Source: Bacteroidales bacterium
GTDB taxonomy: Bacteria > Bacteroidota > Bacteroidia > Bacteroidales > UBA932
DNA: 64,000 nucleotides
Direction: 5' to 3'
Assembly: GCA_017557535.1 (NCBI GenBank)
Contig: JAFYYM010000090.1
Span: 1-64,000 of the forward strand
Shown here one piece after another: positions 1 to 64,000 of the stretch. Each line of letters starts with the position of its first letter. The stretch's first letter is position 1. The notes under the pieces were generated by a model. It did no database searches and was not told the origin of the DNA. It was given only the letters and a program-made list of their open reading frames with translations. Both the position numbers and the translations under genes were made by a program.

Positions 1-56
1 AATCGAGTCAAGAACCGTGATAAGAGATCTCGCCCTAACCAATCTTGATAGAATTG

Positions 57-125
57 AGTTTCAGCAAGTTTCAGGAAGAAAAATGAGTTTGAGCTAGTTT
101 CAGCTAGTTTGAACTAGTTTGAGCT
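57..125. repeat. 10-bp tandem repeat next to mnmE stop
   Basis: About seven head-to-tail copies of a 10-bp unit, consensus AGTTTSARCT. The copies start at 57, 67, 86, 96, 106 and 116, with one degenerate 9-bp copy at 77-85. The array runs into the mnmE stop codon, which lies at 124-126. There are no spacers, so it is not a CRISPR. Function unknown; it could be a variable-number locus or a helically phased binding array. Confidence 0.8.
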
Positions 126-1539
126 ATTTCCCGATGCAGAATCTATCGAAGATCTTCCCGAGAATTTCGTCGGGAGTGACTTCTCCTGTGATGCCGCCGA
201 GGTGATAGAGGGCGGAGCGAAGATCTTCCGCAATGAGATCGGGAGTTAGGCCGGAGGAGAGGGAAGCGCTAGCCCTGGATAGGGCAGAACCTGCTTCAGA
301 AAGAGCCTGAAAATGTCTCAAATTTGTCACGATAGTCTGGTCAGAATCCAAAGTAAGGTCTTTTTGAGACTCTGAGAGGGCATTTCGGAGAGAATCTAGC
401 CCGAAACCAGTTTTCGCAGAAATATATAGTTTAATTACCTTATTATCAACATAAGAAACAGAGTTGTTTAATAAGCTAACATTTATGTTATCACCCAAAA
501 TATCAGCTTTATTAAGCAAAACTATCAATTTCTGGCACGAAGGATCAATCTTAGATACAATATCAGAAATTGAAGACTCGTTTTCTTCTTCCGAAGACGA
601 GACGTCAAGGACAGCGAGGACAACTGACGCTTCAGAAAGCTTCTTATAGGAGCGGGAAATCCCTATCTGCTCAACAGTGTCAGACGCCCCTCGAAGACCG
701 GCCGTGTCAATAAACCTGAATAATACTCCATCAACGACCAAGGTCTCTTCGATGGTGTCTCGAGTTGTCCCGGGGATGTCAGAAACTATGGCTCTTTCCT
801 CACCAAGAAGAGCGTTTAACAGTGTACTTTTACCGGCGTTAACGGCTCCGACAATCGCGACAGGAACACCATTCTTTATGGCGTTGCCTTGGCGGAAGGT
901 GGAGGCCAAGGAACTGACATGGGCTATTGATTCATCAAGAAGAGAAGCCAATTTAGATCGATCCGCGAACTCGACGTCTTCCTCGGAGAAATCCAACTCC
1001 AACTCCAAGAGCGATGCAATCTCCAGAAGACGTGAGCGGATATCCTTGAGTTCAGAAGAAAAACCACCGCGAAGTTGGTTCATAGCGATCTTTAATGATG
1101 CTGAAGAAGAGGATGAGATAACGTCCGCTACTGCTTCAGCCTGAGCGAGATCCATCTTGCCATTTACGAAAGCCCGTCGTGTGAACTCACCAGGCGATGC
1201 CATGCGTGTACCAGCAGCGCATAGAAGCCTCAATATCTCCGACGCCACAAAGGAAGAAGCGTGGCATGTAATTTCCGCTGAGTCTTCTCCCGTGTATGAA
1301 TGGGGAGCCCGGAAAACACTGACAAGTACCTCATCAACCACCTCTTTAGACTCGTTATAAATCACTCCGTATCTCACTCTTCCTGATGGAGTTTCGTATA
1401 TTGATTTGGACTTGCACTTCACAACATCGCCCACTATTTGCAAAGCCTTCGGACCACTGACTCTCAGCAATGTGACCGCCCCCGTTCCAGGCACTGTGGC
1501 AGGAGCGGCGATGGTATCTTCAAAAAGGGAATAATCCAT
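124..1539 (-). CDS. mnmE: tRNA modification GTPase MnmE (TrmE)
   Basis: MnmE works with MnmG to put the 5-carboxymethylaminomethyl group on the wobble uridine of certain tRNAs. The 471-aa protein has the family layout: an N-terminal formyl-THF-binding domain (about 1-120), a helical domain, and an inserted G domain with P-loop GAVNAGKS (231-238), the DIPGTTRDT switch (254-262), DTAG (278-281) and an NKAD motif near 345. It ends in the invariant FCIGK (467-471), whose Cys is essential for modification. Length is normal. The codons for roughly residues 320-380 are clearly more AT-rich than the rest. It is transcribed divergently from carAB. Confidence 0.97.
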   Translation of the reverse strand: MDYSLFEDTIAAPATVPGTGAVTLLRVSGPKALQIVGDVVKCKSKSIYETPSGRVRYGVIYNESKEVVDEVLVSVFRAPHSYTGEDSAEITCHASSFVASEILRLLCAAGTRMASPGEFTRRAFVNGKMDLAQAEAVADVISSSSSASLKIAMNQLRGGFSSELKDIRSRLLEIASLLELELDFSEEDVEFADRSKLASLLDESIAHVSSLASTFRQGNAIKNGVPVAIVGAVNAGKSTLLNALLGEERAIVSDIPGTTRDTIEETLVVDGVLFRFIDTAGLRGASDTVEQIGISRSYKKLSEASVVLAVLDVSSSEEENESSISDIVSKIDPSCQKLIVLLNKADILGDNINVSLLNNSVSYVDNKVIKLYISAKTGFGLDSLRNALSESQKDLTLDSDQTIVTNLRHFQALSEAGSALSRASASLSSGLTPDLIAEDLRSALYHLGGITGEVTPDEILGKIFDRFCIGK

Positions 1540-1555
1540 ATCTTTTAAAATCTGA

Positions 1556-1565
1556 TGCGAAATTA
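1556..1565 (-). promoter_or_regulatory. Candidate mnmE -7 box (TAATTTCGCA)
   Basis: Read on the minus strand this is TAATTTCGCA, one base from the Bacteroidota consensus TAnnTTTG. It lies 17-18 nt upstream of the mnmE ATG. A TTG sits 21 nt further upstream on that strand. The same TTCG variant occurs before several other genes in this window. Confidence 0.4.
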
Positions 1566-1577
1566 CTTAAAAATGTG

Positions 1578-1585
1578 TACATTTG
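1578..1585 (+). promoter_or_regulatory. Candidate carAB -7 box (TACATTTG)
   Basis: TACATTTG matches the Bacteroidota TAnnTTTG consensus exactly. Transcription would start near 1591, giving a leader of about 190 nt before carA. No convincing TTG is seen 19 bp upstream. Confidence 0.5.
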
Positions 1586-1593
1586 CCAAGATA

Positions 1594-1710
1594 AATGAAC
1601 GTCCCCATGTCCCGACAGACCAGAATACCACTGACCATCGAGGCGCCTAAAGGCGCGAACGGGATTGTTCGCCACTTTAATAGTTTCGCCGGCCATTTCA
1701 TTTCAATTTG
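1594..1710 (+). other. 38-codon open frame in the carAB leader
   Basis: An ATG at 1594 opens 38 codons ending in TGA at 1708-1710, starting just after the predicted transcript start. The stop codon lies at the base of the descending arm of the terminator hairpin that follows. The peptide has no family I recognise and no obvious run of one regulatory amino acid. It could be a leader peptide whose translation affects the terminator, or chance. Confidence 0.3.
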
Positions 1711-1726
1711 AGATGGTCGTTTTTTT
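1693..1726 (+). terminator. Intrinsic terminator / attenuator upstream of carA
   Basis: CCATTTCA (1693-1700) pairs with TGAGATGG (1709-1716) across an 8-nt loop with one G-U pair, and a run of seven T follows at 1720-1726. It lies between the predicted carAB promoter and the carA ATG at 1780. Upstream in the same leader, GCGAAC and GTTCGC form a further hairpin around a GGGATT loop. mnmE points the other way, so no upstream gene needs a terminator here, which favours an attenuator. Confidence 0.6.
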
Positions 1727-1779
1727 ATCCCGCTCAGCAAAGGCATGATAAGCGGCAAAGAATAAGAGTTTATAAATAT

Positions 1780-2856
1780 ATGAAAGGACGAAAAGGAGCG
1801 ACACTGCGGTTGGAGAACGGAATGGAGTTCCGTGGTTTCTCCTTCGGCTATGATGGCCCCACGGACGGTGAGGTTGTTTTCTCCACCGCCATGGTCGGCT
1901 ACCCGGAGAGTCTCACAGACCCATCGTATTCCGGGCAGATCTTGACAGTAACCTACCCTCTTATAGGTAATTACGGTGTCCCACAGGAAGGCCCGGACGA
2001 GAAGGGGATATCAAGGAACTTCGAATCCGAGAAAATATGGGTGCGAGGGCTTGTGATCAGTGATTATTCCTTCGACTACAGCCATTGGGACGCTGTGAAA
2101 AGTCTTGACGAGTGGCTCAAGGAACAGAAGATTCCAGGTATATTCGGGATAGACACCAGGGCCGTAACCCAGGTCCTCAGAGAGAGAGGTTCGATGCTTG
2201 GTATGATCGTTCCTGACGGGGTGACAAAGGATTTCCCGGTGGACGACCCGAATCTCATAAACCAGATTGCCCTGGTAAGCTGCAAAGAGCCAATTATTTA
2301 CGGAGAAGGTCCCAAGACCGTTGCCATGGTCGATTGCGGAGTCAAGCACAACATCCTCCGATGCTTCATGGAAAGGGGAGTGAGAGTGATAAGGGTTCCC
2401 TGGGACTATGATTTCAACACCCTTGAATACGATGGCCTGTTCATCTCCAACGGTCCCGGCAACCCCCAGTTCTGCAATATCACAGTCGCTAATCTCCGGA
2501 AGGCGATGGAAGGCGAAAAGCCTATTTTCGGAATATGCATGGGAAACCAGTTGCTGGCCAGGGCCGGAGGTGCCAACACCTACAAGCTCAAATATGGTCA
2601 CCGAAGCCACAACCAGCCTGTCAGGATGGTCGGCACTAACCGTTGCTTCATCACTTCACAGAACCACGGATTCGCCGTGGACGACAAGACTCTAGGCAAA
2701 GACTGGGAACCATGGTTCGTGAATATGAATGACGGCACCAACGAAGGTATCCGCCATAAGAGCAAACCATTCTGCTCCGTCCAGTTCCATCCTGAGGCCT
2801 CCAGCGGCCCGACCGACACCAATTTCCTGTTTGACGAATTCATCGGAAAGTTATGA
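1780..2856 (+). CDS. carA: Carbamoyl-phosphate synthase, small (glutaminase) subunit
   Basis: Supplies ammonia from glutamine to CarB for carbamoyl phosphate, used in pyrimidine and arginine synthesis. The frame opens further upstream, but the ATG at 1780 (M-K-G-R-K) gives 358 aa, the usual length; the extra upstream codons would overlap the terminator hairpin. The N-terminal CPSase_sm_chain domain is followed by a class I glutamine amidotransferase domain with nucleophile Cys253 in GICMGNQ and His337/Glu339 in FHPE. Its stop overlaps the carB start (ATGA), indicating coupled translation. Confidence 0.97.
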   Translation: MKGRKGATLRLENGMEFRGFSFGYDGPTDGEVVFSTAMVGYPESLTDPSYSGQILTVTYPLIGNYGVPQEGPDEKGISRNFESEKIWVRGLVISDYSFDYSHWDAVKSLDEWLKEQKIPGIFGIDTRAVTQVLRERGSMLGMIVPDGVTKDFPVDDPNLINQIALVSCKEPIIYGEGPKTVAMVDCGVKHNILRCFMERGVRVIRVPWDYDFNTLEYDGLFISNGPGNPQFCNITVANLRKAMEGEKPIFGICMGNQLLARAGGANTYKLKYGHRSHNQPVRMVGTNRCFITSQNHGFAVDDKTLGKDWEPWFVNMNDGTNEGIRHKSKPFCSVQFHPEASSGPTDTNFLFDEFIGKL

Positions 2857-5800
2857 GAAACACAGACATAAAGAAAGTTCTGATCCTCGGTTCCGGCGCC
2901 TTGAAAATCGGCCAGGCCGGTGAGTTTGATTATTCCGGCTCCCAGGCGCTGAAGGCTTTAAGGGAGGAGGGGATTGAGACTATCCTTATCAATCCCAATA
3001 TCGCTACTGTACAGACCTCAGAGGGTGTCGCGGATAAGATCTATTTCCTTCCGGTGACTCCTTTCTTCGTCGAGAAAGTGATTGAGAAAGAGCGACCACA
3101 GGGCATCCTGCTATCATTTGGTGGACAGACGGCCCTTAACTGCGGAGTCGAGCTTTACGAGAACGGCGTTCTGGATAATTACGGAGTCAGCGTTCTGGGC
3201 ACTCCTGTCCAAGCCATCATGGACACTGAGGACCGCGACCTGTTCATCAAGAAACTGGATCAGATCGATGTCAAAACCATAAAATCTCATCCCGCCTCAA
3301 ACATTGAGGAAGCCAAGAGAGCGGCGAAAGAGCTGGGCTTCCCTCTGATAATCAGGGCCGCCTATGCCCTCGGAGGACTCGGATCCGGTTTCTGCGACAA
3401 CGAGGAGCAACTTGAGGAAATTTGTGAGAAAGCCTTCTCATTCTCCCCGCAGGTTCTCGTCGAAAAGTCTCTGAAAGGGTGGAAAGAGATTGAATATGAA
3501 GTTGTTCGTGACCGCTATGACAACTGCATCACGGTCTGTAACATGGAGAACTTCGATCCGCTTGGCATCCACACAGGCGAGAGTATAGTTGTGGCACCTT
3601 CGCAGACGCTTTCCAATAACGATTATTACTTCCTCAGGGAGCTATCCATAAGGATTGTCCGGCACATAGGGATAGTGGGAGAATGCAACGTCCAGTTCGC
3701 TTATGACCCTGACGCCATGGATTATCGTGTGATTGAGGTCAACGCCCGGTTGAGCCGTTCTTCCGCCCTGGCCTCAAAGGCTACTGGCTATCCTTTGGCT
3801 TTCGTTGCTGCCAAATTAGGGCTTGGCTACGGGCTGTTCGATTTGAAGAATTCCGTGACCAAGACCACACCGGCATTTTTCGAGCCTGCCCTGGATTACA
3901 TCGTTTGCAAGATTCCACGCTGGGACCTCAGCAAATTCCACGGAGTTTCCCGCAAGATCGGCTCATCAATGAAATCAGTAGGCGAAGTCATGGCCATTGG
4001 GCGCAGTTTTGAGGAAGCGATCCAGAAGGGTCTGAGAATGATCGGACAGGGTGCCCATGGCTTCGTCGGCAACAAGGAGCTGCAGGTCGCTGACATAGAA
4101 ACCGCGCTCCGGGAGCCTACTGACAACCGTGTATTCGTGATTTCCAAGGCCATGAGGGCCGGCTACAGCGTTGACAGGATCCACGAGCTCACAAAGATCG
4201 ACAAGTGGTTCCTGAATAAGCTTGAGAACATTGTCCTCACGTACGAGGATATGCACAAATATGACAAGATAGATGATATGCCCGAGGATCTTCTCCGTCT
4301 GGCCAAGAAGGAAGGCTTCTCAGACTTCCAGATCCAACGGGCCGTGTGGAAAGATGCGGGAAGCTCGACAGAGAATATCGACAAGGTAAGGAGCTATCGC
4401 AAGTCTCTGGGTATCATACCTGTCGTCAAGCAGATAGACACGCTGGCAGCTGAGTTCCCGGCGCTGACCAACTACCTCTATCTCACCTACAACGGCACTA
4501 AGAGCGACATTGAATATGAGAACGATGGCAGATCGGTCATAGTCCTGGGCTCTGGCGCCTACAGGATCGGCTCATCGGTAGAGTTTGACTGGTGCTCGGT
4601 AACATGCCTTAAAACCATCCAGGAACACGGTTTCAGGGGAGTCCTAATTAATTACAATCCCGAGACAGTGTCAACAGACTACGATGAGTGCGACCGCCTC
4701 TATTTCGACGAGTTGACCTTCGAGAGAGTGATGGATATCATCGAGTTGGAGACTCCTCACGGGGTTGTTGTCTCAGTGGGCGGCCAGATTCCCAATAATC
4801 TGGCTCTGAGACTCCACAAGCATGATGTCCCGATTCTCGGTACGAGCGCCATGGACATTGACAAGGCCGAGGACCGTCATAAGTTCTCGAGTATTGTCGA
4901 CGCTTTGGGTGTTGATCAGCCCGAATGGAAAGAACTGACGACGATGGACGATGTCGAGGATTTCATACGGACCGTCGGTTTCCCGGTCCTTGTCAGGCCT
5001 TCCTACGTCCTTTCTGGCGCCGCTATGAATGTATGCCACGATGAGAAGAAACTCAGACACTTCCTGTCTCTCGCCTCTGAGGTCTCGCAGGAGCACCCTG
5101 TGGTGATCAGCAAATTCTATCAGCGCGCCAAGGAGATAGAGTTCGACGCAGTGGCTGATGGGGGAGAAGTTATCGCATATGCCATATCAGAGCATATTGA
5201 GTACGCTGGAGTCCATTCAGGTGACGCCACAATCCAGTTCCCGCCACAAAAGCTATATGTCGAGACTGTCAGGAGAATCAAGAAGATCGCCCGCGCTATC
5301 GCCGGCGCCCTGCACATATCTGGGCCATTCAACATCCAGTTCCTGGCCAAGGAGAACGCCATTAAGGTGATCGAGTGTAACCTGCGGGCTTCCAGGAGTT
5401 TCCCGTTTGTCTCCAAAGTCTTGAAGATAGACTTTATAGAGCTGGCCACAAAGGTGATGCTCGGTCTTCATCCGGCCCCGCCACAAAAAAGCGCTTTTGA
5501 CCTCGACTATGTGGGTGTGAAATCCTCACAGTTCAGCTTCGCCCGCCTCGAGGAGGCGGATCCGATGCTTGGCGTGGATATGAGCTCCACCGGAGAGGTG
5601 GGTTGCCTCGGAGACGATCTAAACGAGGCTATTCTCAAATCCCTCCTCTCGGTTGGACAGCGTATTCCTGAGAAAAGGATATTGCTTTCCACTGGTGACC
5701 CGCTACAGAAGGCCGACATGCTCGGCACCTGCAAGATCCTGGTCGAGAAGGGATATGAGCTATTCGCTACCGGCGGCACGTATAAATACCTCGTCGAGAA

Positions 5801-6092
5801 CAGCGTGCCGGCCACAAAGGTCCTCTGGCCCAGCGAATGTGAGAATCCGATCTACAAGGGAAGGTTCAAGCCGGCGGTGGAAATGATTCAGAACAAGGAA
5901 GTAGACATGGTGATTATTATCCCAAAAGACTTCAGTGAGCTGGAGCTTTCAAATGGCTATAAAATAAGAAGGGCGGCCATTGATTTCAATGTACCGCTCT
6001 TCACTAACGCCCGTCTGGCCACCGCCTTTGTCAGGTCCTTCTGCAATACCTCTCTCGAGGATATTCAGATTAAATCCTGGGACCAGTACTAA
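2853..6092 (+). CDS. carB: Carbamoyl-phosphate synthase, large subunit
   Basis: Makes carbamoyl phosphate from bicarbonate, ammonia and two ATP. The 1079 aa hold two homologous ATP-grasp halves (roughly 1-400 and 550-935), an oligomerisation region between them, and a C-terminal MGS-like allosteric domain (about 945-1079, [10 protein letters not shown] onward). The N-terminal [17 protein letters not shown] stretch is typical of the family. Full length, intact, overlapping carA by 4 nt. Its 3' end overlaps the convergent rho gene by 4 nt, so the pair has no intergenic terminator. Confidence 0.98.
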
Positions 6093-7960
6093 TAGGAATC
6101 GTAGAATTTCGCATCCCTCGGCGATACTTTGTTCATATTGTCGAGGAGCATTTCGTTGGTCTTGTACTCATCCATCAACTGAAGCATGAAATTCATCGCC
6201 TCAGTAGGATTCATGTCGGCCAGAAGCTTGCGCAGGATCCAGATCCTGTTAGCCACATCCTTGCTGTAAAGCAAGTCATCACGTCTAGTGCTTGAAAGGA
6301 CCACATTGACGGCGGGGAATATACGCCTGTTCGCCAAGGTCCTGTCGAGCTGGAGCTCCATGTTGCCGGTGCCCTTGAATTCCTCGAAGATGACGTCGTC
6401 CATCTTGGAACCAGTCTCCGTCAACGCTGTCGCGAGGATTGTGAGTGAACCGCCACCCTCGATATTTCGCGCGGCTCCGAAGAAACGCTTCGGCTTCTGG
6501 AGGGCGTTGGCGTCCACACCACCGGTCAAAACCTTTCCGGAAGCAGGCTGTACAGTGTTATATGCCCTTGCCAGCCTCGTGATGGAGTCAAGGAGAATCA
6601 CAACATCGTGGCCACACTCAACAAGTCGGCGGGCCTTCTCGAGAACCATATTGGCTACCTTGACATGCCTCTCAGCAGGTTCGTCGAATGTGGAAGCGAC
6701 CACCTCAGCCTTAACGCTGCGGCTCATGTCAGTAACCTCCTCCGGACGCTCGTCGATAAGGAGCACAATCTCGTAGACTTCCGGATGGTTGTCCGCGATA
6801 GCGTTAGCTATAGACTTGAGCAGCATTGTCTTTCCGGTCTTGGGCTGGGAGACGATGAGGCCTCGCTGGCCTTTGCCGATAGGAGTGAACATGTCTACAA
6901 TGCGGCAGGAAACGTCACTCTGGTGACCATGACCGAGAAGGTTGAACTTCTCATTCGGGAAAAGGGGAGTGAGGAAGTCAAAGGGAACACGGTCACGGAT
7001 ATAGTCCGGAGTGCGTCCGTTGATATACTTAATCCTCACAAGCGGGAAATACTTGTCTCCCTCTTTTGGAGGACGTATCTCGCCTGTCACCGTGTCGCCG
7101 GACTTGAGAGCGTTGCTCTTGATCTGGCCTTGGCTGACATAAATATCGTCCGGAGAGTTTAGATAATTATAATCTGACGAACGCAGGAAGCCATATCCAT
7201 CCGGCATTATCTCTAGCACGCCAGTGGCCTCCACAGTGCCCTCAAACTCGATCACTGGAGGTTTGGGCTTCTGCTGGTTATTCTGGTTCTGGTTGTTCTG
7301 GAATTTCTGCTGGTTCTGTCCGCCTTGCTGGCCACCGAACTTGTTTTTCTGCTTCTTCCCACCAAAATTATCCCTCTCAGATTGCGCAGCGGGATCGTCC
7401 TTGAGGTCGTCGAACAACTGATGGATGAACTCTTTCCCATCGATGGGCTTCTCTTGGGGCTTAGGTTCATTGACTGCGGGAGCATTGGCAGGCTCCACAT
7501 TCTCGACCTTGGCTTTAGACTTTGGTTTATGACTCTTCTTGGAAGGAGGTGTGGATTCGGGCGATTTAGGCTGTTCTTTGACTTGCTCTATCTCGGGCTT
7601 AGGCTCAGCCTTCACCTCTGTCTTGACATCATTCGCCTCGGGTGCGGGCTGCTGAGTCTTGGGCTTACGGCCGCGTTTGGACTTAGGCTTGTCCTCCGCC
7701 TTTTCAGCAGCTTCGATCTCGACCCCGACAGCGGCGGTCGGCTCATTCTTCTGCTGAGGTTCAGCTTTCTTGGGCCTTCCGCGTTTAGCTTTAGGCCTCT
7801 CTATAGGTTGGAGCGACGCTGCGGTCGCCTGGGCGTCAAGAATAGCGAAAGCCAGGTTCTCATCAGTCATCTTTCTTGCATTCTTCACCTGGTGTTCCTG
7901 AGCAACATTCTCAAGTTGCTCTCGACTCATTTGAGTGAGTTCAAATAAACTGTATGGCAT
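6089..7960 (-). CDS. rho: Transcription termination factor Rho with disordered insert
   Basis: ATP-driven RNA translocase that ends untranslated transcripts. At 623 aa it is about 200 aa longer than E. coli Rho. Residues 1-48 form the Rho_N helical domain. Residues 51-236 are a low-complexity insert rich in K, P and E, ending in a Q/N/G-rich patch (207-232). The OB-fold RNA-binding domain starts near 240. The motor domain has P-loop QPKTGKT (372-378), Walker B VVILLDS (453-459) and the GGVDANAL Q-loop. In Bacteroides thetaiotaomicron the Rho disordered region has been reported to drive phase separation in the gut. The stop overlaps that of carB. Confidence 0.97.
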
Positions 7961-7974
7961 AAAAAAGGGGGTTT

Positions 7975-8000
7975 CTTATCTAAGACAACGCGAAGATAAG
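7975..8000 (-). promoter_or_regulatory. Hairpin in rho 5' leader, followed by T-run at ATG
   Basis: On the minus strand CTTATCT and AGATAAG (7994-8000 and 7975-7981) form a 7-bp stem with a 12-nt loop. It is followed by AAACCCCC and then six T directly before the rho ATG. It resembles a weak terminator or translation-control structure and could serve Rho autoregulation. No clear ribosome binding site precedes the ATG. Confidence 0.4.
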
Positions 8001-8020
8001 CAAAAAACACAAAAATACAA
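7989..8020 (-). promoter_or_regulatory. Candidate rho promoter(s)
   Basis: Reading on the minus strand, TTG (8020-8018) lies exactly 19 nt upstream of TATCTTCG (7998-7991), close to the Bacteroidota pattern TTG-N19-TAnnTTTG. A second exact box, TATTTTTG, lies at 8017-8010. Either gives a leader of about 25-45 nt. Confidence 0.5.
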
Positions 8021-8021
8021 A

Positions 8022-10790
8022 CTATCTATCCCAGTAGCTGGTGCTCTTCTTGAACCTCAGCAAGTCCGAGAGCGCCGCGGCGTTTGCGGAGATTATGAAT
8101 GAATATGACTGGTACATTCCGGCAGGCACCCAAGACACGGCGATATTGAAGCAGTGAAGGTCGTATTTGAATGACATCTGGGAAGTGGTCATCTTCATCG
8201 CGACAAAATCCCATCCCGTCTGCGCCTGAACAGACATTTTCGGCGTCAGCTGCAGATTGCCGGATACGCCAAGGGTCTGGGTGTACCTATCATTCTTGAA
8301 CAGCTGCTGGTTAACATAGCTGTAGGACCTGCTCATTGATAGGGAATAATTGAAATTGAGGCTCCATGGCACGTTGGGGTTGGTGTAATACAGCCAACCT
8401 CCAGGTATGTACTCTCCCGTCACAGGATGGTAATAAATCCTCCTGTAATAATCCGCCGGACTTCCTCCTTTCGTATTACCGTCATTCCCTTTGAAAGCTC
8501 CCTTGCCGGAGAGGGAATATGACATGGAAGCGCTGAAATTCGTCAGACGGAGGGGCACACCAGTCTGAATAATATTAAACTTGTTGATCCTGGTTCCTCT
8601 CTCATTGATCGCATATGGATCGAAATTCAGGTTACCGTTGATTCCAAGCTTCCCGAAGATCGAGGTTGACATACTGATGCCCACATTGTTCATACCCAAT
8701 GAGTCAGCCAGGAAATTGTAACCTGTGTTGATGTTTAGCTGGTCAAGGATCTTAACCTTCTTTGACCCGGTCCCGGTCGTGTCTTTCGGATCACGTACTT
8801 TGGCCTCGAGGTTATTGCCGATTGACAAGCTCATCGTGGCTGACCGGCCTCTACCAGGGACTGAGTTCAACTGTCCCGAGTACTTGTTATACTCATATTT
8901 CCTTTGAACGCCCAATGTGTCAGTATACTCAAGCGTACGGTATCCGTTGAACGCCTTTGCCTTGTCAGGGCTGAAACTCATGCTCAAACTCGGTGAGACG
9001 ACATGCCTCAAAGCCTGTAGTCTGTGATAATTGCCGAAATTGAACATTCCGTAAAGGCGGGTGCTCATCGAGACTGACCCGGAATAATCATGAGTCGCGC
9101 CAAATGTGGACAAAGGAGAGCTCATCTTTGTCTCGACCCTATTGGTCTCAGGATTGAAGACGGCGTTCGTCTCCCTGAAGAACCAGTTCATTCCGTAATT
9201 CACCGAAGGCGTGAAATTCAAGTAGTTGAATAGAGTGAAAGACGGGAGGCCGATATTGAATTTATGGGACATTCCATTGTTGAACTTGTCAAGGAATCCC
9301 GGCTCCCCGAACTCTGAGGCCTTGAAATTAACCTTGTTCTGAAGCGTGGTGTTGTAGGCGAGTGAGAACTTCTCGTAGAACCTCTCCTTACCGACACGGT
9401 TCTTTATCTTGAATGGATAGAACCTGGTGACCGAGAATGTGACGTTAGGAAGGGTGAATGAATATGAGCTGTCCCTGGAGTTCTGACTGTGCAGAGCGTT
9501 CACTGACAGGTTGAATTTGCCGTTCCAGTTCTTCGAGAATGAGACTGAGGATGATATCTGGTTCTGCAACGCATCGGAGATTGACCGGGAGTTGTAACGG
9601 CTGTTCGAAGGGCTTGAGAAATTGACAGAAGCCGAGAACGACTGTCCTGGGTGTGCCTTCGCATCCTGGGAGTGAGACCACTTCAGACCGAAATTCTTGC
9701 TTTGGAAGAAATCCGTGCTGCCTCGCTCACCAGTCTGGTCGACTGAATAATTGAAAGCGAAGTTACCGGAGAACTTGTAATTGACCTTATACCTGGAGTT
9801 GATGTTCGCCGCCCAAGATCCAAGGGTGTAGTAGTCTCCGGTCATGGATATATCGAAAAAGTCTCCAATCACGAAATACATTCCAGCGTCCCTGAGGTAG
9901 AAACCGCGGGCGTTCTCCTCGCCGAAAGACGGCATGAGCATACCTGTCGCCCTTTCAGGGCGTTTTGGTATGAAACCGAACGGAATCGCGACAAAAGGAA
10001 GATCAACATCCTCCACGACAAGGTGCGCAGGTCCGAAAACCGTCTTTTGTGAAGGCCTGGTGACGACTTTGGCGGAGGAAAGCTTGAGATAATAGTGGGG
10101 ATGCTCCAGGTCGCAGACAGTGTACTTGCCCTGTGTGATATTAATAGACCTGTCGGGAAGCATCTTTATGTTCTTGCCGTGGAGTATACCGTCATCTTCC
10201 TGAGTGATCATGTTGGTGATTCTGGCCTTTCTCGTGTTGAAGTTGTACTTGATTTCCTCCATGTTGAAAGTCTGCTTGCCCTGGGTCATCACAGGCTGGC
10301 CCTTCCATTCACCGGTAAGAGTATCGTAAGTGCCTCTGGCAAAAACGGTTCCGCTGTTCATGTCATACTCCATGTAGTCAGCCTTGAGCTTAATATTCTC
10401 ATAGCTGACCTCCACGTCTCCCCAGTAATACATTTTCCTTTGCCCGTCAGTGAACACCTGCTTTGAGGAGTCCTTGGCGGCGGAGAAGGCTGGCTTGGAG
10501 ATTGAGCTTTTCTTGAGAAGATCCAGTGAGTCGGCTCGTGCGCGGCTGATCGAGTCCCTTCTGAGGGTAAGGGAATCTTTGATCTCAGGGATAGTGTCCT
10601 TTAAGGCGAGAGTATCCTTGACGACGAGAGTGTCAGGGACCTGCTCTTTCTCCATATCTTTCTCAGTCCGAGCGGCTACCCTGGCCGCGCGACGATCCCT
10701 CCGGGGATTCTGGCCAAAAACCGTCAACCCAGTGAGAAACGCGACAAACAATGCCAATATTATAGTATATGTATGCTTTTTGGAATGCAA
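8022..10790 (-). CDS. lptD: LptD/OstA-like outer-membrane LPS assembly protein
   Basis: Predicted outer-membrane translocon component that places lipopolysaccharide in the outer leaflet. The 922-aa protein begins with a signal peptide (about 1-26, ending VFGQ). A short charged linker leads to an OstA-like periplasmic beta-jellyroll (about 125-250, YWGDVEVSYENIKLKADYME and following strands), then a long LptD beta-barrel with alternating hydrophobic and aromatic strands. Length is in the usual range for Bacteroidota LptD. It lies upstream of rho on the same strand with a 61-bp gap and diverges from the amidase gene. Confidence 0.88.
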   Translation of the reverse strand: MHSKKHTYTIILALFVAFLTGLTVFGQNPRRDRRAARVAARTEKDMEKEQVPDTLVVKDTLALKDTIPEIKDSLTLRRDSISRARADSLDLLKKSSISKPAFSAAKDSSKQVFTDGQRKMYYWGDVEVSYENIKLKADYMEYDMNSGTVFARGTYDTLTGEWKGQPVMTQGKQTFNMEEIKYNFNTRKARITNMITQEDDGILHGKNIKMLPDRSINITQGKYTVCDLEHPHYYLKLSSAKVVTRPSQKTVFGPAHLVVEDVDLPFVAIPFGFIPKRPERATGMLMPSFGEENARGFYLRDAGMYFVIGDFFDISMTGDYYTLGSWAANINSRYKVNYKFSGNFAFNYSVDQTGERGSTDFFQSKNFGLKWSHSQDAKAHPGQSFSASVNFSSPSNSRYNSRSISDALQNQISSSVSFSKNWNGKFNLSVNALHSQNSRDSSYSFTLPNVTFSVTRFYPFKIKNRVGKERFYEKFSLAYNTTLQNKVNFKASEFGEPGFLDKFNNGMSHKFNIGLPSFTLFNYLNFTPSVNYGMNWFFRETNAVFNPETNRVETKMSSPLSTFGATHDYSGSVSMSTRLYGMFNFGNYHRLQALRHVVSPSLSMSFSPDKAKAFNGYRTLEYTDTLGVQRKYEYNKYSGQLNSVPGRGRSATMSLSIGNNLEAKVRDPKDTTGTGSKKVKILDQLNINTGYNFLADSLGMNNVGISMSTSIFGKLGINGNLNFDPYAINERGTRINKFNIIQTGVPLRLTNFSASMSYSLSGKGAFKGNDGNTKGGSPADYYRRIYYHPVTGEYIPGGWLYYTNPNVPWSLNFNYSLSMSRSYSYVNQQLFKNDRYTQTLGVSGNLQLTPKMSVQAQTGWDFVAMKMTTSQMSFKYDLHCFNIAVSWVPAGMYQSYSFIISANAAALSDLLRFKKSTSYWDR

Positions 10791-10799
10791 TTTTATTCT

Positions 10800-10809
10800 T
10801 AAATTCGCG
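10800..10809 (+). promoter_or_regulatory. Candidate amidase -7 box (TAAATTCGCG)
   Basis: TAAATTCGCG is a one-base variant of TAnnTTTG, 20 nt upstream of the amidase ATG at 10830; a TTTG at 10779-10782 could be the -33 element (17-bp spacing). The predicted start point falls inside the oppositely directed lptD box at 10814-10821. Confidence 0.4.
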
Positions 10810-10813
10810 ATAA

Positions 10814-10821
10814 CAAATATA
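10814..10821 (-). promoter_or_regulatory. Candidate lptD -7 box (TATATTTG)
   Basis: On the minus strand TATATTTG matches the Bacteroidota -7 consensus exactly, 23 nt upstream of the lptD ATG. A TTG lies 22 nt further upstream. Confidence 0.5.
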
Positions 10822-10829
10822 CGACTATT

Positions 10830-12044
10830 TTGGATATCATTCGCAATTTTCTTGCCGTAGTCTCAGTGGTCGCGCCTTTTCTGGCGACCGTGCCCGCATT
10901 CGGGCAGGCCTCATCTTCGCCCATCAAGCTCTCGACAGTCGTCATCGACCCGGGGCATGGAGGCAAGGATGCCGGCTGTATCAGTCCGAGCGGCAAGACC
11001 ATGGAGAAGACAGTCGTGCTCAGCATAGCTTCCCGCCTGGCAGAGAAAATCCGCACCGGGTATCCGGATGTCAATGTCATAATGACAAGGACCGACGACA
11101 GTTTCGTCGAGCTGCAGGGGAGGGCCGATATAGCTAACAAGGCAAAAGCCAACCTTTTCATTTCCATACACGTGAACTCTGTCGACGGAAAGAAATCAGG
11201 GCCCAACGGCTATTCAGTCCACATCTTGGGGCAGTACACCAGCAAGAAAAAGGATCTCTATGCCGGAAATATGGAAGTCGTCCGCAGGGAGAACTCCGTG
11301 ATCATGCTCGAGGACGATTACACCACAAAGTATGAGGGTTTCAATCCCTCGGACCCCGAGTCGTATATTTTCATGAACCTGATGCAGAACTCTTTCCTTG
11401 AGCAAAGCTTCAAGTTCGCCCGCTTCATTGACGAGGAGATGAAAGGAGGAGCGTTCAAGGCTAGCCGAGGCATCTCACAGGATCCTTTCTATGTACTTTG
11501 GAGAACGGCGATGCCCGCTGTCCTGGTCGAATGTGGTTTCATGTCCAATCCTTCCGACCGCGAGGCTCTGATCTCCTCGGCTGGGAAAGAGAGAATCGCC
11601 ACTGACCTATACAAGGCGTTCGTGAAATATAAGAAGGATTATGATGGCGCCTCAGCTGTCGCTCCTGTAACCCCCGCCATTCCAGAAAAGGCTCCTGAGG
11701 TCGAGCCCAAAACAGAGGAGCCAAAGCCCCAGGTCACTGAAGAGCCAGCTGAGAGCGAGGCCGAAACCAAGGCTGAGACTGAAGTGAAGGTCGAGGAACC
11801 CGTTTCCGACGGAGTGATTTATGGAATCCAGGTATTGGCTTCATCCAAGGTCATGTCTCCCTCTGACAAATATTTCATGGGTCACGATATGGGGAGCTAC
11901 AAGGTGAATAATCTTTACAAATATGTGATCTGCCGTTCGAGCGATTTATCACAGGTCAAGGAGTCGTTTTCAACAGTGAAAAGTTCATATCCTGATAGCT
12001 TCATCGTGAAGGTTGAAAATGGCGCGGTCACCAGGGTCAAGTAG
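10830..12044 (+). CDS. N-acetylmuramoyl-L-alanine amidase with C-terminal SPOR domain
   Basis: Zinc amidase that cuts the stem peptide from peptidoglycan, probably during cell separation. The 404 aa comprise a signal peptide (1-26, ending AFGQ), an Amidase_3 domain (34-270) with predicted zinc ligands His43 (DPGHGG), Glu59 and His114 (SIHVNS) and catalytic Glu234 (LVECGF), a Pro/Glu-rich linker (276-326), and a SPOR-like domain (about 328-404). SPOR domains bind denuded glycans at division sites, so septal targeting is inferred. It diverges from lptD with only 39 bp between start codons. Confidence 0.93.
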   Translation: MDIIRNFLAVVSVVAPFLATVPAFGQASSSPIKLSTVVIDPGHGGKDAGCISPSGKTMEKTVVLSIASRLAEKIRTGYPDVNVIMTRTDDSFVELQGRADIANKAKANLFISIHVNSVDGKKSGPNGYSVHILGQYTSKKKDLYAGNMEVVRRENSVIMLEDDYTTKYEGFNPSDPESYIFMNLMQNSFLEQSFKFARFIDEEMKGGAFKASRGISQDPFYVLWRTAMPAVLVECGFMSNPSDREALISSAGKERIATDLYKAFVKYKKDYDGASAVAPVTPAIPEKAPEVEPKTEEPKPQVTEEPAESEAETKAETEVKVEEPVSDGVIYGIQVLASSKVMSPSDKYFMGHDMGSYKVNNLYKYVICRSSDLSQVKESFSTVKSSYPDSFIVKVENGAVTRVK

Positions 12045-12216
12045 CCTCAATATAGAAGTCGTTCATCCATCGTTATTTAGCATTTTTACCCTTTCGGGAA
12101 GTAGCTGATTATTAGCCAATTAAGGTAATCGGCTTTGTCGATTGGTTTTCTCTATATAAGGAAAATAAAAATCAAAAACAATAATAAAAAAGTTTTTTTA
12201 TAAAGTTATTTTCCTC

Positions 12217-12224
12217 CATTTTTG
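12217..12224 (+). promoter_or_regulatory. Candidate dnaA -7 box (CATTTTTG)
   Basis: CATTTTTG differs from TAnnTTTG at one position and lies about 57 nt before the dnaA ATG. The 237-bp spacer at 12045-12281 is AT-rich. I see no cluster of TTATNCACA DnaA boxes in it. Confidence 0.3.
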
Positions 12225-12281
12225 CACTTGAAAGCGAGAGGAAGAATCCTCCCTGGCTGAACCACTTTTTTACAGATATTA

Positions 12282-13706
12282 ATGACTGAACTGGAAAGAC
12301 ATATTTCAGTATGGAATGAGTGTCTTAGGATCTTCGAACAGAACGTTGATCCGAAGCAGTTCAGTGTGTGGTTCAAGACCATAGTTCCGGTCTCTCTCGA
12401 GGGCTCGACATTGACTTTAGAGGTTCCTACGGATTTCTTCAGAAGCTATCTAGAGGACGCATATCTCCCCATCATCAAAATGGCGCTTCGCAGGGTGATC
12501 GGCCCTGACGCCAAGTTGATGTACAGGATTCATCCTGTCAGGAAAGAGGCCCCAATGGTATTCAGCGCCTCCCACGGCAACGTCCCTGAGAACAAATCGG
12601 TGATGCTCAGCACCTTCCAGGCGTCAAGCAATCCCGGTCCTTTCGTGTTCCCTGGTCTTCAGAAGGTGAAGATCAACCCCAGGTTGAATCCTGCCTACTG
12701 CTTCGAGAACATGGTGAAGGGGGAGTGCAACAAGATGGGGATTAACGCTGGCGTCAACATCTCAGACAAACCTGGCAAGACTCCCTTCAATCCACTCTTC
12801 GTGTTCGGAGGCCCCGGACTCGGAAAGACACATCTTGCCCAAGCCATTGGTATCGCGATTCATGACTCTTACCCGGACCTGATAGTCCTATATGTCACTG
12901 GCAACGAGTTCAAGACCCAGTACATGAACGCTGTCCACCAGAACAAGCTGGCGGATTTCATGGCCTACTACATGAGGATCGACGTCCTGATTGTCGATGA
13001 TATCCATGAGCTTGTGGGACCTGCCTCGCAAAACGCTTTCTTCAACATTTTCAACCATCTCCACCAGTCAGGGAAGCAGCTTGTCTTCACTTCAGACCGT
13101 GCCCCCGTTGATCTCATGAACTTTGAGGAGAGACTGCTCTCCCGTTTCAAGTGGGGACTGTCCGTTGAACTCGAGAGGCCTGACATGCCCACAAGGCTCG
13201 CCATGTTGAAAGCCAGGTGCGCCCGCGAGGGTGTCTCTGTCGACGAGAGTGTCCTTGAGCTTCTCGCTTCGAAAATCAGGTCCAATTTCCGCGAGCTGGA
13301 GGGTGCCTTGATCTCGCTGATCGCCAGCGCGACGCTCTGCCATGAGGAAATAACCATGGAACTGGCGGAGAGAGTTACAGGTAACATAGTCAGCGAGGAG
13401 CGTGAAGATGTCACCATGGACAAGGTCCAGGATGTTGTCTGCGAATATTTCAACATCACCCGCGAGACCTTGCTGTCCAAATCCAGGAAAAGGAATATCG
13501 TCCAGGCCCGCCAGATAGCGATGTACCTGAGCCGCAATCTTATTGGCGGCTGCTCCTTGTCGACGATTGGTATGGAGCTTGGAGGAAAAGACCATGCTAC
13601 AGTGCTGCACGCATGCAATACGGTGTCGGATCTGATGTCCACCGACAAACTGTTCAGGCAATATGTCTCCGACATCGAAAGGATGCTTGTTCCTGTAGCC
13701 AGATAA
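12282..13706 (+). CDS. dnaA: Chromosomal replication initiator DnaA
   Basis: Binds and opens the replication origin. The 474 aa show domain I (about 1-85), a linker, the AAA+ domain III with P-loop GGPGLGKT (176-183) and Walker B LIVDDIHE (236-243), and the DNA-binding domain IV with signature GGKDHATVLHA (434-444). Length and motifs are normal. It is followed after 17 bp by pepD and then rpe, apparently one unit. Origin-like DnaA-box clusters are not visible next to the gene. Confidence 0.98.
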   Translation: MTELERHISVWNECLRIFEQNVDPKQFSVWFKTIVPVSLEGSTLTLEVPTDFFRSYLEDAYLPIIKMALRRVIGPDAKLMYRIHPVRKEAPMVFSASHGNVPENKSVMLSTFQASSNPGPFVFPGLQKVKINPRLNPAYCFENMVKGECNKMGINAGVNISDKPGKTPFNPLFVFGGPGLGKTHLAQAIGIAIHDSYPDLIVLYVTGNEFKTQYMNAVHQNKLADFMAYYMRIDVLIVDDIHELVGPASQNAFFNIFNHLHQSGKQLVFTSDRAPVDLMNFEERLLSRFKWGLSVELERPDMPTRLAMLKARCAREGVSVDESVLELLASKIRSNFRELEGALISLIASATLCHEEITMELAERVTGNIVSEEREDVTMDKVQDVVCEYFNITRETLLSKSRKRNIVQARQIAMYLSRNLIGGCSLSTIGMELGGKDHATVLHACNTVSDLMSTDKLFRQYVSDIERMLVPVAR

Positions 13707-13723
13707 TTAATACTGGCGTCAAT

Positions 13724-15148
13724 ATGAATTCATCCAGAGTACTTGAGATCTTCAAGGAGATTACCCGTATCCCGAGGGAATCGGGACATGAGGAGCTCAT
13801 TAAAGCTTTCCTTATCAATTTCGCCATTCAAAGGAACTTGGAATACAAGACCGATGAGGTCGGCAATGTCGTCATCGTCAAGGCGGCTTCGCCGGGAAAG
13901 GAGAATGTGCCTCCGATTGTCCTCCAAGGCCATCAGGATATGGTCTGCGAGAAAAGGAACGGTGTGGAGCATGACTTCATGAAAGACCCCATCAACTATG
14001 TGATTGAGGACGGTTGGATGATCGCCAAGGACACGACGCTCGGAGCCGATGACGGGATTGGAGTCGCGGCTATGCTCGCCCTTCTGGAAAGTGATCTTCC
14101 CATGGGGAGGCTGGAATGCGTGTTCACCGTTTCCGAGGAGACCGGCATGGATGGAGCCTTTGGCATGGAACCCGGATTCTTCACTGGGAAAACATTGATC
14201 AATCTTGACTCTGAGGATGAGGGTCAGATGTTCATCGGCTGTGCCGGTGGGCTGGAGACATTCGCTTGTTTCGATTATACACCCGAGGACATTGCCCCTG
14301 GCTACGCTCCTGTCAAGATAGAGATAACCGGGGCCATTGGAGGCCATAGTGGTGACGACATCGACAAGGGCAGGGCGAACACCATTCAGATTATGGCTCG
14401 CTTCCTGTTCAGCGAGCTTCCATATGGAATGCGCCTCATAATGATCAAAGGTGGCAATAAACACAACGCCATAGCCCGTGAGTGCGAGGCCATAATCTCG
14501 GTCCGGGACAGGGAAGCTACCATCGCCCGCTTCAATTCATTCGCCGAGGATGTCAAGAGGGAATATTCCAGGACAGATCCCAATATCAAGATGAAAGCCG
14601 ACAATTTCCGGTGCACTGAAAAACCCGTGGACTCCGATGTGGCTGACCGTCTTATCAAGGCACTTTTCGCATGCCCTCACGGCGTGGAATCAATGAGTCA
14701 TGAGATTTCCGGCCTTGTGGAGACTTCCACAAACCTCGCCGCTGTACGCATGAGGCATTCCGGAAGGATTGAGGTATTGACTAGCCAGAGAAGCGCTATT
14801 CCGTCAGCAAGAAGGATGATCGCGGCCAAGGTGGAGGCTTGCTTCCTGCTGGCAGGAGCCACTGTACAGCACACTGCCGAATATCCGGGATGGGCCCCGA
14901 ATATTGACTCTCCAATCCTCAAGCTGTGCGTTGAGTCCTACAAGCGGCTGTTTGGCTATGAGCCGGAGGTGAAAGCCATACACGCTGGTCTGGAATGCGG
15001 TCTCTTTGGCGAGAAGTTCGGAGACATCGACATGATTTCTTTCGGTCCGACCTTGAGAGGCGTTCATGCTCCCGGTGAGAAACTCGAGCTCGCATCACTT
15101 GACAAATTCGTCGAGCATCTCACGGATGTGGTAACTTCCTTCAAATAG
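13724..15148 (+). CDS. pepD: Aminoacyl-histidine dipeptidase (PepD, M20 family)
   Basis: Zinc-dependent cytosolic dipeptidase of the carnosinase type, cleaving Xaa-His and other dipeptides. The frame opens earlier inside dnaA, but the ATG at 13724 gives the normal 474-aa protein starting MNSSRVLEIF. Metal and catalytic residues are visible: His70 and Asp72 in LQGHQDMV, the bridging Asp109 in GADDGIG, and Glu138/Glu139 in VSEETGMDGA. A His downstream (AIHAGLECG) fits the last metal ligand. It lies 17 bp after dnaA and 2 bp before rpe. Confidence 0.93.
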   Translation: MNSSRVLEIFKEITRIPRESGHEELIKAFLINFAIQRNLEYKTDEVGNVVIVKAASPGKENVPPIVLQGHQDMVCEKRNGVEHDFMKDPINYVIEDGWMIAKDTTLGADDGIGVAAMLALLESDLPMGRLECVFTVSEETGMDGAFGMEPGFFTGKTLINLDSEDEGQMFIGCAGGLETFACFDYTPEDIAPGYAPVKIEITGAIGGHSGDDIDKGRANTIQIMARFLFSELPYGMRLIMIKGGNKHNAIARECEAIISVRDREATIARFNSFAEDVKREYSRTDPNIKMKADNFRCTEKPVDSDVADRLIKALFACPHGVESMSHEISGLVETSTNLAAVRMRHSGRIEVLTSQRSAIPSARRMIAAKVEACFLLAGATVQHTAEYPGWAPNIDSPILKLCVESYKRLFGYEPEVKAIHAGLECGLFGEKFGDIDMISFGPTLRGVHAPGEKLELASLDKFVEHLTDVVTSFK

Positions 15149-15150
15149 CC

Positions 15151-15804
15151 ATGGTCAAGATAGCCCCATCAATACTCGCCGCCGATTTCCTCAATCTGGA
15201 GAGGGATGTCAAGCTTGTCAACGACCACGCTGACCTGCTTCATTTTGACGTTATGGATGGATGCCTGGTTCCCAATCTGTCTTTTGGGTTCCCGGTACTA
15301 GACGCGGTTGCAAAAGTCACTGACATACCCCTTGATGTCCATCTCATGATCATCAATCCTGACAAGTACATCGAACGCTTCGCGGAAGCCGGAGCCGGTC
15401 TTATCAGTTTCCATCTGGAAGCGGCTGATGAGGCTGGTAAAGATCCTAGGGAGTATATCGCCCTGGCAAAGTCATGTGGCGTCAAGGCTGGACTGGCCAT
15501 AGATCCTGACATTCCGGTAGAGAGGCTCTACCCTTATATTCCTGACGTGGATTTCTTCCTTATCATGTCTGTCTTCGCCGGATTCGGAGGGCAGAAGTTC
15601 ATTCCAGAATCCATCGGAAGGATAGCCGCTTTGAGGGCCGAGATGGATAGGATAGGTATATTCAAGGATATCGAAGTTGATGGAGGGGTTTCGGCCTCAA
15701 ACGCCCACGCTTTAGTCAAGGCTGGAGCCACTATGCTGGTCGCCGGAAGCTCGGTTTTCAAAGCGGAGGATCCGATTGGGGCTATTGCTCAAATGAGACT
15801 TTAG
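15151..15804 (+). CDS. rpe: Ribulose-phosphate 3-epimerase
   Basis: Interconverts ribulose-5-phosphate and xylulose-5-phosphate in the pentose phosphate pathway. The 217-aa TIM barrel carries the expected family motifs: SILAADFLNL at the N-terminus, HFDVMDG with metal-binding His and Asp, DVHLMI, and VDGGV near residue 176. Length is standard. It starts 2 bp after pepD, and its TAG stop overlaps the birA stop by 4 nt in convergent orientation. Confidence 0.96.
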   Translation: MVKIAPSILAADFLNLERDVKLVNDHADLLHFDVMDGCLVPNLSFGFPVLDAVAKVTDIPLDVHLMIINPDKYIERFAEAGAGLISFHLEAADEAGKDPREYIALAKSCGVKAGLAIDPDIPVERLYPYIPDVDFFLIMSVFAGFGGQKFIPESIGRIAALRAEMDRIGIFKDIEVDGGVSASNAHALVKAGATMLVAGSSVFKAEDPIGAIAQMRL

Positions 15805-16559
15805 ATAATATAGCTTATCTCCTTGAAGGCGAACTTTTTAAGTTCGCCATTTTTATCCTCCAAGCACAGCAATCCACCAGGAGTGACGCCAATAATTTTG
15901 CCTTCAAAAACCTGCCCGTCTGGGCAAGAAGCATATTCGTGGAAAGTGTCTTTGCGATACAGTAGAGACTCATACTCCTGACTGGCGGAAGAGGTGTCTC
16001 CGTCTGAAAGGACCCTTTTGAACGAATCCGCCAAGTATCCGGAGAGAATCTCAAGCTCAGCCACAAGGTCGAAACTCTTCCCGGTCAACACAGTCATTGA
16101 TGTCGGGTTCAATAGTTGCGCAGGGAATTCTTTCTGGTTGACATTCAGTCCTATCCCGACGATGCTTGAGGCGATATTTCCAGAAGCCAAAGTGTTCTCG
16201 ATCAACATCCCGCAGATCTTTTTGTTCCTGACATAAATGTCGTTTGGCCATTTGATTGAACATGCTATTCCCTTCTCATTGAGGTATTTGGCCACAGCGA
16301 GAGTAGCGGCTTTAGTGATAAGGAAACTCTTGTTGGCGGATAGTGCCGGGAATCCTTCCTCTCCAAATCGCAGCACCATGGAGAAGGTGAGATTCTCACC
16401 GCCCCTGGAATGCCATGTGTTACCTCTCTGCCCACGGCCGGCGGTTTGAAGGATAGCGGCGGCAACTGACAGATTGTCATACTCGGAAAAGTGCCTCCTG
16501 ACCTCCTCCTGAGTGGAATCCGTCTCTTCCATCCACCTGATATTCAACTTATCAGCCAT
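15801..16559 (-). CDS. birA: Biotin--[acetyl-CoA-carboxylase] ligase
   Basis: Activates biotin as biotinyl-AMP and attaches it to carboxylase carrier proteins. The 252-aa protein contains the biotin/ATP site GRGQRGNTW (41-49) and KWPNDIYV (103-110), followed by the small C-terminal domain. It lacks the N-terminal winged-helix repressor domain of E. coli BirA, so it is a ligase only. It diverges from rsfS, and its stop overlaps that of rpe. Confidence 0.95.
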   Translation of the reverse strand: MADKLNIRWMEETDSTQEEVRRHFSEYDNLSVAAAILQTAGRGQRGNTWHSRGGENLTFSMVLRFGEEGFPALSANKSFLITKAATLAVAKYLNEKGIACSIKWPNDIYVRNKKICGMLIENTLASGNIASSIVGIGLNVNQKEFPAQLLNPTSMTVLTGKSFDLVAELEILSGYLADSFKRVLSDGDTSSASQEYESLLYRKDTFHEYASCPDGQVFEGKIIGVTPGGLLCLEDKNGELKKFAFKEISYII

Positions 16560-16584
16560 TGGCTCGGAAATTGTCGTTTTTTAT

Positions 16585-16592
16585 TATATTTG
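16585..16592 (+). promoter_or_regulatory. Candidate rsfS-operon -7 box (TATATTTG)
   Basis: Exact TAnnTTTG match 41 nt upstream of rsfS. The opposing birA box lies just downstream at 16606-16615, so the two predicted start points almost coincide and the promoters should interfere. Confidence 0.45.
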
Positions 16593-16605
16593 TATGATTT
16601 AACAA

Positions 16606-16615
16606 CGCGAAAATA
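16606..16615 (-). promoter_or_regulatory. Candidate birA -7 box (TATTTTCGCG)
   Basis: On the minus strand TATTTTCGCG, the TTCG variant of TAnnTTTG, lies 46 nt upstream of the birA ATG. No good TTG is seen at 19 bp. Confidence 0.3.
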
Positions 16616-16633
16616 ACAAAGTTTATCAACAAT

Positions 16634-17014
16634 ATGATCACACACGACCTCAGAGTCATGGCTGACGCCATGCTTGACAAGAAGGCCCAGAATGTAATAG
16701 GAGTCGACCTCAGGTCGATAGGTACCGCGATCACTGACCATTTCATGATATGCGACGCCGCATCCACCACAAACGTCAACGCCATAGCCGACAATGTGAT
16801 TGACAAAATGCGTGAATTGGGAAGGAAGCCTCTCCGCACCCAGGGGATGGAGAACAACTTCTGGATCATACTTGATTATGGTGACATCGTCGCTCACATT
16901 TTCCTGACCGAATACAGACAGTTCTACAGGCTTGAGGAACTCTGGGCGGACGCTCCGCAGAAAGAGTACAAAGACAGGCCGAAGACTAAAAAGAAGACAA
17001 CAAATGCCGAATAA
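16634..17014 (+). CDS. rsfS: Ribosome silencing factor RsfS
   Basis: Binds ribosomal protein uL14 and blocks subunit joining when nutrients are scarce. The 126 aa show the RsfS/Iojap fold with the family pattern VDLRSIGTAITDHFMICDA and, near the middle, LRTQGMENNFWIILDYGDIVAHIF. The lysine-rich tail (TKKKTTNAE) is extra. The 3' end overlaps the ftsH start by 11 nt, implying coupled translation. First gene of the rsfS-ftsH-cdsA-psd unit. Confidence 0.95.
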   Translation: MITHDLRVMADAMLDKKAQNVIGVDLRSIGTAITDHFMICDAASTTNVNAIADNVIDKMRELGRKPLRTQGMENNFWIILDYGDIVAHIFLTEYRQFYRLEELWADAPQKEYKDRPKTKKKTTNAE

Positions 17015-18983
17015 AGATAATGAGCCTCGTCGCCGAGTCTATAGGGTGAGGTTCAATTTCTCATGGTTTTACATACTACTCATCCTGGGGATTGGCTGGC
17101 TGCTGATGAACAACAGCGGCGCTAATCCTCAAAAGATCGAGTGGGCTGAAGTGAAAGAGATGTTCGCTGGCGGGGACATCAAGGAGATAACATATGTCAG
17201 AAACACCTACAAAGGTAACATCACGGTCAAACCTGACAGACTCTCCAAATATGCCGATAAGTTCGGCGGCAAAGTTCCTTCCAGCTCGCCGCATTTCATA
17301 TTCCTTGTCTCAGACAAATTTGACGCCGAGAAGGAGTTCGGTGAACTCAATGCGACTCTTCCCGAATCTGACCAGGTCAAGATTGTGATCGAGAACGAGA
17401 GCCGCGCATGGGCAGACATCCTCGAATGGCTCATTTTCCCGATATTCCTGATCCTCATGTGGGTCTGGATGTTCCGTGGCATGGGTAAGAGCATGGGAGC
17501 CGGTCCCGGCGGCGCTGGCGGAGGTATATTCAATGTCGGGAAATCCACCGGCAAGCTTGCTGACAAAGAGAAGGTCAACGTTTCATTCAAGGACGTGGCC
17601 GGACTATATGGAGCCAAGGAAGAAGTCATGGAAATCGTTGATTTCCTGAAGAATCCGCAGAAATATACAGCCCTTGGCGGCAAGATTCCCAAGGGTGCCC
17701 TTCTGGTCGGCCCTCCCGGAACCGGCAAAACCCTCCTGGCTAAAGCTGTGGCTGGTGAGGCGAATGTTCCTTTCTTCTCGATATCTGGTTCCGACTTCGT
17801 GGAGATGTTTGTCGGAGTCGGCGCATCGAGGGTGAGGGACCTGTTCCGCCAGGCGAAGGAGAAGGCTCCCTGCATTGTGTTCATCGACGAGATTGATGCC
17901 GTGGGACGTGCCAGAGGCAAGAATGTGGGCTTTTCCTCAAATGACGAGAGAGAGAATACCCTGAACCAGCTTCTCACCGAGATGGATGGCTTCGACACCA
18001 ATTCGGGAGTCATAATCCTGGCTGCCACGAACCGCGCGGACATTCTGGACAAGGCCCTAATGAGGGCAGGTCGCTTCGATCGCCAGATCCATGTTGAGCT
18101 CCCCGAGCTGAAGGAGAGGGAGGAGATATTCCAGGTCCACATGAGGGGTCTGAAGATATCCAAGGATTTCGACTTAAGCTTCATGGCTCAGCACACGCCT
18201 GGATTCTCAGGAGCTGACATCGCCAATGTTTGCAACGAAGCCGCCCTCACTGCCGCCAGGAAGAATAAAAGCGAGATTGACAAACAGGATTTCCTCGACG
18301 CTGTGGACAGGATAGTCGGCGGTCTGGAACGCAAGAGCTCCATTCTCACACCTACGGAGAAAAAGACTACGGCATACCACGAGGCTGGACACGCCACTGT
18401 AGGCTGGCTGCTGCCATATTCCGATCCCGTGTTCAAGGTGAGCCTCATCCCGAGAGGCGATGCTCTTGGACTGACATGGTATCTGCCAGATGAGAGGAAG
18501 ATATTATCTAAATCATACCTGATGGATCAGATGTGCGCCCTGATGGGAGGCCGTGTCGCTGAGGAAATCATCAACGGAGAACCTGCCACAGGCGCCCTGA
18601 ATGACCTTGAGAGGTTGACCAGAATCGCATACAACATGATCCAGTTCTATGGAATGGGCGAGAAGACAGGAGAGTTGTCTTTCTATGATTCCACAGGTTC
18701 CCGCGGCTACGATCTCACGAAGCCTTACAGCGAGAAGACCGCCGAGGTGATGGACCAGGAGGTCCGCGACCTGGTCGATGAGGTCCACGACAGAACCATG
18801 CGTATCCTGATGGATAATAAAGAAGGTTTTGTCCGCATGGCAAAGCTTCTCCTCGAGAAGGAAGTCATCTTCGCCGAGGACATAGAGAAGATATTTGGCC
18901 CGAAGGTAAAGCCCGCGGATCCGGAAGCAGAAGCGGAACCGGAGCAGCAGGAAACCACTGAAACAGAGGTGGATCATGAATAA
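17004..18983 (+). CDS. ftsH: ATP-dependent zinc metalloprotease FtsH
   Basis: Membrane-anchored AAA+ protease for damaged membrane proteins and short-lived regulators. The ATG at 17004 (M-P-N-K-D-N) is preferred over an upstream in-frame start inside rsfS, giving 659 aa. There are two membrane segments (about 19-37 and 139-157) around a periplasmic domain, the AAA+ module with Walker A GPPGTGKT (236-243) and Walker B FIDEID (293-298), and the zinc site HEAGH (459-463). The C-terminus is acidic and Glu-rich. The gene overlaps rsfS and cdsA. Confidence 0.98.
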   Translation: MPNKDNEPRRRVYRVRFNFSWFYILLILGIGWLLMNNSGANPQKIEWAEVKEMFAGGDIKEITYVRNTYKGNITVKPDRLSKYADKFGGKVPSSSPHFIFLVSDKFDAEKEFGELNATLPESDQVKIVIENESRAWADILEWLIFPIFLILMWVWMFRGMGKSMGAGPGGAGGGIFNVGKSTGKLADKEKVNVSFKDVAGLYGAKEEVMEIVDFLKNPQKYTALGGKIPKGALLVGPPGTGKTLLAKAVAGEANVPFFSISGSDFVEMFVGVGASRVRDLFRQAKEKAPCIVFIDEIDAVGRARGKNVGFSSNDERENTLNQLLTEMDGFDTNSGVIILAATNRADILDKALMRAGRFDRQIHVELPELKEREEIFQVHMRGLKISKDFDLSFMAQHTPGFSGADIANVCNEAALTAARKNKSEIDKQDFLDAVDRIVGGLERKSSILTPTEKKTTAYHEAGHATVGWLLPYSDPVFKVSLIPRGDALGLTWYLPDERKILSKSYLMDQMCALMGGRVAEEIINGEPATGALNDLERLTRIAYNMIQFYGMGEKTGELSFYDSTGSRGYDLTKPYSEKTAEVMDQEVRDLVDEVHDRTMRILMDNKEGFVRMAKLLLEKEVIFAEDIEKIFGPKVKPADPEAEAEPEQQETTETEVDHE

Positions 18984-19806
18984 TGTGACTGTAAGGACAA
19001 TATCGGGGATCGCCTTCATCATCGTGATGGTGGCATGCCTGATGTTCAACAAGTTTCTTTTCGCCGGGATGATGATATTCATCATGTCCGTCATGCTGGT
19101 GGAATTCTATGAGATCACGATGGGGCACAGCTACACCTTCTCAAAGGTGCTGGCCATTATAGCGGGGATATTCCTTTTCGGCATACTCTTCGCCGCGTCG
19201 ACCTATCACATCCCGATGCGTTTCATCGCCCTCGCGATGATTCCGGTCTTCATCGTGATGATCAACTCCCTCTATGTCAAGGATAAGGATGAGTACGGCA
19301 AATTCTCGAATATTTACACAGGCCTCCTGTATATCGCCGTGCCTATAGCCCTCGGAAACCTTATCGCTTTCGACAAAGCCGGCAATTTCAGCGGAAACCT
19401 TTTGCTGTGTTTCTTCATAATCATCTGGTGTTCAGATGTGGGAGCTTTCGCTTTCGGCATCTCCCTGGGCAAAAGGTTCCCCCAAAAGCTTTTCCCGACC
19501 GTCTCTCCCAAAAAGACATGGATCGGTTTCATCGGGGGAGTGATCCTTTCCGTGGTCGCCGCATTCATCCTTTATGAGATAGGATTGCTGAAATTCCCCC
19601 TTATGCACTCGTTGATCCTCGCTTTGATCATGTCTGTCGCCGGGGTTTACGGCGATCTTTACGAGTCGCAATGGAAGAGAGTTTTTGGCGTGAAGGATTC
19701 CGGCAATATAATCCCGGGACATGGGGGATTGCTCGACCGCTTTGACAGCACATTGATGGCAATGCCTTTCGGGGCAATTTACCTGGCAATATTCGATCTT
19801 CTGTAA
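18976..19806 (+). CDS. cdsA: Phosphatidate cytidylyltransferase
   Basis: Makes CDP-diacylglycerol from phosphatidic acid and CTP at the inner membrane, the branch point for phosphatidylethanolamine. The 276-aa protein has about seven to eight hydrophobic segments and the C-terminal CdsA signature region (SQWKRVFGVKDSGNIIPGHGGLLDRFDS). It overlaps ftsH by 8 nt and is followed by psd after 11 bp, a functional pairing. Confidence 0.95.
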   Translation: MNNVTVRTISGIAFIIVMVACLMFNKFLFAGMMIFIMSVMLVEFYEITMGHSYTFSKVLAIIAGIFLFGILFAASTYHIPMRFIALAMIPVFIVMINSLYVKDKDEYGKFSNIYTGLLYIAVPIALGNLIAFDKAGNFSGNLLLCFFIIIWCSDVGAFAFGISLGKRFPQKLFPTVSPKKTWIGFIGGVILSVVAAFILYEIGLLKFPLMHSLILALIMSVAGVYGDLYESQWKRVFGVKDSGNIIPGHGGLLDRFDSTLMAMPFGAIYLAIFDLL

Positions 19807-19817
19807 ATAAACCGTAA

Positions 19818-20483
19818 ATGAAAGGAATCAAAATAGATAAAGACTCTAAAGGGACAATCGCTACCTATTGGGCTGTGACCCTGGTGCTGGCTATAGTAGC
19901 TATCTTTTTTATAAGATCACCATGGATACTGGTCCCGATCCTGTTGCTATTGACCCTTTTCGCATTCTTCGTGTTCTGGTTCCATAGAGTCCCTGAAAGG
20001 GATATACCCCAGGGGGATGAGAGTTTGGTAACCTCTGTGGCCGACGGCAAAGTGGTGATCGTGGAGCGTGTCTACGAAGGGGAGTATTTCAAGGATGACC
20101 GCATCCAAGTCTCCATTTATATGGATTTCTTCGATGTCCACACCAATTTCTGGCCTATGACCGGGACGATATCTTATTACAAATATCACCCTGGAAGATA
20201 TCTGCTCGCATTCCTCCCGAAATCTTCGGAGAAAAACGAGCATTCCTCGACCGCGATCAAGAATTCCCGTGGAGAAGTGTTCTTCAAACAGATAGCAGGA
20301 ACATTCGCCAGGAGGATAGTATGCTACTCGGAAGAGGGAATGGAGGTTGACAGAGGCTCGCAGTGCGGAATCATAAAGTTCGGCTCCAGAATTGACATAT
20401 TCCTGCCCCTGGACGCTGAGATTCTTGTCAAGGAAGGTGATTTCACAGTAGCGAGCGTAACTGAGATAGCGAGGCTCAAATAG
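19818..20483 (+). CDS. psd: Phosphatidylserine decarboxylase proenzyme
   Basis: Decarboxylates phosphatidylserine to phosphatidylethanolamine. The 221-aa form is the short type common in Bacteroidota. Two hydrophobic segments (about 16-34 and 36-55) anchor it. The self-cleavage site is Gly189-Ser190 in KFGSRID, where the Ser becomes the pyruvoyl group. The substrate-side VHTNFWPMTG motif (107-116) is present. Its stop overlaps that of the convergent ispG by 8 nt. Confidence 0.94.
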   Translation: MKGIKIDKDSKGTIATYWAVTLVLAIVAIFFIRSPWILVPILLLLTLFAFFVFWFHRVPERDIPQGDESLVTSVADGKVVIVERVYEGEYFKDDRIQVSIYMDFFDVHTNFWPMTGTISYYKYHPGRYLLAFLPKSSEKNEHSSTAIKNSRGEVFFKQIAGTFARRIVCYSEEGMEVDRGSQCGIIKFGSRIDIFLPLDAEILVKEGDFTVASVTEIARLK

Positions 20484-21816
20484 CCTTTTCAGATTCAATT
20501 AACTCAAGAAGTTTATCGACAGCCTCTCCTTCTGGCACATGCCTTAGAAGGGGAGTCTTTCCTTTATAAATGGAGACCTTGCCGCCTCCTTCCCCGACAT
20601 ATCCCCAATCGGCGTCGGCCATCTCGCCTGGACCATTGACGACGCATCCCATCACCGCGATGACAGTGTCTTTGAGGTGGGAAGTCTTGGCCTTAACCTC
20701 AGCCAGAGCGGCCTGGATATTATACATTGTCCTGCCGCATCCTGGACAAGCGATGTATTCAGGCCTGTAGAACCGGCGTCTCGCGGCTTGCATCAGCTCA
20801 TCAACCAGATAGGAGCCTTTTCCGGAAGATGCGATAGACACCGGTTCGCCCGCATCATCGAGATAGTCCCCGTCCAAAACAAGTTCATCCAATTCATTAT
20901 CCAAAAGCCGCTTCCCAAAGTCACAAGAGACATCCAGAAGGAGGGTCTCGAAAGAAGGAGAGTGATATGTGGCGACGGCCTTCCTGCCTTCGAGCGATAT
21001 GGAGGTCATCGAAGACACAATCTTCCTGCCATATCTGGCTGCGAGATAACGCGCGACTGGAAGCTCGTTCAAAGGAGACTCAGTCAATGATACCCGGATA
21101 GTGTCTCCAATCCCTTCAGAAAGCAGGGAGGATATTCCAACACAAGACTTCATACGGCCGCTGTCACCATTGCCGGCCTCGGTCACACCAACGTGCATCG
21201 GGAAGATATGTCCTTCCTTACGCATGGCATCATAGAGGGACCTGTAGGCATCCACCATGACCCTGGTATTACTGGATTTGAGAGAAACCACCACATTGAG
21301 GAAATCCTCTTCCAGACATACCCCAAGCCATTCCATCGCGGCTTTAGCCATGGCAGAGGGAGTATTGCCATATAGGTTGGTGATATATTCCCCCAAGGAT
21401 CCGTGGTTGATTCCGACCCGGATCGCGGTACCGTGATCCTTGCAGACATAAATGAGTTCCCGGAAACGCTTGACAGCCTCGCTGTGATCCTTGTGGAAAT
21501 TTCCAGGGTTGATACGGACCTTTTCGACAATTGGAGCCACCGCGATGGCGGTTTGCGATGAGAAGTGGATATCCGCCACTATAGGAGTTGTTATTCCTTC
21601 TGATCTTAGAGCGGATTTTATGCTCTTCACGCATTCCACATCCGGCAGACCAGGCACGGTGACGCGGATCATCTCAGCGCCGGAACCAGCCAAGGCGCGG
21701 CATTGCGAGACTGTGGCCTCCACATCAGAGGTGTGGGTGTCGCACATTGTCTGAACGACTATCGGAGCGCCACCTCCTATGAGCACATTACCTGCTCTCG
21801 CTGTCAGTAACTCCAT
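20476..21816 (-). CDS. ispG: 4-hydroxy-3-methylbut-2-enyl-diphosphate synthase IspG
   Basis: Penultimate step of the MEP isoprenoid pathway, converting MEcPP to HMBPP with a [4Fe-4S] cluster. The 446-aa protein has an N-terminal TIM barrel (1-250) and a C-terminal cluster domain with Cys357, Cys360 (CPGCG) and Cys391 plus Glu398 (GCVVNGPGE). Many Bacteroidota IspG proteins are near 600 aa with a large inserted domain; here only about 90-100 residues separate the two conserved parts. Last gene of the ligA-to-ispG unit, with its start overlapping the PorT-like gene by 29 nt. Confidence 0.95.
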   Translation of the reverse strand: MELLTARAGNVLIGGGAPIVVQTMCDTHTSDVEATVSQCRALAGSGAEMIRVTVPGLPDVECVKSIKSALRSEGITTPIVADIHFSSQTAIAVAPIVEKVRINPGNFHKDHSEAVKRFRELIYVCKDHGTAIRVGINHGSLGEYITNLYGNTPSAMAKAAMEWLGVCLEEDFLNVVVSLKSSNTRVMVDAYRSLYDAMRKEGHIFPMHVGVTEAGNGDSGRMKSCVGISSLLSEGIGDTIRVSLTESPLNELPVARYLAARYGRKIVSSMTSISLEGRKAVATYHSPSFETLLLDVSCDFGKRLLDNELDELVLDGDYLDDAGEPVSIASSGKGSYLVDELMQAARRRFYRPEYIACPGCGRTMYNIQAALAEVKAKTSHLKDTVIAVMGCVVNGPGEMADADWGYVGEGGGKVSIYKGKTPLLRHVPEGEAVDKLLELIESEKAI

Positions 21817-22606
21817 TTGTGTCAGGATGATAAACTTGGTTATACGCTTCCCGGCGGATCTGGCCCTTAGTCTTACCAGTCCGCTTGGTTATCTGGAAAT
21901 ACATGCCGGCGGTCAACATAACATCTAACGGATACGCGAACCTGAAAAAGTCCTTGCTTAGGTAGTCTGCCCGATATAGTGAGCCCCATGAATAGCGTAC
22001 ATCAGCGTTGACATGGAATTCAACCGGGTCAAAGACGATTCCAAAACCCAAGCCGCCGGCTATTCCATAATCCCAACGGTAATCCCACTCCATGAAAGCG
22101 TTCTTGTACTCGTCGTAGACATGATCACCAATCCTGTCAATCGACAGCCTGTAACCGCCGTAAATGCCGAGGTCAAGCATAACCTTGAAATGCAGGCCAT
22201 CGGAGTGGAAGTGAGCCATCAAAGGGACTTCGACCACATCTATTATGGCCTTCTGCGCACCCTCGAGGGAGGGGGTGATACCCGTCTCCTTATTCATCTT
22301 GAACTGATAACCTTCATGGCTGTAGCGCACACCACCTTTAATTCCGAAATTAGGGCTTCCGTCGAAAAGCTTACCATACTTCAGCACGAAAATTCCGAAT
22401 GTGTTAGGGAGAATTAGGTTACCTTGGGTCTTTGAAGGGTTGAACTGCTGCCTGCTCGCCGATGCGCCGTACTCCACGCCGATCAGGGTGTAGTCATTCA
22501 GCGAGAAGACTTTCTTGAGAGAGTCTCCAGGCGTCTTCTCTTGGGCGAAAGCGATGCCGAAAGGAACGAAAAGGGTTAATATAAGTATCGCTATGGTCTT
22601 TCTCAT
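21788..22606 (-). CDS. PorT-like outer-membrane beta-barrel protein
   Basis: The 272-aa protein has a signal peptide (about 1-21, ending IAFAQ) and a set of amphipathic strands rich in Gly and aromatic residues (SNFGIKGGVRY-like, LDLGIYGGYRLS, GLGFGIVF, HVNADVRYSWGSLY, LDVMLTAGMYFQI), typical of small PorT-type barrels. Specific function is unknown. It follows the lipoprotein gene after 2 bp and overlaps ispG, so it is translated within the ligA-ispG unit. Confidence 0.8.
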   Translation of the reverse strand: MRKTIAILILTLFVPFGIAFAQEKTPGDSLKKVFSLNDYTLIGVEYGASASRQQFNPSKTQGNLILPNTFGIFVLKYGKLFDGSPNFGIKGGVRYSHEGYQFKMNKETGITPSLEGAQKAIIDVVEVPLMAHFHSDGLHFKVMLDLGIYGGYRLSIDRIGDHVYDEYKNAFMEWDYRWDYGIAGGLGFGIVFDPVEFHVNADVRYSWGSLYRADYLSKDFFRFAYPLDVMLTAGMYFQITKRTGKTKGQIRREAYNQVYHPDTNGVTDSESR

Positions 22607-22608
22607 AT

Positions 22609-24399
22609 CTAATCTCTCATGAACTCCTCAAGATCCAAGGATTGCTCGATCTCGCTCCTCTCGGGAATGTTGAAAGTATCTTTGTCTTTAGTTTTCAGAA
22701 AACGGACTTTCTCGGGCTGACGGTGCTGCAGAAGGGATCCCGTGTCCACGATACCATTGCGGTTAACATCCTCGATGATACGGATGCAGTACGCTCCTTT
22801 CTTCAGATAGGGAAATACAAGCGAGCGATTGGTATCGACAATATATTCCCTCAGAACCTGGGATTTATTCTCGTTAAGCAGGTGGATAATGTATTTATTC
22901 TTAACCCCGCTGAGGTTGAGGGTGAAGGTGCTCAATTCGTCATTTTTGGGCCTGATCACCTTTACCTGGGTACTGTCGTTCCAATGGCCGTTGATATCCA
23001 TGAACACCCTATGTGGAACTTTGAACACATATTCATATCCATCTTGTATGTCGACTTTAGGAGTGATGACATATCGCCTGAGATTAAGGGTGTCCCGCTC
23101 AATTGTGAACTTCTCCTCCTGTTCTATTTGCTTCGGGTTGATGGATTTAAAGGAGAGTCTGTCAAAATATCCCAAAAATGGCGGGTCGTCGAATTCCAGG
23201 ATGATACCATCTTGCTCGAATTTCTCCGGTGTAGCGGTAAGCTTTAGCTTGCAAATAGTGTCGTTGTGAGTGACAGCAGGCTTTTTCTTCCCCTTGGGAC
23301 GATTCTCATCAACCAGTTTGAAATCCTCCGTAACAGGAACCAGGGTGTTGAGTGAGTCAGTTTTCCAGTACTTCACAAATAGGTGAAGGGTATCCGGCAT
23401 CCTGCGGGAATCATTCAACCACAGAAGCAAGCTATCCTTGGGAATATTGAACTCAGTAATGACTTTCTCAGGAGGGAAGTTCTTGAACCAGAGTGAGTCA
23501 ATCCTGGTGTCCGTGGACATGAACGTGACGTAAGCCGCCCTGTCAGAGGTCCTTTTCTTGTTCATGAGCATCTGCTTCGCCGGTTTCTCCCTGAAGACGT
23601 TGAGAGTGATGTCCGTCTTACGCGAAAGACAACTCAAGGTGTCTTTCGCATCAAATTTCATCAACTCAGGCAAAGTGTCATTCACCACACGCCGAGGGGT
23701 TACTAAAGTGTCCAGGAAAGCGATTTTATCCTCCTCCGGGTTGTAGATATTATTCGCGCTGGCATCCACCAACGCATAAGCCCGGTAAACAGTGTCTTTA
23801 ATATTCCTGACAGCGAAATAACCCCAATCATCGGTTCTCGCCGAAGCCACGGGACGCTGCAGGAACACGGCTGAATCCCTATGATCCTTGTAAAGGAGGA
23901 CAGTGGCTCCCTTTATCGGCTTGAGATTATTGCAGTCCACGACAGTGCCGGTCAGGAACATGGAGTCCACATTGTCACCTGTCGAGAAGAATGTGGTGAA
24001 CCCGGGGAACATATTCCCTTCGTTATTGTCTGCTATGGCCCCGGTAAGGTCCAAGGTATATGTCAGGTCCGGGAGAAGTTCCTCCTCGAAATAGACGATA
24101 ACACTCTTTCCCTTTATCTTATATTTTGGAGATTTGGCCTGAGGAGGGGAGAGATAGATGCTCTTCGGGTTTTTAACCACTACATACTCGTTGAACGTGA
24201 ATGTTATCTGCGCTCCTTTCTGAGGAATATTAGTGGTCCCGGGTTTCGGGGTTATCTTGACGATCACCGGTGGTATGGTGTCTTTATGGCCACCTCTGGG
24301 GGCTTGGGTCGTGTTGGCGCAAGAATGAGAGAAAACCAGCGACAGGATGACCACAGCCGCCGGGATAAGGGGGAAAAACCTCGTGATCAACTTTCTCAT
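22609..24399 (-). CDS. Ig-like (Big_5) domain lipoprotein
   Basis: The 596-aa protein has a signal peptide with a lipobox-like SHSC (Cys near 27), so it is likely lipid-anchored. Residues about 42-135 form the Big_5/SwmB-like Ig domain that opens many Bacteroidota surface proteins (DTIPPVIVKITPKPGTTN). A carboxypeptidase-regulatory-like beta domain follows (GTVVDCNNLKPIKGATVLLYK), then beta-rich sequence of unknown role. Its start overlaps the relA/spoT stop by 4 nt. Function not established. Confidence 0.75.
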   Translation of the reverse strand: MRKLITRFFPLIPAAVVILSLVFSHSCANTTQAPRGGHKDTIPPVIVKITPKPGTTNIPQKGAQITFTFNEYVVVKNPKSIYLSPPQAKSPKYKIKGKSVIVYFEEELLPDLTYTLDLTGAIADNNEGNMFPGFTTFFSTGDNVDSMFLTGTVVDCNNLKPIKGATVLLYKDHRDSAVFLQRPVASARTDDWGYFAVRNIKDTVYRAYALVDASANNIYNPEEDKIAFLDTLVTPRRVVNDTLPELMKFDAKDTLSCLSRKTDITLNVFREKPAKQMLMNKKRTSDRAAYVTFMSTDTRIDSLWFKNFPPEKVITEFNIPKDSLLLWLNDSRRMPDTLHLFVKYWKTDSLNTLVPVTEDFKLVDENRPKGKKKPAVTHNDTICKLKLTATPEKFEQDGIILEFDDPPFLGYFDRLSFKSINPKQIEQEEKFTIERDTLNLRRYVITPKVDIQDGYEYVFKVPHRVFMDINGHWNDSTQVKVIRPKNDELSTFTLNLSGVKNKYIIHLLNENKSQVLREYIVDTNRSLVFPYLKKGAYCIRIIEDVNRNGIVDTGSLLQHRQPEKVRFLKTKDKDTFNIPERSEIEQSLDLEEFMRD

Positions 24400-26627
24400 A
24401 ACTCTGTTCTGGCTACACTTTGTATGCCGTCTATCGATGCTAGTTTCTTAATCATTCTCTCAAGCGCTGTCTTATCCTGCACACTAAGGTCGATATACCC
24501 TTCAAAAATCCCGCCGTCAGTGCTCAGGAGAATCTTACGCATGTTGACACCCATCACAAGTGATATGTATCTGGATATCTCATTGAGCAAACCAACCCTG
24601 TCAATGCCATTAAGTGCGATCCTCACGGGGAAGGCCTTTTTATCCCCGTCAGTTTCCCATTGTGGCACAACGACCCTGTCGCCATGCTTCGAAGCTATGT
24701 TGTCAGCCACAGAGCACGTTTTCTTATGGACAGTCACTGTTCCGTCAGGGTTCTTGATACCTACGACTGCGTCACCGGGAATCGGGCGGCAACACTGCGC
24801 TATGACATATTCATTCCTCTCCTTATCGCCCTGGGACGAGTTATCCTTCCTCCGGCTGAAAATTGAGAATGGCCAGTAATGACTCCTGGAAGGAGTGGCG
24901 GGAGCAAGTATATCTCCCATGGAATCGACATTCACGAGCCCTAGACCAACCCTGAAGCACAACTCCTCAGCATTCCTGCCGGGAATATTGAAATGCTTGC
25001 ACAGCATATCCATGGAATCATTATTCATCCTATACCCGAGAGACTCGAGTTGTGACGCGATGATGCCTCGTCCTACTTCGACAATCTCCTTTTTACCGCT
25101 TTTGAAATAATCGATGACGACATTCCGGGCGTGTCTTGTCTGAAGGAAGCGAAGCCACTCCTTCTTAGGTGTCTCGTTCTCGGCCGTGATGATCTCGACT
25201 TGATCTCCGGTTTTCAGCACATGGGAGAGGGGGACGAGCCGCATATTGACCTTGGCGGCGATAGCCTTGTTACCTATCTCCGTGTGGATACTGTATGCGA
25301 AATCAAGGGCAGTGGCCCCCTTTTGGACCGACTTCTGGTCACCCTTGGGGGTGAACACCGTGATTTCACTGTTTGTAAGGTCATTATGTATGATGTCCAA
25401 CAGCTCCAGGGCATTAACATCAGGACTCACGAGAATCTCCTTGACCTTGGCGAGCCACTTGTCCATCTCGCTGTCATTCTCGCTGATATAACCCTCTTGC
25501 TTGTAAGCCCAATGAGCGGCGATACCTTTCTCCGCTATGTCATCCATTCTCTTGGAACGTATCTGGACCTCGATCCAAACACCCTTGTCACTCATCAAGG
25601 TGCAATGCAGCGCCTCATAACCGTTGCTCTTTGGATGTTTCACCCAATCCCGCACCCTGTCAGGCTTGTAGCGGTAAATCCCCGTGATAATGGAGAAAAT
25701 ATGATAACATTGATCCCTCTCACTATCCTTTGTCCCGGCTTCAGGGGTGAAAATCACACGCAAAGCATACAGGTCATATACCTGCTCGAAGGTGATGTTC
25801 TTCGTCTGCATCTTGTGCCAGATCGAGTAGGGGGTCTTGACCCTTTTCCGGATTTTGAAATTGAATCCGGACTCCCTGAGCGCCTTGTCTATCGGCTTAA
25901 TGAAATCATCAATCTGCTTCTCGAGGTCGTTGATGTTCTTGCTGACAAGTCCCGAGATCTCATTATAAGCATCGGGCTCCTTGTATTTCAGCCAGATATT
26001 CTCCATCTCGGACTTGATCTCATAAAGACCCAGCCTGTGGGCGAGAGGAATGAATATAAACATTGTCTCGCTCAGGATCTTGTCCCTCTTGTACTCTGGC
26101 ATCGAGTCTATCGTGCGGCAGTTGTGGAGACGGTCCGCGAGTTTTATGAGGACCACCCTCACGTCGTCGTTCAGGGTCAGCAGGATGCGCTTGAAGTTCT
26201 CAGCCTGAAGGCTTTCCGAGTAAACTCCGTCGGATTTTTTCGCCCTGTCCTCGTTATCGAGAACTATCTTGATCTTGGTCAGTCCATCGACAAGGCTGGC
26301 AATCTTGTCCCCAAACAGATTCCTGATGTCATCTACAGTATAGTCCGTGTCTTCCACCACATCATGCAGCAGAGCCGCCGCAATCGACTTGTATCCAAGA
26401 CCGATATCGCAGACAACAATCTTAGCGACCTCGATAGGGTGGATGATATAAGGTCCACCAGAGCGCCTTCTCACATTCTTGTGGGCCTCGTTAGCGAAAT
26501 CGAAAGCCTTCTGAACGACATCCAGCTCCTCCTGGTTGGCACACCTTTTCCGTGCGGCCTCCTTCAATTGGGCGTAGCTGTCGCTGATCACCTGGTAATC
26601 CTCATCTGTGAATTTGGAGAAACTCAT
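24396..26627 (-). CDS. Bifunctional (p)ppGpp synthetase/hydrolase (RelA/SpoT)
   Basis: Makes and degrades the stringent-response alarmone. The 743 aa hold an HD hydrolase domain with His63 and the HDxxED motif (HDVVEDT, 88-94), the synthetase domain (about 245-370; YDLYALRVIF, SNGYEALHCTL, VEVQIRS), a TGS domain (ITVFTPKGD onward, about 405-470) and a C-terminal ACT domain (about 665-743). Both catalytic motifs look intact, so a bifunctional long RSH enzyme is likely. It overlaps yihY upstream and the lipoprotein gene downstream by 4 nt each. Confidence 0.95.
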   Translation of the reverse strand: MSFSKFTDEDYQVISDSYAQLKEAARKRCANQEELDVVQKAFDFANEAHKNVRRRSGGPYIIHPIEVAKIVVCDIGLGYKSIAAALLHDVVEDTDYTVDDIRNLFGDKIASLVDGLTKIKIVLDNEDRAKKSDGVYSESLQAENFKRILLTLNDDVRVVLIKLADRLHNCRTIDSMPEYKRDKILSETMFIFIPLAHRLGLYEIKSEMENIWLKYKEPDAYNEISGLVSKNINDLEKQIDDFIKPIDKALRESGFNFKIRKRVKTPYSIWHKMQTKNITFEQVYDLYALRVIFTPEAGTKDSERDQCYHIFSIITGIYRYKPDRVRDWVKHPKSNGYEALHCTLMSDKGVWIEVQIRSKRMDDIAEKGIAAHWAYKQEGYISENDSEMDKWLAKVKEILVSPDVNALELLDIIHNDLTNSEITVFTPKGDQKSVQKGATALDFAYSIHTEIGNKAIAAKVNMRLVPLSHVLKTGDQVEIITAENETPKKEWLRFLQTRHARNVVIDYFKSGKKEIVEVGRGIIASQLESLGYRMNNDSMDMLCKHFNIPGRNAEELCFRVGLGLVNVDSMGDILAPATPSRSHYWPFSIFSRRKDNSSQGDKERNEYVIAQCCRPIPGDAVVGIKNPDGTVTVHKKTCSVADNIASKHGDRVVVPQWETDGDKKAFPVRIALNGIDRVGLLNEISRYISLVMGVNMRKILLSTDGGIFEGYIDLSVQDKTALERMIKKLASIDGIQSVARTEL

Positions 26628-27604
26628 ACTACTACTTCATCAACCATTTTACTCTTTCTTGCCTCTTTCTCCATAGTGTCAACCATTTGGAAAGAATATG
26701 AGAATTGAGCCCCATACAGGATGACAAGCCACCCGAACCTCAGCCACATCATGAATAGAGGCAAGGCGGCTACCGCACCGTAAACGGCGTTTATGCTTGT
26801 GACTAGAACCTGGGTCTCAAGGTACAGGTACTGCAAGATTGTGAAAGCGATTCCAGCCCACAAAGCGGCCTTCAAGGCGAAACGATACTCCACATATGTG
26901 GCTGGAATGAATTTGTACATGGCCGAGAGGGTCATCACGGCTATGGCGCCGAAGACAACCCAACTGAGGAATGACTTTATCTTATCAGTGACACCGATAG
27001 AGTTGGGGATAAGGTCAAGCACATGTGAATACACGACAGTCCCGGCAAAGAATATCAATACGACAAACGGGATGAGTATCATGATAATGATATCCATCCC
27101 GTAGCTTTTGAGAGCCCTTCTTTTAGGTTTGCGTACGTGCCAGACATTATTGAAAACCTTCTCAACGCGGTTCATCATCCAGATTACGAGCCAAACGAAG
27201 GATAGGGCAGTGATAATGCCGAAAACACCCGATTTTGAGGCATGGATGATATTGGAGGCGGCGTTCATCAGAGTGTCGATCACAGTCTGGTTGATGTCAG
27301 CCGAGTACAACGCTTCCCTCAGCACATGCTCAAGTCCGAAACCACTTGTGACCGCGAAACAGACCGCGACCAGGGGAACAACTGCGAGAGTGCAGAAATA
27401 ACTCAACGCCACGGATTGGAATCCAATCTTCTCATCCGCGAAATTCTTGATAGCATCAGTGACGACTTTAAGGTCCGTGATAAACCTGGCCCGAGCCTTG
27501 GAGAACTCGTCTATATTGAATTGCCAAATGTCGTGGCTGATGAATTTGCTCAGCCACCTGAAATAGGTCTTGACCTTGTATATGATATCGCCCAGCCAGC
27601 TCAT
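26624..27604 (-). CDS. YihY/BrkB-family inner membrane protein
   Basis: A 326-aa integral membrane protein with about six hydrophobic segments, matching the YihY/BrkB family once misnamed ribonuclease BN. Family hallmarks visible include SVALSYFCTLAVVPLVAVCFA and the mid-protein VWMMNRVEKVFNNVWHV region. Transport or envelope roles have been suggested but function is unproven. It starts 8 bp after ligA and overlaps relA/spoT by ATGA. Confidence 0.85.
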   Translation of the reverse strand: MSWLGDIIYKVKTYFRWLSKFISHDIWQFNIDEFSKARARFITDLKVVTDAIKNFADEKIGFQSVALSYFCTLAVVPLVAVCFAVTSGFGLEHVLREALYSADINQTVIDTLMNAASNIIHASKSGVFGIITALSFVWLVIWMMNRVEKVFNNVWHVRKPKRRALKSYGMDIIIMILIPFVVLIFFAGTVVYSHVLDLIPNSIGVTDKIKSFLSWVVFGAIAVMTLSAMYKFIPATYVEYRFALKAALWAGIAFTILQYLYLETQVLVTSINAVYGAVAALPLFMMWLRFGWLVILYGAQFSYSFQMVDTMEKEARKSKMVDEVVV

Positions 27605-27612
27605 AAACCGAA

Positions 27613-29661
27613 TCAGAATAAAGTAGGTTCCATAATCTCAGCATCTCCGGTTTCCGACTCCCCGGTGGGAATCATCCCCAAGAACTCATCCTCGCCGATT
27701 ATCTTGACCCCAAGTTCCTCGGCTTTCCGGATTTTCTCAGGTCCAGGTTTGCTCCCGGCCAGAAGGAAGTCGGTTTTCCCGCTGACAGACGAGCTGTTCT
27801 TTCCACCATTGGCTTCAATAAGCCGCTTCATCTCGTCCCTGGATATGGAAAAATTGCCTGAGATCACGATAGTCTTTCCAGAAAGGGCCGTAGACGAGGC
27901 TGACACCTCTTCAGCAGAGAATCTCAAGCCCGCTTCTTTAAGCCTGGATATCTCATCAATATGCCTGGGATCACTGAAATAGTCATGGACACTTTTAGCT
28001 ATAACATCTCCTATATCCTTGACTTCCAGTAGTTTCTCCTCAGATGCCGCAGCTATGGAGTCAATATCGCCGAATGACCTGGCCAGCTCTTTGGCGGTCG
28101 TCTCTCCGACGTAGCGTATCCCTAGAGCGAAAAGTACCCTTTCGAATGGGACGGACCTTGACTCGGCCAGACTCGAGAGGAAGCGCTCAGCGCTCCTGTC
28201 TTTCCACCCTTCAAGCATCAATAAATCCCTTTTTCCGAGGGTATAGAAATCAGCGGGAGTCTTTACCAGACCCAAGTTGTACATCTGCTCGACAGTCGCT
28301 TCGCCGGCAAGCACATTCATCGCCTTCCTGCCCAGGAAATGCTCAAGCTTACCCTTGATCTGCGTGGGACAGCCATCCGTGTTAGGACAGAACCATTTCG
28401 CCTCATTTCCGTCTTTGACAAGTGGGGTGCCGCAATCCGGACATACGGTCGGGAAAGTGGGCTTGACAGCGTCGGAGGGACGCCTGGACATGTCCACGTC
28501 AATTATCTTCGGTATGATCTCACCGCCTTTAATCACTTTCACCCAGTCCCCGACACGGACATCCATCTGTGACATGAAATCCTCGTTGTTCAGAGTGGCT
28601 CTTTTCACAACGGTTCCGGCAAGCTGGACAGGGGAGAGATTGGCTACAGGAGTCACGGCTCCCGTTCTGCCCACCTGATAATCAATCGAAACCAGACGTG
28701 TAAGAGCTTCCTCCGCCTGGAACTTGAAAGCCACTGCCCACCTGGGAGATTTGGCGGTGTATCCGAGAGTGTTCTGGTAGTCGAGCTCGTTTATCTTGAT
28801 CACTATGCCGTCAGTCGCGAATGGTAGGTAACGCCTCTGCTTGTCCCAGTATGAGATGTATTCCTCTATCTCGCCAATTCCTTTGACGGTGCGACGCTCC
28901 GATGATACCGGAAGTCCCCATGAGGCGGCGGCGTCAAGTGCCTCCGAATGGGTGGCAAAAGCGACACTCTGGGCTGGAATATGGTACAGAGTACACATCA
29001 GGCCACGTTTAGCGACCACCTTTGGATCCTGGAGCTTCAAAGAGCCTGAGGCTGCGTTTCTCGGATTGGCGAAAGGCTGGTCCTCATTCTCTATCCGCTC
29101 ACGGTTCAGGCGGTCGAATGACTCATAAGGCATCAGGATCTCACCGCGGATCTCAAATTCATCCGGCCATCCGGTCCCTTTCAGTGAGAGCGGGACATTG
29201 GAAATCATCCTCACATTCGCGGTCACATCATCACCAACGACTCCATCACCTCTGGTCAACGCCCTGAAAAGCTTGCCTTTACGATATGTCAGGCAAATAG
29301 CTGTGCCATCGAATTTCAACTCGCAGGAATATGTAAACCCTACCTCGCCGAGCTCTTTCTCCGCCCTTTTGACGAAATCCTCTATCTCCCCGATATTGTA
29401 TGTGTTACCCAAGGAGAGCATAGGGTACTTATGTGGATGTTGGGCAAAACCTTTCTCAAGGTCGCTGCCCACCTTCTGGGTAGGGGAGTCAGGAGTCCTC
29501 AGGTCAGGAAACGCAGCCTCCAGATCCTCCAGCTCACGCATCAAGTGGTCATATTCGAAATCGCTCATAGTCGGAGCGTTATCGACATAGTACCTCCTGC
29601 TGTTGATCCACAGGGTCTCTCTCAATTCGAGCACTCTCTTTTCTGCCTGGTTGCGATCCAT
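27613..29661 (-). CDS. ligA: NAD-dependent DNA ligase LigA
   Basis: Seals Okazaki fragments and repair nicks using NAD+. The 682-aa protein has the Ia and adenylation domains with active-site Lys116 in ELKFDG, an OB fold, a four-Cys zinc finger (CPDC and CPNTDGC, about 415-437), helix-hairpin-helix repeats and a C-terminal BRCT domain (about 598-670). Normal length. First gene of a six-gene minus-strand unit running to ispG. Confidence 0.98.
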   Translation of the reverse strand: MDRNQAEKRVLELRETLWINSRRYYVDNAPTMSDFEYDHLMRELEDLEAAFPDLRTPDSPTQKVGSDLEKGFAQHPHKYPMLSLGNTYNIGEIEDFVKRAEKELGEVGFTYSCELKFDGTAICLTYRKGKLFRALTRGDGVVGDDVTANVRMISNVPLSLKGTGWPDEFEIRGEILMPYESFDRLNRERIENEDQPFANPRNAASGSLKLQDPKVVAKRGLMCTLYHIPAQSVAFATHSEALDAAASWGLPVSSERRTVKGIGEIEEYISYWDKQRRYLPFATDGIVIKINELDYQNTLGYTAKSPRWAVAFKFQAEEALTRLVSIDYQVGRTGAVTPVANLSPVQLAGTVVKRATLNNEDFMSQMDVRVGDWVKVIKGGEIIPKIIDVDMSRRPSDAVKPTFPTVCPDCGTPLVKDGNEAKWFCPNTDGCPTQIKGKLEHFLGRKAMNVLAGEATVEQMYNLGLVKTPADFYTLGKRDLLMLEGWKDRSAERFLSSLAESRSVPFERVLFALGIRYVGETTAKELARSFGDIDSIAAASEEKLLEVKDIGDVIAKSVHDYFSDPRHIDEISRLKEAGLRFSAEEVSASSTALSGKTIVISGNFSISRDEMKRLIEANGGKNSSSVSGKTDFLLAGSKPGPEKIRKAEELGVKIIGEDEFLGMIPTGESETGDAEIMEPTLF

Positions 29662-29685
29662 CTCAGATAGTGACCTTAAAGATTA

Positions 29686-29693
29686 CAAATTTA
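29686..29693 (-). promoter_or_regulatory. Candidate ligA-operon -7 box (TAAATTTG)
   Basis: Exact TAnnTTTG match on the minus strand, 24 nt upstream of the ligA ATG; it would drive the six-gene unit down to ispG. Confidence 0.5.
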
Positions 29694-29725
29694 ACGAAAA
29701 TTGCCGATAATTTCCAGAAATGGAT

Positions 29726-29733
29726 TAAATTTG
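29726..29733 (+). promoter_or_regulatory. Candidate PPi-PFK -7 box (TAAATTTG)
   Basis: Exact TAnnTTTG match 46 nt upstream of the phosphofructokinase ATG, with a TTG at 29701-29703 (22-bp spacing). Confidence 0.5.
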
Positions 29734-29779
29734 TGTCCCCGGTAATGGACTGATTATTTGTTCAACATCAATTGATATC

Positions 29780-31009
29780 ATGAAAGATTCCATCATTATC
29801 CTCTGCGGCGGCGGCCCCGCCCCTGGAATGAACACTGTCGTGTTCTCGGTCGCCAAGACTTTCCTCTCAAACGGCTACAGGGTTATCGGACTTCACGAAG
29901 GCTATAGCGGCCTGTTCAACAAGACCCCCCGTACCGAGGACATAGATTTCTTCAAGGCTGACGCTTATTTCAACAGGGGAGGATCCTATCTCCAGATGAG
30001 CCGTTTCAAGCCCACAGACGAGGATTTTGAGAAGAATTTCAACCTTCCTCTTTTCCAGGACAACAATGTCAAACTTCTTGTGACCGTAGGTGGCGACGAC
30101 ACCGCCTCCACCGCCAACAGGATTGCCAAGTTCCTTCAGGCTAAGAACTATCCGATCCATAACATCCACGTTCCCAAGACCATCGATAATGACCTTCCTC
30201 TTCCGGACAACGCCCCCACTTTCGGATTCAATTCCGCTAAAGACGAGGGAGCCCATATCGCCCGCACTGTCTATGAGGATGCCCGCACCTCCGGAACATG
30301 GCTTCTCATCTCCGCCATGGGTCGTTCCGCCGGACACCTCGCTCTGGGAATAGGTGAGGCCACCCATTGCTCGATGACCATCATCCCCGAGATGTTCAAC
30401 AAGACCACCATCTCTGTTGACAAGATCATCAATCTCACCATCTCAGCCATCCTGAAGAGGAAACTCCTCGGCATCCGTTACGGTACCGTTGTAGTCGCTG
30501 AGGGTGTTTTCCACGATCTCGATCCTGAGGACATCAAGGCCACGGGTGTACATATGACGTATGACGAGCACGGTCACCCTGAGCTCGGAAAGATCAGCAA
30601 GGCTGTCCTTTTCAATGACATCCTCGAGAAAGAGTTCAAGAAGATCGGACTCAAGATCAAGACACGTCCTGTCGAGATCGGTTACGACGTCCGCTGCCAG
30701 GATCCTGTCGCATACGACCTCTCATACTGCACCGAGCTCGCCATGGGTGTTTATGAGCTTTACAAGAATGGAGAGACCGGCTGCATGGTCTACGTCGACA
30801 AGGATGGCAATCCCAAGCCCCTCTACCTCAAGGATCTCCAGAACGCTGAAGGCAAGATTCCTCCGCGCAGGGTCAACATTGACGGTGGTCTGGCCAGGAA
30901 CTATTACGGGAATATCTGCCACTACATCACTCCCGCTGACTACGAGGCCGCCAAGGCTCTTGTCGCCAACCCTGAGGAGTATGATTTCAAGAAGATCTTA
31001 AACTGGTAG
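29780..31009 (+). CDS. pfp: Diphosphate--fructose-6-phosphate 1-phosphotransferase (PPi-PFK)
   Basis: Reversible glycolytic enzyme using pyrophosphate instead of ATP. The 409 aa show the phosphofructokinase fold: CGGGPAPGMN near the N-terminus, GGDDT (104-108) and the catalytic PKTIDND (132-138). Asp at the second position of GGDD is the known mark of PPi dependence, replacing the Gly of ATP enzymes. Codons look strongly biased (CTC, ATC, AAG, GAG), consistent with high expression. The 3' end overlaps the convergent GH13 gene by 12 nt. Confidence 0.93.
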   Translation: MKDSIIILCGGGPAPGMNTVVFSVAKTFLSNGYRVIGLHEGYSGLFNKTPRTEDIDFFKADAYFNRGGSYLQMSRFKPTDEDFEKNFNLPLFQDNNVKLLVTVGGDDTASTANRIAKFLQAKNYPIHNIHVPKTIDNDLPLPDNAPTFGFNSAKDEGAHIARTVYEDARTSGTWLLISAMGRSAGHLALGIGEATHCSMTIIPEMFNKTTISVDKIINLTISAILKRKLLGIRYGTVVVAEGVFHDLDPEDIKATGVHMTYDEHGHPELGKISKAVLFNDILEKEFKKIGLKIKTRPVEIGYDVRCQDPVAYDLSYCTELAMGVYELYKNGETGCMVYVDKDGNPKPLYLKDLQNAEGKIPPRRVNIDGGLARNYYGNICHYITPADYEAAKALVANPEEYDFKKILNW

Positions 31010-32566
31010 TACAGAATAACCGAATCCTTTCACGGAGACGCTCATCTCGAGTGTCTCCGTTTTGTTAATCCCCATATAATCAAAAGCTTCCGCGGGGATT
31101 CTAAGATTCACGGGACGGTCCATGCCTGAAAAGTCGCAGACGATCAGTACCGCTTTCCCTTCGCCTCCCCGGAGGAATGCGAAAGTATGGTCCGGATCAA
31201 ATCCCTGAGTCTCGGAATTACAGTAGCACAGGTCGTATGTCTTTCCCTCATCAATCACAGGATCCGAGATGAGGGAGAGGGTCACTTTGTAGAGACGCAA
31301 AGTATCCTTCTCGCTTTTATTCAGTCCTTTACCGCTATGGATGTGATCATAAAGCCGCCTGAGTGATCCGACGCTCCACCAGTCGAAGATGGTTGTGCGT
31401 CCATCAAGACCACTGAATCCTTCAGCGTCCATGCCTCGCTCACCGACTTCCTGGCCGGAATAAATCATATATGCTGAGTTATTGAGCAGGAGCCCCACAC
31501 ACAAGGAGGATGCGGCCTTTAAAGGGTTTCCGCCGAAAAAGTCAGAAGAGAAACGAGTCTCGTCATGGTTCTCGAGGAAATTCAACATCCGGGGCTGCAT
31601 ATCACCCAGGGACTGCCAATTCCAAGTGATCCCTTTGGAGGTACCACCATCTGTGACAATAGTGCGTAAAGTATCGTATAGACCCGATTTATCATACAAG
31701 TAGTCAAACCCAACCTCGTCTATATACAACCGGTAGAGTTCTTTCTGGTAAACTTCCGCGATGAATATCACCTCGGGGAATTCATCTTTGATCCTACTTA
31801 TAAGCCATTTCATAAACTGCCACGGTACCATCTCCACCATGTCGCACCTGAAACCATCCACACCTTTCAAGCACCAGTGGCGCACTATCTCAAGCATTCT
31901 GTCCCAAGTACGGGTGTGGAAGTCGCAATAGTTGATCCTGACAGTCTCATACCAGTCATTAATGCCCGGGGAAGGGGAGAAACAGTTCCCTGACGCCTTC
32001 GCCGGATTCTCGTAGTATCTTCCGCCAGCAGGAAGGGACAGACGCTGCCCAGGGTAGTAATAAAAGTCATTTTCCGGAGACCAATGCAGAGTCACATCAT
32101 CCGACTTGCCAAGCACCCCCTCAGCGGCTTCATGAACAAGCCCGACCTTGCCGTAATCACGGGAAACATGATTAGGCACAAAGTCCAGAATCGCCTTCAG
32201 ACCAGCATCATGAGTTCGCTTCAACAAAGACTCGAATTCTGACATCCTATTTGCAGGATTATCAGCAAGATAAGGATTGACGTCAAAATAATCTGTGATG
32301 GCGTATGGGGAGCCGGCCAAGCCTTTAACGATGGACGGATCAGAAGCGCCGCAGCCTTCAAAAGCCACAGTCGTCGCATGACGGGGGAGACCTGTGTACC
32401 AGACATGAGTAACCTTCAATTCATCCCTAAGCCAGTTGAAAGTCCGACCGTCGATCGAACTGAATTTGCCACTTCCATTGACCTCGATGCCACCTCCTGG
32501 CACGGGATTATCCACAAGATTTCCCCACAACCTCGGAAGTATCTGATATACAATGACTTTCCCCAT
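30998..32566 (-). CDS. GH13 alpha-amylase-family glycoside hydrolase
   Basis: A 522-aa (beta/alpha)8 enzyme acting on alpha-glucans. GH13 regions are visible: DFVPNHVS (region I, 128-135), GFRCDMVE with nucleophile Asp242, FIAEVY with acid Glu271, and ENHDE with Asp335. It has no signal peptide, so it is probably cytosolic, acting on glycogen or imported maltooligosaccharides. The C-terminal domain is short. Last gene of the trmH-like/PPDK_N/GH13 unit, 4 bp after the PPDK_N gene. Exact substrate cannot be told from sequence. Confidence 0.9.
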   Translation of the reverse strand: MGKVIVYQILPRLWGNLVDNPVPGGGIEVNGSGKFSSIDGRTFNWLRDELKVTHVWYTGLPRHATTVAFEGCGASDPSIVKGLAGSPYAITDYFDVNPYLADNPANRMSEFESLLKRTHDAGLKAILDFVPNHVSRDYGKVGLVHEAAEGVLGKSDDVTLHWSPENDFYYYPGQRLSLPAGGRYYENPAKASGNCFSPSPGINDWYETVRINYCDFHTRTWDRMLEIVRHWCLKGVDGFRCDMVEMVPWQFMKWLISRIKDEFPEVIFIAEVYQKELYRLYIDEVGFDYLYDKSGLYDTLRTIVTDGGTSKGITWNWQSLGDMQPRMLNFLENHDETRFSSDFFGGNPLKAASSLCVGLLLNNSAYMIYSGQEVGERGMDAEGFSGLDGRTTIFDWWSVGSLRRLYDHIHSGKGLNKSEKDTLRLYKVTLSLISDPVIDEGKTYDLCYCNSETQGFDPDHTFAFLRGGEGKAVLIVCDFSGMDRPVNLRIPAEAFDYMGINKTETLEMSVSVKGFGYSVLPV

Positions 32567-32570
32567 ATTG

Positions 32571-35498
32571 TCAGAATCCGATGACAGCCTTGCCGGTGTT
32601 CCTGTCTATGAAGCCTGTCAGACCGTCAACTCTGTAGACTTTGGCGTATTTCCCGTCGAACACCACCTCAAGTGACTCGAATGCCTCGAAATCAATATTC
32701 CCTGATCCGGCATATTCATCGACCGACAGGTAACCGACCCCAAGTGAGGTTATGTTCTGGAAGAAATGCGTCCCTTGGCTAGGCTCAATCCTGAAGCCAT
32801 CCATGCCGTACTCGACAACCATCCTGGCGGCAGAGATGTCCGTCCAGTTCACAGGCACCCCGAGAGTAGGGATTGATGAACCCCAACGTCCCGGGCCTAT
32901 CAGGAAATATGTCTGGTTGGCGGCTGTCATGCGGCTGTTGATCTCTGAGATCTCTTGTGCCATTTCCTCCGTTCTCATCTTATCGAACACTCCGGGGAGT
33001 ATAGCGACTATATGGGAGGATTCATTGAAAAGGCCATTGCCGAGCGCCTGGACGCTGTTAACCAGCTCATGAGGAAGACTGACGGCTGATTCACCGGACT
33101 GGCCTGGCTGATACATTGACATATCAGAAACCGGCCTGACCTGGAGAAGTTCCAGAACCGCCTCGGTCCCTTGGGATCCAGGCACGGGATCGAGAGCGAA
33201 CTCAATCTCAACCTCTGACATAAGTTCACTCTTACATATCTCCAGAATATCAGAAATGGCTTTAGCGAGAGGGAATCGGTCGTATTGGAATATACCGTCA
33301 AACGACACGACTCGCGGCCCTCTTACCATGATCCCGGGCCTCATCATGTCATCCTGCGGGACATAAGTCGAGACAACGATCTCCGGCCTGTCAAAGTGTT
33401 CCAATGCCTCAGTGACAGGAATTCTGCGGAGGTTGACGCCATCATTCTTGGATATCTTGAAAGCTCCTGGCCTCGTGTCCATGACATACATCTCCGACTG
33501 GGTGTCACGCATGGCCAAGGAAGGGGAGGACAACTGCAGTATCTTCTTGGCCGACTTTGGATTGACCCTGAGCGACCTGCCGCCGTCAACAACTGTCTTA
33601 CCAAGACCGAACGCCACATTCATGACCCCGTCAGTGGCCTTCTCATTGCCGATAGGATAGGCGTTGAGCGACCGGGCGACACCCGACAGCATCGGATAGT
33701 AGTCATCACCGTGCCTGGTACCGCAGATACTTTGGATAATGATGGCCATTTTCTCCTCACCGATCAGATTGCCACTGGCTTGGATATATGCTCGGCTCCC
33801 GGCGAAATACGTCGAGGCGTACACGCTTTTAATGGCTTTCGTGATTTCCCTGAGCATCCTGTCTTTATTTTCGACAAGAGGGCACATATAAGTCGAGTAT
33901 ACTCCAGCAAATGGCTGGTAATCACTGTCTTCCAGTTTAGAACTCGACCTCACGGCCACGGGGCTGTCAACAGTGGCGACAAATGCCTTCAGATCATCGA
34001 GCAAGCCTGCGGGCAGAATAGAAGCTACAAACTCGGAGAGGATCTCATCGTCGGACAATTCCGAGTCTATCACATGTTGCAAGCCATTTTCGAGTATAAA
34101 ACGGTCGAACCAATCCGTAGTGACCACGACCGTACGGGGGATTGACACAGTCATGTCCGGATACTTGTCGGACAAGGAATACTTCATCACAAGATGGTTC
34201 AGGAAAGCCAAGCCCCTGGCCTTGCCACCCAACGAGCCTTCTCCGGTCCTCGCGAACCAGAAATAATCCTGGTATGTCTCTTCCTTGAAATCCGCTATCA
34301 CCCCCTGGCCGATCATCCTGTGGTACCGGCCTATCTGATCCATAAGGAATTCCCTGAATTCTGTGGCGTCAGTGTGATGCTCAGCCTTAAAGGTTCCCGC
34401 AAGCATAAACAGCCCCCTGGCATAAAGCCACTTAGAGAACATGTTCCTGGATGTGTTGCTCACCAGAATCTCATCCGGAACCCCACCGATTATCTTCCCG
34501 AGCTCGGTGAGGCTTGATGCCCTGCCGTACTCAGTACCACCGGCATCCTTGAAAACGAAATCCCCGAATCCGAACTCCTCCTTGAGATAGTCGCCAAGTT
34601 GCATGAACAGGGTCCTGGAGAATTTCCTGAGAAAACCCACACCAAGTTCTTCGGCGACTTTCGCTATACTTCCTTGTGAGGACTGGAGGAGGATAGGCAT
34701 GAGGGGGTCATATTCCCGGATGATCCGGACCAGGTCCAAGCCGGCGTCAAGCTTCTCAGACTTCACCTTGTCGCCTTTATGTATCACCATTCCCACATCG
34801 GAAATGACACCCATCAGGTTATCCTTATATTTCTGGAAGTAGGCGTAGGCGTCCTCATAACAAGTGGCCAACAGGATTTTCGGCCTGGAACGCTTCCTGT
34901 ACTTTTTCTGGTCGTCGTTAAGGAACTCGGTCAGGAATTCCCGGCTTTGAGTGATCAGAAGCTTGTACAGCTCAGGCAGATACGTGGAATAATAGCGCAC
35001 CGAGTCCTCCACGAGGAGAATCACCCTCACACCGACCTCGAACACATCGTTATCAGCGTTGGCTGAATCCTCGATAAGCTTGACTATAGCCAGAATGAGA
35101 TCAGCGTTCCCATGCCAACTGAAAACGAAATCGATTCCGGAGCGGTCATTCTCGAAAATCCGCTGCCTCACCGCTTTCGAATAGTGGATCAGCATAACGA
35201 ACGGGATGTTGGAACCATTCTTCCGAAGATCCGCCGCAAACTCGAAAACGTCCTTATCCCTGTCGTTGTACATGCAGATGATCATGTCTATCTCCATGTC
35301 GGCTCCAAGTATCCCGGCCGCCTCCTGAGAGGAATTCGCCCACACGAAAGTCGGGGGATTGCTGAGGTTCAGCTCACGGTATTCACTAACGAGCTGTCTC
35401 TCTACACGTCCGTCCTCCTCAAGGGTGAAAGCGTCGTAGTTGCTGCAGATCATCAGGATCCTCCTGATCCTTGAGCGCATTAAGGATTCCTCATTCAT
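32571..35498 (-). CDS. Receiver-domain plus PEP/pyruvate-binding (PPDK_N) protein, no swivel domain
   Basis: The ATG at 35498 (M-N-E-E-S-L), 4 bp after the upstream stop, gives 975 aa; an earlier in-frame start would lie inside the methylase gene. Residues 12-145 look like a degenerate response-regulator receiver. Residues 158-310 look like an intact one, with acidic VED (164-166), acceptor-position Asp234, Ser273/274 and Lys292. From about 423 (GGKARGLAFL) a PPDK_N ATP-grasp module follows, with VAVRSSSKLED (515-525) and FAGVYS. The phosphohistidine swivel motif (GGxTSHAA) and the TIM-barrel pyruvate domain are absent. It therefore cannot be a complete PEP synthase. Such proteins recur in Bacteroidales genomes; role unknown. 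Confidence 0.75.
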   Translation of the reverse strand: MNEESLMRSRIRRILMICSNYDAFTLEEDGRVERQLVSEYRELNLSNPPTFVWANSSQEAAGILGADMEIDMIICMYNDRDKDVFEFAADLRKNGSNIPFVMLIHYSKAVRQRIFENDRSGIDFVFSWHGNADLILAIVKLIEDSANADNDVFEVGVRVILLVEDSVRYYSTYLPELYKLLITQSREFLTEFLNDDQKKYRKRSRPKILLATCYEDAYAYFQKYKDNLMGVISDVGMVIHKGDKVKSEKLDAGLDLVRIIREYDPLMPILLQSSQGSIAKVAEELGVGFLRKFSRTLFMQLGDYLKEEFGFGDFVFKDAGGTEYGRASSLTELGKIIGGVPDEILVSNTSRNMFSKWLYARGLFMLAGTFKAEHHTDATEFREFLMDQIGRYHRMIGQGVIADFKEETYQDYFWFARTGEGSLGGKARGLAFLNHLVMKYSLSDKYPDMTVSIPRTVVVTTDWFDRFILENGLQHVIDSELSDDEILSEFVASILPAGLLDDLKAFVATVDSPVAVRSSSKLEDSDYQPFAGVYSTYMCPLVENKDRMLREITKAIKSVYASTYFAGSRAYIQASGNLIGEEKMAIIIQSICGTRHGDDYYPMLSGVARSLNAYPIGNEKATDGVMNVAFGLGKTVVDGGRSLRVNPKSAKKILQLSSPSLAMRDTQSEMYVMDTRPGAFKISKNDGVNLRRIPVTEALEHFDRPEIVVSTYVPQDDMMRPGIMVRGPRVVSFDGIFQYDRFPLAKAISDILEICKSELMSEVEIEFALDPVPGSQGTEAVLELLQVRPVSDMSMYQPGQSGESAVSLPHELVNSVQALGNGLFNESSHIVAILPGVFDKMRTEEMAQEISEINSRMTAANQTYFLIGPGRWGSSIPTLGVPVNWTDISAARMVVEYGMDGFRIEPSQGTHFFQNITSLGVGYLSVDEYAGSGNIDFEAFESLEVVFDGKYAKVYRVDGLTGFIDRNTGKAVIGF

Positions 35499-35502
35499 TG
35501 TG

Positions 35503-36264
35503 TCAGGCTTTTGGGGTTGTTCTGCGGCGGAATTCAGCCACGGTAACCGCAGTGGCAACCGCGGCATTGAGAGACTCTGAGCCTCTGTCATTCTCAGGAT
35601 ATGACGGGATGTACAGCCTGTCAGATATAGTGGCGGCAACTTCCCTCGAGATTCCGTTGGACTCGTTTCCTATGACTATCAGGGACTTGGTCTTATCCCC
35701 AATGTTAAGCTCCTTTGAATAAATATTCCCACCATCCAGGAATGTCCCGTAGGCGTCACCACCGGACAGAGTGACAAAGCGGCATAAACGGGAAATGTCG
35801 CAATAGTGGAATTTGACTCTGAATATGGCACCCATCGTGGCCTGGACGACTTTGGGGTTGAATATGTCCACAGTGTCCATGGACGCGAAGACGGCATCAA
35901 TACCAAACCAATCAGCTATCCTGATGATGGTGCCAAGATTGCCCGGATCCCTGATCCCGTCAAGCGCCAGGTAAAGGCCATTGTCGGGAAGGGAGAAATA
36001 CGACAAGTCCGCGATCTCGAGGTCTTTCGGCTTCCTGACCACTGCCAAGGCAGGAGAGGGGGAAGACAGCAAGGTCATCCTGGACATGGCTGTCACACCG
36101 ATCTCAGCGGCTCGATAGCACCTGAATATCTCAAACGAGGACCGGGTAGCCTCTTCGACCATTTTCTCACCTTCGACGACGAACATGCCGTTCGCGTCCC
36201 TGTTCTTCTTGAGCTCGAGCGACTTCACGAACTTGATCTCGTTGTTTGTGATGGGTATGCTCAT
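35503..36264 (-). CDS. TrmH/SpoU-family RNA 2'-O-methyltransferase
   Basis: SAM-dependent ribose methylase of the SPOUT class acting on tRNA or rRNA. The 253 aa contain an N-terminal RNA-binding domain (about 1-95) and the SpoU catalytic domain with ALDGIRDPGNLGTIIR (motif 1), VIGNESNGIS (motif 2) and SLNAAVATAV (motif 3), which form the trefoil knot. RlmB versus TrmH-like target specificity cannot be decided. First gene of a three-gene unit. Confidence 0.9.
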   Translation of the reverse strand: MSIPITNNEIKFVKSLELKKNRDANGMFVVEGEKMVEEATRSSFEIFRCYRAAEIGVTAMSRMTLLSSPSPALAVVRKPKDLEIADLSYFSLPDNGLYLALDGIRDPGNLGTIIRIADWFGIDAVFASMDTVDIFNPKVVQATMGAIFRVKFHYCDISRLCRFVTLSGGDAYGTFLDGGNIYSKELNIGDKTKSLIVIGNESNGISREVAATISDRLYIPSYPENDRGSESLNAAVATAVTVAEFRRRTTPKA

Positions 36265-36286
36265 AAATCAACCTTATGATGATTAA

Positions 36287-36294
36287 CAAATATA
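36287..36294 (-). promoter_or_regulatory. Candidate promoter box for methyltransferase unit (TATATTTG)
   Basis: Exact TAnnTTTG on the minus strand, 22 nt upstream of the methyltransferase ATG. It is divergent from the tamL box 13 bp away. Confidence 0.5.
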
Positions 36295-36307
36295 TTAATA
36301 TTCTTTT

Positions 36308-36315
36308 TATTTTTG
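36308..36315 (+). promoter_or_regulatory. Candidate tamL -7 box (TATTTTTG), near-leaderless
   Basis: Exact TAnnTTTG match ending only 7 nt before the tamL ATG at 36323. Transcription would begin within a few bases of the start codon. No later Met keeps the signal peptide, so the ATG is secure. Confidence 0.45.
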
Positions 36316-36322
36316 TGGAACC

Positions 36323-38521
36323 ATGGTGCCAAAAACCACTCTCCGCTTGTTCCCGGCCGTTCTTCTCGCCGCGGCGCTGCTTTTCTCATGCAGCACGACC
36401 CGTGTCCTGGAGGACGGGGAGTTCCGTCTCGCCAGGAATGAGGTAAAGATCAATGGCGACAAGAGTTTCAACTCAAAGGAGGTGGACAAGTACATCCAGC
36501 AGAAGGCCAACAGCTATATCATATTCGGCTGGAACCCATTCCTCAATTTTTACAATCTCTCCGGCAGGGACACAAGCAAATTCGCCAACAAGGTGATCAG
36601 GAAGATAGGTGTTGCCCCTGTAGTTTATGAATCATCCACGGTGGAGGCCTCTGTGGCCAACATCGGCCGGCATATGGAGTACCTCGGCTATTACAACTCC
36701 GGAGTTGATAGTGACGTGCGTGTATCCGGCAAGAAGGTTACCGTCACGTACACGGTAACCCCCGGAAAAAGGTATAAGATCGGCAAGATCACATATTCGG
36801 TCCCGGATGGTGCCTTCGGGGAGGATTTCATGGCCGACACACTCAACCTGTCCATCAAGCCGGGAGACTACCTCTCCGAGGCCAGTTTGGAAGAAGAGAC
36901 CGAACGCTCAGCGTCATGGATGAGAAGAAACGGATGGTTCGGCTTCACAAAGAACTATTATTCCTTCGAGGCCGACACATTGTCCAAAAGGGACACGGCC
37001 GATCTCGAGATGATAATCCGCGAATACACCAGGAACCAGAGCGCGGAGAGCGCCAAGCCATTCAGGAAGTATTCCATTGGTGATGTATCCATATCCTGGG
37101 ACAAGGAACTCGCTTTCAACAAGAGGATTCTCCGGGACATGAACACCATACGCCCCGGAGCGCTTTACAACGAGAGGGAAGTGAACAACACCTATTCCCG
37201 CATGTCAGCCCTGAAAGTATTCAGCGGAGTCAACATAACCCTCAGTCCAAGGGATTCCGCAGATATCGTGGATTGCGGGATTCTTCTGTCCCCATCCAAA
37301 ACCCAAGGGTTCAAAATCAACTTGGAGGCTTCGACCAACTCCAACAGCTTGATTAGTTACTCGCCTCAAATCAGCTATTTCCATAAGAATATCTTCCACG
37401 GGGGACAGTGGTTGAACCTCAGTTTCCTGGGCAATTTCCAGTATAAATACGACAACAGGGCCATCCATTCAAACGAGTTCGGTGTCTCGGCAGGGCTGAG
37501 TTTCCCGGAGTTTCTCGGTTTGCCCAACACATTGTTCAGAGGGCCTGACATCCCCCGCACAGAGGTCAACGCCTCTTTCATGTACCAGAATCGCCCGGAG
37601 TACACCAGGACCATGATTTCCACAGCATGGGGATATTCAGGATCCCTCTCGAGACGGAGATTCATGTACCAGTTGTACCCGCTCCAAGCCAAGATTGTCC
37701 GACTCCAGGATATGGACATATCTTTTATGGAGAGATTCATCGGCAACCAGTTCTTTTTCAACGCCTACATCGACCACTTTGACGTTGGATCGGGCGGTAT
37801 GGTCTATTACACTACCTGCACCGATGTCAATCCTAAGGTTTCATACAAGTATGTCAGATTCCAACTTGACGCGTCCGGAAATGTCCTGAGCCTGTTCAAC
37901 AGTGCCATGAAATCAGACCGGCACGGCCACAGGATGATTTGGGGGATACCATATTCGCAATATGTGCGCTCGGAGCTGACCCTGGGGAAAACGGTTTTCT
38001 TTGGTAGGGGAGACAACCAGGCGATAGCTTTCAGGCTCTTGGGAGGCTACAGCATAGCTTACGGCAATTCCTTCACAGTGCCTCTTGAGAAGCAGTTTTA
38101 CAGTGGGGGAGCCAGCAGCATGAGGGGATGGCAGGCTCGCACCCTTGGACCGGGACGCGCGATACCGGAAGAAGTCATGATCATTCCCAGCCAGACAGGA
38201 GACGTGAAACTTGAGGCTAACGCCGAATACCGGTTCCCCATGTTCTGGAAACTTCAGGGAGCGCTATTCCTTGATGCCGGAAACACCTGGTACGCAAAGG
38301 ATTGGGGTGATGATGGGTATATCGGCAGAGACTTTGCCAAGAGTATCGCCGCCAACTGGGGACTCGGAGCCAGGGTAGACCTCACATTCCTCGTTCTTCG
38401 AATTGACCTTGGCGTAAAACTATATGATCCGTCTATAGACGGAATAGGGTGGTACAGTCCCGAGGAATGGCGCAGGAAAGACTGTTACGCCCTCCATTTC
38501 GGTGTCGGTTATCCTTTCTAA
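36323..38521 (+). CDS. tamL: BamA/TamA-family outer-membrane lipoprotein (TamL-like)
   Basis: Outer-membrane assembly protein of the Omp85 family. The 732-aa protein starts with a lipoprotein signal peptide whose lipobox LLFSC places the lipidated Cys at 23, the feature that separates Bacteroidota TamL from ordinary TamA. POTRA-like repeats occupy about 40-330, and a C-terminal 16-strand barrel (about 340-732) contains the FYSGGASSMRGWQARTLGPG loop region typical of the family. A partner TamB is not in this window. The stop overlaps that of rlmD by 4 nt. Confidence 0.87.
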   Translation: MVPKTTLRLFPAVLLAAALLFSCSTTRVLEDGEFRLARNEVKINGDKSFNSKEVDKYIQQKANSYIIFGWNPFLNFYNLSGRDTSKFANKVIRKIGVAPVVYESSTVEASVANIGRHMEYLGYYNSGVDSDVRVSGKKVTVTYTVTPGKRYKIGKITYSVPDGAFGEDFMADTLNLSIKPGDYLSEASLEEETERSASWMRRNGWFGFTKNYYSFEADTLSKRDTADLEMIIREYTRNQSAESAKPFRKYSIGDVSISWDKELAFNKRILRDMNTIRPGALYNEREVNNTYSRMSALKVFSGVNITLSPRDSADIVDCGILLSPSKTQGFKINLEASTNSNSLISYSPQISYFHKNIFHGGQWLNLSFLGNFQYKYDNRAIHSNEFGVSAGLSFPEFLGLPNTLFRGPDIPRTEVNASFMYQNRPEYTRTMISTAWGYSGSLSRRRFMYQLYPLQAKIVRLQDMDISFMERFIGNQFFFNAYIDHFDVGSGGMVYYTTCTDVNPKVSYKYVRFQLDASGNVLSLFNSAMKSDRHGHRMIWGIPYSQYVRSELTLGKTVFFGRGDNQAIAFRLLGGYSIAYGNSFTVPLEKQFYSGGASSMRGWQARTLGPGRAIPEEVMIIPSQTGDVKLEANAEYRFPMFWKLQGALFLDAGNTWYAKDWGDDGYIGRDFAKSIAANWGLGARVDLTFLVLRIDLGVKLYDPSIDGIGWYSPEEWRRKDCYALHFGVGYPF

Positions 38522-39936
38522 CAGGCGTCTTCACGGATTCGCAGAGCGCAGACATTCTCCACATGCTGCGTGTGTGGGAACATGTCTACAGGCTGGACAG
38601 CGGTTATCTTATATTTCTCACATAGAATCGCCAGATCCCTGGCCTGAGACGCCGGATTGCAACTGACATACACTATCCTATCAGGAGCGGCGTCGAGAAT
38701 CACCTTAGCGACATCGGGATGGATTCCTGCCCTTGGCGGATCGAGTATTATCACATCAGGATGCCCATGGGCCTCAATGAAAGAGGGGACAAGCACATCT
38801 TTCATGTCTCCAGCGAAGAACTCGCAATTGGTGATACCATTGGCCGCCGCATTGGACTTCGCATCCTCAATGGCCTCTGGAACATATTCAATTCCAATGA
38901 CTTTCGCTGATCTCCCGGAGACAAATTGAGCGATGGTACCTGTACCGGTGTAGAGGTCATAAACCACCTCTTTGCCTGTGAGCTCGGCGAACTCCCGGGC
39001 AACGGTGTACAACTTCAAAGCCTGCCCCGAATTGGTCTGGTAGAATGACTTCGCACCTATCCTGAAGGTCAGTCCCTCCATAGTCTCACGGATGGTCTCA
39101 GAGCCTTTATAGAGAATACAATCCTGATCGCCAATTGAGTCATTTAACTTCTTGTTAATAACATAGTAAAGCGATGTTATCTGAGGGAACGCATCAGCAA
39201 GCGAGTCGAGCATCGACTCACGCGCTTCACGATCCTCATGGAAGAAGCACAGGATAACCATCAGATCTCCGGTATCCGTCGTTCTGATAAACATATTCCT
39301 TATGAAACCCTCATTGGCCCTTATATCAAAAAACTTAAGGCCGTGCTCGACAGCGTAACGCTTGCAAAACAGGCGAATCTCATTGGATGGATCTTTCTGG
39401 AGATAACAGTGGTCTATGTCCAGGACTTTATCGAAGAACTTGCCCACATGGAATCCAAGACCAACCCTATCCTCGACAGGGACGGAATCAGGATCCTCGC
39501 CCCATTTAAGCCATCGTTTTGATGAATATGTGAATTCCAGTTTGTTGCGATAATAAATCGTTTTATCTGAGGGGAGTGTGGGACGAATCTCTGGCACAGT
39601 CAAATGGCCCAACCTAACTAATTGATCTTCAACTTGTTTACGCTTAGCCTCAAGCTGCTGGGAATAGGGGAGAGGCTGCCATTTACAGCCGCCACAAGTG
39701 CCGAAATGACTGCAAAAAGGCTCTAGCCGATCCTTTGATGGTGTCACGATCTTACTGATGAATCCCTCGTAGTAGTTGTGATATTTCCGTGTCAGCCTGA
39801 TATCCACGACATCTCCGGGAACGGCGAAAGGAACGAACACGACCGCGCCATTCCAATGAGCCAAAGCTTTGCCCTCAGCAGCACATGACTCGATAGTGAC
39901 GTTTTCGATTATCTGATCAACTCTTTTACGTGACAT
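38518..39936 (-). CDS. rlmD: 23S rRNA (uracil-C5)-methyltransferase, RlmD/RumA family
   Basis: Methylates a uridine in 23S rRNA (U1939 in E. coli) using SAM. The 472 aa show an N-terminal TRAM domain (1-65), a [4Fe-4S] Cys cluster (Cys75, Cys81, Cys84 and a later Cys near 178), a SAM-binding fold (VYDLYTGTGTIAQF) and the catalytic motif VSCNP near the C-terminus. RlmCD-type dual specificity is possible in organisms with one copy. Convergent with tamL, overlapping stops. Confidence 0.93.
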   Translation of the reverse strand: MSRKRVDQIIENVTIESCAAEGKALAHWNGAVVFVPFAVPGDVVDIRLTRKYHNYYEGFISKIVTPSKDRLEPFCSHFGTCGGCKWQPLPYSQQLEAKRKQVEDQLVRLGHLTVPEIRPTLPSDKTIYYRNKLEFTYSSKRWLKWGEDPDSVPVEDRVGLGFHVGKFFDKVLDIDHCYLQKDPSNEIRLFCKRYAVEHGLKFFDIRANEGFIRNMFIRTTDTGDLMVILCFFHEDREARESMLDSLADAFPQITSLYYVINKKLNDSIGDQDCILYKGSETIRETMEGLTFRIGAKSFYQTNSGQALKLYTVAREFAELTGKEVVYDLYTGTGTIAQFVSGRSAKVIGIEYVPEAIEDAKSNAAANGITNCEFFAGDMKDVLVPSFIEAHGHPDVIILDPPRAGIHPDVAKVILDAAPDRIVYVSCNPASQARDLAILCEKYKITAVQPVDMFPHTQHVENVCALRIREDAC

Positions 39937-39971
39937 TTTCTAAACAATTAACGGCAGGGGACTTTTACCTA

Positions 39972-40001
39972 TACACAACTTAACATAATATAAATTGTGT
40001 A
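39972..40001. repeat. Inverted repeat between flavodiiron and rlmD genes
   Basis: TACACAA (39972-39978) and TTGTGTA (39995-40001) are perfect inverted copies 16 bp apart, in an AT-rich 74-bp gap. No T-run follows on the minus strand, so a regulator site for rlmD or a weak hairpin is more likely than an intrinsic terminator. Confidence 0.4.
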
Positions 40002-40010
40002 ACAAAAGTG

Positions 40011-41168
40011 CTAAAGTAGGGAAGCGATGGCTTCAGCGTCAAATTTTGATTTCGAATAACCTTGTCTAAATGTGATTCCCTCACTCAAAATCTCGAATCC
40101 AGCCGCTGCGGCCATCTCATTCAGCAACTTAACACTCGCTGCCGCCCAAGTAAACGATCCGAATGCCAGGAATCGTCTTCCCTTGACCATCCTGTCACAT
40201 ATTCCTTGCATTAACTGCCTGACAGGAGGAAAAATTCCATTATTATATGTCGGCGACCCGAGAATCACTGTGTCATACTTAAACACGTCTCTTAAAGCGA
40301 ATGAATAATCTTCTTCCGTAAGATTATGTACAGCGCACGGAATTCCTTTCGCCTTAATTGCCTCAGCGAGCTCCAGAGCCGCTCTCTCTGTGTTGCCGTA
40401 CATCGATCCGTAAGCCAGGCAGACTCCTCGGTCGGCGTCATAACGGCTTAGCCTGTCGTACAAGGCTACGACCTGGGAAATCGATTGTTCCCAAACAGGA
40501 CCATGAGTTGAGCATATCCGCTTGATTTCCAGTCCGTTAAGCTTCTTCAAAGCCGCCTGTACAGGGCTGCCATATTTACCTACAATACTGGCATAATACC
40601 GCGTCATCTCGTCTTGATAATCAGCAAAAGTACTTGATTTTGAGTCAATTACATCTGCAGGCGCAGCCTTGAATGAGCCAAATGCGTCCCCACTGAACAA
40701 GGTATTCTCTTCAGTTGACCAAGTAACCATCGTCTCAGGCCAATGCACCATCGGAACCATGAAAAACTGGAGAGAGACCTCGCCGAGGGACAGAGACTCC
40801 CCTTCCTTAATGACCTTTATATTATCAATGATTCCCTGATATCCCTCGATCATCGGCACTGCCTTTGCGTTTGTGACTATCTGACATGCCGGATATTCCC
40901 TACGCACAGCAGCCTGTAGGGCGCTATGGTCGGGTTCCATGTGATTCACAATCAGGTAATCTATTGGACGATCACCAATCTCCGACTTGATATTGGCAAA
41001 AAACTCATCCGCGAACTGCGCGGCTGCCGTGTCAATAAGGGCCACCTTCTCGTCTACCACGAGATACGAGTTGTAACTCACTCCATATGGGAGCGGCCAC
41101 TGCCGCTCGAAAAGCTCCGTCTGATTGTCGTTCACTCCGACATAACGGATTCTCTCACTCAGTCTCAT
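40011..41168 (-). CDS. Flavodiiron protein (A-type flavoprotein, FprA family)
   Basis: Reduces O2 to water or NO to N2O, protecting anaerobes. The 385 aa contain an N-terminal metallo-beta-lactamase-like diiron domain with HMEPDH (76-81), His142 and Asp161, and a C-terminal flavodoxin domain (about 252-385) with FMN-binding AYGSMYGNTE. No rubredoxin domain is attached. O2 versus NO preference cannot be told. It diverges from rarA across a 158-bp gap and is 74 bp upstream of rlmD on the same strand. Confidence 0.94.
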   Translation of the reverse strand: MRLSERIRYVGVNDNQTELFERQWPLPYGVSYNSYLVVDEKVALIDTAAAQFADEFFANIKSEIGDRPIDYLIVNHMEPDHSALQAAVRREYPACQIVTNAKAVPMIEGYQGIIDNIKVIKEGESLSLGEVSLQFFMVPMVHWPETMVTWSTEENTLFSGDAFGSFKAAPADVIDSKSSTFADYQDEMTRYYASIVGKYGSPVQAALKKLNGLEIKRICSTHGPVWEQSISQVVALYDRLSRYDADRGVCLAYGSMYGNTERAALELAEAIKAKGIPCAVHNLTEEDYSFALRDVFKYDTVILGSPTYNNGIFPPVRQLMQGICDRMVKGRRFLAFGSFTWAAASVKLLNEMAAAAGFEILSEGITFRQGYSKSKFDAEAIASLL

Positions 41169-41191
41169 TCCTCTGTTTTCATTTAAGGTTA

Positions 41192-41201
41192 CGCGAATTT
41201 A
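41192..41201 (-). promoter_or_regulatory. Candidate flavodiiron -7 box (TAAATTCGCG)
   Basis: TTCG variant of TAnnTTTG on the minus strand, ending 23 nt upstream of the ATG. No TTG is seen at 19 bp. Confidence 0.35.
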
Positions 41202-41223
41202 CTAAACTTATTCCTCTTTTTGC

Positions 41224-41231
41224 TAAATTTG
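41224..41231 (+). promoter_or_regulatory. Candidate rarA -7 box (TAAATTTG)
   Basis: Exact TAnnTTTG match 95 nt upstream of rarA. The leader it would make contains both inverted repeats described next. Confidence 0.45.
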
Positions 41232-41235
41232 TGTC

Positions 41236-41292
41236 TGGCAGGGCTGCCAAAACGCCCCCAAAGGCCGTTAACAATAATGTTACCATTGTTAA
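41236..41292 (+). promoter_or_regulatory. Two inverted repeats in rarA upstream region
   Basis: TGGCAG-GG-CTGCCA (41236-41249) is a 14-bp palindrome placed at the predicted transcript start. TTAACAAT (41268-41275) and ATTGTTAA (41285-41292) are perfect inverted copies with a 9-bp spacer, followed by TTATTTTGTTTT. The first looks like an operator; the second could be an operator or a weak terminator-like hairpin. Confidence 0.45.
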
Positions 41293-41326
41293 TTATTTTG
41301 TTTTATTGATTGATTTATAATCAGTT

Positions 41327-42640
41327 ATGAATACTGATACAAATACAGCCCAAAGTACCATGCTCCCTCCCCTTCCGGAGCGAATGAGACCCCGCGAACT
41401 GTCCGAATACGTCGGTCAGAAGCATCTTGTGGGCGAAGGTTGCATACTTTGGAACATGATAACAAGCGGCAATCTGAGCTCGTTTATACTATGGGGCCCT
41501 CCAGGTGTCGGAAAGACCACACTCGCCGGCATCATAGCCTCTTCACTTAAGAGAGACTTTTACACATTGTCCGCTGTCAGCGCTGGAGTCAAAGATGTGC
41601 GTGAAGTCATTGACAGAGCCAAAGGCAGGTCAGTGTTCTCGCAAGGTGCTGCTCCTATCCTCTTCATCGACGAGATCCATCGTTTCAACAAGTCTCAGCA
41701 AGATGCCCTGCTCGGAGCCGTCGAGAATGGTACTATCGTTCTGATCGGCGCCACGACAGAGAACCCCTCCTTCGAGGTGATCACTCCCCTTCTCTCCAGA
41801 TGCCAGGTATTCGTTCTCAAATCTCTCGAGGTGGAGGATCTCAAGATCCTGCTGGATCGGGCATTGAAAGAGGATGTGCTTCTGAAAGAAAAAGATATAG
41901 AGGTCAAGGAGAGCGAGGCACTATTCAGATACAGCGGTGGTGATGCTCGGAAGTTATTGAATATCTTGGAGATAGTTGTCGATTCTTTCGCCGGGAAAGC
42001 GGGACCTATCGTGATTGACAACAAGATTGTGACCGACTGTGTGCAAGAGAATATCGCCATCTACGACAAGGACGGTGAGATGCATTTTGACATCATCTCG
42101 GCTTTTATCAAGTCTATACGGGGTTCAGACCCCAACGCCGCTGTCTACTATCTGGCAAGAATGCTTGACGGTGGTGAGGATCCGCTTTTCATCGCCAGAA
42201 GGCTCTGCCTGTCTGCTACGGAGGATGTGGGGCTAGCGAATCCAAACGCCCTTCTTCTCGCTAACGCATGTTTCCAAGTTGTTCATCAGATAGGCATGCC
42301 AGAGGCCAGGATCCCACTTGCCGAAGTCACGGTCTACCTTGCGAGCTCTCCTAAAAGTAACGCATCGTATCTAGCTGTAGAAAAGGCACTTGCAAAAGTA
42401 AAGGAAGATCGCACGAAAGCGGTTCCCTTATACCTTAGAAACGCTCCGACAAAACTCATGGAAGACCTTGGATACGCCGATGGTTACAAATACGCGCATG
42501 ACTATCCTGGGCATTTCGTGGATCTGGAATTCATGCCGAAGGGGCTGGAAGGCACAGTCTTTTACGAACCGGCTCCCAACCCCCACGAGGACAGGCTCAA
42601 GGCATACCTCAAGTCCTGCTGGCCAAAATACTACCTCTAA
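41327..42640 (+). CDS. rarA: Replication-associated recombination protein RarA (MgsA)
   Basis: AAA+ ATPase acting at stalled replication forks. The 437 aa have the family start (PLPERMRPRELSEYVGQKHL), P-loop WGPPGVGKTT (56-65), Walker B LFIDEIHRF (near 113), sensor residues, and the C-terminal tetramerisation/MgsA domain ending RLKAYLKSCWPKYYL. Normal length. It is followed by the 307-bp C-rich spacer rather than an overlapping gene. Confidence 0.95.
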   Translation: MNTDTNTAQSTMLPPLPERMRPRELSEYVGQKHLVGEGCILWNMITSGNLSSFILWGPPGVGKTTLAGIIASSLKRDFYTLSAVSAGVKDVREVIDRAKGRSVFSQGAAPILFIDEIHRFNKSQQDALLGAVENGTIVLIGATTENPSFEVITPLLSRCQVFVLKSLEVEDLKILLDRALKEDVLLKEKDIEVKESEALFRYSGGDARKLLNILEIVVDSFAGKAGPIVIDNKIVTDCVQENIAIYDKDGEMHFDIISAFIKSIRGSDPNAAVYYLARMLDGGEDPLFIARRLCLSATEDVGLANPNALLLANACFQVVHQIGMPEARIPLAEVTVYLASSPKSNASYLAVEKALAKVKEDRTKAVPLYLRNAPTKLMEDLGYADGYKYAHDYPGHFVDLEFMPKGLEGTVFYEPAPNPHEDRLKAYLKSCWPKYYL

Positions 42641-42947
42641 AAACCTCTCCCAGGTTACCTTCGTCCGGTGGTGCTCCCCTCCGGTGTACATCGTGTCGAT
42701 GAGTTATCCCCTGTCGGAACTCCGTTCGCTTCGCTCACTCCGGCCCCTCCCAACGCCATCGTCGTCCTCGCTCCGCTCAGACTCGCTGTCGTCGGGCCCC
42801 TCCCCCTGCCCCTGTCCGGGGGTGGACAGGTCCTCCAGGGAAAACTCCTCGACACTTGACTTAGAAGGGTCGCTTAATGTCCGTTGACGTTCCCGAAGGG
42901 GGCCTAGGAGAACGGACGTTAAGTAATCCATAGAAGAGGATAAACTT
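42641..42947. other. C-rich hairpin spacer between rarA and cysteate synthase
   Basis: This gap holds no convincing gene. Read on the plus strand it is rich in C and poor in G: 42721-42780 has 30 C and 11 G, with many TC/CC steps, as in Rho-loading (rut) sites. It is followed by hairpins: CCTGTCC (42811-42817) with GGACAGG (42824-42830), and CTTAATGTCCGTT (42873-42885) with AACGGACGTTAAG (42911-42923), which match at 12 of 13 positions with one G-U. TAGAAG/CTTCTA (42931-42950) spans the cysteate synthase stop. No T-runs follow, so intrinsic termination is unlikely. Confidence 0.55.
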
Positions 42948-44231
42948 CTAGAAGAGGGTGTCTACGGAGGCGATGACTTCTTCGGCGGAAAGATCGGTGC
43001 TGAGGATGAGGTCGGGCTTCTTGAGCTCAAACCCCTTTCTGGTGGCATTGAGCATCCCCGCCCCCGTCACATTCAACATCACCGTCTCATCCTTCTTGAC
43101 AACCCCCTCATCCAGCGCCTTCTTCAATGCGGCTACAGCGGAAGCGGCGGCCGGGAATATGTCATATCCTTCAGTATTGAAGAATTGCAAAAGCCAGTAG
43201 ACGATGTCATCATTGGTGACCCTGAAGAAGTCTCCACCTGAGGCCTTCAGGACATCAAACATGCCTCCCGCAAGGCTGTAAGGAGGTTTCCTGTTGGAAA
43301 GGACCTTAGCTAAAATCACCTCGGCGTTCTTCCTTGAATCCTCTGCGCTGATCGGAACCAAATCCCTCGAGTCAGCCTTCCATGAATCATACATCAAAGT
43401 GTACGGAGCGTTCTGGACACAGTAGACTCTCATCTTGTTGGCACCGAAACGGCCATCCTTTTCCAATCTGCAAGCGTTCTCCCATGCGGCGATGGCACCA
43501 GTGCCGCTTCCTACCGCCTGGAAATAAGCGTCGGGAATGCGCCCTATAGCCTCTACAGCGCTAAGGATAGTGGTACCCATACCGTCTCTGCGGGCGACGT
43601 TCTTGGCACCGCCCTCAGCCATATAGCGGGAATCCTTGCAAAGCTTCTCCCCAAGGGCGATAGCATCATAATAATCTGTACCGTGCGGAGTGGCCACAAC
43701 CTTCACGCAAGGCTTGAGGCGCCTAGTGAACCACAGGTCGGAGATGTTATCATTCGGAATACAAATCACTATCGGAATGTCGTTGTCTGAGCAAACACGA
43801 GCGAAAGCCCTCGCGGTATTACCGGCAGACTGAACCACGAGGATATGCTTGTCGTTCTTCGGGAGCCTCGCGCAGACTGAGAAAGCCTCCGTCTCCTTAA
43901 AGGAACCTGTCTCCATCTTCGCACCTCTCTTAGGGACATACCCGGAAAGGGTGATATAGAGGTTATCCATGCCCAGCAGGTCAGCCAGTCCCTTGCTATG
44001 GTAAGTCACAGGAGCGTGGGATTTCCTGAGAGTTCTTTTGATAGGAAGCCATTCCGCATACCTGTAAAGTCCTTTCAAGTCATCCCTGGGAGTGAATTTC
44101 TCATTGGCGTAAACAGCCCGCACCAGCGATGGAGAAGGTGCCTGGGGATCAGCGAGAGTCCAACCGGCATCTTCGAAGATCCTGCCGGTGCCAACATTCA
44201 TCAGCTTGTAATCTGTACCTTGGAATTTCAT
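42948..44231 (-). CDS. Cysteate synthase-like PLP enzyme (threonine synthase fold)
   Basis: A 427-aa fold-type II PLP enzyme. Predicted reaction: O-phospho-L-serine plus sulfite to L-cysteate, the precursor of capnine sulfonolipids in Bacteroidota and of coenzyme M in some archaea. The PLP lysine is Lys112 in GSFKETEAF. Features I recall from the cysteate synthase family are present: YRYAEWLPI, LYITLSGYVPKRGA, SAGNTARAFARV, EGGAKNVARRDGMGT and YFQAVGSGTGAIAAWE. True threonine synthases usually read GSFKDR. Archaeal-type members have Cys before SFK; here it is Gly. Last of the queA-acyltransferase-antiporter unit. Threonine synthase activity cannot be excluded. Confidence 0.75.
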   Translation of the reverse strand: MKFQGTDYKLMNVGTGRIFEDAGWTLADPQAPSPSLVRAVYANEKFTPRDDLKGLYRYAEWLPIKRTLRKSHAPVTYHSKGLADLLGMDNLYITLSGYVPKRGAKMETGSFKETEAFSVCARLPKNDKHILVVQSAGNTARAFARVCSDNDIPIVICIPNDNISDLWFTRRLKPCVKVVATPHGTDYYDAIALGEKLCKDSRYMAEGGAKNVARRDGMGTTILSAVEAIGRIPDAYFQAVGSGTGAIAAWENACRLEKDGRFGANKMRVYCVQNAPYTLMYDSWKADSRDLVPISAEDSRKNAEVILAKVLSNRKPPYSLAGGMFDVLKASGGDFFRVTNDDIVYWLLQFFNTEGYDIFPAAASAVAALKKALDEGVVKKDETVMLNVTGAGMLNATRKGFELKKPDLILSTDLSAEEVIASVDTLF

Positions 44232-44242
44232 ATAATTGCGAT

Positions 44243-45214
44243 TTAAACTGTCATGAAAAGATAAGCCATATATGCGGTGAACATCAAGAGAAACGCCACT
44301 CCGTCTCCCCTGCCGATACGGTTATTCCTTCCGGTCCATGCGCTTGTCAAAAGAGCGATAGATCCTAGAGCCACGGCTCCCAAGTCAACAGCCTTGATGT
44401 TAGCGAACGACAAAGGACACACCAAAGCGGAGGACCCAAGTATCAGCAGTATATTGGAAACATTTGATCCTATGATATTTCCGAGAGCCAATGCCCCCTT
44501 TTTCTTAGCGGCGGCCACCACACACGTCACAAGCTCAGGCAGAGAGGTCCCGCAGGCGAGAATTGTGATAGCCACAAACTTCTCGGACAATCCCGCGGAG
44601 CGGGCTATCTCGCAGGCCGAATCAACGAAAACGTCACCGCCGAAAACAAGGCCTGCCAAACCGCCAAGCACCATCAATATCGCCAACCATATCTTTTTCC
44701 CAGCCACAGGCTCCCCTACGGCGCTATCCTCCGCCGAATCGATCTTGCCGGTCTTGAAAGACATCAGCATGTACAGCATGAAAAGAACCAGGAAAACTAT
44801 ACCCTTCCATGCCGAGATCGTGTCACTCTTTCCCAGACCAAGAAGAGTGTGGCTCATTCCAAAGATGATCAGAAGGACTGTGACGATGATATTGACCGGA
44901 ATGTCACGTCTTTTGTTGTCCGGTGAAATGGCGACAGGACTGACCAACGCGGTGAGTCCCAAGATAAGGAAGACATTGAATATGTTCGATCCCACGACAT
45001 TTCCGATGGCTATGTCAGCGCTTCCCTTGAGCGCCCCTGTGAAACTTACCACCAGCTCTGGCATGGAAGTTCCGATCCCAACTATAGTCATCCCGATCAG
45101 GAACTCGCTCAATCCAGCTTTACGGGCTATAGCGGATGCTCCGTCAACTAACAAATCCGCACCGATGATGACCAGGGCGAGACCAGCTAGAAGGATCAGG
45201 ATTGATAGAGCCAT
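44243..45214 (-). CDS. Calcium/sodium antiporter, CaCA family (YrbG-like)
   Basis: Inner-membrane cation/Ca2+ exchanger. The 323 aa have about ten hydrophobic segments arranged as two inverted halves, each with the alpha-repeat motif: GIGTSMPELVVSF in the first half and ACGTSLPELVTCV in the second, followed by GNVVGSNIFNV and GNIIGSNVSNI. These repeats hold the ion-binding acidic residues. It starts 1 bp after the acyltransferase stop and ends 11 bp before the cysteate synthase gene. Confidence 0.93.
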   Translation of the reverse strand: MALSILILLAGLALVIIGADLLVDGASAIARKAGLSEFLIGMTIVGIGTSMPELVVSFTGALKGSADIAIGNVVGSNIFNVFLILGLTALVSPVAISPDNKRRDIPVNIIVTVLLIIFGMSHTLLGLGKSDTISAWKGIVFLVLFMLYMLMSFKTGKIDSAEDSAVGEPVAGKKIWLAILMVLGGLAGLVFGGDVFVDSACEIARSAGLSEKFVAITILACGTSLPELVTCVVAAAKKKGALALGNIIGSNVSNILLILGSSALVCPLSFANIKAVDLGAVALGSIALLTSAWTGRNNRIGRGDGVAFLLMFTAYMAYLFMTV

Positions 45215-45215
45215 A

Positions 45216-46388
45216 TTAATCCTGTCTGAGAGGTTCCCCTGATGCCAGACGCTCTTTAGACAACACAGGATTAGCGTAAATCCGTAGGAAGATGTCCCTC
45301 AAGTCGTCTCGATTGAGCCTCTTCTCCACCTTGTCCAGACGGTGCTCAGTGTAGGCATCGAAGCTTTCGACATCTTCCTTGGTGTACAGGTCAGAGTACT
45401 TTGAGGTATTCCAGATCTTGTCGTAAGCAATATAATTGGTCTTCCAGAGATGATACCCAGCGATTACCCTCTTATCGACAGCATGCCTGATGGCCTGGTA
45501 ACGGTCATTCTTGTCACACTTGCTGGCCATCTCGATCTCATCAGAAGTCAGAGGCAGCCCAAAGTTGAGATGGACATTGCCCTTCTGCTGACGAATGCCC
45601 ATAACAATGCTGTGCATGTCCTCGTGGCGACTCTTCACATACTTCTTCGTGCGGGAAATCAAAATCTCCCTGGCCTTCCTGACATCGCAGGGCTCATATT
45701 CATAGGAGATACTGAGAGGAATGATGTTGAGCTCCATGAAATTCTCCTGGAAGGATTTCTCACCGCTCATGTCGAGCATCTTCAGGAGTCCTTGCTCAGT
45801 GGTGTCGATTCCATCCTTGGTCCTGCCCTGCCTCTGTGCGAGCCAGATAGACGCCTTGCCAGTCGTGATAGTCTGGCGGATGTACTTTGAAAGCATCTGG
45901 GAGGAAAGATAAAGGTCACGGGCAGAGATGCCTCTAATAACCTTAATCATTCGATTAGATCGAAGAAGATATTCGACTGTCTTACTTTCTTTTATGAGGT
46001 TATCACCAACGCAGATCTCAGTAAACGGAATCCCATTGCGGTTAAACACCATCTGAGTGATCGCGGGGTCAAGGATGATATCCCTATGATTGGACATCGC
46101 GAGGAATTTCCCTTTGATGCCTTTAATATAACTGATGCCATCATATGTGAAATTCTTCACAGTATGGTCAAGACACCAGCCCACGGCCTCATTCATCACC
46201 CTCTCCTGGAACTCGTCAATGCTTTTGACAGACTTAAGGGCGTCACGCAGATATGTGACAGGCCTGTCCGGGAAAAGATACTCTGATATGGCGAAGACAG
46301 CCGGATGATTGGCCACTTTTCCAAGTGCCTTCACGGCTTCCTCGTCATTGTAGGGGCATATATTATCGAATTCGTTCTTGTCTGACAT
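45216..46388 (-). CDS. PlsC-like glycerolipid acyltransferase
   Basis: A 390-aa protein of the 1-acyl-glycerol-3-phosphate acyltransferase superfamily. The catalytic block reads SNHRDIILDPAI near residue 103: the spacing is H-x5-D rather than the classic H-x4-D of PlsC, so it belongs to a distinct subgroup. A glycerol-phosphate-binding-like region (IWLAQRQGRTKDGIDTTEQG) follows. No clear membrane helix. Substrate uncertain: lysophosphatidic acid, ornithine lipid or another amino lipid are all possible. It lies 27 bp after queA with its own promoter box. Confidence 0.75.
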   Translation of the reverse strand: MSDKNEFDNICPYNDEEAVKALGKVANHPAVFAISEYLFPDRPVTYLRDALKSVKSIDEFQERVMNEAVGWCLDHTVKNFTYDGISYIKGIKGKFLAMSNHRDIILDPAITQMVFNRNGIPFTEICVGDNLIKESKTVEYLLRSNRMIKVIRGISARDLYLSSQMLSKYIRQTITTGKASIWLAQRQGRTKDGIDTTEQGLLKMLDMSGEKSFQENFMELNIIPLSISYEYEPCDVRKAREILISRTKKYVKSRHEDMHSIVMGIRQQKGNVHLNFGLPLTSDEIEMASKCDKNDRYQAIRHAVDKRVIAGYHLWKTNYIAYDKIWNTSKYSDLYTKEDVESFDAYTEHRLDKVEKRLNRDDLRDIFLRIYANPVLSKERLASGEPLRQD

Positions 46389-46410
46389 TATTCGGGATTG
46401 TTATATGAAA

Positions 46411-46418
46411 CAAAATTA
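46411..46418 (-). promoter_or_regulatory. Candidate acyltransferase -7 box (TAATTTTG)
   Basis: Exact TAnnTTTG match on the minus strand, 22 nt upstream of the acyltransferase ATG and overlapping the queA stop codon. It suggests that the acyltransferase-antiporter-cysteate synthase genes can be expressed apart from queA. Confidence 0.4.
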
Positions 46419-47654
46419 AGCAATTTCGCCGCCATTCGCAATAGCGTCGCGGCGGAAAAGGACCGAGCTGTCCCCGTAACTGAGGAAACGGAATCCATTC
46501 GCCAGAGCATAATCATAAATCTTTCTCCAATCTCCACCAACGAATGCGGATATAAGAAGGATAAGGGTACTCTCAGGCTGATGGAAATTAGTGACCAGCA
46601 CATCAACCAACCTGAACTTGAATCCAGGGACAATGATGATCCTGGTGCCGACTTTGATTTCCTTGAGGTTTTCCTTGTCCAAGTAGCTGATTATAGCGTC
46701 TAAGGCCTCGCGGACAGAGTATGGATAATCCCTCTCGTATGGCACCCATTGAGCGACATCCTCAGGAAATCCCTTCTCTATGCAGCTCACTCCCACATAG
46801 TATAAAGACTCTAGTGTACGCACAGATGTGGTGCCTACGGCGATAAGCTTGCCCGCATTGTCACGGATACGCTTCAACAGCTCTATATTTACACTAAAAG
46901 GCTCCCTGTGCATGGGGTGGCCAGAGATCTCAGCGCTCTTCACTGGCAGGAAAGTGCCGGCACCGACATGGAGACACACGTTCCGCATCTCAATTCCCCT
47001 GTCCTTGATCCCATTAAGAACTCTTTCCGTGAAATGGAGGCCAGCGGTAGGAGCGGCGACAGAGCCCCTGACACGAGCATATAGCGTCTGGTAGCGCTCA
47101 TGGTCAATCTTCTCCGTGTCCCTGTTGAGGTACGGAGGAATGGGGACAGACCCGCAAATGTCAAGGACATTCGAGAATGGATGGCCACCGGCCCATGTGA
47201 ACTCTACCTCCCCGACACGGTCATCACGATGGACAAGCCTCGCGCGTAAGTCAAGTTCCGTCACAGCCTGTGTCTTCTCCGGGTTATATAGGGTGAGAAT
47301 ATCTCCCTTCCATCTCTTGGCGTTGCCGATAACGCACTTCCAAACGCATCTTGATGAGGAAGCGAATGCAAGGTTATATTCCACAGGATCAACAGGTTCC
47401 AAGCAGAATATCTCTATGTGGGCACCAGATTCCCGTTGAAAATGCAGACGGGCAGGGACGACTTTTGTGTCATTGAACACCATCAGTGACCCTTCGGGAA
47501 GCAAGTCAGGAAGATCTCTGAACACGTAGTCATCGACTTTACCGTCCACGTAGCGGAGGAGTTTGGACGAGTCCCGCTCGGGAAGTGGATATTTCGCGAT
47601 CCGCTCGTCTGGCAGATCATAATAGTAGTCCTCAATCTTAATTGTCGGTATCAT
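46416..47654 (-). CDS. queA: S-adenosylmethionine:tRNA ribosyltransferase-isomerase QueA
   Basis: Transfers and isomerises the ribosyl group of SAM onto preQ1-tRNA to make epoxyqueuosine. The 412 aa begin with the family pattern YYYDLPDERIAKYPLPERDSSKLL and include LMVFNDTKVVPARL, VAAPTAGLHFT and HVGAGTF, with FHQPESTLILLISAF near the C-terminus. It is longer than E. coli QueA (about 356 aa), as usual in Bacteroidota. The leader carries a TAAATTTG box at 47696-47703. Confidence 0.96.
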   Translation of the reverse strand: MIPTIKIEDYYYDLPDERIAKYPLPERDSSKLLRYVDGKVDDYVFRDLPDLLPEGSLMVFNDTKVVPARLHFQRESGAHIEIFCLEPVDPVEYNLAFASSSRCVWKCVIGNAKRWKGDILTLYNPEKTQAVTELDLRARLVHRDDRVGEVEFTWAGGHPFSNVLDICGSVPIPPYLNRDTEKIDHERYQTLYARVRGSVAAPTAGLHFTERVLNGIKDRGIEMRNVCLHVGAGTFLPVKSAEISGHPMHREPFSVNIELLKRIRDNAGKLIAVGTTSVRTLESLYYVGVSCIEKGFPEDVAQWVPYERDYPYSVREALDAIISYLDKENLKEIKVGTRIIIVPGFKFRLVDVLVTNFHQPESTLILLISAFVGGDWRKIYDYALANGFRFLSYGDSSVLFRRDAIANGGEIA

Positions 47655-47695
47655 TGTGAGAATTCAATATTCCGTGACAATTCTAAACAATCGCG

Positions 47696-47703
47696 CAAAT
47701 TTA
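47696..47703 (-). promoter_or_regulatory. Candidate queA -7 box (TAAATTTG)
   Basis: Exact TAnnTTTG match on the minus strand, 41 nt upstream of the queA ATG. Confidence 0.45.
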
Positions 47704-47977
47704 ATCATTTCGTCAATATCACTAAAATAATCCCTTCCAGCACTACAAGAGCAATCTGGCAATGGCTGAAATTGGCTTAAATTTGTGAATCCCTAGTATG
47801 GAATTGTAAAAATTGTTTTCAAAATTTTATCTGTTAACAAATATGAAATACTGATATTTTAATAAGAAATATTTTTGTAGGTAATCAATTGAAAATCAAT
47901 ATTTTATACTTATTCAACTTATTTTAAAGATAAGAAGAATTCGTTAACCCAGAGGCCGTATGTTAAAGTAAAACTTG

Positions 47978-48020
47978 ATATCAGAATTATTCATTTATTA
48001 AATAATTGATTTTCTGATAT
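47978..48020. repeat. Nested inverted repeat upstream of XRE gene
   Basis: Outer arms ATATCAGAA and TTCTGATAT are perfect inverted copies. Inner arms AATTATT and AATAATT add a second stem. It is a plausible operator for the XRE regulator encoded 134 bp downstream, or a hairpin in a transcript from the upstream box. No T-run follows. Confidence 0.45.
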
Positions 48021-48106
48021 ATAATACATATCAACTAAATTATAATCTAATTAATTTAGGCACTTTATAATAGTGGTAATAGTAGCCAATACGACAATAA
48101 TTCACA

Positions 48107-48136
48107 TTGATTTTATGAATTTTTTCATTAAATTTG
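48107..48136 (+). promoter_or_regulatory. XRE-pyrD-cinA promoter, TTG-N19-TAAATTTG
   Basis: TTG at 48107-48109 lies exactly 19 bp upstream of TAAATTTG at 48129-48136, the textbook Bacteroidota arrangement. The box ends 17 nt before the XRE ATG at 48154, so the leader is only about 11 nt. It also shows that an in-frame ATG at 48073 is not the real start. Confidence 0.65.
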
Positions 48137-48153
48137 TGAACAAAGAAAATGCC

Positions 48154-48540
48154 ATGAACCAGCGCCTCCAGCAATTCTTAAGCGCCGAGGGTCTCACCCA
48201 GACACAACTCGCCGACCGCCTCGGTGTAGCTAAAGCCAGCGTATCACATATCTTGGCTGGGCGGAATAAACCAGGCTACGATTTCATCGTGAGTCTCTCC
48301 CGCCAGTTCCCTAACCTGAATCTTGATTGGCTGATAAACGGTAAGGGCCGTATGTACAAGATAACCGGTCAGGATGGCGATATTTCCCCTGTCGTTCACA
48401 CGACTGACCAAAATCGAGAGCCACAAGGCGGAGAAATATTCGAAATTAGTCAAGAAACTGCTGAGAATCAATCTGATACACCGAAAATCGTTAAAGTGGT
48501 CGTCTTCTATGACAATGGTACATTCCAAGAGATAGTATAA
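48154..48540 (+). CDS. XRE-family helix-turn-helix regulator
   Basis: A 128-aa DNA-binding protein. Residues about 3-66 form a Cro/CI-type HTH (LTQTQLADRLGVAKASVSHILAGRNKPGYD), and residues 70-128 are an acidic, probably flexible tail ending in a short beta segment (VKVVVFYDNGTFQEIV). The ATG at 48154 is chosen over 48073 because the promoter box lies between them and the conserved domain starts right after it. It lies 17 bp before pyrD, so it may co-regulate pyrD-cinA. I see no phage genes nearby. Target unknown. Confidence 0.85.
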   Translation: MNQRLQQFLSAEGLTQTQLADRLGVAKASVSHILAGRNKPGYDFIVSLSRQFPNLNLDWLINGKGRMYKITGQDGDISPVVHTTDQNREPQGGEIFEISQETAENQSDTPKIVKVVVFYDNGTFQEIV

Positions 48541-48557
48541 TTTACTATATTCGCGGT

Positions 48558-49586
48558 ATGTACAAGCAGCTGATCAGACCCATATTGTTCAGGTTCTCCC
48601 CTGAAGGGGCACACAATATGACCCTCAAGTTCCTCCGGTCGCTGCGCAAGGTTCCGCTTTGCGCAAATCTGGTCAAGCTCATGTACCGCTGCAAGTCACA
48701 GTCTCTCAAAAGAGAGGTTTTCGGCATTGAATTCCCTAACCCAGTGGGTCTTGCCGCCGGCATCGACAAGAACGGGGAGACATACAACGAGCTCTCCTGG
48801 TTCGGTTTTTCTTTTATCGAGATCGGTTCTCTCACTCCTGAGCCGCAACCTGGCAATCCGAAGCCGCGTCTCTTCAGGCTGCCTCAGGATAAGGCTCTTA
48901 TCAACAGGATGGGGATCAACAACAACGGTATCAACCACGCCATCGACCATATCATCAAAGATAAGCCGAAAGTGATCCTTTGCGCCAGTATAGCCAAAAA
49001 CAGCACTTCCGCCTCTGACGGTGACATAATCGAGGATTACAAGACAGCTTTCTCCCGCCTATATGACTTTGTGGACATGTTCACAGTCAATGTCTCATGC
49101 CCCAATGTGGAGGGTCTTCAAAATCTCCAGGATGTGTCATATTTGTCTGACGTCATCGATCCCCTTCTTGACCTTAGGATTTGCTATGACACCTATAAGC
49201 CGCTTCTTGTCAAGGTCTCCCCAGACATTCCTGTTGAGGAGCTTGAAGAGATCCTGAACTACTGCATGCTCTCAGGTGTAGATGGCATAGTCGCTGGCAA
49301 CACGACCACATCCAGGGAGGGTCTCACGACCAACCCGGCCAGAGTGGAAAAGATCGGAAGAGGTGGCCTTTCCGGCGCTCCCCTTTTTGAGAGAAGCCTC
49401 GCGTTAGTCAAGCATATTCATGAATACACAGGTGGCCGACTTCCCATTATTGGTGTGGGAGGTATCATGGGGCCTGAGCAAGCCAGGCTCATGCTTGACG
49501 CCGGAGCTTCCTTGATAGAGATATGCACTGGATTCATCTATGAGGGTCCATCGGCAGTGAAAAAGATTTTAAGAAAACTCAAATGA
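48558..49586 (+). CDS. pyrD: Dihydroorotate dehydrogenase (quinone), class 2
   Basis: Oxidises dihydroorotate to orotate at the inner membrane, passing electrons to quinone. The 342 aa begin with the class 2 N-terminal helix (MYKQLIRPILFRFSPEGAHN), carry FMN-site AAGIDKNGE (67-75) and INRMGINNNGI, and use Ser180 in NVSCPN as catalytic base, the class 2 signature (class 1 uses Cys). GVGGI near the C-terminus binds FMN phosphate. It follows the XRE gene and overlaps cinA by 4 nt. Confidence 0.96.
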   Translation: MYKQLIRPILFRFSPEGAHNMTLKFLRSLRKVPLCANLVKLMYRCKSQSLKREVFGIEFPNPVGLAAGIDKNGETYNELSWFGFSFIEIGSLTPEPQPGNPKPRLFRLPQDKALINRMGINNNGINHAIDHIIKDKPKVILCASIAKNSTSASDGDIIEDYKTAFSRLYDFVDMFTVNVSCPNVEGLQNLQDVSYLSDVIDPLLDLRICYDTYKPLLVKVSPDIPVEELEEILNYCMLSGVDGIVAGNTTTSREGLTTNPARVEKIGRGGLSGAPLFERSLALVKHIHEYTGGRLPIIGVGGIMGPEQARLMLDAGASLIEICTGFIYEGPSAVKKILRKLK

Positions 49587-50857
49587 CAAACGCTTCAATC
49601 TGCACAATCGGCGACGAGATTCTAATCGGACAGATTGTGGACACCAATTCATCGAAGATTTCCAGGGCCCTTGAGGATATAGGGATTAAAGTGACAAGGA
49701 TGCTCTCCATCGGGGACGACCGCCGCGAGATAATAGACAATCTGGAGAATGAATTGAGAATCAGCGGAATTGTCATCACCACAGGAGGGCTGGGCCCAAC
49801 CAAGGACGACATCACAAAGGCCGCGCTTGCTGAACTGTCCGGCAGCAAAGGTTATGTGGAGAATGCCACTCAGCTGGAAATCATCCATGAGATACTTCAT
49901 GCCCGGGGACTCGATGTACTGGACATAAACAAAGCCCAGGCACTGGTCCCCGACAACTGCGAGGTTATTCCGAATCGCCTTGGAACCGCACCGATAATGG
50001 TCTTCAGATTTGATGACGATAGATTCGGACATCCCGCCACCCTATACTCGCTTCCTGGCGTTCCATTCGAGGCTGAAGGAGCTCTCCCGGACGTCATAGA
50101 GGACATCAAGGAACACCATTCCCTCACGGACATATTCCATAAATGTGTCATGGTTTCCGGCTTGGCAGAGTCCGCCCTTTCTAAACTCATCGAGTCGTGG
50201 GAGGACAGCCTGCCAGAGGATATGCATCTTGCGTACTTGCCTAATCAATTGACTGGTGTACGCCTCCGTCTATCGATCTATGGCGGTAATAAGGCTGAGG
50301 AAGAGCGACGTATCGACGAGCGTTTCTCCGCTCTTGAGCCAATACTGGGAGACAAGATCTATTCCCACTCAGATGACACCCTGCAAAACGCCATAGGAAC
50401 ACTGCTGAGAGGCACTGGGATGACATTGAGCGCTGCAGAGTCTTGTACCGGGGGCATGATCTCGTCTCTGATAACATCCGTTCCTGGTGCTTCAGAGTAT
50501 TATCTCGGATCCGTTACCTCTTATGCCGTATCTGTCAAAGAGAATGTCCTCAATGTACCACAAGAGTATGTCTCCAGATATGGAGTTGTCAGCGCAGAGG
50601 TGGCTGGAGCGATGGCTGAGGGTGTGAGAAAACTGACGGGGAGCACCTATTCCGTAGCCACCACAGGTCTGGCTGGTCCCGGCGGAGATGAAATGAATCC
50701 TGTCGGAACAGTTTGGATCGGAGTATCCGGTCCTAACGGAACCTCCACATTCAGAAAAGTTTACAAAAACGATAGGAAAAGGAATATCGAGCGCTTCACT
50801 TCAGCCGCCCTGGACGAGTTAAGACTCTTTATCCTTAAAGACCTGAAGAAAGGGTGA
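49583..50857 (+). CDS. cinA: CinA-family nicotinamide-nucleotide amidohydrolase
   Basis: Predicted to deamidate NMN and/or hydrolyse ADP-ribose in NAD salvage. The 424 aa have an N-terminal MoCF_BD/COG1058 domain (about 1-170, with GDEILIGQIVDTNSS and TTGGLGPTKDD) and a C-terminal CinA amidase domain (about 265-420, LSAAESCTGG and ATTGLAGPGG). It starts within the pyrD stop (ATGA). Its 3' end overlaps the convergent dipeptidase gene by 23 nt, the deepest such overlap here. Confidence 0.94.
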   Translation: MTNASICTIGDEILIGQIVDTNSSKISRALEDIGIKVTRMLSIGDDRREIIDNLENELRISGIVITTGGLGPTKDDITKAALAELSGSKGYVENATQLEIIHEILHARGLDVLDINKAQALVPDNCEVIPNRLGTAPIMVFRFDDDRFGHPATLYSLPGVPFEAEGALPDVIEDIKEHHSLTDIFHKCVMVSGLAESALSKLIESWEDSLPEDMHLAYLPNQLTGVRLRLSIYGGNKAEEERRIDERFSALEPILGDKIYSHSDDTLQNAIGTLLRGTGMTLSAAESCTGGMISSLITSVPGASEYYLGSVTSYAVSVKENVLNVPQEYVSRYGVVSAEVAGAMAEGVRKLTGSTYSVATTGLAGPGGDEMNPVGTVWIGVSGPNGTSTFRKVYKNDRKRNIERFTSAALDELRLFILKDLKKG

Positions 50858-51791
50858 TAACCTCCCGGAACACTCTCAGGAAGTTTCCGGAGGCTATCCT
50901 CTCGATCTGGTCATCACTGTAGCCTCGCTTCCCCAGAAGATCAAACACCACTGGAAGTCTGGAGATATTCTCTAGGCCTTCCGGAGTCACCTCGATCCCA
51001 TCGAAGTCCGTACCTATACCGACGTGCTCGATACCGCCGACATTGACAGCGTGATCGATATGCCGAATCACGTCTTCAACACTGGCCGATGCCGTGGTGG
51101 TCAGGAAATATGGATAGAAATTGATCTGGATGACGCCTCCCTTATCTGCCATCCTCCTGATCATGTCGTCTGTCATATTCCTGGGATGATCCGCGAGGGA
51201 GCGGCAACATGAGTGCGTGGACAGGACTGGAGATTTTGAGCATTCAAGAATATCATCGAATGTCAGGTCCGAGGCATGTGCCACATCCACGATCATCCCC
51301 AGCCTGTTCATCTCAGCCACCACTTCCCTTCCAAAAGGGCTCAGTCCACCCCATCGCTTCCCTTCCATGGCAGCGTCAGCTATCTCATTGTCCCCATTGT
51401 GAGTGAGTGTCATATATCTGACACCCATACGATAGAACAATCTGAGAAGAGACAGGGATTTCTGGATCGGTAATCCGTTCTCCATACCCACAAGGATGGA
51501 GACCAGTCCTTGGGACTTATTAGCCACAACATCATCAGGCGAGAGAGCCATAGCGATCTTATCACCATACTTGCCAAGCGCGTCATAGATTGAGGCAAGC
51601 ATCTCGAGGGCACTCGCGGCGGCAGCCTCCCCAGACTGGTCTGCATACGTGCACAAGGCGAAAAAGGAAGCATCTACTCCCCCTGCTAAAAGCTTGGGGA
51701 TATCAACATGACAATCATTGTTGTCAAAACCAACATCAAGCCCCTTGATCATAAGGGACGGAGTGTCACAATGTGAATCAAGGACTATCAT
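50835..51791 (-). CDS. Membrane dipeptidase (M19, renal dipeptidase family)
   Basis: Zinc peptidase cleaving dipeptides, including mixed-chirality ones. The 318-aa TIM barrel has the M19 metal motif DSHCDTP near the N-terminus, a Glu in GMENGLP, VDVAHAS and STHSCCRSLADHPRN, all typical metal or substrate residues. No signal peptide is visible, so it may be cytosolic. Its ATG overlaps the DUF2807 stop by 1 nt, so translation is coupled. Confidence 0.92.
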   Translation of the reverse strand: MIVLDSHCDTPSLMIKGLDVGFDNNDCHVDIPKLLAGGVDASFFALCTYADQSGEAAAASALEMLASIYDALGKYGDKIAMALSPDDVVANKSQGLVSILVGMENGLPIQKSLSLLRLFYRMGVRYMTLTHNGDNEIADAAMEGKRWGGLSPFGREVVAEMNRLGMIVDVAHASDLTFDDILECSKSPVLSTHSCCRSLADHPRNMTDDMIRRMADKGGVIQINFYPYFLTTTASASVEDVIRHIDHAVNVGGIEHVGIGTDFDGIEVTPEGLENISRLPVVFDLLGKRGYSDDQIERIASGNFLRVFREVITLSSGL

Positions 51792-52702
51792 TATTTCCTG
51801 ATAACAGAGGCGCTTTGTATCTTGACCAGGTTAATGGCAGGATCTCCGGAGAAAGTGACCTCCGCTCCCCTTCCGAGATCCAACTCGAGAGACTCGATTG
51901 GACTGACATCAGCCGATGCTCCTGATATTGAGACAGAAGCCTTACCGGTCTTGAGGGATGAAGCGTCAACTTTGGCTGATGTGCCTTTACCGGTCAACTC
52001 CAGCGAAGAGGATTTCCCGGAAATGGAAGTCTGGGAACCACTTGACACTTCAACTTTTATCGCATCTTCCACCTCGCCTTTGATCTCGATGGTGGAGCTT
52101 CCCCCCGCGAGGATAACCATATTCTTAGCCTGCCCCTCAATCGCGACAGCGGCTTTCCCGTCAGTTGATAGATTGATGGCATCCTCAATATCCGCGTACA
52201 CATTCGTGAATTTAGCGTTCTTAGTCATACTTAACACCAGGGATTTTCCTTTGATATTCAAGTTACTGACCATTGAAGAACCAGTCATGTTGACCACAAG
52301 GTCGTCAGCATCGATCATTCCTGAATAGAAAAACTGGGAATTGTCGTTAAGGGTGAGAGACTTCAAGTCGGGCATGGTGACAACAGCGACAAGAGTCGGC
52401 TCTGATGAGTTCTTGCCCTTGTACATTTTCTTCATGTCCCTGGGTATCTTTCCGTCCAGCTCAAGATGGAGAACGCCAGACTTGACATAGCACAGGACAT
52501 AACTCTCAAGAACGTCATCCATCGTGAGCTTGGCGCTGTAACGGTCACCAGGAGTGATTGACACCTTAAAGCCATCAGAAGCCTCGATCCCGGTGAAAGG
52601 AGATAAAGCATGCTCTTTGGAACGAGTCTGTGAATAACCCGTTATACTTGAAGTCATGATTAAAGTTACAACCAATAACAACTTACAAACCAAAGATTTC
52701 AT
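51791..52702 (-). CDS. DUF2807 head-GIN-domain secreted protein
   Basis: A 303-aa protein with a signal peptide (about 1-25, ending GYSQ) followed by repeated short beta strands rich in S, G, D and K, the pattern of the DUF2807/GIN putative adhesin-head beta-helix (FTGIEASDGFKVSITPGD at the start). Probably periplasmic or surface-exposed. Function unknown; family members are common in Bacteroidota. It lies 18 bp after the ABC-F gene and is coupled to the dipeptidase. Confidence 0.85.
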   Translation of the reverse strand: MKSLVCKLLLVVTLIMTSSITGYSQTRSKEHALSPFTGIEASDGFKVSITPGDRYSAKLTMDDVLESYVLCYVKSGVLHLELDGKIPRDMKKMYKGKNSSEPTLVAVVTMPDLKSLTLNDNSQFFYSGMIDADDLVVNMTGSSMVSNLNIKGKSLVLSMTKNAKFTNVYADIEDAINLSTDGKAAVAIEGQAKNMVILAGGSSTIEIKGEVEDAIKVEVSSGSQTSISGKSSSLELTGKGTSAKVDASSLKTGKASVSISGASADVSPIESLELDLGRGAEVTFSGDPAINLVKIQSASVIRK

Positions 52703-52720
52703 ATTAATTTAGATTTATTG

Positions 52721-54658
52721 TTATTCATCCAATTTCTCCATCAGGGTCTCCCACTCAGCGGTCTTGTGGTCAAGTTCCCGCTTATGCTCAAGATAAGTCC
52801 TTGTGAGCTCCATGATGTCATCACCAGCGGTAGGATTCGAAAGAACCTTCTCAATCTCTTTCATCTTCTCCTCCAACTTCCCGATCTCTCCCTCGAGGAA
52901 ATCCACCCGATGCTTGATTCTGCGGATCTCTTTCGACTCATTCTTCTTGCGCTCAAAAGCCACCCTGGCCTCCTCCTTCTTCTCATCCTGAACGTCGTGA
53001 GGAATCTTATCCTCTTTGCCGAACTTTCTCTCCAACTCCTGGAGGCTCTCAAGCTTTCGCTTTTCCAGAAACTCCTGAACTCCACCAATATGTTCTTTGA
53101 CTTTCCCGTCCCTGAACTCATACATCTTGTCCACAAGTCCATCAAGAAAGTCACGGTCATGAGAAACAACAATCAACGTGCCATCATACGCCTGCAGAGC
53201 CTGTTTGAGGATTTCCTTTGACTTGATGTCCATATGGTTAGTCGGCTCGTCCAAAGCCAGGAGATTATACGGTTGGAGCATGAACTTGGCCATGCCCAGA
53301 CGAGCTCTCTCACCACCGGAGAGTACACTGACCTTTTTATCGATGTCCTCTCCCCTGAAAAGGAACTGCGCGAGAATGTCACGGAGCTTGGCCCGGATGT
53401 CACCTACCGCTATATTGTCTAAAGTCTCCCACACAGTGAGGTTCTTGTCAAGGATATCCTCCTGATTCTGGGCATAATAGCCCATGGACACGTTATATCC
53501 ACTCTTGGCCTCTCCCTCAAACGGGATCAACTCACCGGCAATGACTCTCATCAATGTGGTCTTACCCTCGCCGTTACGCCCGATCAATGCCACTTTCTCT
53601 CCTCTTTTCACCTCGATGTCAGCGTCGCGGAAGACAACCTTTCCTGGATATCCCACGGTAATCCCAGTAGCTTTGAAAACAACGTCCCCAGAACGGGGAG
53701 CGGGCGGGAACTTCACCGTAAGACGCACATTGTCAGTCTCGTCAATCTCAATGCGATCCAGCTTCTCAAGTTGCTTGATCCTGGATTGCACCTGATTGGA
53801 CTTGGTGGGCTTGTAACGGAAACGGTTGATGAAATCCTCCGTCTTCTCTATCATCCTCTTCTGGTTCTCGTAGGCAGCGGTCTGCTGAGCCAGACGTTCC
53901 TTCCTGAGCTCCACATATTTACTGTATGGGACCTTATAATCGTGAATATGGCCCAGCATGATCTCAACCGTACGGTTGGTCACGTTATCGAGAAATATCC
54001 TGTCATGTGAGACAAGAAGAAGTGATCCCCTACGACCTTTAAGATAATCTTCAAGCCATTCGATGGACTCGATGTCAAGATGGTTGGTAGGCTCATCAAG
54101 GAGGAGGACATCGGGAGCTGAGAGAAGGATCTTAGCCAACTCGATCCTCATGTTCCAACCTTGGCTGAAAGTCTCAGTCTTACGCCCAAAATCAGAGTCT
54201 TTGAAGCCGAGACCTAACAAAGTCTTCTGGGCCAGCACTTCCGGCGGCTCGGCATGGATTATAGACAGGGAATCAGACAGGTCGTTCATCCGACTGATCA
54301 GTTCCATGTAAGAGGCTGATTCATAGTCGGTTCTGGTGGAGAGAGACTCTCCTATCGAATCTAATTCCTTTTGTATCGCATCCACTCTGTCGAAGGCGGT
54401 AAGGGCCTCTTCCATGACAGTCCTTCCCCTATGGTGCTCCATGATCTGCGGCAGATAGCCTATCCTGATGTCGTTTGGCTTCTCGACAGATCCGGAAGTC
54501 GGAGTCTGAAGTCCACATATAAGCTTCATGATGGTGGACTTCCCGGCTCCGTTTTTGCCCACGAGGCCGATCTTGTCATTCTCACTGATATGAAAATCAA
54601 TGGCGTCCAGCAGGGTGAACCCACCGTACGCCACTGTCAATGAGTTGATTGAGATCAT
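52721..54658 (-). CDS. ABC-F family ATPase (ribosome-associated, Uup/EttA type)
   Basis: A soluble double-ATPase without membrane domains, probably acting on the ribosome. The 645 aa have first P-loop GKNGAGKST (34-42), signature FSQGWNMRIELAK with LLLDEPTNHLD, a linker with coiled-coil character, second P-loop GRNGEGKTT, signature LSGGERARLGMAK with LALDEPTNHMD, and a C-terminal coiled coil (about 555-645). Resistance-type ABC-F proteins are related, but the housekeeping context argues against that. It starts 2 bp after tatC. Confidence 0.93.
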   Translation of the reverse strand: MISINSLTVAYGGFTLLDAIDFHISENDKIGLVGKNGAGKSTIMKLICGLQTPTSGSVEKPNDIRIGYLPQIMEHHRGRTVMEEALTAFDRVDAIQKELDSIGESLSTRTDYESASYMELISRMNDLSDSLSIIHAEPPEVLAQKTLLGLGFKDSDFGRKTETFSQGWNMRIELAKILLSAPDVLLLDEPTNHLDIESIEWLEDYLKGRRGSLLLVSHDRIFLDNVTNRTVEIMLGHIHDYKVPYSKYVELRKERLAQQTAAYENQKRMIEKTEDFINRFRYKPTKSNQVQSRIKQLEKLDRIEIDETDNVRLTVKFPPAPRSGDVVFKATGITVGYPGKVVFRDADIEVKRGEKVALIGRNGEGKTTLMRVIAGELIPFEGEAKSGYNVSMGYYAQNQEDILDKNLTVWETLDNIAVGDIRAKLRDILAQFLFRGEDIDKKVSVLSGGERARLGMAKFMLQPYNLLALDEPTNHMDIKSKEILKQALQAYDGTLIVVSHDRDFLDGLVDKMYEFRDGKVKEHIGGVQEFLEKRKLESLQELERKFGKEDKIPHDVQDEKKEEARVAFERKKNESKEIRRIKHRVDFLEGEIGKLEEKMKEIEKVLSNPTAGDDIMELTRTYLEHKRELDHKTAEWETLMEKLDE

Positions 54659-54660
54659 CG

Positions 54661-55449
54661 TCAGGCAGTCTCGGACTCCTCTTCCCCGGCCGGCCTCGGT
54701 CTGCAGAACATAACGCTGGCCTCATAGAGAATAAGTAGAGGCGCAGCCGCTATCAACATCGAGAAGGGATCCGCCGGAGTGATGATGGCGGCGATACAAA
54801 GAACCGCAACTATCGCATGTTTGCGGTACTTTTTCATCGTGTCCTTGTACACCAGGCCGAGTTTGTTGAGAATCACGACCACGGCGGGGAACTCGAACAC
54901 AATTCCGAATGCCAGGGTGGTAGAGGTGAAGAGGGAGATGTAGGATGTCAGCGAGATGGTATTCACCACCGCCTCACTGATTTTGTACCCAAGGAAGAAG
55001 TTGAGTGAGATCGGAACGATCAGCACATAGCCGATGTAGAGACCCAGATAGAAAAGGAAAGACGCGGCGAGGAATACCCCCCGCATGGCTTTCTTCTCAT
55101 TCTGGTACAATGCTGGCGCTATGAACTTCCAGATCTCCCAAATGACGAATGGGAAGGCGAGGATGAAACCCAGCTCGAACGCTACCTTGAGATGCACAAA
55201 GAACTGTGTCGAGATCTCGAGGTTCACCAGGTTCATGCTGACATCCATATTCAATAGCCTGTAGACCCAGAAATCACTTCTCGTGGGAGCCAGGACAACA
55301 TCGTCAAACACGAACTTCTTGAAACAGAAGACCACGACACTGACAACTGTGACAGCCAGTATCGAACGGAATAAAGTTCCTCTCAACACCTCGAGATGAT
55401 CCCAGAAGGACATCTCGGCAGTGTCCTGCCTCTGCTCTTCCTCAGCCAC
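54661..55449 (-). CDS. tatC: Sec-independent protein translocase TatC
   Basis: Receptor for twin-arginine signal peptides in the inner membrane. The 262 aa show six hydrophobic segments and the TatC hallmarks: MSFWDHLEVLRGTLFRS near the N-terminus and FELGFILAFPFVIWEIWKFIAPALYQNEKK. The C-terminus is longer and more charged than average (RPRPAGEEESETA). It lies 3 bp after tatA. There is no tatB-like second small gene here, consistent with a two-component TatAC system. Confidence 0.96.
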   Translation of the reverse strand: MAEEEQRQDTAEMSFWDHLEVLRGTLFRSILAVTVVSVVVFCFKKFVFDDVVLAPTRSDFWVYRLLNMDVSMNLVNLEISTQFFVHLKVAFELGFILAFPFVIWEIWKFIAPALYQNEKKAMRGVFLAASFLFYLGLYIGYVLIVPISLNFFLGYKISEAVVNTISLTSYISLFTSTTLAFGIVFEFPAVVVILNKLGLVYKDTMKKYRKHAIVAVLCIAAIITPADPFSMLIAAAPLLILYEASVMFCRPRPAGEEESETA

Positions 55450-55452
55450 AGC

Positions 55453-55704
55453 TTACTTCTGGTAATCTTCTTTCTTCTCGATCTTGTCGGGGCTCTTGGC
55501 CGGAGCGTTCATGTCGCTCTCGATGTCGCCAATCTGCTTCTCGACCTCATTCATGCCCTCCTTGAAACTCTTCATGCCTTTTCCAAGTCCACGCATGAGC
55601 TCGGGAATCTTCTTACCTCCGAAAAGAAGGAGAATGACCAAGGCGATGATCACGACCTGCCAAGGTCCTACGACACCTAAAGGGAAAAATGCTAACATAT
55701 TCAT
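55453..55704 (-). CDS. tatA: Sec-independent protein translocase TatA
   Basis: Pore-forming subunit of the Tat system. The 83 aa have one N-terminal membrane helix (about 14-31, WQVVIIALVILLLFGGKK) with the FGGKKIPEL hinge and an amphipathic helix, then a charged Lys/Glu tail. The start could be Met1 or Met3 (MNMLAFF); the first gives normal spacing from the upstream thioesterase. It is paired with tatC. Confidence 0.95.
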   Translation of the reverse strand: MNMLAFFPLGVVGPWQVVIIALVILLLFGGKKIPELMRGLGKGMKSFKEGMNEVEKQIGDIESDMNAPAKSPDKIEKKEDYQK

Positions 55705-55717
55705 GAATATTAATGGT

Positions 55718-56131
55718 TTATCTATCGTTAATATGCTTTTCTATAGCGGCGAGCAACTTCTCCGGGCAACGGGTCGGGCGGTTTGTCGACTTATTCAGGA
55801 AACCCAGCGTGACTTCACCATCCACACATAAGGTGCCTTCCTGGTTGTAAACCGCCTGTTTGATCCGGAGTTTAGCTAACGGGAGCGTCTCGATCATCGC
55901 GACTATACGAAGGTCATCCCCCATCTTCGCCGGATGCTTGTAACGGCACTCGACCGAGACAATCGGGATAGTAACCCCGTCTTCCTCGCATTTCTCGATA
56001 GGGTAACCAAACTCCCGCATCATGTTGTTACGGGCGCACTCGAAATAACGGATATAATTCGAGTGATGGACGATGCCCATCTGGTCCGTCTCGTAGTACC
56101 TAACCGGGAAAAATGTCTCGGAATATACCAT
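55718..56131 (-). CDS. Acyl-CoA thioesterase, 4HBT (YbgC/FadM-like) family
   Basis: A 137-aa single hot-dog domain protein. The active-site pattern RYYETDQMGIVHHSNYIRYFE (about 11-31), with the conserved Asp, matches the 4-hydroxybenzoyl-CoA thioesterase branch that includes YbgC and FadM. Substrate chain length unknown. It sits 36 bp after valS and 13 bp before tatA. Confidence 0.88.
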   Translation of the reverse strand: MVYSETFFPVRYYETDQMGIVHHSNYIRYFECARNNMMREFGYPIEKCEEDGVTIPIVSVECRYKHPAKMGDDLRIVAMIETLPLAKLRIKQAVYNQEGTLCVDGEVTLGFLNKSTNRPTRCPEKLLAAIEKHINDR

Positions 56132-56167
56132 AACAAAAATGTTCTATAGCTAAACTTTTTTGTTTCT

Positions 56168-58831
56168 TTACTTATTTTTCAATGCCTTGAGACTATTCTC
56201 AAGATTTTCAATCTTAAGGATGGCGTCTGCCTCTTTCTTGCGCTCCAACTCGACTACTTTCTCCGGAGCGTGGGCAGTGAAGGCCTCATTGGAAAGCTTC
56301 TTCCGTACTCCCTCGAGGAAACTGCGGAGTCTGGTGAGCTCGGATTCCATCTTGGCGATCTCCTCGCCAGCGTCAACCAGTCCTCCGAGAGGAACGAAGA
56401 CCTCAACCGTCCCGACCATGAATGACACACCGCTTTCATCACCGAAAGCCGCCACCTTTTCAGCCGAACTGACATTGGCGAGCTTGGTGACCACAGGCAT
56501 CATCTCCATAGGGAACTCCCCTTTCACTTTTATCTCAAGCGCCTCTTTGGGAGGGATGTTCTTTTGTTGCCTTATCCCTCTCACGCCTCCGGCGACTTCC
56601 TTCGCGGCCTCGAAATCAGCGATCACTTTCGCATCGACTTCACCTGCTACAGGGGTAGGCTGATACATGATAGTCTCGCCTTCTTTCCTGTCTGTCATGG
56701 ACTGCCAGAGTTCCTCACTGATGAAAGGCATCACAGGATGAATCAGCTTGAGGAGTTTCTCAAGGAATACATTAGTAGCCTCGAAAGTGGCCTTGTCCAG
56801 CGGCTGGCCAAAGGCAGGTTTGACAGCCTCAAGGTACCAAGAGCAATAGTCGTCCCAGAACAATTTGTAAATCGCCATCAGGGCATCGGAGATCCTGAAC
56901 TTGGAATAGTAGTCTTCAACCTGAGATACAGTCTCGCTGAGTTTATTCTCGAACCATTTGACTGACAATGCGTTGACTTCACTTTGCTGAAGTGATTCAT
57001 CAACCATCCATCCCTGAACCAGGCGGAATGAGTTCCATATCTTGTTGCAGAAATTGCGACCTTGCTGGATCTGGCTCTCATCATAGAAGATGTCATTGCC
57101 GGCGGATGAGCAAAGCAGCATTCCAATCCTCACGGCATCAGCACCATATTGTTTGATGAGCTCAAGGGGATCCGGCGAGTTGCCGAGGGTCTTGCTCATC
57201 TTACGACCAAGCTTATCGCGAACTATACCTGTGAAATAAACGTTGCTGAACGGGATGTCCTTCATGAACTCCCCACCCGCCATAATCATTCTGGCCACCC
57301 AGAAGAATATGATGTCCGGGGCGGTCACAAGATCGCTTGTGGGATAGTAATATGCGAGATCCTTGTTCGGCACATGGTCAGGATGTCCGGGCATCTCGGG
57401 ATCGAATACCGAGATAGGCCACAGCCAGCTTGAGAACCATGTGTCGAGGACATCCTCATCCTGCCTGAGATCCGCCGCGGTGATAGCCGGGTCGATCTTC
57501 CTGGCAGCTTCCAGTGCCTTTTCGGGAGTCTCCTCGACAACCACCTGGCCGTCTGGCAGATAGTAAGCGGGAATCCTCTGGCCCCACCACAGCTGACGGG
57601 AGATGCACCAGTCACGGGCATTCTCCATCCAGTGACGGTAGATGTTGCGGTATTTGTCGGGGATGAACTTAATCTTTCCGGACTCCACGCTGTCAAGGGC
57701 CATAGCGGCGAGGTCTCCCATTTTAAGGAACCATTGAGCTGAAAGCTTCGGCTCTATGACTGCGTCAGTCCTTTCCGAATACCCGACAGGGGAAATATAT
57801 TCCTCGACCTTCTCCAGGTTTCCGGCCTCCTCGAGCATCCCGACAATCTTCTTCCTGGCCACGAAACGATCCTCACCAACAAGGATGACAGCCTCGTCAG
57901 TGAGTTTGCCGTGGTCGTCAATAATGTTGATGATCGGGAGGTTATGGCGCAGGCCAATCTCATAGTCATGGGCGTCGTGAGCAGGAGTCACCTTGAGGCA
58001 ACCTGTACCGAAGTCCATCTCGACATAGCTGTCCTCAATTACGGGGATCTCCCTGCCGATGAGCGGGATAAGCACCTTCTTGCCCTTGAGCCAATGGTAA
58101 CGCTCATCCGCGGGATTGACGCAGATCGCCGAGTCGGCCATGATTGTCTCGGGACGGGTGGTGGCTATGACCAGATATTTGTCTGTGGGATTGCCCTTGC
58201 CATCAGAAATATAGTACCTCAGATGGTAGAAATGGCTCTTGGTGTCCTTATGTATGACCTCATCATCGCTGATGGCGGTCAAGGCGACAGGATCCCAATT
58301 AACCATCCTCACTCCCCTGTAGATCATCCCCTTTTTGAAGAAATAGCAGAAAGTGGCGATGACCGCGTCGGAAAGGGCGGGCTCCATAGTGAAACGGGTA
58401 CGGTCCCAGTCGCAGGACGCGCCGAGTTTCCGGAGTTGCTTGAGTATTATTCCTCCATGCTCCTCTTTCCATTCCCACGCGTATTTGAGGAACTCCTCGC
58501 GTGTCAAATCCTCCTTTGATATACCCTTGTCCTTCAACCTGGCTACAACCTTGCTCTCAGTAGCGATCGAGGCGTGGTCGGTGCCGGGCACCCAGCATGC
58601 GTTCTTGCCGTCCATGCGGGCCTTGCGGATCAGGACGTCATTTAGGGTATTGTTGAGCACATGACCCATATGGAGAATCCCGGTCACATTCGGCGGCGGG
58701 ATGACTATCGTGTACGGCTCCTTATCATTCGGCTCAGAATGGAAACACCTGTGTTCCAACCACCAGGAGTACCACTTGTCCTCCACTTCAGCAGGATTGT
58801 ACTTCGCGGAGAGCTCTTTCTTCTCGCTCAT
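56168..58831 (-). CDS. valS: Valyl-tRNA synthetase
   Basis: Charges tRNA-Val. The ATG at 58831 (MSEKKELSAKYNP) gives 887 aa; an upstream in-frame extension would run through the divergent promoter region and is rejected. Class I motifs are HMGH (54-57, the HIGH motif in PPNVTGILHMGHVL) and KMSKT in GRKMSKTLGNSPDP (the KMSKS motif). An editing domain lies between, with the anticodon-binding domain and C-terminal coiled coil (about 825-885) after. Head of the unit running to the M19 dipeptidase. Confidence 0.97.
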   Translation of the reverse strand: MSEKKELSAKYNPAEVEDKWYSWWLEHRCFHSEPNDKEPYTIVIPPPNVTGILHMGHVLNNTLNDVLIRKARMDGKNACWVPGTDHASIATESKVVARLKDKGISKEDLTREEFLKYAWEWKEEHGGIILKQLRKLGASCDWDRTRFTMEPALSDAVIATFCYFFKKGMIYRGVRMVNWDPVALTAISDDEVIHKDTKSHFYHLRYYISDGKGNPTDKYLVIATTRPETIMADSAICVNPADERYHWLKGKKVLIPLIGREIPVIEDSYVEMDFGTGCLKVTPAHDAHDYEIGLRHNLPIINIIDDHGKLTDEAVILVGEDRFVARKKIVGMLEEAGNLEKVEEYISPVGYSERTDAVIEPKLSAQWFLKMGDLAAMALDSVESGKIKFIPDKYRNIYRHWMENARDWCISRQLWWGQRIPAYYLPDGQVVVEETPEKALEAARKIDPAITAADLRQDEDVLDTWFSSWLWPISVFDPEMPGHPDHVPNKDLAYYYPTSDLVTAPDIIFFWVARMIMAGGEFMKDIPFSNVYFTGIVRDKLGRKMSKTLGNSPDPLELIKQYGADAVRIGMLLCSSAGNDIFYDESQIQQGRNFCNKIWNSFRLVQGWMVDESLQQSEVNALSVKWFENKLSETVSQVEDYYSKFRISDALMAIYKLFWDDYCSWYLEAVKPAFGQPLDKATFEATNVFLEKLLKLIHPVMPFISEELWQSMTDRKEGETIMYQPTPVAGEVDAKVIADFEAAKEVAGGVRGIRQQKNIPPKEALEIKVKGEFPMEMMPVVTKLANVSSAEKVAAFGDESGVSFMVGTVEVFVPLGGLVDAGEEIAKMESELTRLRSFLEGVRKKLSNEAFTAHAPEKVVELERKKEADAILKIENLENSLKALKNK

Positions 58832-58870
58832 GTCTAAACAGTCTTCTTTATATACTTTATTCAAGAAATA

Positions 58871-58878
58871 CAAATATA
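58871..58878 (-). promoter_or_regulatory. Candidate valS -7 box (TATATTTG)
   Basis: Exact TAnnTTTG match on the minus strand, 39 nt upstream of the valS ATG and 13 bp from the divergent box of the DUF3467 gene. Confidence 0.45.
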
Positions 58879-58891
58879 ACACATTTTTCAC

Positions 58892-58899
58892 TAATTTTG
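58892..58899 (+). promoter_or_regulatory. Candidate DUF3467-kdsC-maf -7 box (TAATTTTG)
   Basis: Exact TAnnTTTG match ending 20 nt before the DUF3467 ATG at 58920, giving a leader of about 14 nt. Confidence 0.5.
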
Positions 58900-58919
58900 C
58901 CTTATCAAAACAGACTATC

Positions 58920-59246
58920 ATGGAAGAGAAGAAGGAAATAAGCCTTGAGATCAAGCCTGATATCGCAAAAGGCACGTACTCGAACCTGGCGATCATCACC
59001 CACTCCCACAGTGAGTTCATTATTGATTTCGCCACCATGCTCCCCGGCCTTCCGAAGCCGGATATCGGCAATAGGATCATCATGACACCCGAGCATGCGA
59101 AAAGGCTCCTGAACGCTTTGATGGACAATGTCACAAAGTACGAGAACCAGTTCGGGCTGATCTCCCTCGGCGGCCAGCCCCAACAAGGCAACGCTTTCAA
59201 CCTCGGAGACCTCCCTCAGTTCGGCCCCGGTGGAGCCAAATCCTGA
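58920..59246 (+). CDS. DUF3467 protein
   Basis: A 108-aa soluble protein of the DUF3467 family. The conserved core is SLEIKPDIAKGTYSNLAIITHSHSEF-type sequence, then FATMLPG and IIMTPEHAKRLLNAL. The ATG at 58920 is chosen because the family begins here and the promoter box lies just upstream. The last 25 residues are Gly/Gln/Pro-rich. Function unknown. It is 1 bp before kdsC, so they are surely cotranscribed. Confidence 0.88.
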   Translation: MEEKKEISLEIKPDIAKGTYSNLAIITHSHSEFIIDFATMLPGLPKPDIGNRIIMTPEHAKRLLNALMDNVTKYENQFGLISLGGQPQQGNAFNLGDLPQFGPGGAKS

Positions 59247-59247
59247 A

Positions 59248-59772
59248 ATGACTGATTTAAAAGATATTAAAGGATTCGCCTTTGACATCGACGGCGTCAT
59301 GACCGATGGCGGCATCCTGGCTGACCTTGAAGGTCAGCTCTACAGGACGTTTGACGCCAAAGATGGTTTCGCTGTGAGGATGGCCGCGATGAACGGTTAT
59401 CCCGTGGCCGTCATAACAGGTGCCCGCTCCCAAAGCGTCCGCGCCAGGTTCAATGGCAACGGTATACCACCCGAAGACATCTACCTTGGTTCCCGTGATA
59501 AGATAGTTGATTTTGACGATTTCTGCCGCCGCCACTCCCTCGATCGCTCGGAGGTCATGTTCTTCGGAGATGACATTCCAGATATTCCTGTAATTCTGGC
59601 AGCCGGCATCGGAGTGGTTCCGTCAGACGCTGTCGAAGAAGCCAAGGAAGTAGCTGATATTGTGTCAGATAGGCCTGGTGGCAAAGGTTGTGTCCGTAAG
59701 CACTTCGAAGAGGTCTTGAAGGCCCAGGGGCGCTGGAATTTCGATGTCCAAGTCTACAAGAAAAGGTTCTAG
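59248..59772 (+). CDS. kdsC: KdsC-like 3-deoxy-D-manno-octulosonate-8-phosphate phosphatase
   Basis: HAD-family phosphatase that yields Kdo for lipopolysaccharide core. The ATG at 59248 (MTDLKDIKGFAFDIDG) gives 174 aa. The nucleophile and acid are Asp13 and Asp15 in FDIDGVMTDG. ITGARS and FFGDDIPDIPVI are the second and third HAD motifs. Small size without a cap domain matches the tetrameric C0 KdsC group. It sits 1 bp after DUF3467 and 4 bp before maf. Confidence 0.9.
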   Translation: MTDLKDIKGFAFDIDGVMTDGGILADLEGQLYRTFDAKDGFAVRMAAMNGYPVAVITGARSQSVRARFNGNGIPPEDIYLGSRDKIVDFDDFCRRHSLDRSEVMFFGDDIPDIPVILAAGIGVVPSDAVEEAKEVADIVSDRPGGKGCVRKHFEEVLKAQGRWNFDVQVYKKRF

Positions 59773-59776
59773 GAAA

Positions 59777-60358
59777 ATGGACACTCATGGTAAAAGGATA
59801 ATCCTCGCCTCCAATTCCCCAAGAAGAAAAGAGCTTCTGGCCGCGTTGGAGATTGATTTCACAGTCGACACCGGCACCTCATTCGTTGAGACATATTCCC
59901 CCGACACTCCCCACGAGAGAGTCCCCGAGCTCATGTCCAGGGGAAAGTCCCTTGGATTCCATAGGGAACTGGATCCAGATGAGATACTCGTCACTTCCGA
60001 CACCATGGTGCTTTGCGGGAAAGAGATTCTCGGCAAACCAGTTGACCGTGAAGACGCAGAGAGGATGCTTAAGCTTTTATCAGGACGGGAACACCATGTC
60101 ATCACCGCTGTGACGATCCGTGACAAAGAGCATGAAAAGACGTTCTCAGTAGCTTCAAGTGTCTTTTTCAAAGAGTTATCCAACAGCGAGATAGATTACT
60201 ACATCGACAACTATAAACCCTTCGATAAAGCCGGTGCCTACGGCATTCAGGAATGGATAGGGTACATTGGGATCACAGGTATAGAAGGGTCTTTCTACAA
60301 CGTCATGGGCTTCCCTACCCAGCGTTTCTATGATGAGCTTCAAAGCTTCTTGAAATGA
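59777..60358 (+). CDS. maf: Maf family nucleoside triphosphate pyrophosphatase
   Basis: Hydrolyses non-canonical or dTTP/UTP nucleotides to monophosphates, a house-cleaning enzyme. The ATG at 59777 (MDTHGKRIILASNSPRRKELL) gives 193 aa. Family motifs are ASNSPRRKELL (11-21), SDTMVLCGKEILGKP and KAGAYGIQEW near the C-terminus. It lies 4 bp after kdsC and overlaps the esterase gene by ATGA. Confidence 0.94.
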   Translation: MDTHGKRIILASNSPRRKELLAALEIDFTVDTGTSFVETYSPDTPHERVPELMSRGKSLGFHRELDPDEILVTSDTMVLCGKEILGKPVDREDAERMLKLLSGREHHVITAVTIRDKEHEKTFSVASSVFFKELSNSEIDYYIDNYKPFDKAGAYGIQEWIGYIGITGIEGSFYNVMGFPTQRFYDELQSFLK

Positions 60359-61170
60359 GATTGAGAGCCCTATCAATCATATTCCTGGCCCTCGCTCTTC
60401 AGCTAACCGCGAATGCCCAGCTCATATCCCACCATGGCGTGGTCAAAGGAGGATATGATTTCTGGGTCTATATGCCACAGGAAAGAGCTTCGAAAGACAC
60501 GACAAAGCTGCCTCTTGTGCTCTTCCTTCATGGCAAAAGCCTGTCAGGAAACGACTTGGAGAAGGTTCGGGAATATGGTCCCCTTGAAGCTCTCAAGTTC
60601 GGGAGGAAGATTAACGCCATCATTCTCGCGCCACAGGCCCAGGGCGGCTGGAGCCCCTCCAGAGTCAAGAAAGTCCTTGACTGGACAGAAGCGCACTATC
60701 CCGTAGACACCTCTATGGTCTATGTGTTCGGCATGAGTATGGGCGGTTACGGAACCATTGATTTTGTCGGAAGCTATCCGGACAAGGTCGCCGCCGCCAT
60801 AGCGATGTGCGGGGGTGGCTCGCTCAAGGATTACTCCGGGCTAAACAAGGTGCCTTTCTGGATAATACATGGCACGGCAGACAGGTCTGTCTCATGGAAA
60901 CAATCCCAAGCGGTCGTGGACGCCATGAAAGCCGCCGGGGATACTTCCTTACTCCGTTACGATCTCCACCCCGAGGTCAGCCATTCCTACCTTGGGAGGG
61001 TGTTCTACATGGAAGAACCTTATGAGTGGTTCCTCAAGCACTCACTGAAGGATTCCATCAGGACAGTTGACCGTACAGTCCAGATCACGAAGAAAGGAAT
61101 GGCAGACGCCTATAGGTCCATGCCGGGACGCAAGACGTTGAAAGTCAAGGAATATAAAGCATCGAAATAG
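60355..61170 (+). CDS. Secreted alpha/beta-hydrolase (esterase/peptidase S9-like)
   Basis: A 271-aa protein with a signal peptide (about 1-21, ending NAQ). The alpha/beta-hydrolase fold shows oxyanion LFLHG (56-60), nucleophile Ser128 in GMSMGG, acid Asp176 in HGTADRSV and His210 in PEVSHSY. It resembles the phospholipase/carboxylesterase and feruloyl-esterase-like group. Substrate unknown; periplasmic or exported. It overlaps maf by 4 nt and ends 3 bp before the convergent CNNM gene. Confidence 0.85.
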   Translation: MRLRALSIIFLALALQLTANAQLISHHGVVKGGYDFWVYMPQERASKDTTKLPLVLFLHGKSLSGNDLEKVREYGPLEALKFGRKINAIILAPQAQGGWSPSRVKKVLDWTEAHYPVDTSMVYVFGMSMGGYGTIDFVGSYPDKVAAAIAMCGGGSLKDYSGLNKVPFWIIHGTADRSVSWKQSQAVVDAMKAAGDTSLLRYDLHPEVSHSYLGRVFYMEEPYEWFLKHSLKDSIRTVDRTVQITKKGMADAYRSMPGRKTLKVKEYKASK

Positions 61171-61173
61171 AGC

Positions 61174-62247
61174 CTACTCGGAGGCTGGGGTCTCATCCTT
61201 AGGGAGGTTGATCGCGCGGAAACGCTTCTGTCGGCGCTCCCATCTCTCACGGGCGAACTGCTGCATATCGATAGCCTGGTCGTTCTCATCGATGATCTCA
61301 AGACCAAGAATCGTCTCGATGATGTCCTCAAGGGTCACAATGCCCTCGAAGCAGCCATACTCATCGATAATCAAGGCCATCTGCTCACGTTTCTTCAGAA
61401 GCTCCTCCCAGACTTTGCTGAGGGAATCCTCCTCATTGAAAAACGATATCGGGCGTTTGATCTCCTTGAGTCTCTTATCAAACTCGTCATCAGCGAGACC
61501 CTCTAGCGCGTCAGAGAGAAGGATATAGCCAGTAATATATTCAGGAGAATCACCGTAGACCGGAATCCTGGAATAGTGGAGATACTGCTCGTTCTTGTAG
61601 AAGTTCTTAAGTGTCATGTTCTCCTGGGCAGTCATCGCGACTATCCTCGGGGTCATAGCCTCGTATGCGGGAACATTGTCCAGCTTCATTATGTTCTGAA
61701 TCACCTTGTTCTCGTCCGAGTCGATCACACCCTCTTCCACACCTATATTGGCCATCGCTGTGACTTCCTCCCTGCTGACCACAGCCTCATCCTCGTCCTT
61801 GGAAAGGAGCTTCCCGAGAAGGCTGGCCAAGAGAACCAACGGATACATCAAGACGATAAGGAGTGAGATCATCCTGGTGGCAAACCCCATAAGATGCTTC
61901 CAGTAGGAGGTTCCGATGGTCTTGGGGACAATCTCGGCAAAGACCAGGATCAGAAGCGTCATCAGGGCGGAAATAATTCCAAACCAAGTGCTTCCAAAGA
62001 GAATAGTGGCCTGGCGACCCACTCCTGCCGCACCTATCGTGTTGGCGATGGTATTGAGGGAAAGGATCGCCGCCAACGGCTTTTCCGTGTCGGTTTTGTA
62101 TCTCAGGAACTTATCGGCGAGTTTGTACCCCTGCTCCTTTTTCATCGTGATGAAAGAGAGAGGCGTGGACAATAGTGTCGCCTCCAATATGGAGCAAAGG
62201 AACGAGATACAAAGGGTCCCGAGAAGGAAAGTCAACAGAAGCGCCAT
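61174..62247 (-). CDS. CNNM (DUF21) transmembrane protein with CBS pair
   Basis: A 357-aa hemolysin-family/CorC-type protein. Residues 1-185 form the DUF21/CNNM transmembrane domain with four hydrophobic segments (starting MALLLTFLLGTLCISFLCSILEATLL). Residues about 205-325 form two CBS repeats (MTPRIVAMTAQENMTLKNF and MALIIDEYGCFEGIVTLEDIIE). Relatives take part in Mg2+ or Co2+ handling. The usual C-terminal CorC_HlyC domain is missing or reduced to a short basic tail. Confidence 0.9.
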   Translation of the reverse strand: MALLLTFLLGTLCISFLCSILEATLLSTPLSFITMKKEQGYKLADKFLRYKTDTEKPLAAILSLNTIANTIGAAGVGRQATILFGSTWFGIISALMTLLILVFAEIVPKTIGTSYWKHLMGFATRMISLLIVLMYPLVLLASLLGKLLSKDEDEAVVSREEVTAMANIGVEEGVIDSDENKVIQNIMKLDNVPAYEAMTPRIVAMTAQENMTLKNFYKNEQYLHYSRIPVYGDSPEYITGYILLSDALEGLADDEFDKRLKEIKRPISFFNEEDSLSKVWEELLKKREQMALIIDEYGCFEGIVTLEDIIETILGLEIIDENDQAIDMQQFARERWERRQKRFRAINLPKDETPASE

Positions 62248-62252
62248 AAAAA

Positions 62253-62283
62253 CGAATTATCATGCGAATATAAGAATAATTCG
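62253..62283. promoter_or_regulatory. CNNM gene promoter box inside inverted repeat
   Basis: CGAATTAT (62253-62260) and ATAATTCG (62276-62283) are perfect 8-bp inverted copies 15 bp apart. They enclose the minus-strand -7-like box TATATTCGCA (62263-62272), which lies 15 nt upstream of the CNNM ATG. Such placement is typical of a repressor operator. Confidence 0.45.
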
Positions 62284-62305
62284 AGGAATGGCATAATAAT
62301 ATGTG

Positions 62306-64000
62306 TCAGAACTTTATCGACAAGCCTCCCATAACGGAACGACCGGCCATCGGCACAAATCCGATCTGGTAGTATCGGTTGCTGTCAGGATGGTTGTAAC
62401 CGTCGAGAATCGATGAATACACCCAACCGCTTGTCGCGTAGCGCCCATTGAATATATTCCCCACAGACAGCGTCAGCCTCAGTTCCTTGACCTTAAGCTT
62501 CTGAAGGCTCATCTTGTAGGTGATGTTGAAATCCGAGAACGTGTATGCCGGGAGAGAGCGGTCAAGGTTACCGGTGTTGTCCAGATATTGGCGGGAGACA
62601 TAATTAGTGTGCCAGACAGCCTCCAGACCACCTGTGTGGAACCTGACGAAACCGTTCAGGATAGCGGATGGAGAGAAAGCCAAAGGAGTGTCATCGTAAT
62701 GAATCGGCCGGAAAGAATCATCCCAGTCCTCGCTGGCGGCTTCTGTGAAATCTCTCAGCTTATTGACACTCAAAGCGGCGTTGCCTTCCAGTGAGAGGAA
62801 CCTGGTCGCCTGATAAGCCACCGTGAGTTCCACCCCTGCCCTGAAAGAGCTCTTGATGTTGGTGGTCAACGGCTCCCCTATCTCGCTCAATTCACCTGTC
62901 TGGACAAGCTGGTTATCGTAGTCCATGTAATAAAGATTAGCGCCAGCCTGAAGCTTCTTTGAAGTGTGATTATACCCGGCCTCATAGTCAAGCACGCTCT
63001 CGGCCACAGGGAAAGGGTACTTGAAGTTATCGGTGAAATTATCCCTTTGCGGCTCCCTGTGACTCATGGCGGCGGAGGCGTAAACGTGGCTGGCTCCCTT
63101 TACCCAGCTTATTCCGATCTTGGGATTAAGGAAATCATAATCCTCGTCTATATCCAACTCTTGATTGTACCAGTGGTCCCCTTCCTCATAGAACTTATCG
63201 TTGATTCCGCTCGTCATATAACCCACGTGGCGGTACTGAAAATCCCCGAAAGCCTTCCAATAGCGCGCGAAAGAATATGTCGCCTTGACATATGCGCTTC
63301 CATCGAATTTAGCGGCATCAGAGTCATAATACTGATAAGGTCCTTTTGCCAGGAAGGTGTCAGCCATTCCCTGATCCTTAATGTAAGTCACATATCCATA
63401 ATGGTTTCCGTCGAAATTCTGAATAGAGAAACCACCAACTATATCCAGCGGTTCCGAGTTGTATCTAACACTTCCCACAACCCCGTATGTGTCCTGCGCG
63501 AGGCCTTTCCGGCGGACAAAATCTGTTTTCTTGACTCCCGGATATGTGATTCCGAACTTCTTCGGCTTATTGTCCGGGCGGAACTCCTCATAGTAGCCAT
63601 GACCGTGAGTGTAGTGCGCTGAAACGCTGGCGTCCCATCCCTCTCCAAGTCCGAAAGAAGCCGAGAGGATATTGTGGTCCTGCCAGAAATTGTCCGTGGT
63701 CTTGGGCCAAAAGGAGCCGTCTCGCATCTTGTACCTCTGGGTGACGTAACCTTCAGAATCAGTGAGGAAAAGACCATCATCACCAGTCGCAATCCTCTCA
63801 TACAAGCTATTGAAACGGCCAAGGCCTGCATCGTACATGTCTTTGTAGGTCTTAATACCGGTATTGGCCGTATATGACCAGGATCCATCGTCATAACTGC
63901 CGTCCATCAGACTATAGTCTCCGTTGCCGGCGGTCACACCATTCCAAGCCTGTCCTGTCTGCTCGTAGTTGCCAATATTCCGGTATCTCAATATGAATCC
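62306..64000 (-). CDS. TonB-dependent receptor (3' part, continues past window)
   Basis: The reading frame has no start inside the window: codons continue to base 64000, so only the C-terminal 564 codons are seen. The sequence is a long series of amphipathic strands with short turns, in the style of the TonB-dependent receptor barrel, ending SVMGGLSIKF with the terminal Phe common to outer-membrane proteins. The N-terminal plug lies outside. The substrate cannot be told. It could be a vitamin or metal receptor rather than a SusC, as no SusD follows. Confidence 0.85.
   Translation of the reverse strand, partial: GFILRYRNIGNYEQTGQAWNGVTAGNGDYSLMDGSYDDGSWSYTANTGIKTYKDMYDAGLGRFNSLYERIATGDDGLFLTDSEGYVTQRYKMRDGSFWPKTTDNFWQDHNILSASFGLGEGWDASVSAHYTHGHGYYEEFRPDNKPKKFGITYPGVKKTDFVRRKGLAQDTYGVVGSVRYNSEPLDIVGGFSIQNFDGNHYGYVTYIKDQGMADTFLAKGPYQYYDSDAAKFDGSAYVKATYSFARYWKAFGDFQYRHVGYMTSGINDKFYEEGDHWYNQELDIDEDYDFLNPKIGISWVKGASHVYASAAMSHREPQRDNFTDNFKYPFPVAESVLDYEAGYNHTSKKLQAGANLYYMDYDNQLVQTGELSEIGEPLTTNIKSSFRAGVELTVAYQATRFLSLEGNAALSVNKLRDFTEAASEDWDDSFRPIHYDDTPLAFSPSAILNGFVRFHTGGLEAVWHTNYVSRQYLDNTGNLDRSLPAYTFSDFNITYKMSLQKLKVKELRLTLSVGNIFNGRYATSGWVYSSILDGYNHPDSNRYYQIGFVPMAGRSVMGGLSIKF

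What the first reader, a model, noticed from the sequence alone, without database searches (positions are those of the whole stretch)
32571..35498. Two receiver domains joined to a PPDK_N module lacking its phosphotransfer partner
A degenerate and an apparently complete response-regulator receiver precede a PEP/pyruvate-binding ATP-grasp module. The phosphohistidine swivel domain and PEP-binding barrel needed for PEP synthase or PPDK are absent, as is any DNA-binding output. A phospho-signal may control an ATP-dependent phosphoryl transfer to an unknown partner. It lies 4 bp before a cytosolic GH13 enzyme and next to PPi-PFK, so alpha-glucan (glycogen) phosphorylation or carbon-flux control is a testable idea. 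Databases probably call it PEP synthase, which the sequence does not support.
Basis: partly seen in the sequence, partly recalled or inferred. Interest (0 to 1): 0.75.

Follow-up and report, generated by a model that had tools for sequence, protein, structure and literature searches.

The report
Conserved glutamate-dehydrogenase-linked regulator, not glucan enzyme
This is a widespread but uncharacterised gut-bacterial protein that joins a two-component signal receiver to an ATP-using dikinase module, and its relatives so often sit next to glutamate dehydrogenase that it is probably a missing control on nitrogen assimilation rather than a sugar-polymer enzyme.

Summary
The architecture is real: a degenerate receiver, a complete receiver and a PPDK_N ATP-grasp module, with no recognisable swivel, PEP barrel or DNA-binding domain. 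SxG[TS]HFFxN). The family is near-core in Bacteroidales (252 of 295 genomes) and a minority gene elsewhere in the phylum. Listed ATP-grasp positions are invariant in 96 of 96 homologues, D234 and K292 in 93 of 93. The glucan idea fails: the GH13 neighbour was found only in close relatives, and is convergent in 15 of 28. The recurrent neighbour is glutamate dehydrogenase (GDH), adjacent in 36 of 45 matched genomes of other classes and in 20 of 71 sampled Bacteroidales, where 2-oxoacid:ferredoxin oxidoreductase genes also occur nearby. Best reading: a phospho-signal-gated, ATP-dependent regulator of GDH. The linkage is shown; regulation and chemistry are inferred; many loci, the window's included, lack the linkage. 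If right, it makes testable a 1996 report (title seen) that Bacteroides GDH activity depends on trans-acting genes downstream of gdhA.

The parts
32571..35498 (-). REC-REC-PPDK_N-CTD gene, 975 aa
   Evidence: near orthologues L038-L040 and L042-L045 start at the same Met
35049..35471 (-). REC1, degenerate receiver (residues ~10-150); conserved but no phospho-acceptor Asp
   Evidence: profile matches response-regulator structures; residue table
34464..35036 (-). REC2, complete receiver (residues ~155-345), E164/D165, D234, S273, K292
   Evidence: 30 of 47 homologues match Response_reg; residue table
34797..34799 (-). codon of D234, predicted phospho-acceptor
   Evidence: Asp in 93 of 93 rows
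33117..34235 (-). PPDK_N ATP-grasp module (residues 422-794)
   Evidence: G424 G425 K426, R517, E523, D524, Q589, E764, E766, Q786 in 96 of 96, position 788 R in 79 and K in 17
32574..33101 (-). uncharacterised C-terminal domain (residues 800-975)
   Evidence: invariant GRWG, GxPxxW, SxGxHFFxN; no Pfam, no convincing PDB match, no swivel similarity
32766..32768 (-). codon of H911, invariant His of the C-terminal domain
   Evidence: invariant column in 96 sequences
30998..32566 (-). GH13 gene 4 bp downstream; lineage-specific neighbour, not part of the conserved system
35503..36264 (-). SpoU-family RNA methyltransferase 4 bp upstream; neighbour in close relatives

Best explanation
It is a two-component-controlled ATP-grasp regulator of glutamate dehydrogenase, at the 2-oxoglutarate/glutamate branch point of carbon and nitrogen metabolism. 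Shown: the domain order, intact receiver and ATP-grasp residues, and recurrent linkage of the family to GDH. Inferred, in order of falling certainty: (1) the protein controls its partner GDH; (2) phosphorylation of D234 in REC2 by a histidine kinase gates the ATP-grasp site, with degenerate REC1 as a docking or dimer surface; (3) the ATP-grasp module transfers phosphate, through or together with the H911-containing C-terminal domain, to GDH or a small effector, switching GDH activity with nitrogen supply. In the window's lineage the gene is apart from gdh and sits between a methyltransferase and a GH13 gene.
For: All 45 genomes of other classes that matched in the phylum sample (G230 dropped): GDH is the immediate neighbour of at least one fetched family member in 36 of 45, in 10 of 11 families. 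These genomes have 1-6 GDH-domain matches each; with roughly 3000 genes, chance predicts well under 1 of 45 (my estimate). Bacteroidales sample: adjacent in 20 of 71 genomes (13 of 51 families), within two genes in 25, within five in 27; KorAB-type genes within two in 11 (one KorAB pair named by NCBIfam). The one genome of the same class but another order, G147, has GDH on both sides. Same genus as the window: GDH adjacent in 1 of 6 looked at (L111). Variants A, C and D all show it; for C/D 11 of 16 genomes adjacent. Of 72 family members with an adjacent GDH, 65 have it on the same strand. In 10 genomes with two pairs having GDH upstream, regulator and GDH paralogues match in 31 of 33 genome comparisons above a small threshold (38 of 45 without it; swap null P 0.003). 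Named: Parabacteroides distasonis gdhA is divergent from it with a second GDH 3.5 kb away; Phocaeicola massiliensis has the same arrangement, with malic enzyme beside the second gdh.
Against: GDH is near-universal in the phylum (271 of 296) while this family is in 49 of 296 (G230 dropped), so GDH does not generally need it. In Bacteroidales 44 of 71 sampled genomes show no GDH within five genes, nor does Prevotella oral taxon 299; in the window genome both GDH genes lie on other contigs. Eight of 45 other-class genomes show no GDH within five genes of any fetched copy; family f49 is 0 of 4. Paralogue pairing can arise from duplication of the linked pair without any interaction, and with 12 genomes including downstream partners it is weaker, 31 of 41. 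The C-terminal domain has no known fold, so the acceptor is unknown.
Confidence: 0.5

Rival explanations
1. It is a nitrogen-responsive metabolic enzyme, not a regulator: the ATP-grasp module phosphorylates a small metabolite of the 2-oxoglutarate/glutamate node, with receiver control, and GDH linkage reflects a shared pathway.
For: PPDK_N modules act on small molecules in known enzymes (recalled); motif residues invariant; KorAB-type genes also nearby in 11 of 71.
Against: No PEP-binding barrel or known substrate domain; receiver, sensor and nucleotidyltransferase fusions look regulatory.
Confidence: 0.2
2. It is an internal phosphorelay: the ATP-grasp module phosphorylates the invariant His of the C-terminal domain, which passes the phosphate to D234 of REC2, so ATP rather than a histidine kinase charges the receiver.
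For: Invariant H911 and D234 in one chain.
Against: C-terminal domain shows no similarity to phosphohistidine swivel domains; variants C and D have PPDK_N and the C-terminal motifs without receivers.
Confidence: 0.08
3. Glucan phosphorylation or glycolytic flux control through the GH13 and PFK neighbours.
For: 4-bp spacing to a co-directional GH13 gene in the window; co-directional with -8 to +4 bp spacing in 12 near relatives.
Against: No relative of that GH13 within five genes in 71 other Bacteroidales or 45 other-class genomes; convergent in 15 of 28 close loci; no carbohydrate-binding domain.
Confidence: 0.05
4. Catalytically idle scaffold: the ATP-grasp fold only senses ATP/ADP and the protein is an energy- and phospho-sensing binding partner of GDH.
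For: No acceptor domain of known type; position 788 is K rather than R in 17 of 96.
Against: The other listed motif positions are invariant across 96 sequences down to 28% identity.
Confidence: 0.17

Closest known systems
PEP synthase / pyruvate phosphate dikinase
   Same: PPDK_N ATP-grasp module with GGK, VRS, (E/D)IE and LQxR motifs aligned
   Different: no detectable phosphohistidine swivel, no PEP/pyruvate barrel; receivers and a new C-terminal domain instead
Alpha-glucan water dikinase and rifampicin phosphotransferase (recalled)
   Same: PPDK_N without a PEP barrel, third substrate
   Different: both carry the swivel His domain (recalled); none detected here; no carbohydrate-binding domain
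Two-component response regulators
   Same: complete receiver REC2
   Different: no DNA-binding output; output is an ATP-grasp module
Trans-acting gene(s) downstream of Bacteroides thetaiotaomicron gdhA (Baggio and Morrison 1996; only the title seen)
   Same: a gene downstream of gdhA affecting GDH activity; in Parabacteroides distasonis and Phocaeicola massiliensis this gene lies 3.5-4.1 kb downstream of one gdh and divergent from the other
   Different: whether B. thetaiotaomicron carries this gene was not testable here; BT_1969 is malic enzyme and BT_1971 catalase, so by synteny BT_1972 is my predicted orthologue

Membership tests
PEP synthase / PPDK | PPDK_N ATP-grasp domain | tested here: met
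   129.5 bits over a cut-off of 27
PEP synthase / PPDK | phosphohistidine swivel domain (PF00391) | tested here: not met
   profile comparison at null level
PEP synthase / PPDK | PEP/pyruvate-binding barrel | tested here: not met
   only PPDK_N found by Pfam; the NCBIfam PEP-synthase hits cover only the N-terminal part of those models
Response regulator | receiver with phospho-acceptor Asp, acidic pair, Ser/Thr and Lys | tested here: met
   (family level; the window's own REC2 segment does not match Response_reg alone)
Response regulator | DNA-binding output domain | tested here: not met
Alpha-glucan water dikinase | swivel His domain and carbohydrate-binding module | tested here: not met
GDH-linked REC/PPDK_N family (proposed) | recurrent adjacency to glutamate dehydrogenase across families | tested here: met
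   36 of 45 other-class genomes; 20 of 71 sampled Bacteroidales; but not in the window genome itself
GDH-linked REC/PPDK_N family (proposed) | controls GDH activity | not testable with these tools
   needs genetics and enzymology
GDH-linked REC/PPDK_N family (proposed) | folds as receivers, ATP-grasp and a separate C-terminal domain | not testable with these tools
   structure prediction switched off

The most novel reading that the evidence does not exclude
A previously undescribed form of covalent nitrogen control in Bacteroidota: a two-component-gated, dikinase-type ATP-grasp enzyme with a new conserved phosphotransfer domain (H911) reversibly phosphorylates glutamate dehydrogenase. It belongs to a modular network in which one sensor domain is also fused to Crp-type regulators and nucleotidyltransferases, and fills a role that GlnD/GlnE-type modification plays elsewhere.
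Probability: 0.2. Interest if true: 0.88.

Novelty: new variant of a known kind. Interest (0 to 1): 0.64.

Why it matters
How Bacteroidales switch glutamate dehydrogenase activity is, to my knowledge, poorly understood; a 1996 paper reports trans-acting genes downstream of gdhA that affect it (title only). A member of this family is in 252 of 295 sampled Bacteroidales genomes, yet none of the titles listed in my eight answered searches of an open-licence library describes it. It gives a named gene, named residues and cultivable strains for testing that control, and adds a signal-controlled dikinase module with a new conserved domain of unknown fold.

Tried and rejected
Glucan link: rejected on neighbourhood. 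C-terminal domain as a divergent swivel: by eye the His-centred stretch and an I-D-G ending looked alike, but six hhalign runs (one, three, two) and a 60-shuffle null gave no support. The swivel set was badly extracted and was replaced; of 31 listed rows two (L244, L246) could not be extracted, and L228 was left out beforehand as a near copy of L227. PDB and Pfam searches with the C-terminal domain gave only chance hits. My first guess that BT_1971 is the B. thetaiotaomicron orthologue was wrong: it is catalase. A probe pattern meant to mark Bacteroides genomes matched 0 of 295 and told nothing. Co-occurrence with GDH is weak evidence because GDH is near-universal: all 50 genomes matched (own and G230 included) have it, but so do 221 of the other 246. 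Viral contigs gave no relative of the C-terminal domain; PADLOC gave nothing. Plasmid records outside Bacteroidales gave only partial PPDK_N matches (Deinococcus; Rhodococcus, Piscirickettsia). Three records labelled 'Bacteriophage sp.' from faeces hold the gene at 40-48% identity, likely bacterial DNA. A paper on Prevotella ruminicola nitrogen genes (passages) did not mention this gene in what I saw.

Sampling: the 71 Bacteroidales were not random. 56 came from high-scoring matches with room around them, 13 of the 14 matched same-order genomes (G034 dropped for a short contig), and two. Of the window's genus I looked at wide neighbourhoods of 6 genomes only. The 45 other-class genomes are all those matched; G230 (weak PEP-synthase-like match, same class) was dropped, and some second copies were not fetched. 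GDH, GH13 and Kor labels come from BLAST to a few queries (E 1e-15 or better). My ORF caller is simple (longest ORFs, at least 70 aa). The outward spread of the family beyond Bacteroidota was not tested beyond plasmid and phage records.

Full report
What is there. The gene lies on the minus strand, 35498 to 32571, 975 aa. The organism is a Bacteroidales MAG near Candidatus Cryptobacteroides, judged by the named relatives. Pfam sees one domain, PPDK_N. A 96-sequence alignment (A1) shows the rest. REC1 is a receiver without the acceptor Asp. REC2 is a receiver with its key positions conserved (E164 93/93, D165 90/93, D234 93/93, S273 93/93, K292 93/93), and 30 of 47 homologous REC2 segments match Response_reg, the window's own not among them. 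ATP-grasp positions G424, G425, K426, R517, E523, D524, Q589, E764, E766 and Q786 are identical in 96 of 96, position 788 is R in 79 and K in 17; the GGK, VRS, EIE and LQxR motifs align with those of PPDK.

Residues ~800-975 form a domain with GRWG, GxPxxW and SxGxHFFxN motifs invariant in all rows. Against Pfam, 12 families matched one member each of 55 and the window's segment matched none; the PDB gave five matches, best E 0.39. I tested whether it is a disguised phosphohistidine swivel: the profile score is 14.0, within the shuffled null (13.1 +/- 2.2; 16 of 60 shuffles at or above 14), while the PPDK_N positive control scores 45.7 with E 3e-5; adding variant D lowers it to 12.5.

Distribution. 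Matches occur in 33 of 41 relatives, 252 of 295 Bacteroidales at 90% completeness or more (a few of these matches are weak or partial) and 50 of 296 genomes sampled across the phylum; each count includes the window's own genome, and the last includes G230, which I do not count as a member. Four layouts exist: A (REC-REC-PPDK_N-CTD, ~1000 aa), B (A with an N-terminal extension, ~1160 aa), C (PPDK_N-CTD, ~580 aa) and D (sensor-PPDK_N-CTD, ~1060 aa). Of 18 genes over 1100 aa, 13 have A as the next gene downstream at gaps of -29 to +70 bp. The extension was compared in four of them: three (L096, L197, L106) share a ~130-residue domain with D, with Crp-type regulators and with a small nucleotidyltransferase protein; L102 does not. 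A nucleotidyltransferase motif of the GS...DID form was found in 10 of 16 D genes, and Pfam confirms the domain in the one scanned (L128).

Neighbours. In all 45 matched other-class genomes: GDH directly next to a fetched family member in 36, in 10 of 11 families; within five genes in 37; no relative of the GH13 within five. In the Bacteroidales sample: GDH adjacent in 20 of 71, within two in 25, within five in 27; KorAB-type genes within two in 11; GH13 in none. In six genomes of the window's genus GDH is adjacent in 1 and GH13 in 2; two genomes of the sister genus have neither. Of 29 close loci from genome contigs, 27 have the GH13 within five genes; with the window, 28 loci, it is co-directional in 13 and convergent in 15 (the two loci without it are truncated contigs). 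The GH13 association is therefore a local gene-order feature. Named records show the GDH link in Parabacteroides distasonis and Phocaeicola massiliensis and not in Prevotella oral taxon 299.

Paralogue pairing. Ten genomes carry exactly two regulator-GDH pairs with GDH upstream. In 31 of 33 genome comparisons above a small distance threshold the regulator matching agrees with the GDH matching (38 of 45 without it; P 0.003 by swapping partners within genomes, 2000 swaps). With 12 genomes and downstream partners allowed it is 31 of 41. This shows that pairs travel together; it does not prove contact.

Function. The safest statement is a strong genomic link of the family to GDH. Regulation of GDH is the best inference because the protein carries a phosphorylatable receiver, variants carry sensor and nucleotidyltransferase domains, and GDH paralogues tend to have their own partner. 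The chemistry is open. I rank ATP-dependent phosphotransfer to GDH or an effector above an idle ATP sensor because the ATP-grasp residues do not drift. GDH presence alone says little: all 50 genomes matched have one, and so do 221 of the 246 others (same sample size and handles).

Literature. Eight answered searches listed no title on this protein; the library is open-licence only. Baggio and Morrison 1996 was seen only as a reference title; its details are recalled and its text is not held. BT_1969 is malic enzyme (passages) and BT_1971 catalase (passages); that BT_1970 and BT_1973 are GDHs is recalled. The gene order in Phocaeicola (malic enzyme, gdh..., this gene, gdh) then predicts BT_1972 as the orthologue; I could not test it.

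Verdict. Observation confirmed, interpretation half right. The glucan idea should be dropped and a GDH/nitrogen-control idea put in its place.

Noticed in passing
G000:C58:238408-238614 (L066): A free-standing ~135-aa protein with a phosphohistidine swivel match (PF00391, 50.6 bits) in the window's genome, apart from the PPDK and a 514-aa PtsI-like match. It could in principle partner a swivel-less PPDK_N protein.
   Followed up: partly
L096:10767-14258, L128:2807-5986, L200:5946-6725, L200:10654-11772, L106:3714-8363: An undescribed ~130-aa sensor-like domain is shared by B and D variants, Crp-type regulators and a small nucleotidyltransferase protein; L106 has at least three copies in tandem.
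   Followed up: partly
L096, L097, L172, L192, L194: 2-oxoacid:ferredoxin oxidoreductase genes directly upstream of tandem B-A genes, with GDH on the far side: an apparent 2-oxoglutarate-node cluster.
   Followed up: partly
L116:9787-11857: A PAS histidine kinase and a LuxR-type response regulator lie between two regulator-GDH pairs; genes of the same clusters recur in L115, L117, L121, L127 and L134.
   Followed up: no
L286: In G268 one family copy is split by a stop codon (possibly an assembly error) while a shorter copy elsewhere (L130) is open.
   Followed up: no
phage records MT835667.1, MT835811.1, MT839982.1: Faecal 'Bacteriophage sp.' records carry this gene at 40-48% identity, probably bacterial DNA.
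   Followed up: no
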